Assembly (NCBI GenBank): GCA_022749935.1
Contig: JAKIWQ010000010.1
Coordinates: 1 to 43,904 of the forward strand
Reading direction: 5' to 3'
Source of the DNA: Thermoplasmata archaeon
GTDB taxonomy: Archaea; Thermoplasmatota; Thermoplasmata; Lutacidiplasmatales; UBA184
Length of the DNA stretch: 43,904 nt
Part shown: positions 1 through 43,904 of the stretch, one piece after another
Layout: each line of letters starts with the position of its first letter
How positions within the stretch are numbered: the stretch's first letter is position 1
Position numbers and translations under genes: made by a program
The notes under the pieces: generated by a model
The model's database searches: none
What the model was told of the DNA's origin: nothing
What the model saw: only the letters and a program-made list of their open reading frames with translations

Positions 1-222
1 CCCGAGGAGCTCGAGTTGAACGGCCGGGAGAAGGAGCTGTTCTTGGAGCGGGTCGGGCAGCTGTTGGGCCGGACCCGGTACCCTCCACACAAACGACGGG
101 GTTTAATCCTCCTGTTTCGTCGTGTACTGGGCCGGTCGACGCCCACGGGGGCGGAGTACCGGATGATGCTCGGGCTCTTCAAGAGCCTCGAGCGCGAACT
201 GGATCGTGACCAACATGGGTGA
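1..222 (+). CDS. TrmJ-like RNA methyltransferase, C-terminal fragment (5' end outside window)
   Basis: The reading frame is open from base 1, so the gene starts upstream of the window; the TTG at 16 is unlikely to be the true start. About 73 residues remain. They are helical and basic, with the segment YPPHKRRGLILLFRRVLGRS followed by TPTGAEYRMMLGLFKSLER. This resembles the C-terminal helical extension of archaeal TrmJ/SpoU-type tRNA 2'-O-methyltransferases, in which a conserved R-L-x-R-V-L-G-R pattern is common. The SAM-binding SPOUT knot would lie outside the window and cannot be checked, so the call rests on a short resemblance. The gene ends with TGA and overlaps the next gene by a few bases, suggesting co-transcription. 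Confidence 0.55.
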   Translation, partial: PEELELNGREKELFLERVGQLLGRTRYPPHKRRGLILLFRRVLGRSTPTGAEYRMMLGLFKSLERELDRDQHG

Positions 223-631
223 AGGCAACGGAGATTGGCTGCGGGCCCGCGGCATCGGACGCGAGCGTTTCGCCGGATACGTCGGCGACTACCTCGCGAG
301 CGTCGGGTATTCGGTCGAACGGGCCGAGGGTACGGAGCCCGTCGAGACCCGAATGCGGTGTCGCCTCGAGAAGATGAACCCCGCGCTCCCTCCCGCCGCG
401 GGCGCCCTCGAGTTCCGGCTCTATCCGACCAGCGGCGGAGCCGCCCTGGTCTGGGAGGTCCCCACCGCCGTGCCGGACGACGAGCGGTCCCGAATGGACC
501 GATTCGTCCGGGAGATGGAGGGACATCTTACGCGCGCGGTCGCCACGGAGAGCCATGCCACCGCGAAAGTGGTCCGTCCCGCGGACCCCCACTTGCCTTG
601 GAATGGGGTCTCCCGGACGGGACCTGCGTAG
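215..631 (+). CDS. Hypothetical protein, 138 aa
   Basis: No family is recognised. The start is taken at ATG 215; a GTG three codons upstream at 206 is an alternative. Both overlap the end of the TrmJ-like gene, so translational coupling is likely. The protein is soluble, with no membrane segment or signal. The N-terminal half begins WLRARGIGRERFAGYVGDYL and is helical and charged. The middle (FRLYPTSGGAALVWEVPTA) looks like beta strands, followed by a helix rich in charged residues. The beta-helix layout could be a small SRPBCC- or dimerisation-type fold, but that is a guess from residue pattern only. Confidence 0.6.
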   Translation: MGEGNGDWLRARGIGRERFAGYVGDYLASVGYSVERAEGTEPVETRMRCRLEKMNPALPPAAGALEFRLYPTSGGAALVWEVPTAVPDDERSRMDRFVREMEGHLTRAVATESHATAKVVRPADPHLPWNGVSRTGPA

Positions 632-664
632 GCGCGAGGCCCCGTGCCGGCCCACGCAGGCGGG

Positions 665-1207
665 TCACGCCGGGCTGAAGCGGGACATCGCCTCGGCCTG
701 CTTGGCCCTCTTTTGCGACTCCGTCATCGCGACCGGCATCGCGATCGACCAGTGGTGGCCGAACGGGTCGACCAGTTGTCCGTAGCGCTCGCCCCAGAAC
801 ATGTCGGCGAGTGGCATGACGACCCGGGCCCCCGCGGCGAGGGCGCGAGCCCAGAGCGCGTCGATGTCGTCGGTGTAGATATGGAGGGTCACCGTCGTCC
901 GGCCGAGTTGCCGCGGCGAGGCCGTTGCCGCGCCGGGAAAGACGTCGGAGACCATGACGGTGGAGTCCCCAATCTGGAGTCGCCCGTGGAGGAGCTTTCC
1001 GTCGGGGGTCAACTGGCGCATCAGCTCCTTGGCGCCGAAGGCCCGCACGTAGAATTCGAGCGCCGCGACGCCGCCTTCGACCGAGAGGTACGCGGTGACG
1101 GTCCCGAATCCGGCCGGCCGCCCGAGCTTCAGGGTCTTTGGGCCGGGGCGTTTCGCCGGTCTCGGCGGGCGGGTGAGGGACTTCACCGAACCCTTTCGAA
1201 CCGGCAT
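665..1207 (-). CDS. VOC (glyoxalase/PhnB-like) family protein, 180 aa
   Basis: The protein starts with a basic Pro-rich stretch of about 35 residues, then a single vicinal-oxygen-chelate module. The strand TVTAYLSVEGGVAALEFYVR is the typical opening beta-alpha unit, and FGAKELMRQLTPDGKLLHGR and LVDPFGHHWSIAMP are characteristic of the PhnB/glyoxalase-like subgroup. VOC proteins bind a metal or small ligand through paired beta-alpha-beta-beta-beta repeats. PhnB-like members are usually uncharacterised, so substrate and reaction cannot be stated. It has its own ATG and is transcribed divergently from eL15; an AT-rich TTAAC element about 30 nt upstream could serve as its TATA box. Confidence 0.85.
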   Translation of the reverse strand: MPVRKGSVKSLTRPPRPAKRPGPKTLKLGRPAGFGTVTAYLSVEGGVAALEFYVRAFGAKELMRQLTPDGKLLHGRLQIGDSTVMVSDVFPGAATASPRQLGRTTVTLHIYTDDIDALWARALAAGARVVMPLADMFWGERYGQLVDPFGHHWSIAMPVAMTESQKRAKQAEAMSRFSPA

Positions 1208-1262
1208 GAGGGCACCGGACCTCGTAGGTCGCGGACGTTAATGAGGAAAAACTGTCGGCAAC

Positions 1263-1270
1263 TTTATAAT
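1263..1270 (+). promoter_or_regulatory. TATA box of the eL15 gene
   Basis: The octamer TTTATAAT is centred about 30 nt upstream of the eL15 ATG at 1297, in otherwise GC-rich DNA. That is the expected place for an archaeal TATA box with transcription starting a few bases before the start codon, giving an almost leaderless mRNA. Confidence 0.7.
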
Positions 1271-1296
1271 CAGAACCCGGGTCCCCCGCCCGCTCC

Positions 1297-1911
1297 ATGA
1301 CAACCTCGGCCTATCGGTACATGGCGCGCTCGTTCCGCGAAACCCTCGGAGAAGAGGGGGCGGAGCGGCGCCATGAGCGTCTCCTGACGTGGCGTCGGGA
1401 GAACACCGTGACCCGGCTCGAGCGACCGACGCGGCTTGACCGTGCCCGCGCGGTCGGTTTCCGAGCGAAAGGGGGGTACGTCGTGGTCCGGGTTCGGGTC
1501 CGCCGGGGCGGTCAGCGCAAGCGGGCCATTATCGCCGGTCGCCGGCCCAAGCACAAGGGAATCAACAAGATGACCCTCTCCAAGAGCCTCCGTCGCATCG
1601 CGGAGGAACGGGCCCAGAAGCACCACCCCAACCTCGAGGTCCTCAACTCGTACTGGGTCGGCGAGGACGGCAAGCAAAAGTTTTTCGAGATCATCCTGGT
1701 CGACCCCGACCATCCCGAGATCCGGGCCGACCCGAAGATCGCGTGGATCGCCGCCCCCAATCAGAAGGGCCGAGTCTTCCGGGGCCTCACCAGCGCCGGC
1801 CGCGAGGGGCGGGGTCTTCGATGGAAGGGAAAGGGGGCCGAGCGGTTCCGACCCTCCCGGCAAGCCAACCGACGCGACACGCGCCGCACCCAGTACAAGG
1901 CTATCCCGTAG
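1297..1911 (+). CDS. rpl15e: 50S ribosomal protein eL15 (L15e)
   Basis: This is the archaeal/eukaryotic large-subunit protein eL15, which binds 23S rRNA. At 204 residues it has the usual family length. Hallmarks are the start [12 protein letters not shown], the basic core [20 protein letters not shown], the stretch [20 protein letters not shown], then [21 protein letters not shown] and a basic Arg-rich C-terminus ending RRTQYKAIP. The TATA box lies about 30 nt upstream. The last 11 bases overlap the 3' end of the convergent Toprim gene. No anomaly is seen. Confidence 0.98.
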
Positions 1912-2368
1912 TCCCGTCGGCGCTCTCCAGCGGACCCAACCGGCTCTCGATCGATTCACCTTGCTTTTCCGCCAGGCGGCGGGCCCAACCGTACAGTCCC
2001 TCGACGTGGACGAGCTCCCCGCGAAGGACGTGGGCGAGCCGGCGGCGGGTCTCGAGGTCGAACACGAGAGGTTCGGGTTCGAGGAACTCGGCGAGACGGT
2101 GGGCCAGGTGCCCCCCCTCCGTGTCCCAGTCCGTCAGCACGATCACGCGGCGGGCCCGGTTCGTGAGCGTCTGGGCACTCCCGGAGAGAGTCCGCCCACC
2201 GTGGAGGACGAAGATCGTCCCGTGGAGTCCGAGCCGTCCTACGGAGCGCCGGTCCCGCTCCCCTTCCACGACGATGAAGGTTCCCGGGGTGGCGGTCTCG
2301 AGCCTCAGCCGTTGCCAAAGCTCAACGAAGTCCTCGAGCGCCGCGGCCGGGTCGGTCTGCTTCGCCAT
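1901..2368 (-). CDS. Toprim domain protein (UPF0292-like), 155 aa
   Basis: This is a stand-alone Toprim domain. From the ATG at 2368 the protein shows the first acidic motif [10 protein letters not shown] around residues 31-40 and the DxD motif TDWDTEG around residues 79-85. These are the metal-binding acids of Toprim folds found in primases, topoisomerases and OLD nucleases. Archaeal UPF0292 proteins are small Toprim proteins of this size with no settled function; RNA or DNA cleavage or binding is plausible. An upstream GTG would add 21 Gly/Ser/Pro residues without family support, so the ATG is preferred. The gene converges on and slightly overlaps eL15. Confidence 0.85.
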
Positions 2369-2474
2369 CGAACCGCTCAGCCCGGGACGCGGCGTCGCGC
2401 TCCCCCGGAGCGGGGTCGAGAGACCGCACAACTCCTATAGTCCTTCGGCGGTGGGGACTCTCCCGTGAGTCCTG

Positions 2475-3149
2475 ATGCCCGACCAATTCTCTCTCCTGCT
2501 CGAATGGCGACGTAGCGAGGCGGCCACGCGCAACCTCGCCAAGATCCCGCACGACTTCTACACGAGCACGGCGGCGTACCTCGCCGACGTGCGTCGATCC
2601 TACGAGGCGGACCTGCGGGAGAATCCGTCCGGCCGAAAGGGGGAGATTTCTCGTCAGACCTACCAACGCGCCGGCCAGGTCGCTCGGGATATCGTCGAGG
2701 GGCGGGCGCAGAAGATCCTGACGATCGCCTTCCAGACGAGCATCGGGGGAGCGCGAGAGCTTCCGAACGCGCTCCCAGAAGAACGGGAAGTCTACGCTCG
2801 CGTCCTCGCGACCCTCTTCGAACATCGCCGGGTGACAGCGCCGTACTTGGAGTACCAGGGCGGTCCGACTCCGGCCTCTGCAAACCCCGTTCCCGCTCTT
2901 TCTCCGGGGTCCCCCGCCCCCGTCGGGCCGGTGGTCCGACCGCCGACCGTCAGCCCCACCGCTCGGACCGCCGCGCCTGTGTTCGTTCGGGTCCTCCAGG
3001 ATGGGCGTCCGATCGAGGTCGGCTCGGAGACGATCGACCTGCGCCGGGAGGACGTTCTCTCGCTCCCACCGGAGACCGCCCAACTTCTGGTCCAGGCCAA
3101 GGTAGCGGAACCGGTGGAGACGGGCACGGGCCACTCGAATATCACGTAG
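2475..3149 (+). CDS. gins51: GINS complex subunit, Gins51 type
   Basis: GINS links the MCM helicase with GAN/Cdc45 and primase in the archaeal replisome. The 224-residue protein has the Gins51 order. An alpha-helical A domain covers about residues 1-115 (LLEWRRSEAATRNLAKIPHD, then a long helix with REVYARVLATLFEHRR). A Pro/Ala/Ser-rich linker runs to about 160, and a small beta-rich B domain follows at about 165-214 with VRVLQDGRPIEV and REDVLSLPPETAQLLVQAKV. No Gins23 is seen in the window; relatives of Thermoplasma are known to build GINS from Gins51 alone. A TATA-like CCTATAGT lies about 38 nt upstream. The 3' end overlaps the convergent methyltransferase gene by 8 bases. Confidence 0.88.
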   Translation: MPDQFSLLLEWRRSEAATRNLAKIPHDFYTSTAAYLADVRRSYEADLRENPSGRKGEISRQTYQRAGQVARDIVEGRAQKILTIAFQTSIGGARELPNALPEEREVYARVLATLFEHRRVTAPYLEYQGGPTPASANPVPALSPGSPAPVGPVVRPPTVSPTARTAAPVFVRVLQDGRPIEVGSETIDLRREDVLSLPPETAQLLVQAKVAEPVETGTGHSNIT

Positions 3150-4275
3150 TCGAGCGAAACCGGTCCGCGAGACGCGCCGGCGCCAGCTCCACGACCCGAA
3201 ACCGTTCGAACCCGAACAGGAGATTCTTCGCCGAGAGCCGCAACCGTACTTCCGCCTCGGAGGTCCCCGCCCCGTGGATCGCCCGCTCCAGCAGACCGGA
3301 GAATCCCCACCGGCCGAGTGCCTCGGCCTGGGAAGTGTCGGCGACCACATCGAGCCCGGCGGCTCGCGCCGCGGTGCGAACCCGCGTCCAGTTGACAAAG
3401 GTGGAGAGGTCCGCCTCCCCCGGTTCGGCCAAAGGATCCGGACCGGTGCGGTGGCCCCGAACGGTCGCGAGCGTCCCCTCGGGGTGGGCGAGTAGGAGTT
3501 CCGACTCCTCCATCCCGTAGTCGTCGATCAGCCACGTGCCGGCTACAAGATGGTCCGCGACCTCGCGGAGGACTCCCTCGCCGGCCGGTGAGAATTCCAC
3601 GACGGTCCCCTCTGGGACCGAGGTGGGAAGTTGGGGTCCGGAGACCGGCGTCCCGAGCGGTCCCTCGGCCGCTCGAACCCCCTCGGCGGTCACCCGGACG
3701 CCCAGCTCTCGCCATTCACCCCCCTTCCAGCGAAGGCGCCGGGCCGGTTGCGCATCCAAGAATTCGTTGGCCACGACGACCCCCTCGAACGGTCCGAGGG
3801 CCGATACCCCCTCGACCGAGGAGACGACGACGGTGTCGGGATCGGCTGCCTGGCGGACGCGGCTCAGCGCCTTCGCACGCAACGGGGCCGAGCGCTCCAC
3901 CAGAACGACCCGGGTGGGGCCGCGGGACGTCCACGCGGCACCGAGGGCCGAGACGATCCCGGCGGCGAGAGTACCTTCGCCGGGGCCGAGCTCGACCAGG
4001 GTGAAGGGGCGATCCGGACCGAGCCGCGATCGGACGGCGCGGATCCGCTCCGCGAACGAGGCGGCGAACAGGGGGTGGACCTGAGGCGCGGTGTAGAAGT
4101 CCCCCGTCGTCCCGAAGGGGGTCCGGGGACCGGTGTAGTACCCTACCCCGTCCGCATAGAGCGCGAGGTCCATCCAACGGTCGAACGGGAGAAATCCGTC
4201 CGGACCGGCTTCCGACCGGGCGAGGGCGAGTAACGCACCCGTCCGCTCGGTGCGGGACGCCGGGCTCGCGTCCAT
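3142..4275 (-). CDS. MidA/NDUFAF7-like SAM-dependent methyltransferase (COG1565 family)
   Basis: The family signature GTTGDFYTAPQVHPLFAASF is present near residues 55-74, followed by the SAM-binding loop VELGPGEGTLAAG (residues 94-106). At 377 residues the protein has the usual family length. The mitochondrial member NDUFAF7 methylates an arginine of a complex I subunit; the archaeal substrate is unknown, and no complex I gene is visible here. The start is the ATG at 4275. The stop codon of the upstream PAC2 gene lies about 23 bases before it, so the two are probably co-transcribed. It converges on the GINS gene. Confidence 0.9.
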   Translation of the reverse strand: MDASPASRTERTGALLALARSEAGPDGFLPFDRWMDLALYADGVGYYTGPRTPFGTTGDFYTAPQVHPLFAASFAERIRAVRSRLGPDRPFTLVELGPGEGTLAAGIVSALGAAWTSRGPTRVVLVERSAPLRAKALSRVRQAADPDTVVVSSVEGVSALGPFEGVVVANEFLDAQPARRLRWKGGEWRELGVRVTAEGVRAAEGPLGTPVSGPQLPTSVPEGTVVEFSPAGEGVLREVADHLVAGTWLIDDYGMEESELLLAHPEGTLATVRGHRTGPDPLAEPGEADLSTFVNWTRVRTAARAAGLDVVADTSQAEALGRWGFSGLLERAIHGAGTSEAEVRLRLSAKNLLFGFERFRVVELAPARLADRFRSTT

Positions 4276-4298
4276 CAGCCGAACCGGGCGCGACCGAA

Positions 4299-5084
4299 TC
4301 AGCCGATGTATCCGACGTCCTCTCGGGAGGGAGAGGGGCCGGGGCCGGACGAATCCGAGCTTCGTTGCTCGGCCTCGTGGATCTTGGTCGCGATCCGGTC
4401 GATCTCCTGCGCCTTCGACTCGAGCGCGGCGAAATCGAGGTCGAGATGGAGGACCTTGCAGAGGACCTTGAGGACCGCTTCCGCGCTCCGGGGGTCGACG
4501 AAATACCCGCTTGTCTCGCCCATGAGGCAGACGCCCTCCATGCCGAAGGTGCGTCCGAGTCCCAGGAAGAGCCCGCTCGCGCCGATGAGCCCGCCGCCCG
4601 GGTCGTTCCGGGAGAACACGACACCGAACTTTTTCATCGTCTCGACCCGCTGGGAATTGGTCGCGGCCCCGAGGACTCGGGGAGTCTCGACCTGCTTTCC
4701 CTGCGCGAACCCCGCGAGCGTGTACAGGTCCTTCACCCCGAGGGTCGCGCAGTACTGCAACACCCGCTCGGTGATCTCGTACTGTCCTTCGGGACTGATC
4801 CCCTGGTAGTCGCCCCCGAGGACGAGAATGTCGCGCTGGGCCGAGGCGGGAGCCTTCCAGTAGTAGAGGTCGTTCGAGACCAGGCGGATGATCCCTTCCT
4901 CGCTCACGTAGACCTGCGGGGGGAAGAACTTCGAATGGATGGTGGCGAGAGGCTTCGCCGGGAGCTGGTCGCGAAGGTAGTCGGCCGCGAGCTTCCCTAC
5001 GTTCCCGACGCCGGGAAGTCCCTCGATGAGGACAGGGTCTCGCAGCGTGACCTTCTCGAGCGTTCGGATGACGACGTCTTCCAC
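4299..5084 (-). CDS. PAC2-family proteasome assembly chaperone homolog
   Basis: The protein has 261 residues. The PAC2 hallmark EGLPGVGNVGKLAADYL is at residues 21-37, followed by PQVYVSEEGIIRLVSNDLYY and a glycine-rich LIGASGLFLGLG segment. Archaeal members of this family (PbaB type) are ATP-independent chaperones connected with 20S proteasome assembly. The last 45 residues form a charged, probably coiled helix and an unstructured Ser/Gly/Pro tail. In many archaea this gene follows nop10; here nop10 lies 12 kb away. A CTTTATCG element about 34 nt upstream may be its TATA box, so it may have a promoter apart from the KaiC-like genes before it. Confidence 0.92.
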   Translation of the reverse strand: MEDVVIRTLEKVTLRDPVLIEGLPGVGNVGKLAADYLRDQLPAKPLATIHSKFFPPQVYVSEEGIIRLVSNDLYYWKAPASAQRDILVLGGDYQGISPEGQYEITERVLQYCATLGVKDLYTLAGFAQGKQVETPRVLGAATNSQRVETMKKFGVVFSRNDPGGGLIGASGLFLGLGRTFGMEGVCLMGETSGYFVDPRSAEAVLKVLCKVLHLDLDFAALESKAQEIDRIATKIHEAEQRSSDSSGPGPSPSREDVGYIG

Positions 5085-5147
5085 TGGGTCCCTCGTCCGA
5101 GGAGCCGGCCCGCGGCGATAAAGGTTAGGTTACTGGTGGGTAGGCCG

Positions 5148-5912
5148 CTATCTCTTGGGGTTCGGCCGGTCCGCGAGCGTCCAGCCGCTCTCCCCGATCT
5201 GGGCGCGGGCGATCCGCTGGAGGTCGGGCCGGTGGCGGACCTTCTCCACGTAGAGCGTCGTCTCGTACCGGTCGTCCTTGGGTTCCGCCCGGAGGTCGAA
5301 CACCAGGTCGGCGAGGTCCTCGAGCGCTCCCATGAAGGCGGGGTCGTGGTTCCGGGAGTGGACGGCGAGGAGGGCTTGGCCCCCCACGGTCTGACACCGG
5401 TAGCGGATCTGCCGGGCGACGGTCGTGACCTCCTGGGCCTGAAGGACCTCGAAGAAGAAATCGACCGAGTCGACCACCAGACGGAAGGGCGTATCGATCG
5501 CGGCGAGGTCGGCCAGCATCCGGGTCGTGAGGCTGTACCGGGTGGCGACCCGGTCCTTGGGCCGGTCGATCGTCATCTGCTCGAGCGTGAGTCCTTGCTC
5601 ACGGGCCCGGGCCACTTCGAGGCCCCGCACCAGGACCCGGTCATAGTACTCGTCGGCGAGGTTCACGATCTTGATGGCGGACGCATCCCACCCGAAGTCC
5701 TCGAACGCCTCCTCGACGTCCCGCGTCCGCTCGTACGTGGTGTAGAACAGGACCGGGCTGATCCCGACGCCCGCGTTGGCGAACTGCTTGGCGAGCAGGG
5801 GGGCACCGGATCCGGAGGGCCCGGTGAGCACGGCCATCCACCCCGGAGGGAGAGCGGTGGCCAGGCTCGTGTCGAGCTCGGGGATCCCGAGGATGCGGTC
5901 GGAGTCCGGCAT
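5148..5912 (-). CDS. KaiC/RecA-like ATPase homolog with a degenerate Walker A motif
   Basis: This 254-residue protein has the KaiC-type fold order, but the nucleotide-binding loop reads GPSGSGAP at residues 31-38. The invariant Lys and Ser/Thr of GxxxxGK(S/T) are replaced by Ala-Pro. The Walker B region is intact in shape (FRLVVDSVDFFFEV, Asp148), and the C-terminal half keeps RecA-like strands. ATP hydrolysis is therefore doubtful, and a structural or regulatory role beside the active paralog is likely. It starts at an ATG 2 bases after the stop of the preceding KaiC-like gene, so the three form one transcription unit. The role is unknown; KaiC-like proteins in archaea are generally linked to signalling. 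Confidence 0.8.
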   Translation of the reverse strand: MPDSDRILGIPELDTSLATALPPGWMAVLTGPSGSGAPLLAKQFANAGVGISPVLFYTTYERTRDVEEAFEDFGWDASAIKIVNLADEYYDRVLVRGLEVARAREQGLTLEQMTIDRPKDRVATRYSLTTRMLADLAAIDTPFRLVVDSVDFFFEVLQAQEVTTVARQIRYRCQTVGGQALLAVHSRNHDPAFMGALEDLADLVFDLRAEPKDDRYETTLYVEKVRHRPDLQRIARAQIGESGWTLADRPNPKR

Positions 5913-5914
5913 CG

Positions 5915-6499
5915 TTACCCACCTTCCCGCGCGACGTCGATCGTCTCGTCCACGAGCAGGTTGAGCATCGTCTCGACCGGACTGCTCTCCTCCTCTCCGA
6001 CCTCGAGGACGACCGTCAGCACCTGGCGACTTTTCAGCATGTTCAACAGAATGTGGAAGAATTCCGTCAGGAGGTCCGGCGGGTTGTGGATCGCGAGCGA
6101 GTTGACCGAGTCGATGACGACGATCGACCGGGGGTGCGGATTCTTTCGCAGCAGATACTCGACCCGGAGCATGATGGCCTCGAGGGCCCGCGGGCTCTCG
6201 ATGTAGGTCGCGTTCGGGAGCGGGTTCCGGTAATCCATCATGATATGGCTGATCGCATCGACGAACGAGATGCGGTCGCGGGACACGTCGAGGGCCTGGG
6301 CCAGATCCCATACGAACGACGCGGGGTTCGTTACGGTCACATAGATGGTGTGCGCATCGGTCTCGGTGCCCACGTCGCGGAGCGTGGCGTTGAGGACGGC
6401 GAAGTAGTGGTCGGCGTACTCGCGCGGGTCGAGCTTCAACGTCACCGCTGTGCCTCCGGGGAGGGCCCGGAGGCGCTCCCCGATGTCGACGGGCGGCAC
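5915..6499 (-). CDS. KaiC-like protein lacking a P-loop, 194 aa
   Basis: This is the middle gene of the KaiC-like triad. It begins at a GTG three bases after the upstream stop. No glycine-rich P-loop can be seen anywhere in the N-terminal part; it opens DIGERLRALPGGTAVTLKLD and goes directly to strands such as TIYVTVTNPASFVWDLAQAL. A Walker B-like strand is present (SIVVIDSVNSL, Asp130), followed by a helix and the strand QVLTVVLEVGEEES. The layout matches the RecA/KaiC superfamily with the ATP site lost. It is most likely a partner subunit of the neighbouring intact KaiC-like ATPase; that role is inferred from gene order. Confidence 0.75.
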   Translation of the reverse strand: MPPVDIGERLRALPGGTAVTLKLDPREYADHYFAVLNATLRDVGTETDAHTIYVTVTNPASFVWDLAQALDVSRDRISFVDAISHIMMDYRNPLPNATYIESPRALEAIMLRVEYLLRKNPHPRSIVVIDSVNSLAIHNPPDLLTEFFHILLNMLKSRQVLTVVLEVGEEESSPVETMLNLLVDETIDVAREGG

Positions 6500-6502
6500 G
6501 CG

Positions 6503-7312
6503 CTAGGGGCCCTCCATCCGACCGCCCTTCAGGTGCGGCGCCAACAGGAGGCCGATCGGCGTGAGTTCGATGACGTACTGCGCCTGCGAATGCGACGTGC
6601 CTCGCATCTTGATGATCTGCAGCACTCGGAGGATGTCCCCCTGACGTCGTGTGTTCCACAGCAGGACGACCCCGTCGACGATCGCTTCCTCGACCCCGTG
6701 GAGGGAGTAGCGGCCCGCCACCGGTCCGATCTCGGAGACGAGCAGCGAGGTGCACCCGGCGTCGCTGAGCTCGAGACCGAGCCGTAACATGAAGTCCCGG
6801 ATCCGCTCGTCCCGCCGGATTCGGTACCCGACGGAGGTCAGGCTGTCGAGGACCAGTCGTTTGACGCCCAGCTGCCGTACGAGGTCGCGGATCGTGCGAA
6901 TGAGGATACCGATCTCGTCCTCGGAGAGCTCCTCGTGCTCGAGGCCGAGGCGGTCGTAGATGACCGGGAGGTCGACGAAGACGAGCGAGCCGTTCGTGAC
7001 GAGGTCGGCCCGGAAGAACTCGAAGGTCGAGAGATTCTGGATCAGCTTGTCGGACGCCTCCGTGACGGAGAGGAACAGGGAACGCTCTCCCCGTTCGGCG
7101 CCCCGAACGAGGAACTCGAGGCAGAGAGTCGTCTTCCCGGTCCCGACGCTGCCGGCCACCAGGACCATGTTGCCCTTGGGGATTCCCCCGGACAAGATGT
7201 TGTCGAGGCCCTCGATCCCCGTCACGCACCGCTCGAGCGCCGTCGCGGGAGCCATGAGTCCGCCCTCGACCGGAGGGGACGCGGCCGCGGGGTTCTCCGG
7301 CGGCACCTCCAT
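6503..7312 (-). CDS. KaiC-like RecA-superfamily ATPase (intact)
   Basis: This is the only triad member with a full nucleotide site. Residues 30-62 carry VTGIEGLDNILSGGIPKGN and the Walker A motif GSVGTGKTT (54-62). SVTEA follows the first strand as in KaiC-family proteins, and Walker B is RLVLDSLTSV (Asp156). The segment IIKMRGTSHSQAQYVIELTP is the usual KaiC C-terminal motif region. The protein is 269 residues long, a single KaiC domain. An internal ATG at residue 20 is a possible alternative start, since the first 19 residues are low-complexity. It lies 24 bases after the HerA-like gene and is followed without gaps by two degenerate paralogs. Substrate and partner are unknown. Confidence 0.88.
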   Translation of the reverse strand: MEVPPENPAAASPPVEGGLMAPATALERCVTGIEGLDNILSGGIPKGNMVLVAGSVGTGKTTLCLEFLVRGAERGERSLFLSVTEASDKLIQNLSTFEFFRADLVTNGSLVFVDLPVIYDRLGLEHEELSEDEIGILIRTIRDLVRQLGVKRLVLDSLTSVGYRIRRDERIRDFMLRLGLELSDAGCTSLLVSEIGPVAGRYSLHGVEEAIVDGVVLLWNTRRQGDILRVLQIIKMRGTSHSQAQYVIELTPIGLLLAPHLKGGRMEGP

Positions 7313-7336
7313 GAGTGCAAATGAGCCGTGCCCACC

Positions 7337-9733
7337 CTAAGAGGGTTGTGGCGGCGTAGAATCGGCGTCGGCGCGCGGTACCGTTCGGGGACGTCGCCCG
7401 AGGTCGGACAAGCGTGCGCGGTCGATGACCCAACGGGGACCCGTCTCGGTGCGTTCGACCCGGATCAGGGCGTGGGACCGTGCGAGGAGGGACCCCACGC
7501 TTCGGACGGAGGAACCGCCGGGGTCGAGCCGGCGTCGAAGGTCCCCCAGTTCCACGACGTACGGGAGGTCGCCCGGCGTCCCCTCGGCCGCCCGGACGAG
7601 GTCGTCCAGGATTCCGCTCGGATCCAGTGCACCTTGTCCCCTGGGATTCAGCCTCACGGGGGTGGAGCTCGACGACGGGTTCGTTCCCTCGCTCGGACCG
7701 CCAGGCGGCGAGGTAGGCTCGGGGGGCTCGTCGTCGCTGGACTCGATCGCGGCCGGGAGGCGGGCCGTTCGAAGCCATCGTACCGTCTCTCCTTTTCCGA
7801 GAAGCACAGCGGCCTCCCCTCGCGGGAGGGAGAGGATCGATTCGGCCGGGGCACCCGGGGCGGCCCGGGAGAACTCGCGAGCCTCTTCCGGCGAACCCCG
7901 GAACGCGACGAAATCGGCGACGTTCGTCCAGATCGCTTCTCGCACGTTGTCCGGCAGAGACCCGACGGATTGTGTGGCGAGCAGCACATGCACATTCTTG
8001 CGGCGCCCGAGGCGGAGCATCTCCGCGAGACTGTCGTGGGCGAACCACTGGGCCTCGTCGAGGATGACGAAGGTCTTGGCCGGCTCGGGACGGGCCAGGA
8101 GCTCCGACCACACGAGGGCCAGGAGGACCGAGAGCAGGTAGCGCGCGGTCGATTCCCCGACCCGGGCCGCGTCGCCGGAGACGAGAACGACGCGTCGCGG
8201 GGCCACGAGGTCTCTCGTACGAATGGTGGGTTGGGGGGCGCAGAGCATCCGGAGGAGGACCGGATTCCGCACCACTTCGTGCAGAAGGCGACGCGCCCCG
8301 TCGGCGTCCTCGGGTCGGTCGCGAATACGGTCGGCCAGTTCCCTCACCGATTCACTCGCCGCGGACGGCACCGGTCGCCCCAGCCGAGCCCCGGTCGCGA
8401 GGAGCGTGTGGGCATCCACGAGCGTCCCATTCGGAAACCCGGAAGCGGCCCGCGACGCGCGGGTGACCATCTCCTCCAGGCGTGGGCCCCAATACCCGGA
8501 GTCGGCGTACCGCCCGGCGCGGACCCTTCGGAGGGCGTGAACCAGGTCGTTGAGGCGACGTTCGGACCGGACGGGGTCGTCGAGTTCCCCGCAGGCGATC
8601 CCCTCGAGGGCGTTCAAGGTGACCCCCGGCGCGTCGGGGGCGAGCCAGACCGCCGGGCCACCAGCGAGGGTTCCCAATTCCGTTCGGAGGGATCGAACGG
8701 TTTCTCCGAGAGGGTCGAAGACGACCCCGCCGGCGTCGCGGAGCGTGCGGCGGGCCACGGCCACGAGCAGCGAACTCTTGCCCATCCCCGTCTCACCCAG
8801 AACCGCCGTGTGGCGACCCTGGTGCGGGTCGATCCGCGGACCGACGACGACCCCCGCGCTCGTCCTTCCGAACGGTACCAGTTTCCGAGTATCGGCCGCT
8901 CGTCGCGGTTCGAACTCTACGGGACACCCGGGGGTGGGCCAGTAGGCGGCGAGCTCCTCGATCGAGAGCGTGATTCCCCGTGGGCCCCAGAGTCCCCTGA
9001 ACCGGGAGGGCCGAGGGTCGAACACGAGTCCGTTCCCACGGGTCGTCCGCGTCGCCGGGGCCAGCGCCTTCGCGAGAGAGGACGACCCCGCCCCGGCCGA
9101 GGACCAGGATCGGGCCACCAGGTCCACGCCGAGTTGCCAAAACAGGGGTCGGGTGCCCGCGGTCTCGTCGGAAGTCCGTCGAGGTTCCGGGCTCGAATGC
9201 GCGCGCCGCCTCGGGTCGGTCCCGACCATCATAGGCGGGTCGGACTTCGGGGGCGAGTCCCACGGCCACGGTGTGGCCGCCGGCAGGCTCTTCACCCTGA
9301 GTCCAAGATGCCCACCCCGCGGGGCCGCCGAGAGGGCCGCCGCCCACAGGTCGCAGACCGAGCCGGTCCCACCCACGGCCAGCGTCTCCGGCCACGCATG
9401 GATTCTGCGGGCGGACCAGTTCTCCTCCGCCGGTTCAAGGTACGTATCGGACCGAGGGCCGGGAACCCACTGATGGGCCAGGTAGGCCGACGACGCGACC
9501 CGTGCGAACCAACGTGCCGTCGTCGGACCGAACGCCCGTACCCCGAGCGATCCCTCGGAACCCGACGTCAGGCTGAGTTCGAGCTCGACCCCCAGTCCAT
9601 GTCCGGACCGCAGCGCGTCGAGGAGCGCCGACCGAAAGGTCAGGTCCTCCGGTCGACCGGTGGAACGGCGCGGTCGGGGACGGAAACTCCAGGACGCCGA
9701 CAGGGGGGTGCGAAACGCAGGGAACGGAGCCAC
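7337..9733 (-). CDS. HerA/VirB4-like hexameric ATPase, 798 aa
   Basis: This is a large P-loop ATPase of the HerA-FtsK/VirB4 type. Counting from the GTG at 9733, the Walker A motif GETGMGKSS is at residues 313-321, Walker B TFVILDEAQ at about 554-562, and a sensor-like ATQS at about 586-589. The first 300 residues form a separate N-terminal region with GRTSAGVVVGPRIDPHQGR just before the P-loop. The last 100 resemble a winged-helix domain after an acidic Ser/Pro linker. Such motors move DNA or protein. Archaeal HerA (about 500 aa) works with NurA, which is not seen here. The start is uncertain: a TTG about 20 codons upstream is also possible. It heads the KaiC-like operon. Confidence 0.82.
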   Translation of the reverse strand: MAPFPAFRTPLSASWSFRPRPRRSTGRPEDLTFRSALLDALRSGHGLGVELELSLTSGSEGSLGVRAFGPTTARWFARVASSAYLAHQWVPGPRSDTYLEPAEENWSARRIHAWPETLAVGGTGSVCDLWAAALSAAPRGGHLGLRVKSLPAATPWPWDSPPKSDPPMMVGTDPRRRAHSSPEPRRTSDETAGTRPLFWQLGVDLVARSWSSAGAGSSSLAKALAPATRTTRGNGLVFDPRPSRFRGLWGPRGITLSIEELAAYWPTPGCPVEFEPRRAADTRKLVPFGRTSAGVVVGPRIDPHQGRHTAVLGETGMGKSSLLVAVARRTLRDAGGVVFDPLGETVRSLRTELGTLAGGPAVWLAPDAPGVTLNALEGIACGELDDPVRSERRLNDLVHALRRVRAGRYADSGYWGPRLEEMVTRASRAASGFPNGTLVDAHTLLATGARLGRPVPSAASESVRELADRIRDRPEDADGARRLLHEVVRNPVLLRMLCAPQPTIRTRDLVAPRRVVLVSGDAARVGESTARYLLSVLLALVWSELLARPEPAKTFVILDEAQWFAHDSLAEMLRLGRRKNVHVLLATQSVGSLPDNVREAIWTNVADFVAFRGSPEEAREFSRAAPGAPAESILSLPRGEAAVLLGKGETVRWLRTARLPAAIESSDDEPPEPTSPPGGPSEGTNPSSSSTPVRLNPRGQGALDPSGILDDLVRAAEGTPGDLPYVVELGDLRRRLDPGGSSVRSVGSLLARSHALIRVERTETGPRWVIDRARLSDLGRRPRTVPRADADSTPPQPS

Positions 9734-9847
9734 ACGGAGACATCCGTTCGAGGCGGTTCGATCCGGGCGCTCCGACGGAGGGTGAAAGCTGAGCAAGTCA
9801 GCGTCAAGTAATCGGCCGCCCACCGATGGGAGGTAGAGCCCGCGCCG

Positions 9848-10978
9848 ATGTCGTCCCTCGAAGAGCACATCACCGAGGTCGAGGACGAGATCCAACGGAC
9901 GAAGTACAACAAGGCGACCCAGCTCCACATCGGGCGGCTCAAGGCCAAGCTCGCCGTGCTCCGTCTTGAGCGCGAGACCCGGGCGAAGGGGAAGGGGGGA
10001 GGGGTCGGCTACAGCGTCCGAAAAAGTGGCCACGCCACGGTGGGGTTGGTCGGCTATCCATCGGTCGGGAAGTCTACGCTCCTGAACCGGTTGACCGCCG
10101 CAGAGAGCGAAACCGGCGCCTACGACTTCACCACCCTCACGATCATTCCCGGGATGCTCCGATGGGGGGGCGCGTCGATCCAGATCCTCGACATGCCCGG
10201 GCTCGTCCCCGGCGCCTCGAAAGGGAAGGGTCGGGGCCGCGAGGTCATCTCCGTCGTTCGGTCGACCGACCTCATCCTGTTCCTCATCGATCCGGACCAC
10301 TCGAACCTACGGGCCCTCCAGGAGGAGTTGGAGGGCGCCGGAGTGCGGATCAACCAGAAGCCCCCGCGGATCGTGGTCCACCGCGGGGACCGGGGGGGCC
10401 TCACGATCTCCTCCACCGTCCGATTGACCCACCTGGCCGGGGGACTCGCGGCGCAGATCGCCCGCGAGTTCGGGATCCACAACGGTTCCGTTGTCCTTCG
10501 GGAGGATGCCACGGCCGACCAGCTCATCGACGTCCTGGCCGCGAACCGCGTGTACGTCACCGGTCTCACCGCCGTCAACAAGGCCGAAGCTCTCACGGCG
10601 CCCCAACGGGCCAAGCTCGTGGTCGACCTCGCCCCGGCCGAGCCGATCTTCATCTCGGCCCGGGACCGCCTCGGACTCGAGGGGCTGGTGGACCGGATCG
10701 GAGGGTCGCTCCGTTTTATCCGGATCTACATGAAGCCGCCGGGACTCCCGCCCGACAAGGAGGAACCGCTCATCCTTCGCCACGGGGACACGGTCGGTGA
10801 GCTCCTCCGTCGGCTCCCGGGGGACCTCAACCGAACGTTCCGCGCGGCCCAGGTGTGGGGACCGAGCGCCCGGTTCCCCGGTCAGACCGTCGGGCGGGAG
10901 CACATCCTCTCGGACGAGGACATCATCACCGTCGTCGTCGCGCGGGGGAGTGCCCGCGCGGTGGCCGAGGCGTCGTAG
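9848..10978 (+). CDS. DRG-family GTPase with TGS domain
   Basis: DRG GTPases are translation-associated factors conserved in archaea and eukaryotes. The protein has a helical N-terminus with TKYNKATQLHIGRLKAKLA, as in other DRGs. G1 is GYPSVGKST (69-77), G3 is DMPGL (115-119), then the Gly/Lys-rich ASKGKGRGREVISVVRSTD segment, and G4 lies in TAVNKAE. A C-terminal TGS domain covers about residues 290-372 (LRHGDTVGELLRRLPGDLNR). Its 376 residues match family length. A GGGAGGT element ends 13 bases before the ATG and may be a ribosome-binding site. It is divergent from the HerA-like gene, and its 3' end overlaps the fibrillarin gene by about 50 bases. Confidence 0.96.
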   Translation: MSSLEEHITEVEDEIQRTKYNKATQLHIGRLKAKLAVLRLERETRAKGKGGGVGYSVRKSGHATVGLVGYPSVGKSTLLNRLTAAESETGAYDFTTLTIIPGMLRWGGASIQILDMPGLVPGASKGKGRGREVISVVRSTDLILFLIDPDHSNLRALQEELEGAGVRINQKPPRIVVHRGDRGGLTISSTVRLTHLAGGLAAQIAREFGIHNGSVVLREDATADQLIDVLAANRVYVTGLTAVNKAEALTAPQRAKLVVDLAPAEPIFISARDRLGLEGLVDRIGGSLRFIRIYMKPPGLPPDKEEPLILRHGDTVGELLRRLPGDLNRTFRAAQVWGPSARFPGQTVGREHILSDEDIITVVVARGSARAVAEAS

Positions 10979-11696
10979 GTCCCGGCGCTCCGAAGTGGCC
11001 GGGGCGAACGACCCCTCCGAGGAAGTAGTGTCCTCGGTGGAATGGGTCGAGTCGGGTACTCGGTTCGAGGTCGAGGAGTCGGCCCAGGGCCTCCTCGGCT
11101 CGGCGGACGTGCTGCGGGGCGGTCGCATCTCGCCCCATGCTGGCCGTCTTGAGGGCGAGCAGCACCCGCCCCTCCGCGCCCTCGAGGAGGAGCTCGGCGT
11201 TGGCGAGCACGATCTCGACCTGGTCGGCCTGTGCGATGTCGGCGTAGATCCCTCGGACAGGAGGGACCAGCCCGGCGTAGGCAGACGGGTCGCGCGCGTC
11301 GCCCAGGATCGGAAGCAGGTTGGGCCAGCGTTCGGCGAGGGTGACCAGGCGGGAGAACGGCCGCAAGCTCCGCTCGACCGCGTACACCCGCCCGGTAGGT
11401 CCCACGAGGTCCGCGACGTGCGACGCGGTGGTCCCGCTCGCCGCTCCGAGGTAGAGCCAACCCTCCCCCGGGGCCGGAAGCGGTCCCTGCCACCCCTTCA
11501 CGATCGCCGCGGACACTTTGCTTCGGGCCGGTTCAAAGGAGCGGTACGGGCGCCCGTCCGACTCGGTCCATCGCTCGCCGTAGACCGGGGGTTCCCGTCC
11601 CACGGTCTCGGTCCAGAGCTCGGTCCGGTCGGCCGAACGGAGGATCGCCAGGCGAGGGCTGTCGGGAGCGGGGCGGAAGGTGCGGGGGGGTCTCAA
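10926..11696 (-). CDS. flpA: Fibrillarin-like rRNA/tRNA 2'-O-methyltransferase
   Basis: This is the catalytic subunit of the archaeal box C/D ribonucleoprotein, which methylates riboses under guide RNA direction. The SAM-binding motif GWLYLGAASGTTASHVADL is followed by GRVYAVERSLRPF and the acidic GIYADIAQADQVEIVLANA, all typical of fibrillarin. The TTG start overlaps the TGA of the upstream nop5 gene, so translation is coupled to its partner protein. The last 25 residues (Pro/Arg-rich) extend beyond the usual fold and lie antisense to the end of the DRG gene, which may reflect a drifted stop codon. Confidence 0.95.
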   Translation of the reverse strand: MRPPRTFRPAPDSPRLAILRSADRTELWTETVGREPPVYGERWTESDGRPYRSFEPARSKVSAAIVKGWQGPLPAPGEGWLYLGAASGTTASHVADLVGPTGRVYAVERSLRPFSRLVTLAERWPNLLPILGDARDPSAYAGLVPPVRGIYADIAQADQVEIVLANAELLLEGAEGRVLLALKTASMGRDATAPQHVRRAEEALGRLLDLEPSTRLDPFHRGHYFLGGVVRPGHFGAPGPTTPRPPRGHSPARRRR

Positions 11697-12616
11697 CGCT
11701 TCCTCCGTCGGAGCGCATCGACCCGCCGGTCTCGGCGTGCGACGAGGTCGGGCGCGAGCGACCGACCGGTGGTGACGTCGGCCCGGGCCGCGATCACCCC
11801 GAGGGCGGCGAGGCTTCGGGCATACGCCCCGCGGCGGGCGACCGGCACCTCGTCCATTCGGACGGCCCGGTAGATGATCCCGAATCGGGGTCCGCGCTCG
11901 GGCGAGGGCCGACGTCGCGTGCCGAGGAGCTGGAGCCTCGAGGCGCTCATCCTCCCGAGCGGTTGTAGCCCCCCGGCCGCGGCGACCAGACGCGCGGCTA
12001 CCTTCTCGCCGAGCAGGGCGGAGAGGTTCGGAGTCAGGGTTCGGGCGCTTCGTTCGAGGAGGATGACGAGCCCCGCGTGGTGGTGAAAGAGCGACTCCCG
12101 GGCCATATCCCAGGAGGCCTGGTACTCCGCGAGCGGAGTTCCCGGGATCGGGAGGAACGCGGCCGCCGCCCGCTCCTCTCGGCCGAGCGCCCGTTCGAGG
12201 CGGTCCTCCTCGCGAGCCAGGGAGATCAGGACCTCCTCGGGGGAACGGAGCGCCCGCTCGAGGGCGAGCCGGGCGAGGGCGAGGGCGAACGCGCGATCGT
12301 CGTGCGGTGGGGCTCGCCAGAGTACCGCCCGGGCGGCGCGGAGCTCGAGGGTCGAAGCGGCCGGGACCGCGCGGCCCACCCGTACGGTCAGCGCGCGGGC
12401 CAGCGCCGCGTGCCCCGCCACTACCCGTACGTCCGCGGGAAGATGCGACACCGCCTCCACGAGCCCGAGAGGGAGGTCGACCGGACGCAGGTCCAGCAGC
12501 CGCTCCGCCGCATGTACCGGCTCGTGGTCGAGGAGAAAGCTCGGGGGAACCCCCGACGCCGTGAGTTCGACGAGGTCGATGCGCGGTCCTTCCGAGACGA
12601 CGACCGCCGTTCCCAC
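11693..12616 (-). CDS. nop5: Nop5/Nop56-like box C/D RNP core protein
   Basis: Nop5 bridges fibrillarin and L7Ae on box C/D guide RNAs. The diagnostic Nop domain is clear: LTPNLSALLGEKVAARLVAA followed by GGLQPLGRMSASRLQLLG, then PRFGIIYRAVRMDEVP. The 307-residue protein has a fibrillarin-binding N-terminal domain and a helical coiled-coil region (LAREEDRLERALGREERAAA). It starts with GTG only 4 bases after the purF stop codon and ends overlapping flpA, so purF, nop5 and flpA form one leftward operon. Length lies within the range of archaeal Nop5. Confidence 0.94.
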   Translation of the reverse strand: MGTAVVVSEGPRIDLVELTASGVPPSFLLDHEPVHAAERLLDLRPVDLPLGLVEAVSHLPADVRVVAGHAALARALTVRVGRAVPAASTLELRAARAVLWRAPPHDDRAFALALARLALERALRSPEEVLISLAREEDRLERALGREERAAAAFLPIPGTPLAEYQASWDMARESLFHHHAGLVILLERSARTLTPNLSALLGEKVAARLVAAAGGLQPLGRMSASRLQLLGTRRRPSPERGPRFGIIYRAVRMDEVPVARRGAYARSLAALGVIAARADVTTGRSLAPDLVARRDRRVDALRRRKR

Positions 12617-12619
12617 GCC

Positions 12620-14026
12620 CTAGAACTCCGTCAACGACTTCTGGAACCGGTGGCGTTCCTCAGGGACGTCCACGGGGTATCGCCCGGTCAAACACCCCAG
12701 ACACAGGCTCTCGGCGGAGTGGCCGATCGACTCGACCAGGCCGTCCATCGAGAGGTAGTGCACGCTGTCCGCCCCGATCAGGCGGGCGACGTCCTCCTCG
12801 TTCCGTTCGTGCGCGATGAGCTCGCGTCGCTCCTTCATGTCGATCCCGAAGTAGCAGGGGGCGATGATGGGCGGACAGCCGACGCGCACGTCGACCGTGG
12901 CCGCGCCCGCCTGCCGCACCATCCCGACGATCTCGCGGAGCGTCGTCCCGCGCACGATCGAATCGTCCACGAGCGCGACCCGCTTCCCCTTGAGGAGGCC
13001 GGGGACCGGGTGGAGCTTCACACGGACCTCGAGCTCGCGCCGCTTCTGGTCGGGGATGATGAAGGTCCGCTCGACGAACCGGTTCTTGATCAGTGCCTCC
13101 GCGTACGGGACGCCCGTGCCCTCGGAGAATCCCAGGGCCTGCGGGCGCGCGGAATCCGGGACGGGCACGACCAGGTCGACCGCCGCCGGGCTCTCCTTCG
13201 CCAACCGAAGTCCGATCCGGTGCCGAACGTCGTAGACGCTCTGTCCTTCGACGATCGAATCGGGACGGGAGAAGTAGACCCATTCGAACATGCAATGGGC
13301 GCGGCCGCCCGAATTGGGCACCCTCGACGTCCGCCCGAGTTGACCCTTCTCGAGAACGAGCACCTCCCCGGGAAGGACGTCGCGCACGGCCTTCCCGCCC
13401 ATCAGCTCGAGGGCGACGGACTCGCTTGCGACCGCCACCCCCCCCTCGACCGTGCCGAACACGAGGGGACGCATCCCGAGCGGGTCCCGGAACGCGAAGA
13501 CCCGGTTCCCGACCAGCATGACGACCGAGTACCCTCCGACCAGCTCGACCGAGGCGCGCCGGATCGCCGCCTCGACGTCCCGCGTCCGTCCGAACTCGAG
13601 CGCGATGGTCTGGGCCATCGTCTCCGTGTCGGCGTTGCCGAGCAGGTCGACGCCCTGGGCCTGGAGACGGCGGCGGACCCGCTCGAAGTTGACGAGGTCG
13701 CCGTTCGCGGCGAGGGCCGCCTCTTCGGAACCGAGCTTGAAGACGATCGGTTGCGCGTTCTCGACATCCGAGGAGCCGGTCGTGGGGTACCGGTTGTGGC
13801 CGATCCCCGTCGACCCGCGGAGGGCGTCCAGGAGGTCCTGGGTGAAGACGTCGTGGACGAGGCCGTTCCCCTTTCGGTGGTGGAGGACCCCGTGGCTCGA
13901 GGTGGCCATCCCGCTGGCCTCCTGTCCTCGGTGTTGCAAGGCCCGAAGACCCCGGAAGAGGTACGGGGCCGCTCCCTTGCCCTGGAGCGAGACCCCGACG
14001 ATGCCACAGAACTCGCGTGGGGGCAT
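12620..14026 (-). CDS. purF: Amidophosphoribosyltransferase (glutamine PRPP amidotransferase)
   Basis: PurF catalyses the first step of de novo purine synthesis, making 5-phosphoribosylamine from PRPP and glutamine. The start MPPREF is followed by Cys7 in CGIVGV, the nucleophile of the Ntn-glutaminase domain, so a six-residue propeptide must be removed. GHNRYPTTG and AANGD complete the glutaminase site. The PRPP loop VALVDDSIVRGTT is at 350-362. Cys245, Cys384 and the pair Cys442/Cys445 match the [4Fe-4S] ligands of the Bacillus-type enzyme. The 468-residue length is normal. A CTTAAG element about 58 nt upstream may belong to the promoter of the purF-nop5-flpA operon. Confidence 0.97.
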   Translation of the reverse strand: MPPREFCGIVGVSLQGKGAAPYLFRGLRALQHRGQEASGMATSSHGVLHHRKGNGLVHDVFTQDLLDALRGSTGIGHNRYPTTGSSDVENAQPIVFKLGSEEAALAANGDLVNFERVRRRLQAQGVDLLGNADTETMAQTIALEFGRTRDVEAAIRRASVELVGGYSVVMLVGNRVFAFRDPLGMRPLVFGTVEGGVAVASESVALELMGGKAVRDVLPGEVLVLEKGQLGRTSRVPNSGGRAHCMFEWVYFSRPDSIVEGQSVYDVRHRIGLRLAKESPAAVDLVVPVPDSARPQALGFSEGTGVPYAEALIKNRFVERTFIIPDQKRRELEVRVKLHPVPGLLKGKRVALVDDSIVRGTTLREIVGMVRQAGAATVDVRVGCPPIIAPCYFGIDMKERRELIAHERNEEDVARLIGADSVHYLSMDGLVESIGHSAESLCLGCLTGRYPVDVPEERHRFQKSLTEF

Positions 14027-14113
14027 CGGTCGACCGGAGCGCCGGTGCGCGGCCTCCGGTCGACTCTACCCGGCCACGGGTCTTAAGGCGAGCGGCCGGG
14101 GCGCGGCGTCGGT

Positions 14114-14431
14114 TCAGCCGAAGAGCGCGGAGAGACCCTCGGCCGCCTCTTCTTCGGAGACGCCCTTCTCTTCCTTCTTCTCTTCTTCCTTCTTCTCGCC
14201 CGTGCCGTCCTTCTTGTCGGACGACGCGGCGGGCGCCGCCGCCGGGGCGGCGAACGTCTCGGCCTTGGCGAGGACCTCGGTGAGGTTCACTCCTTCGAGC
14301 GAGGCGATGAGCGCCTTCACGCGGGCGGCGTCGGGCGTGATGCCCGCCGCGGTCAGTACCCCGGCGAGGCTCTTCTCTTCGATCGGCTTTCCGGCGGCGT
14401 TGAGCAGCAATGCTCCGTAGACGTACTCCAT
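14114..14431 (-). CDS. rpl12: 50S ribosomal stalk protein P1 (archaeal L12)
   Basis: This is the archaeal P1/L12 stalk protein, which recruits translational GTPases. The ATG at 14431 begins [17 protein letters not shown], the classical N-terminal dimerisation helix. An Ala-rich hinge, a Lys/Glu-rich charged segment and the conserved factor-binding tail [13 protein letters not shown] follow. It has 105 residues. An upstream in-frame GTG would add three residues and is not needed. It is the last gene of the uL1-uL10-P1 operon, 29 bases after uL10. Confidence 0.97.
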
Positions 14432-14460
14432 TTTTCTCACTCCGTGACAGCGGTGGACCC

Positions 14461-15330
14461 TTAGGTACCTGTAATGTGCGAGGCCCTCGCGACCGCCGCG
14501 GCCTCTCGGACGGCTTGGGCGAAGAGGGGTTCGATGGTCTCCGGGGTCGCGTAGCCGGCCGCGATCGCGACGGCGAGGGCCGCACGATGGGCCCGGGTCA
14601 GGAGGAGGGGCGCCGTGGCGGGGGTCGCGTATCCGATCTCGAGGGCGAGTACGAGCGCCAGACGGGCCGCCGTGGCCACTTGGGTCCGCTGGGCGTCCAG
14701 GTCGACGGCCAGTACGGAGGGCGGGTAGAAGGTGCCCCCCTCGACGACCGCACGGAGCTGGAGGCCGACCTCGAGGGGGAAGATGTCGAGCCGGGTGAGG
14801 AGGGTGGCGACCTCCCGAGAGATGACCCCACCGGCTTTCACGATGGTGGTATCCTTCTTCAGAACGACCTTGCCCTTCTCGATCGCGGCGGGAAAGCCCG
14901 CGTGCTGAAGTTCTCCGACGATCGGTCCGGGCTTGAAGCTGGTCGTCCCGCCCGGGACGACGATGTCGGCCGGCGCGAGCTCACCCCCCCGCGCGGGCGT
15001 GGGCGACCGGGTTCGGACGAATTGCTGGTAGAGAGCGAACGGATTTCCTTCCGCCGCGAGCACGGCGGTCTGGTCTTCGACCTGCTCGAGCAGCGGCGCG
15101 AGCGCCGGACGCTCCTTCACCGCCAGGTCGAGGGCGTGGCGGATCGCGCTGTTGGTCGAGACTGCGATCGGTTGGTTCCGTTCCCGAAGGTTGCGCCGCA
15201 TCGTCTGCAGTGCGGAGGCCGGAACTCCCCGGACCCCGACCAGGGCGGTCATCGGGTGGCTGAGGATCGTCTTCGAGAGTGCTTCCACGTGGGCGATCTG
15301 CTCCGGTCGAACCGATCCGCGTCCCGGCAT
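14461..15330 (-). CDS. rplP0: 50S ribosomal protein uL10 (P0), without the usual acidic tail
   Basis: uL10 anchors the stalk to 23S rRNA and carries P1 dimers. The N-terminal rRNA-binding domain ([20 protein letters not shown]), the archaeal insertion ([20 protein letters not shown] and [14 protein letters not shown]) and the helical spine for P1 dimers ([20 protein letters not shown]) are all present. At 289 residues it is shorter than many archaeal P0 proteins. It ends [10 protein letters not shown], without the acidic hinge and LGALFG-like tail that P0 usually shares with P1. It begins 7 bases after uL1, so it is co-transcribed. No frameshift that would restore a tail is seen in the 30 bases downstream. 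Confidence 0.95.
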
Positions 15331-15337
15331 GGTGACC

Positions 15338-15976
15338 CTACCAGATCCGGACCGCGGGCCCCATGGTCGTCTTGACGTAGACCGACTCGATGTTCGTGCG
15401 TCCCCGTTCGAGCTTGCCCATGACGCGTTGGAGGACCGCGTCGACGTTCTGGGCGAGCTGTTCGGCCGGCATCGACCGGGTCCCGATGGCCGCGTGGAAG
15501 GTGCGATTGCTCTTCGTGCGGACCCGGATCGAGCGTTTCAACGCGTTGATCTGGTTGGTGGGGTCGGTCCCGGGGGGAACGGGCCGGGGCATCTTCCCCC
15601 GCGGGCCGAGGACCACGCCGAGCCGCTTACCGATGGTTGGCATGAGCGGGGCCTCGGCGAGGAAGAAGTCCATCTCGGTCGCGAATTGCTTGGCCGCTTT
15701 CGGGTCCTTGGCCAGCTCCTCGACCTCGGGCCCCGTCATGACACGGTCTGCGACCCCGCGGATCTTCTGGAGGAGTTCCGGGGAGCCGAAGACGGCGACC
15801 TTCACGCCCGTCCCACGGCCGTGGGGGAGGGGGATGTCGTCCTCCAGGCGGTTCTTCGGGATGGAAAGGTCGAGGTCCTTCAGGTTGATCGAGAGCTCGA
15901 CCGACTCGGAAAACCTTCGTGCCGGGGCTTTCTCGAGCGCCTCGGTGACAGCCTCTACGGACGGACGGTCGGGCAT
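15338..15976 (-). CDS. rpl1: 50S ribosomal protein uL1
   Basis: uL1 forms the mobile L1 stalk that helps E-site tRNA release and often represses its own operon. The 212-residue protein shows RRFSESVELSINLKDLDL, the conserved LGPRGKMPRPVPPGTD motif and KSNRTFHAAIGTRSM near the end, all typical. A GGAGGG sequence ends 10 bases before the ATG, a good ribosome-binding site. A TTAAGTAA element about 49 nt upstream is a likely TATA box, which leaves a short leader where uL1 autoregulation could act. Confidence 0.97.
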   Translation of the reverse strand: MPDRPSVEAVTEALEKAPARRFSESVELSINLKDLDLSIPKNRLEDDIPLPHGRGTGVKVAVFGSPELLQKIRGVADRVMTGPEVEELAKDPKAAKQFATEMDFFLAEAPLMPTIGKRLGVVLGPRGKMPRPVPPGTDPTNQINALKRSIRVRTKSNRTFHAAIGTRSMPAEQLAQNVDAVLQRVMGKLERGRTNIESVYVKTTMGPAVRIW

Positions 15977-16020
15977 CGATGTGGCACCCTCCGAGAGAGC
16001 GGCGCGCCGAGATGGCCTCC

Positions 16021-16028
16021 TTACTTAA
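16021..16028 (-). promoter_or_regulatory. Probable TATA box of the uL1-uL10-P1 operon
   Basis: On the minus strand the sequence reads TTAAGTAA, centred about 49 nt upstream of the uL1 start in GC-rich DNA. It would give a leader of about 25 nt containing the GGAGGG ribosome-binding site. Confidence 0.45.
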
Positions 16029-16115
16029 GGCTTGTCCGACGACGCGGCCCGGTATCCGGGTCGGATTCCCCTCAGTAACCGACGGTGTGGGCCGGGCCGG
16101 ATCGGCCGCCCCTAG

Positions 16116-16129
16116 GCATATATACGTAA
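16116..16129 (+). promoter_or_regulatory. TATA box of the eL44 operon
   Basis: GCATATATACGTAA stands out in GC-rich DNA with its centre about 28 nt upstream of the eL44 ATG at 16149. This predicts a leaderless or nearly leaderless transcript for the eL44-eS27-aIF2alpha-nop10 operon. Confidence 0.75.
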
Positions 16130-16148
16130 CTCGTTTCGGCGGCGCCCG

Positions 16149-16433
16149 ATGCACTATCCTAAGGTCGTCTCCACGTATTGTCCGAAGTGCAAGGTGCACA
16201 CGGAGCACGACGTGGAGAAGGCCAAGAAGCGGCCGGCGTCGGAGATGAAGTGGGGGCAGCGCCGGTTCCGGCGCGCCACGCGGGGGTACGGAGGGTTCCC
16301 TCGTCCGAAGCCCGAGGGCCGGGCCAAGGCCGTCCGGCGGGTGAACCTCAAGTATCGTTGCAAGAAGTGCAAGTACATCGTACAGCCGGCGAGCTGGCGG
16401 GCGACGACCCTCGAACTGGTGGAGCACCACTAG
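16149..16433 (+). CDS. rpl44e: 50S ribosomal protein eL44 (L44e)
   Basis: This is a zinc-binding large-subunit protein near the E site. Its 94 residues include two CxxC knuckles, Cys11/Cys14 in STYCPKCKVHTEH and Cys71/Cys74 in LKYRCKKCKYIVQ, with the basic middle FRRATRGYGGFPRPKPEGR typical of the family. It is the first gene of a classical archaeal operon and is preceded by a strong TATA box. Confidence 0.98.
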   Translation: MHYPKVVSTYCPKCKVHTEHDVEKAKKRPASEMKWGQRRFRRATRGYGGFPRPKPEGRAKAVRRVNLKYRCKKCKYIVQPASWRATTLELVEHH

Positions 16434-16441
16434 GAGATCCG

Positions 16442-16618
16442 ATGCGCGCACCCTCCCCTTTCTGGATCGTCAAGTGTCCCGACTGCTCCACGGAACAGAC
16501 CGTGTTCAGTCGACCGGCGACCACCGTGGTGTGCACGGTCTGCGGCGCGACGCTGGCGACGCCGACCGGCGGGCAGGCCAAGCTCCGGGGCGAGCTCGTT
16601 CGCCCCGTTTCGAGCTAG
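16442..16618 (+). CDS. rps27e: 30S ribosomal protein eS27 (S27e)
   Basis: This is a 58-residue zinc-ribbon protein of the small subunit. FWIVKCPDCSTEQTVFSRP gives Cys12/Cys15, and VVCTVCGATLATPTGGQAK gives Cys31/Cys34 and the conserved end of the ribbon. It starts at ATG 16442, 8 bases after eL44, and ends 18 bases before aIF2-alpha, the standard archaeal gene order. Confidence 0.97.
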   Translation: MRAPSPFWIVKCPDCSTEQTVFSRPATTVVCTVCGATLATPTGGQAKLRGELVRPVSS

Positions 16619-16636
16619 GTAGGAAGACCGCCGAAC

Positions 16637-17413
16637 ATGCCGCTCCGCGCGGAGTACCCCGAAGAGGGAGAGCTCGTTATCGGGACCGTCACCTCCATCC
16701 GCAATTTTGGCGCCTTCGTCACACTGGACGAGTACGCGAAGCGGGAGGCGTTCATCCATCTCTCCGAGGTCGCGACCGGGTGGGTCAAGTACATCCGGGA
16801 CCACATCCGAGAGGGCCAGAAGATCGTCGCCCGGGTTCTCCGGATCGACCTCTCCAAGAACCAGATCGACCTCTCCCTCAAACGGATCAACGACCACCAG
16901 CGACGGGAGAAGGTCCAGGGTTGGAAGAACGAACAGCGCGCGATGCGCCTGGTCGAGCAGGTGGGCACGGCCCTCAAGATGACGGCGGACGAGGCGGCCG
17001 ACCACTTCGGTCCCGGCCTGGTCGAGAAGTACGGTTCCCTCTTCCAGGCGTTCGAGGTCGCGTCGGCCGACCCGACGCGTTTCCAGAAGGAGAACACCAA
17101 GGCGGCCTGGGTGACCGCCTTCCTCAAGGTTGCTTCCGACAACATCGTTCCCCCCCACGTCACCATCCTCGGCACCCTCGAAGTCTCGGACGCCTCTCCG
17201 GACGGGGTCGAACACGTGCGGAGCGCCCTCCTTGCCGCCGAAAAGGTGGACCCGGAATCCGTGGACGTCCAGTACGTGGGCGCGCCCCGGTACCGAATCC
17301 GCGTCGCGGCCAGCCAGTACAAGCAAGCCGAAGAGACGATGCGGCGGGCGACCGACGCGGCGCTCAAGGCGATCAAGGCGGCCGGCGGGGAGGGTACGTT
17401 CACCCGGGCATGA
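16637..17413 (+). CDS. eif2a: Translation initiation factor aIF2 subunit alpha
   Basis: This is the alpha subunit of the heterotrimeric factor that brings Met-tRNAi to the small subunit. The S1/OB domain occupies about residues 8-85 (GELVIGTVTSIRNFGAFVTL, AFIHLSEVATGWVKYIRDH). The motif LSLKRINDHQRREKVQGWKN marks the start of the helical domain. The C-terminal alpha-beta domain that contacts the gamma subunit follows (YVGAPRYRIRVAASQYKQAE). It has 258 residues, as usual. Its TGA overlaps the nop10 ATG. Confidence 0.97.
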   Translation: MPLRAEYPEEGELVIGTVTSIRNFGAFVTLDEYAKREAFIHLSEVATGWVKYIRDHIREGQKIVARVLRIDLSKNQIDLSLKRINDHQRREKVQGWKNEQRAMRLVEQVGTALKMTADEAADHFGPGLVEKYGSLFQAFEVASADPTRFQKENTKAAWVTAFLKVASDNIVPPHVTILGTLEVSDASPDGVEHVRSALLAAEKVDPESVDVQYVGAPRYRIRVAASQYKQAEETMRRATDAALKAIKAAGGEGTFTRA

Positions 17414-17592
17414 CGGACGCGATCCTCCACGTGTGCCGGGCGTGCGTGCGCTACACCTTCAAGGCGCAATGCCCGGAATGCGGGACACCGACCCGGACCC
17501 CCCACCCCGCGCGGTATAACCCGACGGACCGGTACGGGAAGTACCGCCGGATGTTACGGGCGTCGGCCCCGGCCTCGGGCCCTTCGGAGTGA
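17410..17592 (+). CDS. nop10: Nop10, H/ACA RNP protein
   Basis: This is a small component of the box H/ACA pseudouridylation complex. The 60-residue protein has an N-terminal zinc ribbon (CRAC at 9-12, CPEC at 21-24) and the conserved linear motif HPARYNPTDRYGKYRRM that wraps along Cbf5. It begins at an ATGA overlap with the aIF2-alpha stop. It is too short for many gene callers but unmistakable. Confidence 0.96.
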   Translation: MTDAILHVCRACVRYTFKAQCPECGTPTRTPHPARYNPTDRYGKYRRMLRASAPASGPSE

Positions 17593-17599
17593 TACAGCC

Positions 17600-18124
17600 G
17601 TGTCCGCAGCCATCCATCGTATCAAGGTGGTCAACGACGTAAGTGACCTCGTCCCCATCCTCCGGGCGGTCGATTCGACGCTCAAATTGAAGTTGGTCCA
17701 GCGGCTCGGGGAGAGCTGGCTGACGCTCGAGGACGTCGAGCACGAGTTCGGCAAGGAGGGAGTGAAGACCCTCGCCTTTTTCGAAAAACTGCGCCTCATC
17801 GACACCCGGTGGGTCGCCCGGGAAGGTCGAAAGCAGCCGGACAAGAGCTACCACTTCTACTACTCCACCATCAACATCAACACGACCTCTCCGTTGGCGG
17901 AGATCTCCGAGGTCCTGGCCATCGCGACCATGGGACTCAAGGACTACACGAAGCTCGAATCGAAGATCCACGACGCGGTCGGGGTCGAGGGGCGGTTTTT
18001 CTCGGACGTGGCCGAGGAGCTCGGCATGTCGCCGACCCGGCTGAAGGGCCTGGTCAAGCGCTCGGAGAGGTTGGAGTACCGTGGCCACCGCATCGAGCGG
18101 TTCCAGGCAGAGGCCCCGGAGTAA
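17600..18124 (+). CDS. Winged-helix (ArsR-like) protein, 174 aa
   Basis: The protein starts with GTG 7 bases after nop10. The N-terminal half reads like a winged helix: LVPILRAVDSTLKLKLVQRL, then SWLTLEDVEHEFGKEGVKTL as the recognition part, and strands around DKSYHFYYSTININT. A second helix-turn-helix-like stretch is SDVAEELGMSPTRLKGLVKR near the C-terminus. Archaeal proteins of this kind are usually annotated as ArsR-type regulators of unknown target. Its place inside a translation/RNA-modification operon suggests local regulation or RNA-linked activity, but nothing proves DNA binding. Confidence 0.8.
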   Translation: MSAAIHRIKVVNDVSDLVPILRAVDSTLKLKLVQRLGESWLTLEDVEHEFGKEGVKTLAFFEKLRLIDTRWVAREGRKQPDKSYHFYYSTININTTSPLAEISEVLAIATMGLKDYTKLESKIHDAVGVEGRFFSDVAEELGMSPTRLKGLVKRSERLEYRGHRIERFQAEAPE

Positions 18125-18653
18125 GGCCCTTCCCGACGTCACGGTCCTGCGCGTGGGCCACCGGGCGGGCCGCGACCCCCGGCTCACGACGCACCTCGCC
18201 CTCACGGCCCGCGCGCTGGGAGCGACCCGGATGCTGCTCCACCCGCCCGACCCGGATCTCGCCAAGCGGGTCGAGGCGGTGGTCCGGCGGTGGGGCGGGA
18301 GGTTCGAGGTCTTGCCCGCCGCGGAGTGGCGTACGACGGTCCGCGCCTTTGACGGCACGGTCGTCCACCTCACGATGTACGGTCTCGCGATCCAGCGGCT
18401 CCTTCCCCGCCTGCGCCGGGCCCGGAAGGTCCTGCTCGTGGTCGGCGGGGCGAAGGTCCCTCCGGACCTCTACCGACTGGCCCACTACAACGTGGCCGTC
18501 GGCCATCAGCCCCACAGTGAAGTGGCCGCGCTCGCCGTCGCCCTTGACCGCCTCCTCGGGACCCCCCGGTCGGCCCCGCTCGAGGGGGCGCAGCAACGAA
18601 TCGTTCCGCGAGCCCGGGGGAAGCGCGTCGTAGGGGGCCGAGCGCGCGCATGA
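18081..18653 (+). CDS. trm56: tRNA (cytidine(56)-2'-O)-methyltransferase aTrm56
   Basis: This is an archaea-specific SPOUT enzyme that methylates ribose of C56 in the T-loop of tRNA. Conserved elements are VLRVGHRAGRDPRLTTHLAL (22-41), VHLTMYGL (95-102) and the trefoil-knot motif NVAVGHQPHSEVAALAV (137-153). The core ends near residue 160 and a basic tail follows. The start is the GTG at 18081, which overlaps the winged-helix gene by 44 bases and precedes the core by about 20 residues; no closer start codon exists before VLRVGHR. Its TGA overlaps the mevalonate kinase ATG. Confidence 0.92.
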   Translation: MATASSGSRQRPRSKALPDVTVLRVGHRAGRDPRLTTHLALTARALGATRMLLHPPDPDLAKRVEAVVRRWGGRFEVLPAAEWRTTVRAFDGTVVHLTMYGLAIQRLLPRLRRARKVLLVVGGAKVPPDLYRLAHYNVAVGHQPHSEVAALAVALDRLLGTPRSAPLEGAQQRIVPRARGKRVVGGRARA

Positions 18654-19642
18654 CCGAGGAGGGGGGTCCGATCACCCGGCATCCGCTCCCGGTATCGTGC
18701 CACGCGCCCGGCAAGTGCATCGTTTTCGGGGAGCACTCGGTGGTCCATGGGGGTCCGGAACTCCTGTTCGCGGTGGACCTCTACACGCAGGTCGTGGTTC
18801 GGTCCGCCGCGACGTTCTCTTTGAACGCCGACCCGAACGCCGCGGAGGCCCACCCCTACTTTCGGTCCACGCTCGCTCAACGCTGGGTCGGCGGACAGCC
18901 CTTCGAGGTCCGTTCGACCTCCCGGATCCCCCGGGGCGCAGGGCTCGGTTCCTCCGCGGCGTTCTGCTCCGCCCTCGTCGGGGCGCTCTCCGCGGTCCAG
19001 GGCGGGATCGACCGAGCCGGGCTGGCGCAAGCGTCTTTCGATGTCGAGCGAGGGGCTCAAGGGGTAGGTAGTCCCGGGGACACGAGCGCGGCCGTCGCTG
19101 GAGGGTTCGTCACCGTCAACAGTCCCGGGACGGACCCGCTCTGGACCGTTAGGTCCGAGGGGAACCGTTGGGACGTCCGACGGGTCTCCGACCCGGGGTG
19201 GGTGTGGGTCGTCGCCCACAGCGGCATCCCTCGCGCGACGGGCGACGCGGTCCGCGCGGTCGGGCAGCGACTCGCGCAGGCGGACGGACCGGAGATCCTC
19301 CGTGATTTTGCTCGGGTCGCGTCCGACGGAATCCGGGCGGTGGAGGCGGGGGACCGGAAATCGGTCGCCGAACTCATGGGCCGGAACCAGGAACTGCTCC
19401 GGACCGTGGGCGTTTCTCACCCCCGGCTGGAGGCGCTCCTCGAGGCCGCGAAGCCGGCCGCGGAGGGGGCCAAATTGACCGGCGCGGGCGCGGGGGGATC
19501 CATCGTCGTCCTCCCTCGTGCGGGACAGGAGGTCGACCTCGTACGACGCCTCGCCCGGGCGGGCGGCCTCCCGTTCGTGGTCCGACCCTCCGTCCAAGGT
19601 GCCTCGTTGATCCGTGAACCGGGGGCCGGAACGGCACCCTGA
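18650..19642 (+). CDS. mvk: Mevalonate kinase (GHMP family)
   Basis: This enzyme phosphorylates mevalonate to mevalonate 5-phosphate for isoprenoid lipid synthesis. GHMP motifs are complete: GKCIVFGEHSVVHGG (21-35), the ATP loop IPRGAGLGSSAAFC (93-106), catalytic Asp144 in GSPGDTSAAVAGG, and KLTGAGAGGSIVVL (275-288). The 330-residue length fits. Thermoplasma-type archaea use mevalonate 3-kinases that resemble decarboxylases. This protein keeps the classical kinase motifs, so a 5-kinase is the best reading, although specificity cannot be proved from motifs. It overlaps trm56 by 4 bases and ends 1 base before the convergent YchF-like gene. Confidence 0.88.
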   Translation: MTEEGGPITRHPLPVSCHAPGKCIVFGEHSVVHGGPELLFAVDLYTQVVVRSAATFSLNADPNAAEAHPYFRSTLAQRWVGGQPFEVRSTSRIPRGAGLGSSAAFCSALVGALSAVQGGIDRAGLAQASFDVERGAQGVGSPGDTSAAVAGGFVTVNSPGTDPLWTVRSEGNRWDVRRVSDPGWVWVVAHSGIPRATGDAVRAVGQRLAQADGPEILRDFARVASDGIRAVEAGDRKSVAELMGRNQELLRTVGVSHPRLEALLEAAKPAAEGAKLTGAGAGGSIVVLPRAGQEVDLVRRLARAGGLPFVVRPSVQGASLIREPGAGTAP

Positions 19643-19643
19643 G

Positions 19644-20840
19644 CTATTTCCGGGAAACGATCCGAACGACGGCATTGGCGCTGACCGGCTGGTCGGCGCC
19701 GATCGCACGGTGGGTCCGGCCGTCGATCGCCCGGATGAAGTTCTCCCCGAGGTCCGTGTGCACGCGATAGGCCACGCTTCGGGCGGGCGTGTCCGCAGGG
19801 ACCAGGAGCGCGTCGGGCAGGATGCGCCCCCGGCTGTCCGTCCAACGAGTCTCGTCCTCGACCGGGTAGATGACGATCTGGTGAAGTCGTTCGTAGACCA
19901 TTCGCTCGAGCGCGGGTTGGACACCGGTTCCTCCCCAGGCAGTGAGGGTCGCCCGGATTCCGTCGAGCGCCTTGGCCTGGGGCGGTGTGAGTCGTCCCTC
20001 GTCGCGGACCACAAAGGAGGGGTCCCCCGGGCGGTACTGAACCAAGCCCGCGCGGGCGGCCCGGCGCAGCGTGAGCTCGGCGTCGGCACTGGTCGGGACC
20101 ACAGGATATTCCTCGACCCTTTCCTCGAGGGTTTTTTCTTGCGCCGCCGTCGCGTGGTCGCACTTGTTCGCCGCTACGAGACGGGGTTTGGAGGCCTGGA
20201 GGAGACCACGGGCGAGGGCGACGCGCTCGCCGGTCGACCAATGGGTCGGGTGGGCCCGGTCGACCGGGCTCGCTCGAAGGGCGGCCGCGATGGCCGCCGG
20301 ACTGATCGAGAGTCCCGTGAATCGTTCGAGCAGGAACTCTTCGACCTTCTTGCCTTCCAGCTCGACCCCGCGTGCCTGCCGGGTGAAATCGCGTCCGAGG
20401 ATCTCCACGACCCAGGCGACCAATTCCTCCTCCAGCCAGCGGACCTCCTCAGAAGGGTCCTGACTTCCCGGAGGGGCCAGACGCCCCTCCGCGTCGGTGG
20501 CTCCGGTCAGGTCGACCACTTGAACAAACCCGTCCGTGGCACGGAGGTCGTCCAGGAACTTGTGGCCCAACCCCTTCCCCTCGTGCGCGCCGGGTACGAG
20601 TCCCGGTACGTCGACCAGATTCACGGGGACCCATCGCGTCCCGTCGACGCATTTCGCGTTGCCCGGTGTGCAGGTCCCCCCCTTTTCGGGGTGAGGACAC
20701 GGGGCTCGAATGGCGGCGACGCCCCGATTGGGGGTGACCGTGGTGAAGGGGTAGGGAGCCATCGGGACGTCCAGCAGCGTGAGCGCGTTGAAGAACGTCG
20801 ACTTGCCGACGTTCGGCTTCCCGACGAGGCCGACCTCCAT
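19644..20840 (-). CDS. YchF/OBG-related archaeal GTPase with TGS domain
   Basis: This is a P-loop NTPase of the OBG-HflX group. G1 is GKPNVGKST (7-15), followed by PYPFTTVTPNRG, G3 DVPGLVPGAHEGKGLGHKFL from residue 77, and G4 NKCD (225-228). A C-terminal TGS-like domain contains RVHTDLGENFIRAIDGRTHR. A small cysteine cluster (Cys48, Cys57, Cys64, in CPHPEKGGTCTPGNAKC) lies after the switch I region, as in archaeal and eukaryotic members. The family associates with ribosomes. It follows the PduO-type gene by 15 bases on the same strand. Confidence 0.94.
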   Translation of the reverse strand: MEVGLVGKPNVGKSTFFNALTLLDVPMAPYPFTTVTPNRGVAAIRAPCPHPEKGGTCTPGNAKCVDGTRWVPVNLVDVPGLVPGAHEGKGLGHKFLDDLRATDGFVQVVDLTGATDAEGRLAPPGSQDPSEEVRWLEEELVAWVVEILGRDFTRQARGVELEGKKVEEFLLERFTGLSISPAAIAAALRASPVDRAHPTHWSTGERVALARGLLQASKPRLVAANKCDHATAAQEKTLEERVEEYPVVPTSADAELTLRRAARAGLVQYRPGDPSFVVRDEGRLTPPQAKALDGIRATLTAWGGTGVQPALERMVYERLHQIVIYPVEDETRWTDSRGRILPDALLVPADTPARSVAYRVHTDLGENFIRAIDGRTHRAIGADQPVSANAVVRIVSRK

Positions 20841-20855
20841 GCCGATTTTCCTCCC

Positions 20856-21431
20856 CTACACCGAATAGTCCGGCGGGACCTCGGCTACGCCGAGCGCATG
20901 GTTGGCGGCCAGGGCCGCCGCAAAGAGCAGATCGCTGAGACGGTTCGCCCATTCGAGTAATTCCGGCCGCTGGGGTTCGGTACGATGCAGCGCCCACAGT
21001 TCGCGTTCAGCCCGACGCGCGACGGTACGCGCGACGTGGAAGGCCGCGGCGGTGGGTGATCCGCCCGCCAGGACGAACGTGGTCAGCGGAGGGTGGGCGG
21101 CCTCCCAGCGGTCGATCTCGCCCTCCAGGCCCTGGACGTGGCGCGCCTCGATCCGGTGGGCCGGGGGACGACCGCCCGGGCCGACGGCGAGTTCGGATTG
21201 GGCGATGAACAGTTCGTGCTCGAGCCGGCGAACGAGGGCGCGCAATTCTCCGAGCGAGGAGGGGAGCCCGGCCTCGACCAGGCCGAGGTGGGCCCCCAGT
21301 TCGTCGAGGGTGCCGTAGGCCCGGATCCGGGCCGAGTCCTTGTCTACGCGCGCACCATGGGCGAGACCGGTCGTCCCGCGGTCGCCCGTACGGGTGTAGA
21401 GACGCGGGATGTTCTCGCCTCCGGTCGCCAC
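20856..21431 (-). CDS. PduO-type cob(I)alamin adenosyltransferase
   Basis: This enzyme transfers the 5'-deoxyadenosyl group of ATP to cob(I)alamin, giving adenosylcobalamin. Family motifs are YTRTGDRGTTGL (12-23), RIRAYGTLDELGAHLG (35-50), LAGGSPTAAAFHVARTVARR (121-140) and NRLSDLLFAAA near the C-terminus. Together these form the ATP site at the trimer interface. The start is a GTG at 21431. The 191-residue length is normal. The gene lies upstream of the YchF-like GTPase on the same strand. No other cobalamin gene is present in the window, so B12 may be salvaged or made elsewhere. Confidence 0.94.
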   Translation of the reverse strand: MATGGENIPRLYTRTGDRGTTGLAHGARVDKDSARIRAYGTLDELGAHLGLVEAGLPSSLGELRALVRRLEHELFIAQSELAVGPGGRPPAHRIEARHVQGLEGEIDRWEAAHPPLTTFVLAGGSPTAAAFHVARTVARRAERELWALHRTEPQRPELLEWANRLSDLLFAAALAANHALGVAEVPPDYSV

Positions 21432-21571
21432 GGCAACTGGTCTAGCGGGGAGCTCAGACCGTGGACCGGGCAGAACGAGATGTGTAGCACCTCATTATGC
21501 TTCGCGTCCTGACGGCACAATCGGCAGATAAACCCGCTCCGCTCGCTCCACGCAATCCCCATCGGCTCCAT
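21344..21571 (-). CDS. Possible small zinc-finger protein, 75 aa
   Basis: A short reading frame starts with ATG 21571, 27 bases after the ribbon-helix-helix gene. It contains WSERSGFICRLCRQDAKHN followed by ISFCPVHG, a CxxC...CxxH pattern that could bind one zinc ion. The remaining 35 residues overlap the start of the PduO-type gene in another frame and look unstructured. The pattern and position between co-oriented genes support a real gene, but the 88-base overlap and absence of a recognised family keep confidence low. Confidence 0.35.
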   Translation of the reverse strand: MEPMGIAWSERSGFICRLCRQDAKHNEVLHISFCPVHGLSSPLDQLPWRPEARTSRVSTPVRATAGRPVSPMVRA

Positions 21572-21598
21572 TTTGCAAACCAACCCTGTGTGGGGGAC

Positions 21599-21997
21599 CT
21601 AGCGCCCGAGGAGTCCCCGTCCCTCGCGATCCGCCCGCCGTCGGTCCCGTCGCCGTTCGACCGTCGACCGCGCGCGTTCGCGCAGGGCCGGCATCCGTTC
21701 GGCGTGGGTCCGCGCAAGCTCCCCTAGGCCGAGGTTCAGGACGATGGCAATCGCGCCGTCCAAGTCTCGGGCATAGCCGTCCTCGACGATCTCCTCCAGT
21801 TCGGCCCGGAGGGTCGTAGGGAGTTCGACCGAGGCGACGGGTGCACCGCCCGCGCCCAGGACCAACGCCCGTACCGCATCCGAACGAGTCGGATGGCCGT
21901 TCGCCGTTCGATACTTCTCGAGGAGCGACTCTTCCTCCGCACTGAGGCGAACACCGAGGAAATGAGTCGCGGGAGCTGCGGCTCGAGCGTTCCGCAC
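21599..21997 (-). CDS. Ribbon-helix-helix transcription regulator, 132 aa
   Basis: The N-terminal part FLGVRLSAEEESLLEKYR followed by GHPTRSDAVRALVLGA (about residues 13-50) has the strand-helix-helix pattern of RHH DNA-binding proteins. A second similar unit follows (VASVELPTTLRAELEEIVED, then YARDLDGAIAIVLNLGL, about 55-92), so one chain may provide two RHH-like halves. The C-terminal 30 residues are very basic (STVERRRDRRRADREGR). The GTG at 21997 is chosen because a TATA box sits exactly 25 nt upstream, implying a leaderless mRNA. TTTAAC repeats around that promoter suggest autoregulation. Confidence 0.78.
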   Translation of the reverse strand: MRNARAAAPATHFLGVRLSAEEESLLEKYRTANGHPTRSDAVRALVLGAGGAPVASVELPTTLRAELEEIVEDGYARDLDGAIAIVLNLGLGELARTHAERMPALRERARSTVERRRDRRRADREGRGLLGR

Positions 21998-22000
21998 GCG

Positions 22001-22058
22001 TTTAACACAATTTAACGAATATATAAGAATTCTTGACTCCCGTTTAACGCAGGTAAAC
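22001..22058 (-). promoter_or_regulatory. Leaderless promoter of the RHH gene with TTTAAC repeats (operator candidate)
   Basis: On the minus strand a TATA box (TTATATATT, 22018-22026) is centred 25 nt upstream of the RHH start codon. The plus-strand hexamer TTTAAC occurs at 22001-22006, 22011-22016 and 22043-22048, with a related GTAAAC at 22053-22058. The first two lie between the TATA box and the start and the third lies just upstream, so a bound repressor would block the promoter. The remaining sequence to 22320 holds nothing else I can identify; no clear TATA box is seen for the propeller gene starting at 22321. Confidence 0.55.
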
Positions 22059-22320
22059 CAGGTCACACCAATCATGGTCGCCGGCCGGCAACCGTTTACT
22101 CCGGCAGACGGGGGGCGGTCCCAGCCCTGTGAAACACCCAGCCGGAGAGTGTAGGAATCCAGTGTAAGCCACAGATCGCCCGCCCCCGCCGGAAGTGACT
22201 CTTCGTGAGGGGAGTGGCTCCTCCGCGAGCCACAAGGGTCCCCCACGGTCCAGGGTTCACTGAGGGAGGCGCGATGGGGCTAAGGGGAGGGAGTCCCTCG
22301 GGAGGTTGACCCAGCCGACC

Positions 22321-24930
22321 ATGTCCGGTGCGACACCACGAAGGACGGGCCACGGATCTCTCGCCGTCGCCGTGGCCCTACTCGCCGTTTCGGCCCCGTT
22401 GTTTGCCGCGGCTCACACCTCTGGGGAACCCGTCGGAGTGAAGGTGGGCGTCCAACGAACCGTGGGAACGATCTCGACGACCCCCGGTGCGCCCATGCTG
22501 AGCCCCCCTCCCATCGGGTCGGTCGTAGGCACCTTTGACCTCGTGAACAATACCCTCCTCCCGGGCGACGCAACGACCTTCAGCGGGGTGTACACCAACG
22601 GTCTCGCCGTCGACACGAGGGACGGAGAACTCTTCGTCTGCAACGGCGACTCTTCCAACCTGGCCGTGATCAACCTGACGACCCTCCACCTCGTGGCGTG
22701 GAGAAACGTCGGCTCTCAGCCGTGGTCGATAGCGTTCGACAGCAGCAACGGCGATGTGTACGTCGCGAACCGGGGCACCAACAATGTCACCGTGCTCGAC
22801 GGGTCGACCTTCGCCGAGATCGCTTCGGTTCCTGTGGGGCTGGACCCCCAGGACCTGACCTACGATCCGACGAACGGATACATCTACGTCGCCAACCAGG
22901 GTAGCTCGAACCTCTCGGTGATCAACGGAGCAACCAACCTTCCGATCGCCTCGATCTCGATGGCTTCGGGCGCGTACGGCGTTGCGTATGACAGCGCGAA
23001 CGGGTACCTCTACGCTGCGAACGACAACTATGACTACGTAACGGTGATCGACGCTGCGTCCGCTACCGTGGTGACCACGGTTCCCGTCGGGATTGCTCCC
23101 ACCGACATTGCCTACGACAGTGCCAACGCGTACGTCTACGTCGCGAACGAAGGCTCGAACAGCGTCACTCCGATCGAGACCGCGACCAACACGGTGGCGA
23201 CCGGGATTCCGGTGGGGAGTGAGCCGTGGCGGCTCGCGTACGACGCGGCGAACGGCTACGTCTACGTGACCAACTTCGGGTCCCACAACGTCACCATCAT
23301 CAACCCGACGTTGAACGCGGCGATCGGGTCCATCGGCGTCGGTACCTACCCGTTCGGCATCGTTGACGATGCGGCCAACGGGCTCCTCTACGTCGCCGAG
23401 GAGGGTTCGTTGAACGTCACCGTCGTAAACCCTGCGCTCGAAACATCCGTCGGGTCGGTCGTGGTGGGAGCCACCCCCGAGGGAGTCGCGATCGATTCCG
23501 TGACAGGCCAGGTGTTCGTTTCCAACTCTGCCTCGCAAAACATCACGGTCCTCAACGGTACCTCCAACTCTGCAACGAAGTTCATTCCCTCCGTGAACGG
23601 CGCCGGGGACGTCGCGTACGACAGTGGGAACGGGGACTTCTACGTCACGAACCACAACAACAACTCGTTGACGGTGATCGATGGAACGTCGGACGCGGTG
23701 GTGAAATCGATCGCCGTGGGTGCGGGGCCGTACCGGATCGCGGTCGATAGCCGGAACGGATTCGTCTACGTGGCGGACCGCGCCTCAACCAATGTGACCG
23801 TGGTCGACGGGGCCACGAACACGGTGGTGGCGACGGTCGATCTTGGGCCCTACGATTATCCGTCCGACCTCTCGTTCGATGCGGCGAACGGGTACGTCTA
23901 CGTGGCCGACACGATTGGGACCAATGTCAGTGTGATCGACGGGGCCAACAATTCGGTCCTTGGCACGCTGACCTCGGGACTCGACCCCTACGGGATTGCC
24001 GCGGACGCGGCCGCGGGGACCGTCTACGTGGCCGATACGGGGGCCAGCAACGTGACCGTCCTCAACACGTCTACGGGCCTGGCCGTGGCCACCCTCCCTG
24101 TCGGAATCGAACCGGAAGGGGTGTCCATCGACACTACCAATGGCTACGCGTATGTGGCCAACACCGCTTCGGGAAACGTATCCGTCATCGACGGGGCCAC
24201 GCACACCCTCCTCGGATCACTCGGGGTCGGAACCTATCCCACCACGGTTCGATTCGACGCGGGGAACGGAGAGGTCTACGTCGAGAACCGAGGATCGGGT
24301 TCAGTCTCCATCATCGGTCCGGTGGGGGTCCTGACGTCTCTCGCGGTCGCTCCTCCGGCCCCTACGGTCGCAGTCGGGGCCCAGGTCGTCCTCTCGGCCA
24401 CGTTGACCTGCTCTCCTGCCCCGTGCCCGACCTCCGGGGCTTTCGTCAACTGGTCCCTCAACAACTCGAAAGCTACCCTTAGCCCCCCGACCGGACCCCT
24501 CACCGTCCTGACGGCGGGAACGGTCGGTGGTACCGTCGAGGCGACCGCGACGGCGAGTCTTGGAGGCGTGTCGATTCAACGCGCGATCGCTATCACCATC
24601 CTCGGTGAGGCACTCCAATCGGTGAGCGTGAGTCCCGCGACGCCGACCCTCGCCCCCGGAACCAGCCTGGCCCTTACCGCGTCGGCAGTGTGTACGCCCA
24701 ACGTCTGCCCTTCCTCTGGCATCACTTTCAACTGGACCCTGAACAATTCCGCGGCCACGCTCAGCTCGAAGACCGGTCCCTCAGTCACCCTGACCGCCGG
24801 CTCCGTGGCCGGAGAGGTGACGGTAACCGCTGCAGCGAGCTACCAAGGGGGGCTAGTGAAAGGTTCCGTCCCGGTACTCATTTCCTCCCCTTCTGCCGTA
24901 AGAAATTCGAATTCCTCCTACCCCGGGTAG
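22321..24930 (+). CDS. Secreted 14-repeat YVTN beta-propeller protein with two Ig-like domains
   Basis: A cell-surface protein of 869 residues. The signal peptide is SLAVAVALLAVSAPLFAAAH near residues 18-37. Then come fourteen repeats of about 43 residues, each containing a variant of VYVANxGSNNVTVI plus a GxxPxGIAYDxANG turn, which would make two seven-bladed propellers. Two Ig-like (BIG-type) domains follow, each with paired cysteines (CSPAPCPTSG and CTPNVCPSSG) and the shared pattern NWSLNNSKATLS/NWTLNNSAATLS. The frame stops at TAG 24928-24930, exactly before sequence that encodes a membrane anchor in the same frame. As read, the protein is released rather than anchored. Such propellers are common archaeal surface proteins; the ligand is unknown. 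Confidence 0.9.
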   Translation: MSGATPRRTGHGSLAVAVALLAVSAPLFAAAHTSGEPVGVKVGVQRTVGTISTTPGAPMLSPPPIGSVVGTFDLVNNTLLPGDATTFSGVYTNGLAVDTRDGELFVCNGDSSNLAVINLTTLHLVAWRNVGSQPWSIAFDSSNGDVYVANRGTNNVTVLDGSTFAEIASVPVGLDPQDLTYDPTNGYIYVANQGSSNLSVINGATNLPIASISMASGAYGVAYDSANGYLYAANDNYDYVTVIDAASATVVTTVPVGIAPTDIAYDSANAYVYVANEGSNSVTPIETATNTVATGIPVGSEPWRLAYDAANGYVYVTNFGSHNVTIINPTLNAAIGSIGVGTYPFGIVDDAANGLLYVAEEGSLNVTVVNPALETSVGSVVVGATPEGVAIDSVTGQVFVSNSASQNITVLNGTSNSATKFIPSVNGAGDVAYDSGNGDFYVTNHNNNSLTVIDGTSDAVVKSIAVGAGPYRIAVDSRNGFVYVADRASTNVTVVDGATNTVVATVDLGPYDYPSDLSFDAANGYVYVADTIGTNVSVIDGANNSVLGTLTSGLDPYGIAADAAAGTVYVADTGASNVTVLNTSTGLAVATLPVGIEPEGVSIDTTNGYAYVANTASGNVSVIDGATHTLLGSLGVGTYPTTVRFDAGNGEVYVENRGSGSVSIIGPVGVLTSLAVAPPAPTVAVGAQVVLSATLTCSPAPCPTSGAFVNWSLNNSKATLSPPTGPLTVLTAGTVGGTVEATATASLGGVSIQRAIAITILGEALQSVSVSPATPTLAPGTSLALTASAVCTPNVCPSSGITFNWTLNNSAATLSSKTGPSVTLTAGSVAGEVTVTAAASYQGGLVKGSVPVLISSPSAVRNSNSSYPG

Positions 24931-25080
24931 CTCCTGTGGGTTTTCGTAGGGATCTCCGTGCTGGCCGTTGTCGTGGCAGCTGTGGTCGTGCTCGCCCGTC
25001 GGCGTCGTCTCCCGCCGGGAGAGGTTGGTCCTCCGGCAGGCGCTTTCCCTGATGAGGGCCCGCCGGTCCCTCCCCTGTAA
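24931..25080 (+). other. In-frame C-terminal membrane anchor beyond the TAG stop of the YVTN propeller
   Basis: Directly after the TAG, the same frame continues for 49 codons to a TAA at 25078-25080. It encodes LLWVFVGISVLAVVVAAVVV, then LARRRR and a Pro/Gly-rich tail: a textbook transmembrane helix with a positive stop-transfer signal and cytoplasmic tail. This is the expected end of an anchored surface protein. The TAG would be a Trp codon (TGG) with one base change, so a recent nonsense mutation, a sequencing error or stop readthrough could explain it. Confidence 0.75.
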
Positions 25081-25124
25081 CAGTCAGGGAATCCTCGTCC
25101 CACATTTCTCTCGGGTGATCCTAA

Positions 25125-25155
25125 CCCCCGCGGGATCGTGGGAACCCCGCGGGGG
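25125..25155. terminator. Hairpin after the YVTN propeller gene
   Basis: CCCCCGCGGG (25125-25134) and CCCGCGGGGG (25146-25155) are perfectly complementary 10-base arms around an 11-base loop. It lies between the end of the propeller/anchor frame and the next gene's promoter. It may act as a terminator or mRNA 3' end structure; no U-run follows. Confidence 0.4.
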
Positions 25156-25270
25156 CGCGGGTGGGACAGATCGAGACGGGCGGGTGGCCCGTCCTCCGGG
25201 GCACACCGCCGAGAGCTGCGGATGGTTTTCCGGTCTCGGCCGGGGCGCGGTTCCGAGATTCAGGGTAGGC

Positions 25271-25278
25271 TCATAAGA
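25271..25278 (+). promoter_or_regulatory. Probable TATA box of the first PQQ-propeller gene
   Basis: TCATAAGA is centred about 25 nt upstream of the ATG at 25300, in GC-rich sequence. The spacing suits a leaderless transcript and supports choosing this ATG over the open frame that extends further upstream. Confidence 0.45.
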
Positions 25279-25299
25279 AGGCCTTCAGCTGGCCGCCCG

Positions 25300-28200
25300 A
25301 TGTCCACCCATCCCTCAGGGGCTCGGAATCCGGAAAGGCCCCTCGCGGGGGCGGCGGCGTCCGTCGCCCTCGTGGTCGTTCTGTTCATTTCGTCCGGAGC
25401 TTTCGATCTCGGGACGGGGTCCCACCGTCCGGCACTCGGTTCGAATCCGGGGACCGGATTCCCTCCGCCGTCCGGCCTCGCGCCCCTTGCGATCCCGAAG
25501 AACAACCACTACGATTGGCCGGAGTTCCATCACAACCCGGCGCTGAACGGGTACGCCAGCAACAGCCCTCTCTCCTCGGCGAACGCTTCGGCGCTCGGAG
25601 TAGCTTGGGCGACGAACCTGTATGGTGCGGCCCTCGACTCGCCCGCTGTCGCCTACGACCCCCTCCTGGGGGAGACCCTCGTGTACGTCGGAACCGACAC
25701 CGGGGATTTCGTCGCGGTCAATCTAGCCAATGGCGCCATCGTGTGGGGGGTCTGGCTCGGCTCACCGATCCGGTCCTCTCCTCTCGTCGTCAACGGGTCC
25801 GTGTTTGTCGTGCCGTTCTCCAACGGGAAGATAGTGAGGCTCAACGCCACGACGGGCGCGACCCTCTGCTCGACAGCCCTACCCGGAACGAGCGAAGCGA
25901 CCCCCACCTACGGTACTCCCCCCGGGGGTGTCCCCACGGTATTCCTCGGGACCGAGGCGCCCAGTCCTCAGAACGGAGCGTTCGTCGCCATCAACGCCGG
26001 GAACTGCAGTATCGAGTGGGAGTTCTCCGGATACCACCAGCCGGCCGGTAGCTGGGATCCCGCCTCGTATGTCGTGAACGCCAGCGGAGGTCCGATGGTC
26101 CTCTTCGGTACGGACGACCCCGACTCGTCCGTCTATGCCCTGAATGCTCTCACCGGGCATCTCCTCTGGCGGTTCCAATGCTACAATCCGCCGGGGAAGG
26201 ATTTCGACGTGGGGGCCGGCCCGTCGGTGGCCCTTCCCGGTAGCAATGGCTTCTCTCAGGGGGTGGTGTACGTCACGAACGGCGCCGACATCGCGTATGC
26301 GCTCCACCTCAACAACGGCACCCTCCTCTGGGAGACGAACTTCTTCACTCTCTCCGGGCTCGCGGGAACCGTCGAGCCCCGGGCCCGGTCCACCCCGGCC
26401 CTCGACGGGAAGGATGTGATCTTCGGCTTCAACCTGGGCTTGATCGACCTGAACGCCCGTACCGGAAAGCTCCTCTGGATCTACGACGACGTTTCGAGAA
26501 CGGAGTCGATCGCGGCACCGGCCATTGCCGGGCCGACGCACCACGCCATCGTAGTCACGGGAGACGTGGGCGGCTCCCTCGACGTACTCTCCCGGACCGG
26601 GGGGACCCTTCTCTATTCGTATCCGACCGGCGGATGGATCGCCGCATCCCCCGCGATCTCCGGCGGAAACATCGTGGTGGCTTCCTCCGACGGATTCCTC
26701 CTTGATTTTGCCCTGGGCGGCGGAGACGATGCGTTGCTCCCGACGACCTCGATCACCTCCCCGCTCGCGGAGGCCACACTCCCGAACTCCAACGGAAGCG
26801 TGAGCGTGTCTGGCACCGCGATGGACGCGGTAGGGGTCGCCGCGGTGGAGGTGGCCATCCAGTCGGGAGATGCGAGCGGACCCTGGTGGGACGGGGCGAC
26901 CCAGACCTGGTCACCGGGGCCGATCAACAACCGCGCGACCCTAGTGTCCCCCGGGGCGGGGTCGACCGCCTGGAGTTTCCCCTTCCCGGTCCCGGCGGCC
27001 GGCGGGACGTACGAAGTGATCTCGAACGCTCAGTCCATCGGCGGGCAGACCGACCCGAACGGGGCCTCGGTCGACTTCGTGGTCAACTACAGCACCTCGG
27101 GCCCGTACCTCCGAGCCTCTTCGGCGTACGTGGCTCCCGGGGGCGCCCTGACGATCAGCGGCGGGGGGTTCGGTCCCTCCGCCCAGGTAACGATCGGACT
27201 CTACGGAAAATCGCTCGCGAAGATGACTTCCGCGTCCGACGGCTCGCTCCCGCCGACGTCGGTCGTGATCCCGAAGGGATCGACCTTTGGCCCGACGTCC
27301 CTGACGGCCATGGCCAAAGGTTCCGGCCGGTCGAGCAGCACCTCCATCACGATCGCCAACAGTTGGGCTCAGCTCAGTAACGGTCCCGGCCACACGGGGT
27401 TCGAGCCGAACGACCCCTCGCTCCACCAGGTCATTTTTCCCGGGAACGACTACTGGCTGAAAGTCGCGTGGCGGTTCAGCGCACCGACGTCGCTGACCTC
27501 CTCCCCCGCGGTCGTCGACGGGAGGGCGTACGTCGGGGATTCGGTCGGAAATCTCTATGCGATCGATCTCCTCAACGGGGGCCTCCTGTGGAATTCCACC
27601 CTCCCCACCGGCGCCGCCATCGACGGGAGTCCGGCGGTGGACCCGGCCCTCGGTCAGGTTTTCGTCGGAGCGAACGACGGCACGCTGTACTCCTATGACC
27701 TGTCGAATGGGACCCCCGCGTGGTCCGTTTCTCTGGGCGGAATCGTCTCGGCCCCCGTGATCTCCAACGGAGAGCTCTACGTCACGACCACCGCCGGGGG
27801 GCTGGACGATCTCGCGGAATCTTCGGGCGCGGTGCTCTGGTCGATGACCCTAGGCAGCGCTGCGACGGCCGCGCCCACGCTGAACGATTCGAGTCACCTC
27901 TTGGTCGTGGGCGAAGCGGATGGCCAAGTGCTCGGGTTGAACTCCACGACGGGCGCGACCCGCTGGAATTTCGGGACCGGTGGTGCGGTGACCGCCGCAC
28001 CTCTCGTGACCCGAGGCAAGGTGTACGTCAGTTCGAGCGATGACTCGCTCTACGCGCTCAACCAGTCCACCGGCGGGCTCCGCTGGTCGTTCCGCACTGG
28101 GGGGGCGATACAGGACACCGCGACGGTCGACAACTGGGGCCTGCTGTACGTGGGGTCGGATGACGGGTACCTGTACGTCCTGGACGCATCGGGCGGCCGG

Positions 28201-28449
28201 GAGAAGTTCAACTTTTCCGTGGGGTCGCCGATCGTGGGAGAGTCGAGCACCGAGGGGGTCACCGTGTTCGAGGACGCGGCCGGGACCATCGGGGCCCAGA
28301 AGACGTTCGTCGAGGGAAACGCGAGTTGGAGATTCCCGACCGGAGGCCCCCTCTGGACAATCCCCGTAATCGTCGACTCCGCCGTGTTCGTGGCCGCCGG
28401 CGACGGGACCCTGTACGCCTTCACCACGCTAGGTCAGGGGCCGGTGTGA
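25300..28449 (+). CDS. Exported double PQQ-like beta-propeller protein, copy 1
   Basis: A 1049-residue surface protein. The N-terminal hydrophobic helix PLAGAAASVALVVVLFISSG (about 14-33) is a signal or anchor. A first PQQ/BamB-like propeller spans roughly 70-478 (LVYVGTDTGDFVAVNLANG, LVWG/LLWR-type strands). An Ig-like region with TSITSPLAEATLPNSNGSVS covers about 480-595, and an IPT/TIG-like domain (VAPGGALTISGGGFGPSAQV) covers about 600-690. A second propeller runs to the end (AYVGDSVGNLYAIDLLNGG, LYVGSDDGYLYVLDASGG). The frame is open upstream, but the ATG at 25300 fits the signal peptide and TATA box. It is clearly homologous to the protein at 38847-41999. No PQQ-dependent active site is evident, so a binding or scaffold role is more likely than an enzyme. 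Confidence 0.9.
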   Translation: MSTHPSGARNPERPLAGAAASVALVVVLFISSGAFDLGTGSHRPALGSNPGTGFPPPSGLAPLAIPKNNHYDWPEFHHNPALNGYASNSPLSSANASALGVAWATNLYGAALDSPAVAYDPLLGETLVYVGTDTGDFVAVNLANGAIVWGVWLGSPIRSSPLVVNGSVFVVPFSNGKIVRLNATTGATLCSTALPGTSEATPTYGTPPGGVPTVFLGTEAPSPQNGAFVAINAGNCSIEWEFSGYHQPAGSWDPASYVVNASGGPMVLFGTDDPDSSVYALNALTGHLLWRFQCYNPPGKDFDVGAGPSVALPGSNGFSQGVVYVTNGADIAYALHLNNGTLLWETNFFTLSGLAGTVEPRARSTPALDGKDVIFGFNLGLIDLNARTGKLLWIYDDVSRTESIAAPAIAGPTHHAIVVTGDVGGSLDVLSRTGGTLLYSYPTGGWIAASPAISGGNIVVASSDGFLLDFALGGGDDALLPTTSITSPLAEATLPNSNGSVSVSGTAMDAVGVAAVEVAIQSGDASGPWWDGATQTWSPGPINNRATLVSPGAGSTAWSFPFPVPAAGGTYEVISNAQSIGGQTDPNGASVDFVVNYSTSGPYLRASSAYVAPGGALTISGGGFGPSAQVTIGLYGKSLAKMTSASDGSLPPTSVVIPKGSTFGPTSLTAMAKGSGRSSSTSITIANSWAQLSNGPGHTGFEPNDPSLHQVIFPGNDYWLKVAWRFSAPTSLTSSPAVVDGRAYVGDSVGNLYAIDLLNGGLLWNSTLPTGAAIDGSPAVDPALGQVFVGANDGTLYSYDLSNGTPAWSVSLGGIVSAPVISNGELYVTTTAGGLDDLAESSGAVLWSMTLGSAATAAPTLNDSSHLLVVGEADGQVLGLNSTTGATRWNFGTGGAVTAAPLVTRGKVYVSSSDDSLYALNQSTGGLRWSFRTGGAIQDTATVDNWGLLYVGSDDGYLYVLDASGGREKFNFSVGSPIVGESSTEGVTVFEDAAGTIGAQKTFVEGNASWRFPTGGPLWTIPVIVDSAVFVAAGDGTLYAFTTLGQGPV

Positions 28450-28498
28450 CCGAGGGTCACGGGATCCCTGCGTCCGTCGCACTCACTCCATTCCTCGC

Positions 28499-28533
28499 CC
28501 TCCCTAGGGGGCGCCCTCGTGGCGATAGGGAGG
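28499..28533. terminator. Hairpin after PQQ-propeller copy 1
   Basis: CCTCCCTA (28499-28506) pairs with TAGGGAGG (28526-28533) around a GC-rich 19-base loop, about 50 bases after the stop codon. It is a terminator or 3'-end structure candidate. The rest of 28450-28738 shows no gene; a TTAGAATA element at 28691-28698 may be the TATA box of the next gene. Confidence 0.35.
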
Positions 28534-28738
28534 CCACTCCCCCACCCTCCGAAGCCAAGGACGTCTTGGATCCCCGGCCCATTGAAGCACACAGTGGGCC
28601 GAGGCCCCATCCTTGACAGCGTTCGCCGTGCGCTGAGGCGGAAACCTACCCACCGCCGTGGGCCGGGTCGGGGGGCGGGTCCACCACGAATTAGAATAGA
28701 GTGAGCGCCCCTCCGGAATCGCGAGGTCCGAGCGCGAC

Positions 28739-29380
28739 ATGTCCAAGGAGTTCGCCCAGGGTCCGGACCAACGAACCCCCCCTTCGCCAGACGAGCTCTT
28801 CGCTCGGTTTCGCAAGCTCTACGACGCCTCGGCGGCCGACATGACCACTGAGCTCGGGCTCTTCTTTGAGCGGCATTACAAATTCGTCCAGTACGAACAG
28901 TTGCTCGACACGAACCGCCCGGAGTACCTCGACCAGGAGTGGAATCGGGTCTTCGCTGGGTTCATCGCCTCCCTCGCTCGGGAGTTCGGATTCGTCCCGG
29001 GGCGACAATGGACGGGCGTGCCCGGGATGATCTGGTTCTGGCCCTCCAGCCCGACCGAAGTCGGCGTGCTGTTTCAGGAGGTGAACGAGGCGAACGATTC
29101 GATCCTCACCCGGGAGGTCCCCCAGATGGTGCGGGACGGGGCCCCGGTCTCCGTCCTGATCATGTACCCGGATTATCCGCTGGCTCCGGGCACCTCAGAC
29201 GTCGCTCAGTCCACCGATCGCTGGCGGAAGAAGGTCGGGCACGCTCTGTCGGGCCTGGGACCTTCGGGCGACTTCCTCCTGATGACGATCAGCGCGGTCT
29301 CCTGGGAACTCCCCTCGACGTGGGCCGGATTCGTGTGGGACCCGACCGCAGCGGAGTTGAGGCCCGTCGGTTCCCCCTAG
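28739..29380 (+). CDS. Hypothetical protein, 213 aa
   Basis: No family is recognised. The protein is soluble, acidic and rich in aromatic residues. The first 75 residues are helical (ELFARFRKLYDASAADMTTE, LGLFFERHYKFVQYEQLLDT). The rest alternates strands and helices, with IWFWPSSPTEVGVLFQEVNE, VSVLIMYPDYPLAPGT, a charged segment and FLLMTISAVSWELPSTWAGF. The alternation with a helical N-terminus and hydrophobic strands could fit a restriction-endonuclease-like or other alpha/beta fold, but no catalytic motif is convincing. It stands alone between the propeller gene and the exported-protein cluster, with a possible TATA box 44 nt upstream. Confidence 0.7.
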   Translation: MSKEFAQGPDQRTPPSPDELFARFRKLYDASAADMTTELGLFFERHYKFVQYEQLLDTNRPEYLDQEWNRVFAGFIASLAREFGFVPGRQWTGVPGMIWFWPSSPTEVGVLFQEVNEANDSILTREVPQMVRDGAPVSVLIMYPDYPLAPGTSDVAQSTDRWRKKVGHALSGLGPSGDFLLMTISAVSWELPSTWAGFVWDPTAAELRPVGSP

Positions 29381-29674
29381 CCGGGGGAGCGGCCGGGGCG
29401 AGCCCCCGACGTTCGCACGGGCACCATCACGAAATCCCGGCAGGCGCCGCCGAAAGGGGCGGAGCAGCGGGGCCGGGCCCTCACATTCTGGCAAGGCCCG
29501 GATTCTTCCGGATCCGATCGTGAAAAGTCTCAGAGCGGGAAGGACGCGATTCGACCCGAAGGGCCGATTTTGGCCGACACGCGTGGCGTATAATCACTGA
29601 GGTGAACTTGTCCAATCACTTAAGTACCGCGATGAGACATCTCCGCTTGTCGGTCGCCGAGGAACATCGAGTCC

Positions 29675-30208
29675 ATGAACAACAAGAATCGGGTACGAGC
29701 GATCTATACCAGTACGGCGATTGTGGCAATTGCATTGGCCTCGGGGTTCGCCCTGGCGGCAGTGCTTACGAGTACTACCGTGAATCAGAGCGCCAACTAC
29801 TACCAAGGTGGGAACACCGGTGCGAACGGGTACGGCGCCGCCACCCTCGTCGTCGCCACGACCCCGGCGGCCACCTCGGTATGCACTTCCGGAACGCTCA
29901 CCGGAGCCTCGAACGCGGGCACCGTCACCATGATTGTTTCGTCGACCTCCGGTGGAACGGTATGCACCACGGGAGACTTTGCCGAGGAATACTCGTTCGC
30001 GTTCTCTGCGACGATCTCGTCGCAGACGAATTCGATCACGGTCACCTCCCAAGTGGGAGCGGGCGCCGTCCAGACCAACACCGAGGCGGTCCATCTCGGA
30101 ACGGGTGTCAGCGTGGCCTTCACCCAGACGGTTGACGTCTTCGTCGATTACGGTGCGGTTAACCCGCCGGCGACCGGCGTCGCGGTCTTGGACGTCGTCG
30201 TACAGTAG
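29675..30208 (+). CDS. Exported pilin-like/TasA-like surface protein A, 177 aa
   Basis: A short basic start (MNNKNRVR) is followed by one hydrophobic helix (about residues 9-31, STAIVAIALASGFALAAVL), then a Thr/Ser/Val/Gly-rich beta region. Cys70 and Cys97 lie in CTSGTLTG and TVCTTGDFAEEYS, probably forming a disulfide. The end FVDYGAVNPPATGVAVLDVV is shared with the protein at 31472-32008, in which both cysteines fall at exactly the same positions. Size and layout recall archaeal donor-strand pilins and TasA-type fibre proteins, but no prepilin-peptidase motif is clear, so this is only an analogy. AT-rich elements at 29588-29595 and 29619-29626 may be promoter parts. The 294 bases upstream hold no other gene. 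Confidence 0.72.
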   Translation: MNNKNRVRAIYTSTAIVAIALASGFALAAVLTSTTVNQSANYYQGGNTGANGYGAATLVVATTPAATSVCTSGTLTGASNAGTVTMIVSSTSGGTVCTTGDFAEEYSFAFSATISSQTNSITVTSQVGAGAVQTNTEAVHLGTGVSVAFTQTVDVFVDYGAVNPPATGVAVLDVVVQ

Positions 30209-30238
30209 GGAGTGGTTCGCCCCCTGGGGGCCGTCCGC

Positions 30239-30264
30239 CCTCCCGACCGCCACCGATCGGGAGG
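30239..30264. terminator. Hairpin after exported protein A
   Basis: CCTCCCGA (30239-30246) and TCGGGAGG (30257-30264) are perfect 8-base arms with a 10-base loop, 30 bases after the stop of the exported protein gene. They could end or attenuate the transcript so that the first gene is expressed more than the next two. Nothing else is identified in 30265-30503. Confidence 0.4.
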
Positions 30265-30503
30265 ATGAGCACGACGCAGGCTTCTGCCATCGCCGGAACA
30301 CGTCGGGGGGCGTCCGACAGGATTATTGGAGTCCGGCCCATGCCGGGCTCCCTCCTGATGATGACACGTTGGGCCAGCTTCGGATACGATGCTCCTCGGG
30401 AACCCCGCCGCCGGGTAGTACCCGGCACTAGGTCTCGCATCGGCACTCGCCCCCGGACTGACACGACGAAGGTGGACTCGGACGGCAAGACTCGGAGGGA
30501 GCG

Positions 30504-31475
30504 GTGACTTCACCGACCCGACCGAGGGGCATCTGGCCCGCGAGAGTCGTCGCGGCGGCTCCCCTTCTCTTGATCGGGGTGGCGGCGTTTTTCTTGGCAT
30601 TGACCGCGCTCCAGGCGCACGTCGGGCTCGCGGCCACCCGGGCTCCCCTTTGGTCGTTATTCGCCGCCCTCGGGGCGGTGACCACGGGGGGAGGCGTCGC
30701 GGTTCTGGTCGTCCCCGAGGACCACGACGCCCCGTCCGATCGCCCAGCCCACCAGACCGTCCTGGATCGGTTCGTGGACACACGTGTCGCTCCCCCAAGC
30801 GATGCCCCCCGCGAGTACGACGAGGGCCCCTGGCGGGGCGACACCCCCTCGTTGCCGCGACGCGAGGTGCCCGGGTCACAGTACATGGCCCGCGCCCGGC
30901 TCGAGATTCCTTTCACCCTTCCAGCCCCGATGGGAGCGGGCCAAGCTCCCGAGCCGTCTGAACACGGATTCTCCGCCGATGGAGAGCCAAGCCCCACTCC
31001 CGGAGCACCATCTGAGATGGACCGGGCCATCGAGGAACTCGAAACGACGCTCGACGGACTCGTCTTGGGCCCCTCAGCTCCAGAGATCGACGTCCGGCGG
31101 AAGCGTGGGGGTAGCGCCCCCTCCGGGTCGAAGATCGTCCCTATCGCTCGCGCCGCCAAACCCCCGGAGTCCCGCCCGACGCGTTCGACGGGGGGAGCGA
31201 CTCCACCGCCTGCCGTGGGCGGACCTACTCCCACTCCCCGGACTCCGCTGCGCGGACGGCCCGACGCAGACGCCGTCCGCTCCCCCGTGGCTCCGCCCCC
31301 GGGGGAGTGCGTGAGTTGTGGCACGAGCCTGCAGGAGCTCGGAGAGTCCCGACCCTGTGTCGTCTGTGGGAAGCCGATGTGCTGGTTGTGCGAGCTCAAG
31401 ACGATCGAAGAGGGCCGGTACCTCGTATGCGGAAAGTGTGACACCGCCTCGGGCAAATCGCGAGGCTCGTCGTGA
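30504..31475 (+). CDS. Two-TM membrane protein with eight-cysteine zinc module
   Basis: The protein has 323 residues. Two membrane helices lie at about 14-36 (VVAAAPLLLIGVAAFFLALT) and 48-70 (APLWSLFAALGAVTTGGGVA). A disordered Pro/Ala/Arg-rich linker of nearly 200 residues contains one helical acidic patch (DRAIEELETTLDGLVLG). The C-terminal module has four CxxC pairs: Cys269/272, 285/288, 293/296 and 309/312. This spacing suits two zinc ions in a RING-, FYVE- or B-box-like cross-brace, probably cytoplasmic. It starts at GTG 30504, and its TGA overlaps the GTG of exported protein B, so they are translated together. Function is unknown; context suggests a helper or sensor for the two exported proteins. 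Confidence 0.72.
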   Translation: MTSPTRPRGIWPARVVAAAPLLLIGVAAFFLALTALQAHVGLAATRAPLWSLFAALGAVTTGGGVAVLVVPEDHDAPSDRPAHQTVLDRFVDTRVAPPSDAPREYDEGPWRGDTPSLPRREVPGSQYMARARLEIPFTLPAPMGAGQAPEPSEHGFSADGEPSPTPGAPSEMDRAIEELETTLDGLVLGPSAPEIDVRRKRGGSAPSGSKIVPIARAAKPPESRPTRSTGGATPPPAVGGPTPTPRTPLRGRPDADAVRSPVAPPPGECVSCGTSLQELGESRPCVVCGKPMCWLCELKTIEEGRYLVCGKCDTASGKSRGSS

Positions 31476-32008
31476 GGCCGCGGAGCGTTCGTCCGGGGTG
31501 GTACCCCTTGCTGCTCGTCGGAGTACTCCTGGGGCTGAGCGCGTCGGTCGCCGCGAGCGTGCTCGCGCCCACTCACGTGAACCAGGCCACCAACCAGTAC
31601 GCGGCCGGAAGTGATGGAATCAACGGGTACTCGGCGGCGACCATCAGCGTGACCACCGTACCGGTGGGCGTTACGACTTGCACCTCGGGCACCAAGACGA
31701 TCTCCACCATCGGGGGCTCCACGAATCTCGTGTTTTCATCGGCCACCGGCGGCACATCGTGCACCGCGGGAGACTACGCGGAAGAGTTCTCCATCGGCTA
31801 TTCTGTCCTGCTCGTCACGACGCAGACCAACACCTTCGGCGTCACGACGAAGGTGGGCGGGGGCCTTCTTGGGACCAACAGCGAGATCGTCGTAGTCGGT
31901 ACCGGATTACCGCTCCCGTTCAGCGCGACGGTTCACATTTTCATCGACTACGGCTCAACCCTTCCACCGGCCGGCGGGGTTTCCGTACTCGATCTGGTCA
32001 TTCAGTAA
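31472..32008 (+). CDS. Exported pilin-like/TasA-like surface protein B, 178 aa
   Basis: This is a homolog of the protein at 29675-30208. After a basic start (MRPRSVRPG), one hydrophobic helix spans about 11-31 (WYPLLLVGVLLGLSASVAAS). The sequences then align almost without gaps: HVNQATNQYAAGSDGINGYS against TVNQSANYYQGGNTGANGYG, Cys70 and Cys97 in both, CTAGDYAEEFS against CTTGDFAEEYS, and the ends FIDYGSTLPPAGGVSVLDLV against FVDYGAVNPPATGVAVLDVV. It begins at a GTGA overlap with the zinc membrane protein. Two related subunits suggest major and minor components of one surface structure; that is inference. Confidence 0.72.
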   Translation: MRPRSVRPGWYPLLLVGVLLGLSASVAASVLAPTHVNQATNQYAAGSDGINGYSAATISVTTVPVGVTTCTSGTKTISTIGGSTNLVFSSATGGTSCTAGDYAEEFSIGYSVLLVTTQTNTFGVTTKVGGGLLGTNSEIVVVGTGLPLPFSATVHIFIDYGSTLPPAGGVSVLDLVIQ

Positions 32009-32013
32009 AGGCT

Positions 32014-32029
32014 CCCTCGTTAACGAGGG
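32014..32029. terminator. Perfect 16-base palindrome after exported protein B
   Basis: CCCTCGTTAACGAGGG lies 6 bases after the stop codon. Its position at the end of the three-gene set suggests a transcript 3' end, though as a loopless palindrome it could equally be a dimeric protein binding site. No gene is seen in the following 275 bases. Confidence 0.35.
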
Positions 32030-32304
32030 GGTGGGCGGTTCTACGTACCCGCTCCCGGTCCGGGGGGGAGCGTACTCGAAAGACCGGGCTCGTCCGGACG
32101 GGACATCGGCCCAACACACGCCGCTCGTCCGGGGTCGTCGAGCGGCCCGGGGGGACTGGAGATACTTACCCGATCGGAAACCACAGGCGCATCGGCGGCG
32201 TCGGCGACCCAGCGGGGGTCCGACCGCCGGCTCAACGCCACCACCGCCTCGGGCGTTGTAATATCCCCATCCGTGGTTGCGCCAAAGTAGGTAACGGGAC
32301 ACGC

Positions 32305-32442
32305 ATGACGAGGACTCCAAGAAAACGCCCCACTCCGGGTGCGAAGAAGCGCCACCACAAGCAACGGCAGCGCCGGATTGCGGCTCGACGCCGACAGGTG
32401 CCGCTCGGCGGGAATCGAGCGGGTCGGGCCAGGCCCACCTAG
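32305..32442 (+). CDS. Possible small basic protein, 45 aa
   Basis: A short frame with ATG start encodes a very basic peptide (RTPRKRPTPGAKKRHHKQRQ then RRIAARRRQVPLGG) of a kind seen in small ribosome- or nucleic-acid-binding proteins. A TGTAATAT element about 45 nt upstream could be a TATA box. No family is recognised, and Arg-rich frames arise easily in GC-rich DNA, so the call is tentative. Confidence 0.33.
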   Translation: MTRTPRKRPTPGAKKRHHKQRQRRIAARRRQVPLGGNRAGRARPT

Positions 32443-32498
32443 GTTCTCGGGAACGATCGGCGCACGGTCGTCGAGGGCGCGCGTCCAGCGAGTCGGAG

Positions 32499-33050
32499 AT
32501 GCCCTCCTACGTCGCCCTGCTTCGAGCGGTCAACCTGGTCGCCTATCAGCGGGTGGCCATGCCCGCGTTGCGCGCACTCGTCGAGCGGATGGGCTTCACA
32601 GAGGTCCGTACCCTGCTCGCCTCGGGCAATCTTGTGTTCCGAGGCTCCGCACCGTCCGGTGAGGCCCTGGAGCCTCGACTCGAGAAGGAGATTGGTCGCG
32701 GCCTCGGGGTGACAACGGAGGTCATGGTGCGATCCGCCGCCGAATGGGTCGAGGTGGTGCGGAAGAATCCCTTCCCCAAGGAAGCCCGGGATGACCCGGC
32801 CCGCCTCCAGGTAGTATTTCTGAAAGGGAATCCGGCCCCCTCGGCTTGGAAGGCCCTCGATGGGGCGATTCGAGGTCCCGAAGTGGTCCGCTCCGGGGGC
32901 CGGCACGCCTACATCACCTATCCGACGGGTATGGGAACTTCCCGACTTACGATGTCCGTGATCGAGGGGCGGCTCGGTACTCGTGGCACGGCACGAAACT
33001 GGAACACCGTAACCAAGCTCCTCGCCTTGGCGGACGGGACTGCGCACTAG
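32499..33050 (+). CDS. DUF1697 family protein, 183 aa
   Basis: The family is recognised by the opening YVALLRAVNLVAYQRVAMPA, the motif FTEVRTLLASGNLVFRG, then RLEKEIGRGLGVTTEVMVRS and the closing GTRGTARNWNTVTKLLALAD. DUF1697 proteins are single-domain, about 180 residues, widespread in bacteria and sporadic in archaea, with no known biochemical function. The sporadic distribution makes horizontal acquisition plausible. The gene stands alone, with no obvious operon partner. Confidence 0.9.
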   Translation: MPSYVALLRAVNLVAYQRVAMPALRALVERMGFTEVRTLLASGNLVFRGSAPSGEALEPRLEKEIGRGLGVTTEVMVRSAAEWVEVVRKNPFPKEARDDPARLQVVFLKGNPAPSAWKALDGAIRGPEVVRSGGRHAYITYPTGMGTSRLTMSVIEGRLGTRGTARNWNTVTKLLALADGTAH

Positions 33051-33127
33051 TCAGGCGCCCCGGGCAGGCGGGCTTCGGCCCCCCGTGCGCCGTGGTCGTA
33101 GACAGACCGGGCCAGGTCCGGACGAGT

Positions 33128-33748
33128 TCAAACGTACTGCTTGTCGTTGTAGCAGTAGTACCGCCCGTACTGGGCGACGTAAGTTGCCGGCTGTCCGCAA
33201 CGGGGACACATCGGCGCGGCCGCCGCGCCCGGTGCCGGGGGCGGAGGGGCCGGAGCGCCGTACGCTGGGGGAGCAGCCTGCGGGGGAGGGGGATAGTACC
33301 CACCCGCCGGGGGCTGAGGGGGTCCGGCGCGCGCCGCGTTGATCAGCGGGTCGAACTTCAGATACGCGATGAGGAGGAGAATTCCGATGATGATGCCCCC
33401 GAGGATGAATCCCAGGATCATCCAGATCAGGGTGCCGGACTTCGCCTCTTCGTATCGGCGGGCGTTGACCTTGGCCTCAAGGCCCTTCATGCTGACGTAG
33501 ATGACGATGTCGATGAGGCCGAAGATCACGAGGACGATGGGAAAGATCAGGAGGGCCCCGAGGCCACCGGCGTAAATCCCCGCACAGCCCCCGAACGCCG
33601 TGTTGCACGCGTTGTACGCGGTCCATACCAGTGCGACGTAGGCAAGTCCTCCTAGGAACAAGAGGATCCCAAAGACGATCGCGAGAATCCTCACGATGTG
33701 GAACATCGATTTGATCGACTGGGCCTCCGGCGGTTCGTAGTTGTACAT
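33128..33748 (-). CDS. Three-TM membrane protein with Pro-rich linker and zinc ribbon
   Basis: Counted from the ATG at 33748, membrane helices are at about 18-42 (VRILAIVFGILLFLGGLAYV), 60-86 (LLIFPIVLVIFGLIDIVIYV) and 106-130 (LIWMILGFILGGIIIGILLL). A Pro/Ala/Gly/Tyr linker (142-179) leads to a short zinc-ribbon remnant CPRCGQPATYVAQYGRYYCY (Cys181, Cys184, Cys199). A fourth ligand is not evident: Asn201 and Asp202 occupy the place where a second cysteine would normally stand. Similar membrane-plus-ribbon proteins occur in Thermoplasmatota; none has a known role. Two cysteines (48 and 55) in the loop after helix 1 could form a disulfide. Confidence 0.8.
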   Translation of the reverse strand: MYNYEPPEAQSIKSMFHIVRILAIVFGILLFLGGLAYVALVWTAYNACNTAFGGCAGIYAGGLGALLIFPIVLVIFGLIDIVIYVSMKGLEAKVNARRYEEAKSGTLIWMILGFILGGIIIGILLLIAYLKFDPLINAARAGPPQPPAGGYYPPPPQAAPPAYGAPAPPPPAPGAAAAPMCPRCGQPATYVAQYGRYYCYNDKQYV

Positions 33749-34022
33749 AGCGCTCAATTTTCCACCGTGCCGTGGTCAGCCGCTCACCCGTCGACCGGGT
33801 ACATAAACTTGTCTTCGGTCGGGCACCCCGAGTGAGGAGGACGAGCACGGGAGCACTCGTCGGTCTTCCGACCGATCCGCGTCCGGCGACCTGCGTCTCG
33901 GGGGCGTCGCGCCGCACACTGCTCGGACGACAGGTCTATCGGGTAAGGCTAGATTGCGGGCCCGTGACCTTCGACCCGTCGGCCGGGACCCGAGCGAACC
34001 TGAGAGTCCTCGAGGCAACGTC

Positions 34023-34949
34023 GTGGACCTGATTCGTTCCGAGTCGCTCACCAAACGCTACGGGTCCGTCGTAGGTCTCTCCGACCTCACGGTTGCGATC
34101 CCAGCGGGGACGATCGCGCTGGTCGGGCCGAACGGGGCGGGAAAATCCACGTTCCTCCGACTCCTCCTGGGTCTCCTCCAACCGACGGCGGGTACGGCCC
34201 AGGTCCTCGGAATGGAAATCGGTCTGCACGGGATCGCGCTCCGAGAACGCGTAGGGTACATGCCGGAGCACGACTGCCTCATCCCGGAGATGACCGGGAT
34301 CGGGTTCGTCGCCTACATGGGACGCTTGAGCGGACTCCCGAAGAGCGATGCGTTCGGACGGGCGCACGACGTGCTGCAGTTCGTCGGTCTCCGCGAGGAG
34401 AGGTATCGGAAGATCTCCGAGTATTCGGTGGGGATGCGACAGAGGGTCAAGCTCGCGCAGGCCATCGTACACGACCCCCCGCTCGCCCTCCTGGACGAAC
34501 CAACGGCGGGGCTCGATCCCACCGGTCGCGCGGAGATGCTGGCGCTGCTGAAGGCGCTCAGCCAGACGAAGGGGCGGAGCCTGGTGCTGTCGACGCATCT
34601 GTTGCCCGACGTCGAGGGGTTGTGCGACTATCTGGTGGTCCTCAACGACGGGCGTCTCCTCGTGGCGGCCCCCACGAAGGAGGTGCTCTCCGTCGATTCC
34701 GCGGAGTTCGTCATCCGCATCAAGGGGGACATGAGCGCGTTCGTGGGTTCGTTGCAACGACACGGTGTCGTGAGTCGTCCGGCGCGTCATGAGGTCCGGA
34801 TTGACCGGCCGGCCGGCGGGGAGCGCGTGTTGTTCGAGGCGGCGGCCGAGGCCGACTGCCAGATTCGATACCTCGGGCCGGCGACGCACAGCATCGAGGA
34901 ACTCTTCCTGCGGCTGGTACCCGGCCCCCCGACCGGAGCGAAGTCGTGA
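34023..34949 (+). CDS. ABC transporter ATP-binding protein (ABC-2 type exporter), first
   Basis: From the GTG at 34023 the protein has 308 residues. Walker A is GPNGAGKST (35-43), the signature is YSVGMRQ (134-140), Walker B is LALLDEP (154-160), and an H-loop follows in LVLSTHLLPDVEG. A C-terminal extension of about 90 residues (DSAEFVIRIKGDMSAFVG onward) is typical of ABC-2 family ATPases. The start is chosen where homology to the ATPase begins; a longer frame upstream lacks family-like sequence. Its TGA overlaps the GTG of the permease that follows. The substrate is not predictable. Confidence 0.93.
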   Translation: MDLIRSESLTKRYGSVVGLSDLTVAIPAGTIALVGPNGAGKSTFLRLLLGLLQPTAGTAQVLGMEIGLHGIALRERVGYMPEHDCLIPEMTGIGFVAYMGRLSGLPKSDAFGRAHDVLQFVGLREERYRKISEYSVGMRQRVKLAQAIVHDPPLALLDEPTAGLDPTGRAEMLALLKALSQTKGRSLVLSTHLLPDVEGLCDYLVVLNDGRLLVAAPTKEVLSVDSAEFVIRIKGDMSAFVGSLQRHGVVSRPARHEVRIDRPAGGERVLFEAAAEADCQIRYLGPATHSIEELFLRLVPGPPTGAKS

Positions 34950-35779
34950 CGATCAGCGCCCCGCGATACGAACTCGTGGGTACATCCCGCGAATCCCGAA
35001 GCCGGCGGGTATGGGTGATCACGACCGAGGGGCTCCGGCGACGGCTGACCGGGCTGAACCTCGTACTGATCGTCCTGGGGGCGCTCATCGTCGGCGTCGA
35101 GGTCGTACTGTTCACGACCCCCGGAATCGCTGGCTTCCTGAACGGAGGTGGTTCCCCTCAGCTGTCGAACTTCGCGACCCCGTACAATTCCGTGAACTAT
35201 CTGATCCTGGCCACGTTGCTCACGGCGTCCATTGGGGCCGGGGCGATCGCCGGGGACGTGGCGACCCGGTCGATCGCCCTCTACCTGAGCCGGCCGATCA
35301 CGACCCTCGACTACCTCGTCGGCAAGGGCGCCGCCGTGGGACTCGTCCTCGTCCTCTTCTTCCTCGTCCCCGGAGTCGCCGCGTGCCTCTTCGCCTACTT
35401 TGTGGGAAACGTCTCGGGAGGACTCGCGCTCACGGCGATGGGAGCCTTCGTCCTCGTCGGCCTTGTCATGGTCGTCCTGTTCACGACCTTGGCCCTATTC
35501 CTGTCCAGCCTCACGCGCCGCCCGATCTTCGCCGGTGCGGCGATCTTCGGCGTACTCGTCAGCGCGGAGGTGCTGGCCGCGTTGGTTCGGAGCGTGACCC
35601 AGAGCGTTCAGGCCCTGTACGTCAGCCCGCTCGAAGACCTGCTCGCGGTCGCTCAATCGGTCTTCGGAGTCACGCCGGCGATCGACCCCCTCGGCGCCCT
35701 CGGAGTGGTCTTCGGGATCTCGGCGGTGACCGCGCTCGTGACCTACCTGCGGGTCCTCGAGGTCGAGGTGGTAGGTTGA
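34946..35779 (+). CDS. ABC-2 type permease, first
   Basis: This is a 277-residue membrane protein with about six helices: LNLVLIVLGALIVGVEVVLF, an extracytoplasmic loop, LILATLLTASIGAGAIAGDV, GLVLVLFFLVPGVAACLFAY, LVGLVMVVLFTTLALFLSSL and ALGVVFGISAVTALVTYL. The motif DVATRSIALYLSRPITTLDY is the usual cytoplasmic coupling segment of ABC-2 permeases. It starts at a GTGA overlap with its ATPase and ends at a TTGA overlap with the second ATPase, so all are translationally coupled. Confidence 0.9.
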   Translation: MTISAPRYELVGTSRESRSRRVWVITTEGLRRRLTGLNLVLIVLGALIVGVEVVLFTTPGIAGFLNGGGSPQLSNFATPYNSVNYLILATLLTASIGAGAIAGDVATRSIALYLSRPITTLDYLVGKGAAVGLVLVLFFLVPGVAACLFAYFVGNVSGGLALTAMGAFVLVGLVMVVLFTTLALFLSSLTRRPIFAGAAIFGVLVSAEVLAALVRSVTQSVQALYVSPLEDLLAVAQSVFGVTPAIDPLGALGVVFGISAVTALVTYLRVLEVEVVG

Positions 35780-36699
35780 CGCGGCCGGTCGTCGTCGCCA
35801 CCGCCGCGACCAAACGGTACGGAGAGGTGCTCGGCCTCAACGGATTCTCGGCCGAGTTCGGCCCCGGCATTACGGGACTCATTGGGCCGAACGGGGCGGG
35901 CAAGTCGACGTTCTTCCGGGTGCTCGCCGGTCAGCTCCATCTGGACGCCGGCACCATGACGCTGCTCGACCGGCCCGCGGACGACCCGGTACGTTCGAAT
36001 CACGAAGTGGGGTACTGTCCGGAGTCACCTACACTGTACGAGTGGATGACCCCGGAGGAGTTCCTGCGGACCCTCCTGCGGCTGGATGGATTCGAGGCGT
36101 CGGAGGCCCGTCGACGATGCCAGAATGCGCTCGGCGAGGTCGACCTGCTCCCCGTCAAGGACCGACGGCTCAGCGGGTTCAGCCGAGGGATGCGCCAACG
36201 GGTGAAGATCGCACAAGCCCTCGCCCACGAACCGTCCGTTCTGCTCCTGGACGAGCCGCTGAACGCGCTCGACCCCATCGGCCGGGTTCGGTTGCTGGAG
36301 CTCTTCGGCCGGATCGCGGAGGCCGGCCGGCACCTCATCGTGAGTTCCCACGTCCTCTACGAGGTCGAACGGCTCACCGACCAGATCGTGATGATGACGA
36401 ACGGGCGCGCGATCGCCCAGGGGGACCTTCACCAGATCCGCGACCTCATCGACAGCCGGCCCCACACGGTCGAGCTCACGACGCCGCAGCCTCGGGAACT
36501 CGGCCGCACGCTCGCTGGATGGGAGCATGTGACGGACGTTGCGTTCCCGAGACCCGATACGGTGGTGGCCCAGACCCGTACGCCCGACGAGTTCTACCGT
36601 TCCCTGGGCGAACTCGCACGGTCTGGGACCATCGCGGTCCAAGGAGTGCGCGGAGTGGACGACAACCTCGAGGCGGTCTTCCGCCTCCTGGCGGGGTAA
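35776..36699 (+). CDS. ABC transporter ATP-binding protein (ABC-2 type exporter), second
   Basis: This 307-residue paralog of the first ATPase starts at TTG 35776, inside the stop codon of the preceding permease. Walker A is GPNGAGKST (37-45), the signature FSRGMRQ (135-141), Walker B VLLLDEP (155-161), and LIVSSHVLYEVERL holds the H-loop. The C-terminal 80 residues form the accessory domain typical of this subfamily. The two ATPases are clearly different, so this is an old duplication of an ATPase-permease pair. They may form one heteromeric exporter or two separate ones. Confidence 0.92.
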   Translation: MTRPVVVATAATKRYGEVLGLNGFSAEFGPGITGLIGPNGAGKSTFFRVLAGQLHLDAGTMTLLDRPADDPVRSNHEVGYCPESPTLYEWMTPEEFLRTLLRLDGFEASEARRRCQNALGEVDLLPVKDRRLSGFSRGMRQRVKIAQALAHEPSVLLLDEPLNALDPIGRVRLLELFGRIAEAGRHLIVSSHVLYEVERLTDQIVMMTNGRAIAQGDLHQIRDLIDSRPHTVELTTPQPRELGRTLAGWEHVTDVAFPRPDTVVAQTRTPDEFYRSLGELARSGTIAVQGVRGVDDNLEAVFRLLAG

Positions 36700-36742
36700 G
36701 ACCCTGACGAGCCAAGCTTCGCGCCTGGGAGTCATCGCGTGG

Positions 36743-37483
36743 ATGACCTACCGGGGGACCTTTCTCGGGGGCCGATTCTGGATCTCTACCCTCCTCGCGG
36801 CCCTGCCCCCCATCCTCCTGGGAGCCTTCGTCGCGGACGGGGTGAGCGGAGCACGGCTGATCTCGGCGTTCGGTGCGATCGTCGCGACGCTCGTCCTCTC
36901 GGTCGAAGTCCCCCTCATCACCCTCATCATCGGGGTCGGACTGTTCCGGACGGAGATCGAGGAGGACACTCTCCCGTTCCTCACCCTTCGCACCGTCGCT
37001 CGACCCATCATCGTGCTCGGTAAGTATCTCGGAGGGTGGGCCGCGGCCCTCACCTTCCTCCTGCCCTCGCTCGGCCTCTCTCTCGCCCTCATGCTGGCCG
37101 GGGCCGACGGCGTCGCCGTTCCCGCCGGCTACCTCTCGGCGGTCGGCGCCCTCGTATTCCTGGGCTCGGTCGCCTACCTCGCCGTCTACCTGCTGATCGG
37201 GCTCGTCACCCGAACCGCCATCGTCGTCGGGCTTGTGTACGCCTTTCTCTGGGAATTCATTCTCCCTCTCTTCCCGGGACACCTCCCTCAAATCACGGTC
37301 TACTACTACCTCCGGACTGTGGCCGCGCTGCTCACCTCCGCCGCCCCCTTCGGCGGATACTCCTCCTCCGCCGGTCTCGGGGTCGCGGTGGCGGTGCCCG
37401 TGGTCGTCGCGATCGTGACCCTCCTGTTGGCCAGCGTCGTGTTCCGGTTCGTCGAGACGGCGCCGGGACGGACCGAGACGTAG
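36743..37483 (+). CDS. ABC-2 type permease, second
   Basis: The 246-residue protein, from the ATG at 36743, has about six membrane helices, including WISTLLAALPPILLGAFVAD, LVLSVEVPLITLIIGVGLFR, AALTFLLPSLGLSLALMLAG, ALVFLGSVAYLAVYLLIGLV and AVAVPVVVAIVTLLLASVVF. The segment FRTEIEEDTLPFLTLRTVAR resembles the coupling region of ABC-2 permeases. The ATG lies 43 bases after the ATPase stop; the frame is open further upstream with only weak start codons, so the true start may be a CTG nearer to the stop. It completes the four-gene exporter cluster. Confidence 0.85.
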   Translation: MTYRGTFLGGRFWISTLLAALPPILLGAFVADGVSGARLISAFGAIVATLVLSVEVPLITLIIGVGLFRTEIEEDTLPFLTLRTVARPIIVLGKYLGGWAAALTFLLPSLGLSLALMLAGADGVAVPAGYLSAVGALVFLGSVAYLAVYLLIGLVTRTAIVVGLVYAFLWEFILPLFPGHLPQITVYYYLRTVAALLTSAAPFGGYSSSAGLGVAVAVPVVVAIVTLLLASVVFRFVETAPGRTET

Positions 37484-37522
37484 GAACCCTCCCGGCGCTC
37501 CCCAGCGGAGCGAGAGTAGGGC

Positions 37523-38644
37523 CTAACTTCCTCGGGTCCCGGTGACCTCGCCCGGCGGGATCGGGCCCGAGGGCGGGGCGGTCGGACCCGGGACGTAGCC
37601 CCTTCGAAGACGCACGAAGAACCAGACGGCCAGGGCGACGAGAGGGAGGGTGTAGGGAAGGCCGAGCGTGAGGAGCACGCCGAACGCCGCCTGCCAGAGG
37701 ACGAACCCGAAGGCGAGATTCACGAGGAGGAACTCGTTCTCGACCCGCCCGATGCGTCGTCGGACCGTCTCCCACAGGGTCGCGAAGATCGCAAGTTCCA
37801 CCAAGATCAGCAGGGCTGGTGGGACTCGGTCGGAAGTGAACCCGTACTCGAGGAGGAAGGCGATCGGGAAGAACCCGAACCCGATCGCGCCCACCTCCCA
37901 GGGTCGGGCCGTGGGTCGGAAGGACCGGGGAGTCCAGAGGTCCGCTGGGATCCGGTTCCCGATGAGCACGAGCGCGGTGATCGTGAGCGCACTCCCGATC
38001 AGAAGCGTCTCGCCCATCCAGAACTGGGTGGACCTGAACACGATCACCGTCTCGATTGAGGTGCTCGTCGCCAATGAGGCGAGCACCAGCACGATTCCAC
38101 GACGGGTCAGGAGGGACCGCCCTCGGGTGCTCGGTACCGCCAGCCGCAGCAGAAGGATGGGCAGACCGATCGAATAGATCACATGGAACGCGAGTACCCC
38201 GGTCGCCCAGACCCAGTTCACTCCCGCGAATCGGCCAAACGATCCGAGGATCCCGTCCGTCCCGTGGTTGGAGTTGAACAGGGTGTTGTCGCCGAGTCCC
38301 TCTTCCGTGATGCCGTAGGCGAGCCCGAGAACGAACACGGTGGCCCAACCCTTGTGCCAACGAATGACCGCTTCCCGGATCAGGAGGGCGCCGGCCGTGT
38401 ACTGACCGACGTTGATGGCCATCTGAAGGAAAAAAAAGAAAGGATTCACGGCGAGCGAGACGAGCGAACTCGACGTGGACAAGTACTCGGGGATCCCCGG
38501 CGTCAGCAAGACAAGACAGAGGATGGGGCGCGCCTGGAGCCAACCAACCCATCGCGTCGCACGAGTCGGGATTCCCGGCCTCCACGGCGGAGGCGGGCCC
38601 GCCCCAGCGTTCGGGAAGGTCCCCACGGTCGACCGCACCAGCAC
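37523..38644 (-). CDS. Polytopic membrane protein, about 373 aa
   Basis: The protein has roughly nine or ten membrane helices and a Pro/Gly-rich cytoplasmic tail. The conserved-looking stretch ATVFVLGLAYGITEEGLGDN places two adjacent glutamates (114-115) inside or next to a helix. That recalls the EE motif of CPBP-type intramembrane proteins, but the further motifs of that family are not evident, so no activity is claimed. The start is uncertain: GTG codons at 38644 and at residues 3 and 7 are all possible, and the first 35 residues are not membrane-like. It is convergent with the ABC cluster. Confidence 0.7.
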   Translation of the reverse strand: MLVRSTVGTFPNAGAGPPPPWRPGIPTRATRWVGWLQARPILCLVLLTPGIPEYLSTSSSLVSLAVNPFFFFLQMAINVGQYTAGALLIREAVIRWHKGWATVFVLGLAYGITEEGLGDNTLFNSNHGTDGILGSFGRFAGVNWVWATGVLAFHVIYSIGLPILLLRLAVPSTRGRSLLTRRGIVLVLASLATSTSIETVIVFRSTQFWMGETLLIGSALTITALVLIGNRIPADLWTPRSFRPTARPWEVGAIGFGFFPIAFLLEYGFTSDRVPPALLILVELAIFATLWETVRRRIGRVENEFLLVNLAFGFVLWQAAFGVLLTLGLPYTLPLVALAVWFFVRLRRGYVPGPTAPPSGPIPPGEVTGTRGS

Positions 38645-38846
38645 GCTCTGTCTACATCAATCCACGGCCGCACGGCGGGGAAGCGCCGCCGGTCCGCGCT
38701 ACGCTCGCGGCGAGTGAGAGCGACCTGCGGAGCCGACGAGGCCCGTACTCGCCTTCGTTGCGGACGAAATCGCCGGCGAGGAGTCGACGTCCACGTGCGG
38801 GACCGCGATAGGCCACGGAAGGTAGGTCTACGGCCGGGGCCCAACC

Positions 38847-41800
38847 CTAGATCGGGGGCTGCCCGTTGGGCGTGAACGCGTACAAGTTGCCGTCTTCGGA
38901 GGCCAGGTAGATCGTGCCGTCGATCAGCACCGGGGCAGTCACCAAGGGGCCGCCGGTCGTAAAGTTCCACCCTCCTTCGGTCGGATAGCTCCGGACCGCG
39001 CCCATCAACCCGGTAGAAGTCTCGAACACGACCACTCCGTTTTGGGTAGAGAGGCCAGCGACCGGGGCGCCAACGGTGACGTTGAACAGGAGAGACCCGT
39101 TCGACGCGCGGAGTCCGTAGACCGTCCCGTCGTCGGAGCCGATGAAAAACGTGAGGGCCCCCTTCGGGGTCTGGCCGTTCGACAAACTGCCCGTGTCCCG
39201 TATCGCGCCTCCGGTCGTGAACGACCAGCGCTTGGTACCGGTCGCTTGATTCAGGGCGTAGACCTTGTGGTTGGTCGAGCCGACGTACACTGTATCCCCC
39301 AACAGGACGGCGGGAGCGGTCACGGCGGATCCGGTCGAGTAGGTCCATCGGATCCCACCGGTGGAGGAGTTCAATCCCACGACCTTCCCGTTGGACTCGC
39401 CGACGACCAGGAGATTCACCGACGCGTTCAGTGCCGGGGCGGACGTCGCTGGGCTCGCGAGCGTCTTGGACCACGAAACGGCACCGTTAGATTCCGCGAG
39501 CGCGGCGACCGCTCCCGAACCCGACGTGACGTAGAGCTCGCCTCCGGCCTCGACCGGTGCCGAGACGTTCCCGCCGACGTGCGTCGACCAGGCGAGGGTA
39601 CCGTTAGCGAGGTAGACCGCGTCCACACTCCCGTCCTGGGACCCGACGAAGACCCGCCCGAGTCCCCGGTCGACCGCCGGGGAGCCGTCGATGCCGCCGG
39701 CCGAGGCGAGCGTGAAATTCCAGAGCAGTCCGCCGTTGTGGATGTCGACCGCGAAGAGATTGCCGACCGAATCGCCGACGTACGCCACGCCGTCCACGAC
39801 CGCCGGGGACGCGTTGATCGGGACCTTGGCGTCAAAGTGCCACGCCATCTTGACCCAGTTGTTATCGCCCGGGAAGACCAGGTGTCGGAGCGTCAAGTCG
39901 TAGGGCTGATTCCCGTCGTGACCCGGGTCGTAGCCGAGTTGCTGCCAGCTGTTGGCGATCGTGAGGGGCGCGCTGCTAGACGCTCCGGACTTTTGACCGA
40001 CCGCGGTCAACGAGGTCAGCCCGAACAGCGAGGTGGTCGGTAGGAGAATTCGAGTCGAGGGGAGGGACCCGTTCTTCGCCGAGGTGATCGTGGCCAGGAG
40101 CACGCCGGGGAGGCTAAGGTTCACCTTCTGCGACCGACCAAAACCCCCGCCGTGGACCATGATGGCGCTCCCGGGGGCCGCCGAGGAGGGAGAGACGACC
40201 AGGTGGGGTCCGGACGTGCTGTAACGCACTGAAAATCCCGCCTCCGTGTTGTTGAGGTCGGACTGACCGGACGAGGAGACCGCGTACGCGACTACCTGGA
40301 AAGTACCACCGGCCCGAGCGACGGGGAACGCTAGGGACCACGACGTGGAGGGGTTTCCCGGGTGGGCGAGGGCGGCGGGGTTTTCGATGGGTCCGGGGGA
40401 CCAGGTCCGCGACGCCCCGTCCCACCACGGCCCGGCTGGGCCGCCGGATTGAACGGCCACATTCACCCCGACGACGGCGGTGGGATCGACGGCGGTTCCT
40501 GTGACACTCAGATTCCCGTTGGGGTTGGCGAGCGTGGCGCCTTGAGCGGGGGAAGAAATGCTGGTGCTGGGGAGCGTCGCGTGGTTCCCTCCGCCGACCA
40601 CGAAGTCGTAGAGGAATCCGTTCGAGGACGCGATCACGATGTTCCCACCCGAGATCGCGGGGGAGGCCGTGATGTACCCGCCGGTCGGATAAGTGTAGAG
40701 CTGCGACCCCCCGACGATCGCGACGACGTCGAGCTCTCCGGCGAGATCCCCGACCGCCACGATCGCATGGCCGTGACCGCCGGCGATCGCCGGGGAGGAG
40801 ATCGCCTCCGTGGACGACGGGTCGTGGTAGATCCAGACCTGCCCGCCCGTAGAGGCATTCAAGGCGAACAGCCCGCCGGCGTACCCGAATACCAGGGTCA
40901 TCCCGTCCAGCGCCGGCGTCGAGCGGGCGTCTCCCGTGGTCCCGGCGAGGGCATTGAAATTCGTCTCCCAGATCAGCGAACCGTTGTTCAGGTCGAGCGC
41001 GTAGGCACGACCGGCCTTGTTCGTGGCGTACGCCACCCCTTGGGCAAACCCGTTCTTGCCCGGCGGGGAGATCGTGACCCCAGCCCCGACGTCCAAATCC
41101 GCCCCCGGGGGATTGTAGGTCTGGAAACGCCAGATGAGCTGCCCGGTGAGAGCGTTGATGGCATAGATCGACGAGTCGGGGTCGTCCGTGCCAAACAACA
41201 CCATCGGGACTCCGCCCTTGCTGACCGCGTAGGAGGCCGAATCCCATGAGCCCGCGGTGTGGTTGTACCCGGTGAACGCCCACTCGATCGTACAATTGGC
41301 CTCATTTACGGCCAGGAAGGGACCACTATGGGAACCCTCCCCGTTCGCGCCGATGTAGACGGTAGCTACTCCGTTCTTGGGGGTCGCCACGGTCGGCGTC
41401 GCTTCGAACGGAGTGGGGCTGATGACGGAACACTGGGTCGCCCCGGTGGTCGCGTTGAGCTTGAAAAGTGCCGGGTTCGTATCGGTGCCGATGAAGACCG
41501 ACCCGTTGGTCACGAGAGGGGAGGACCGGATCGGGGAGCCCAGCCATACTCCCCAGACGATCTGGCCGCTCGCGAGGTTGATGGCCAGCACATTTCCACT
41601 CTCGGTCCCGATGTACGCTAGGGTCGCTCCGAGGTAGGAATCGTAGGCGATCGCGGGCGAATCGAGCGCGGAGCTGTACAGGTCGGTCGCCCACGCTACT
41701 CCCAGTCCGGAGGCATTCGTGGACGAGAGCGGGCTATTGGAGGCGTAGCCACCCAGCAATGGGGTCTGGTGCAGCTCGGGCCAATCGTCGGCCGCACTGG

Positions 41801-41999
41801 TGACCACCATCGCGTGGGTCACCGATCCCCCGACCGAGCCCAGACCGCCCCCGACACGAGTTCCGCCGATGGTGGAACGGGTCTGCTCCTCGGCCCACAC
41901 GCCGGTGGGTAAGCTCACCAGCGCCGCAATCGCGATGACCGTACCCCAAACGAGGAGTCGCGGACGGGTGCGTAGCGAGCGCCGTGGGTGGGGTTGCAT
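38847..41999 (-). CDS. Exported double PQQ-like beta-propeller protein, copy 2
   Basis: A 1050-residue homolog of the protein at 25300-28449 with the same domain order: signal helix (LLVWGTVIAIAALVSLPTGV, cleavage likely after VWA), propeller, Ig-like region (TSISSPAQGATLANPNGNLS), IPT-like domain (SAAPGSAIMVHGGGFGRSQK) and a second propeller ending DGNLYAFTPNGQPPI. Nearly identical stretches are shared with copy 1, such as GYASNSPLSS and IVWGVWLGSPIRSSPLV. The N-terminal 60 residues differ. The ATG at 41999 fits the signal peptide. It is oriented opposite to copy 1, so the two form a large inverted repeat at protein level. Confidence 0.9.
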   Translation of the reverse strand: MQPHPRRSLRTRPRLLVWGTVIAIAALVSLPTGVWAEEQTRSTIGGTRVGGGLGSVGGSVTHAMVVTSAADDWPELHQTPLLGGYASNSPLSSTNASGLGVAWATDLYSSALDSPAIAYDSYLGATLAYIGTESGNVLAINLASGQIVWGVWLGSPIRSSPLVTNGSVFIGTDTNPALFKLNATTGATQCSVISPTPFEATPTVATPKNGVATVYIGANGEGSHSGPFLAVNEANCTIEWAFTGYNHTAGSWDSASYAVSKGGVPMVLFGTDDPDSSIYAINALTGQLIWRFQTYNPPGADLDVGAGVTISPPGKNGFAQGVAYATNKAGRAYALDLNNGSLIWETNFNALAGTTGDARSTPALDGMTLVFGYAGGLFALNASTGGQVWIYHDPSSTEAISSPAIAGGHGHAIVAVGDLAGELDVVAIVGGSQLYTYPTGGYITASPAISGGNIVIASSNGFLYDFVVGGGNHATLPSTSISSPAQGATLANPNGNLSVTGTAVDPTAVVGVNVAVQSGGPAGPWWDGASRTWSPGPIENPAALAHPGNPSTSWSLAFPVARAGGTFQVVAYAVSSSGQSDLNNTEAGFSVRYSTSGPHLVVSPSSAAPGSAIMVHGGGFGRSQKVNLSLPGVLLATITSAKNGSLPSTRILLPTTSLFGLTSLTAVGQKSGASSSAPLTIANSWQQLGYDPGHDGNQPYDLTLRHLVFPGDNNWVKMAWHFDAKVPINASPAVVDGVAYVGDSVGNLFAVDIHNGGLLWNFTLASAGGIDGSPAVDRGLGRVFVGSQDGSVDAVYLANGTLAWSTHVGGNVSAPVEAGGELYVTSGSGAVAALAESNGAVSWSKTLASPATSAPALNASVNLLVVGESNGKVVGLNSSTGGIRWTYSTGSAVTAPAVLLGDTVYVGSTNHKVYALNQATGTKRWSFTTGGAIRDTGSLSNGQTPKGALTFFIGSDDGTVYGLRASNGSLLFNVTVGAPVAGLSTQNGVVVFETSTGLMGAVRSYPTEGGWNFTTGGPLVTAPVLIDGTIYLASEDGNLYAFTPNGQPPI

Positions 42000-42028
42000 C
42001 TCGGCGGGGAGCCAGCCGGTGCAGTATC

Positions 42029-42052
42029 ACGGTTTCCTAGAATGCCCCGCGA
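42029..42052 (-). repeat. Conserved leader element, copy upstream of PQQ-propeller copy 2
   Basis: On the plus strand the sequence ACGGTTTCCTAGAATGCCCCGC is followed by GA. It matches the element at 43114-43136 in 21 of 24 positions with one gap. It lies 30-53 bases before the start codon, so in the 5' leader or promoter region. No gene is seen in 42000-42254. Confidence 0.45.
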
Positions 42053-42254
42053 GAGGAAATGACTCGGTATCCAGTCGAAATTGGGAGATACTGGGGAAGG
42101 CCCGCCGAGGGCATCGTGCATCCCGGGAAAAGTGGCGAAGGGAGTCCTGACGGGAGAACTCCGCTCGGGTCACCTTAAGAGCCTGGTACCGGGGCGGCAG
42201 CTACGGTGCCGCCTCGTAGACGGGAAGGGGTTGGTCCACTCCACGCCGGACGAC

Positions 42255-43115
42255 CTAGATGATCGTGATCGACGCTACGTCGAACCCGTTCCCGCCGGAC
42301 CCAGCGTCCAGCCGGCCCGAGGCCGAGGCTCCCGAAAGCGACATGCCAAAACTGTCGACGTAGGCGGAGGCGGAAACGGCCGTGGAGAACACGACCTCGA
42401 AGTGGTCGTGGGGGTTGAGATGCGTCGCGTTGATCCACCACGTTACCCCGGCCCCCACGCTCATCGTGCCAGTCGTCCCGCTCGAGTAGTACGAGCAGTT
42501 TCCGGCGTAGCAGTAGGTCTCGTTGTACGTGTCCTGGTAGATTCCCGACCAGTACGTCGAGGAGAACCAGTAACCCCCCGAGGTACGATCGTAGAGGTAG
42601 GCGTCGGCATACGCCGACACGTACATGGATTCGTAACAGTAGCTGTAGTTGGAGTTCTTCGGGGGTCCGCACACCCCGGGTTGGATGTGGGTTCCCAAGC
42701 GGGCGGTGAACGCCATCAGAACGACCACCGACGCGGTGTGGTGCTGGATCTTGACCGGAATGGTCGAGGTGGTCCCGGAGTAGGCCGACGCGCTCGCGTA
42801 GCTGGAGGGCCCGCAACTCGCGGCCCACGCCTTGTCGGCCATTCGCGCGACGCCCGTCGCCGCGGAGAACGAAGGGGCCGTGGTGATCTTCGCGTTGGAG
42901 CAGGACGTGGCGCTCCACGAGTTCGAAATCGACGTGTGGACCCCCGTGTAGGGGGCGCTCATCACGACGACGGGGTGGGAGGAGGCGAGAGCCGATGGGG
43001 TGAGCATCATCAGGCTGACCCCCGCGACCACGGCGATCCCGAGGAACGTGGCCCAGATTCCTCGGCGCCGGGCCGACCTCTCTTGATGTTCGCTCCGCTT
43101 GCGTTGGTTCTGCAT
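42255..43115 (-). CDS. Secreted six-cysteine Tyr/Ser-rich protein, 286 aa
   Basis: A basic N-terminus (18 residues) precedes a signal helix (ATFLGIAVVAGVSLMMLTPS) with likely cleavage after SALA at 41-44. The mature part is rich in Ser, Thr, Tyr and Ala and carries six cysteines (72, 101, 149, 160, 202, 207), enough for three disulfides. Aromatic strands such as GGYWFSSTYWSGIYQDTYNE, and the end GGNGFDVASITII, suggest a compact beta fold. No family is recognised. It sits between PQQ-propeller copies 2 and 3 on the same strand, and its leader element is shared with copy 2, so joint expression of exported proteins is plausible. Confidence 0.75.
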   Translation of the reverse strand: MQNQRKRSEHQERSARRRGIWATFLGIAVVAGVSLMMLTPSALASSHPVVVMSAPYTGVHTSISNSWSATSCSNAKITTAPSFSAATGVARMADKAWAASCGPSSYASASAYSGTTSTIPVKIQHHTASVVVLMAFTARLGTHIQPGVCGPPKNSNYSYCYESMYVSAYADAYLYDRTSGGYWFSSTYWSGIYQDTYNETYCYAGNCSYYSSGTTGTMSVGAGVTWWINATHLNPHDHFEVVFSTAVSASAYVDSFGMSLSGASASGRLDAGSGGNGFDVASITII

Positions 43116-43136
43116 GGTTTCCTAGGTGCCCCGCGA
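43114..43136 (-). repeat. Conserved leader element, copy at the start of the six-cysteine gene
   Basis: The plus-strand sequence ATGGTTTCCTAGGTGCCCCG then CGA matches the element at 42029-42052. Here it touches the start codon. A TACTTAGA element at 43192-43199 could be the TATA box, leaving the repeat inside the mRNA leader. Confidence 0.4.
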
Positions 43137-43261
43137 AACTTCGCCCCGAGTCGGGGGCGCGCCTCGTCGAGCGGTCCCGTATCGCTCCGTCTACTTAGAA
43201 CCCATCGTACGAAATTTACCGCACGTCGGACCCGTGCCTGCCGCGGTCGCCCGTCCGGCGG

Positions 43262-43702
43262 TCAGGGCGTCCTGGTGAGGGATTCATCGAGGTGCGTCAG
43301 GACCTCGGGCCACGCGAGTGCGTGGCGCGCACGCGACGTCTCATCGGGGAACCCCGAGTGGGTCAGGAGGAGCGCCGTGCCCTCTCCCTCGGGGGTAAGT
43401 TCTACTCGGACGACCGTCTCGGCCCCCGCGGTGGCCGCGGTCAGCCACGTCATCTCGACGAGTCGGTCTGGCACGAGTCGGAGAAAGCGTCCGTAGTGGG
43501 GATGGCGCTCTCCTTCGAACCGCGTCTCGAAGAAGAAGGGCGTGTCGGGTTCCCCCTGCATGAGAACGGTCCCCGGTGCCGCGAACCAGCGGTCGAATTG
43601 CACCGTCCACGCTCGATACAGCGCCCCCGGTGACGACCGCATGGAGCGTTCGACCGCGAATCGGAGAGGTCGATGGGAGAGATCGGGAGCGATGGGATTC
43701 AT
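43262..43702 (-). CDS. AHSA1/SRPBCC-domain protein, 146 aa
   Basis: This is a single START-like helix-grip domain of the AHSA1 type. It opens [20 protein letters not shown], continues with the strands [20 protein letters not shown] and [20 protein letters not shown], and ends in the long helix region [20 protein letters not shown]. The domain forms a hydrophobic cavity for small ligands; specific roles vary and none can be assigned. The ATG at 43702 is chosen; a GTG two codons upstream is an alternative. No operon partner is evident, and 43116-43261 and 43703-43858 hold no other gene that I can support. Confidence 0.82.
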
Positions 43703-43858
43703 CCACACCGATCCGATCCGGCCAATGTCGATCCATTCGCAAGTTTCTGATGCGGGCCCCCCACCGGGGACCCGGGAGCAGCCGTCAACTCCGGGACGAT
43801 TGAGCGCACCGTAACTGCCGGCGCGTGACCCCGGTCCAACCCCGAAGCGAGCCCCCGG

Positions 43859-43904
43859 CTAGACCGGCGGCTGGCCGAAACTCGTGAACGCATAGAGGAC
43901 TCCG
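43859..43904 (-). CDS. Exported double PQQ-propeller protein, copy 3 (only the C-terminal end in window)
   Basis: Reading in from the window edge on the minus strand gives GVLYAFTSFGQPPV followed by a TAG stop. This matches the ends of the other two copies, GTLYAFTTLGQGPV and GNLYAFTPNGQPPI, so the rest of a third paralog should lie just beyond base 43904. Only 15 residues are visible, but the match is specific. Confidence 0.7.
   Translation of the reverse strand, partial: GVLYAFTSFGQPPV

Follow-up and report, generated by a model that had tools for sequence, protein, structure and literature searches.

Probable recent loss of the C-terminal membrane anchor of an archaeal YVTN-propeller surface protein through a single nonsense substitution

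Tandem YVTN propeller repeats are known from the archaeal surface layer YVTN beta-propeller protein (PDB 1L0Q), and they are found also in the protein described here, which differs from it in that two propellers are followed by Ig-like domains and by a stop ahead of a C-terminal anchor. A further term of comparison is provided by anchored YVTN/Ig-like proteins of the same genome and genus. These share with our gene an N-terminal hydrophobic segment, a long beta-rich ectodomain, a single C-terminal transmembrane (TM) segment, a basic cluster and a short Pro-rich tail; however, their frame is unbroken, with the stop after the tail, whereas that of our gene is interrupted. Single nonsense substitutions in otherwise intact genes have been described among the in-frame stop codons of prokaryotic genes (PMC7918605), and our gene resembles them in this; it differs in that no comparative evidence of selection on the part behind the stop was obtained, a close orthologue not having been found. 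As regards recoding, the only readthrough that a 2021 review names as demonstrated for archaea is that of selenocysteine and pyrrolysine (PMC8211752).

The gene is located in a contig of a Thermoplasmata archaeon (JAKIWQ010000010.1), of which we analyzed a stretch of 43,904 nucleotides, referred to throughout as the window; the source genome is a fragmented draft in 97 contigs, 95% complete. The features of interest are collected in Table 1. The frame starts with TTG, or with an ATG a few codons further, and runs through an N-terminal hydrophobic signal peptide, 14 YVTN-type repeats, two Ig-like domains and a Ser/Asn/Pro-rich linker up to a TAG. Several TIGR02276 matches, as well as the Pfam NHL and YNCE matches, are over their cut-offs, placing the protein in the YVTN beta-propeller family, and the structure 1l0q matches residues 234-521 with E = 1.3e-33. 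Thirteen of the repeats were recognized by a regular expression and one, degenerate, by eye, so that the description of a 14-blade propeller in the first-pass annotation holds; that description was right about the propeller, while overlooking the two Ig-like (Big_2-type) domains between it and the stop. An AlphaFold2 model was calculated for the last domain plus the anchor segment (residue numbers are the model's own). The last Ig-like domain is a confident beta-sandwich whose final strand ends at residue 91 (approximately position 24882); a loose linker follows, and a helix begins at residue 106, the TAG corresponding to residue 107. The stop thus sits about 15 residues past the last predicted strand, which suggests that the ectodomain stays whole.

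Table 1. Coordinates of the features discussed in the text (positions are those of the window).
Feature	Position	Strand	Basis
Extracellular beta-propeller/Ig-like surface protein, 874 aa	22306..24930	+	ORF; Pfam NHL/Lactonase/YNCE/Big_2; TIGR02276; PDB 1l0q
Two tandem Ig-like (Big_2-type) domains	24331..24882	+	profile matches 24331-24600 and from 24613; AlphaFold2
In-frame TAG where the linker meets the transmembrane helix	24928..24930	+	sequence; AlphaFold2 helix from residue 106
C-terminal anchor left behind the stop (hydrophobic helix, then RRRR and a Pro-rich tail, closed by TAA)	24931..25080	+	translation; paralogue/relative anchors
PQQ-type propeller protein, N-terminal hydrophobic segment, no C-terminal anchor	25303..28449	+	Pfam; C-terminus
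PQQ-type propeller paralogue, no C-terminal anchor	38847..41999	-	

The sequence confirms that the TAG is in frame with the propeller gene and that 49 further codons in the same frame (24931-25077), closed by TAA at 25078-25080, encode a helix, an Arg cluster and a tail. Their translation, LLWVFVGISVLAVVVAAVVVLARRRRLPPGEVGPPAGAFPDEGPPVPPL, consists of a hydrophobic stretch of 22 residues followed by RRRR and a Pro-rich tail that includes the peptide LPPGEVGPPAGAFPDEGPPVPPL. Since the TAG at 24928 precedes this TM anchor, there is none in the translated frame, and the product as read falls outside the anchored subgroup. We also scanned the in-frame extensions of 25-150 codons behind the stops of all frames of at least 150 aa in the window and related loci (1.42 Mb): only one of 1,833, that of the propeller gene, was anchor-like (TM helix plus basic cluster), and we consider the segment to be more than a product of chance. 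The codon usage of the 49 codons falls inside the coding range as well as the off-frame range and does not discriminate between the two. The RNA downstream of the TAG shows no better folding than its shuffled counterparts (z = −0.44).

Comparison with related proteins leads to the same assessment of the segment. Nine long YVTN paralogues encoded in the genome have a complete C-terminus. In all of them the uninterrupted frame extends through a C-terminal hydrophobic helix to basic residues and a short tail, after which it mostly terminates in TAG; Ig-like relatives of the same genus likewise run into equivalent anchors with no intervening stop. A stop ahead of the anchor was not seen in any relative examined. 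A C-terminal TM segment could be recognized in 12 of the 14 propeller frames whose stop lies inside the fetched loci, and the present gene is the only one with such a segment after the stop. Ten other stop-containing matches, among those listed, were considered as parallel cases and rejected, their stops being natural ends that follow the anchor. To judge from these sequence comparisons, the segment behind the TAG is a genuine anchor, homologous to those of the relatives, as had been supposed at first reading.

That TAG works as a terminator in this window, and a common one, was also part of the first-pass annotation, and is well supported by our analysis. It ends 19 of the 37 genes predicted in the window from codon scores, and it alternates with the other stops at homologous gene ends: in relatives, the OBG-type GTPase next to the propeller gene ends in TAG, TGA or TAA in 22, 25 and 2 cases, respectively, and the cobalamin adenosyltransferase in 28, 14 and 5. 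Both of these conserved neighbours end in TAG in the window where relatives use TGA or TAA, a pattern that speaks against a genome-wide reassignment of the codon. Taken together, the interchangeable stops and the frequency of TAG indicate that it terminates translation here. In the 95%-complete genome, which leaves a small gap, no pyrrolysyl-tRNA synthetase (PylS) was found above the cut-off, and no CUA anticodon, as expected of tRNA-Pyl or of a suppressor, was present among the tRNA matches examined, with the intron-bearing ones read by eye; both pyrrolysine recoding, already deemed unlikely at the outset, and a suppressor tRNA were rejected on these grounds. Five of the tRNA genes, missed by ARAGORN, appear to be intron-bearing, with anticodons read by eye as CAT, CAT, GTA, TAA and CCA.

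The sense codon formerly present at the site would be visible in a close orthologue, and none was found by synteny or in 78 genomes of the genus; neither these 78 genomes nor the genome and viral contigs scanned contained a near-identical or long DNA match. Eight sense codons are one step away from TAG. TGG (Trp) is among them and had been proposed as the fitting codon, a suggestion not borne out by the relatives, whose residues aligned to the site are mixed and often Tyr or Pro. Relatives share the flanking block of GTPase, adenosyltransferase and RHH genes, and the propeller gene was not found beside it there. Also absent next to the block are the adjacent PQQ protein and two more genes, at 28739 and at 29675; the region 22306-30208 is apparently a lineage-specific stretch of surface genes. 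Among the relatives, MAG JOPF349 contains a pair of distinct OBG-type GTPase genes, with 78% and 72% identity to that of the window, which suggests a mixed bin or a duplicate.

We favor, with a probability of roughly 0.7, the explanation that one recent nonsense substitution cut the C-terminal membrane anchor off a typical archaeal YVTN-propeller surface protein. The substitution would have occurred just before the helix of a formerly anchored protein; termination at the TAG would be normal and would yield an 874-residue product, with two propellers and two Ig-like domains, to be exported via the signal peptide and then released or held by non-covalent contacts only, while the 49-codon anchor would persist as untranslated relict DNA, still recognisable. 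An anchorless product is made plausible by the large anchorless propeller proteins encoded in the same window (Table 1), of which the neighbour at 25303-28449 looks exported; these two paralogues have similar terminal motifs of the form ...DG.LYAFT..GQ.P. In simulations of neutral decay the anchor remained recognisable in about half of the cases at 0.05 changes per site, and in about 9% at 0.2: provided that translation of the tail has ceased, its intact state therefore suggests a young stop. We infer a recent mutation, and likewise a product that is secreted and folded.

Of the options offered by the first-pass annotation, recent mutation and strain variation belong to the class of explanation that fits best, while regulated readthrough fares poorly. 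A minority strain variant, or a consensus or assembly error, with the normal protein of the species anchored, ranks next after the nonsense substitution, and we regard it as unlikely: the draft is fragmented and the frame is open in every relative and every complete long paralogue examined, as this explanation would have it, but nothing else is broken in the 874-codon frame, and at any given site a short-read assembly seldom has a single-base consensus error. Regulated readthrough of UAG without pyrrolysine, by which one archaeal gene would yield a secreted surface protein and, as a minority, its anchored counterpart, appears improbable. Readthrough, too, would keep the anchor intact, and selection either for readthrough or for a clean cut would be expected to place the TAG exactly where it is, in the short interval of the 924 codons that separates the folded ectodomain from the helix. 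A C follows directly on the TAG, which in eukaryotes is a leaky context, though not demonstrated as such for archaea. In bacteria, in-frame stops have been reported in genes under purifying selection (PMC7918605). Against readthrough are the absence of a stop at this site in the relatives, all of them distant, the ordinary downstream RNA structure, and the failure to find PylS or a suppressor tRNA in the searches described above.

Rated slightly below readthrough is a selected loss of the anchor, in which secretion is now adaptive and the stop has been fixed: the cut falls cleanly in the linker of the AlphaFold2 model and large propeller proteins without C-terminal anchors occur nearby, but with one sequence and no orthologue such a loss is indistinguishable from a neutral nonsense allele. 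Finally, separate translation of the anchor segment by re-initiation, or a TAG read as pyrrolysine, can be given almost no weight. An in-frame GTG at 24958 could serve the former, but would give merely a truncated hydrophobic peptide; the latter is opposed by the lack of a PylS match above cut-off and by the common use of TAG as a stop.

If the TAG is a plain nonsense allele, the gene would be a small example of how a surface protein of these archaea can pass from anchored to secreted by the change of one base; TAG is the commonest predicted stop of this genome (19/37 genes in the window). Were readthrough true, it would instead represent archaeal stop-codon recoding beyond selenocysteine and pyrrolysine. 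Overall, the case looks like a single recent mutation rather than a new reading of the genetic code.
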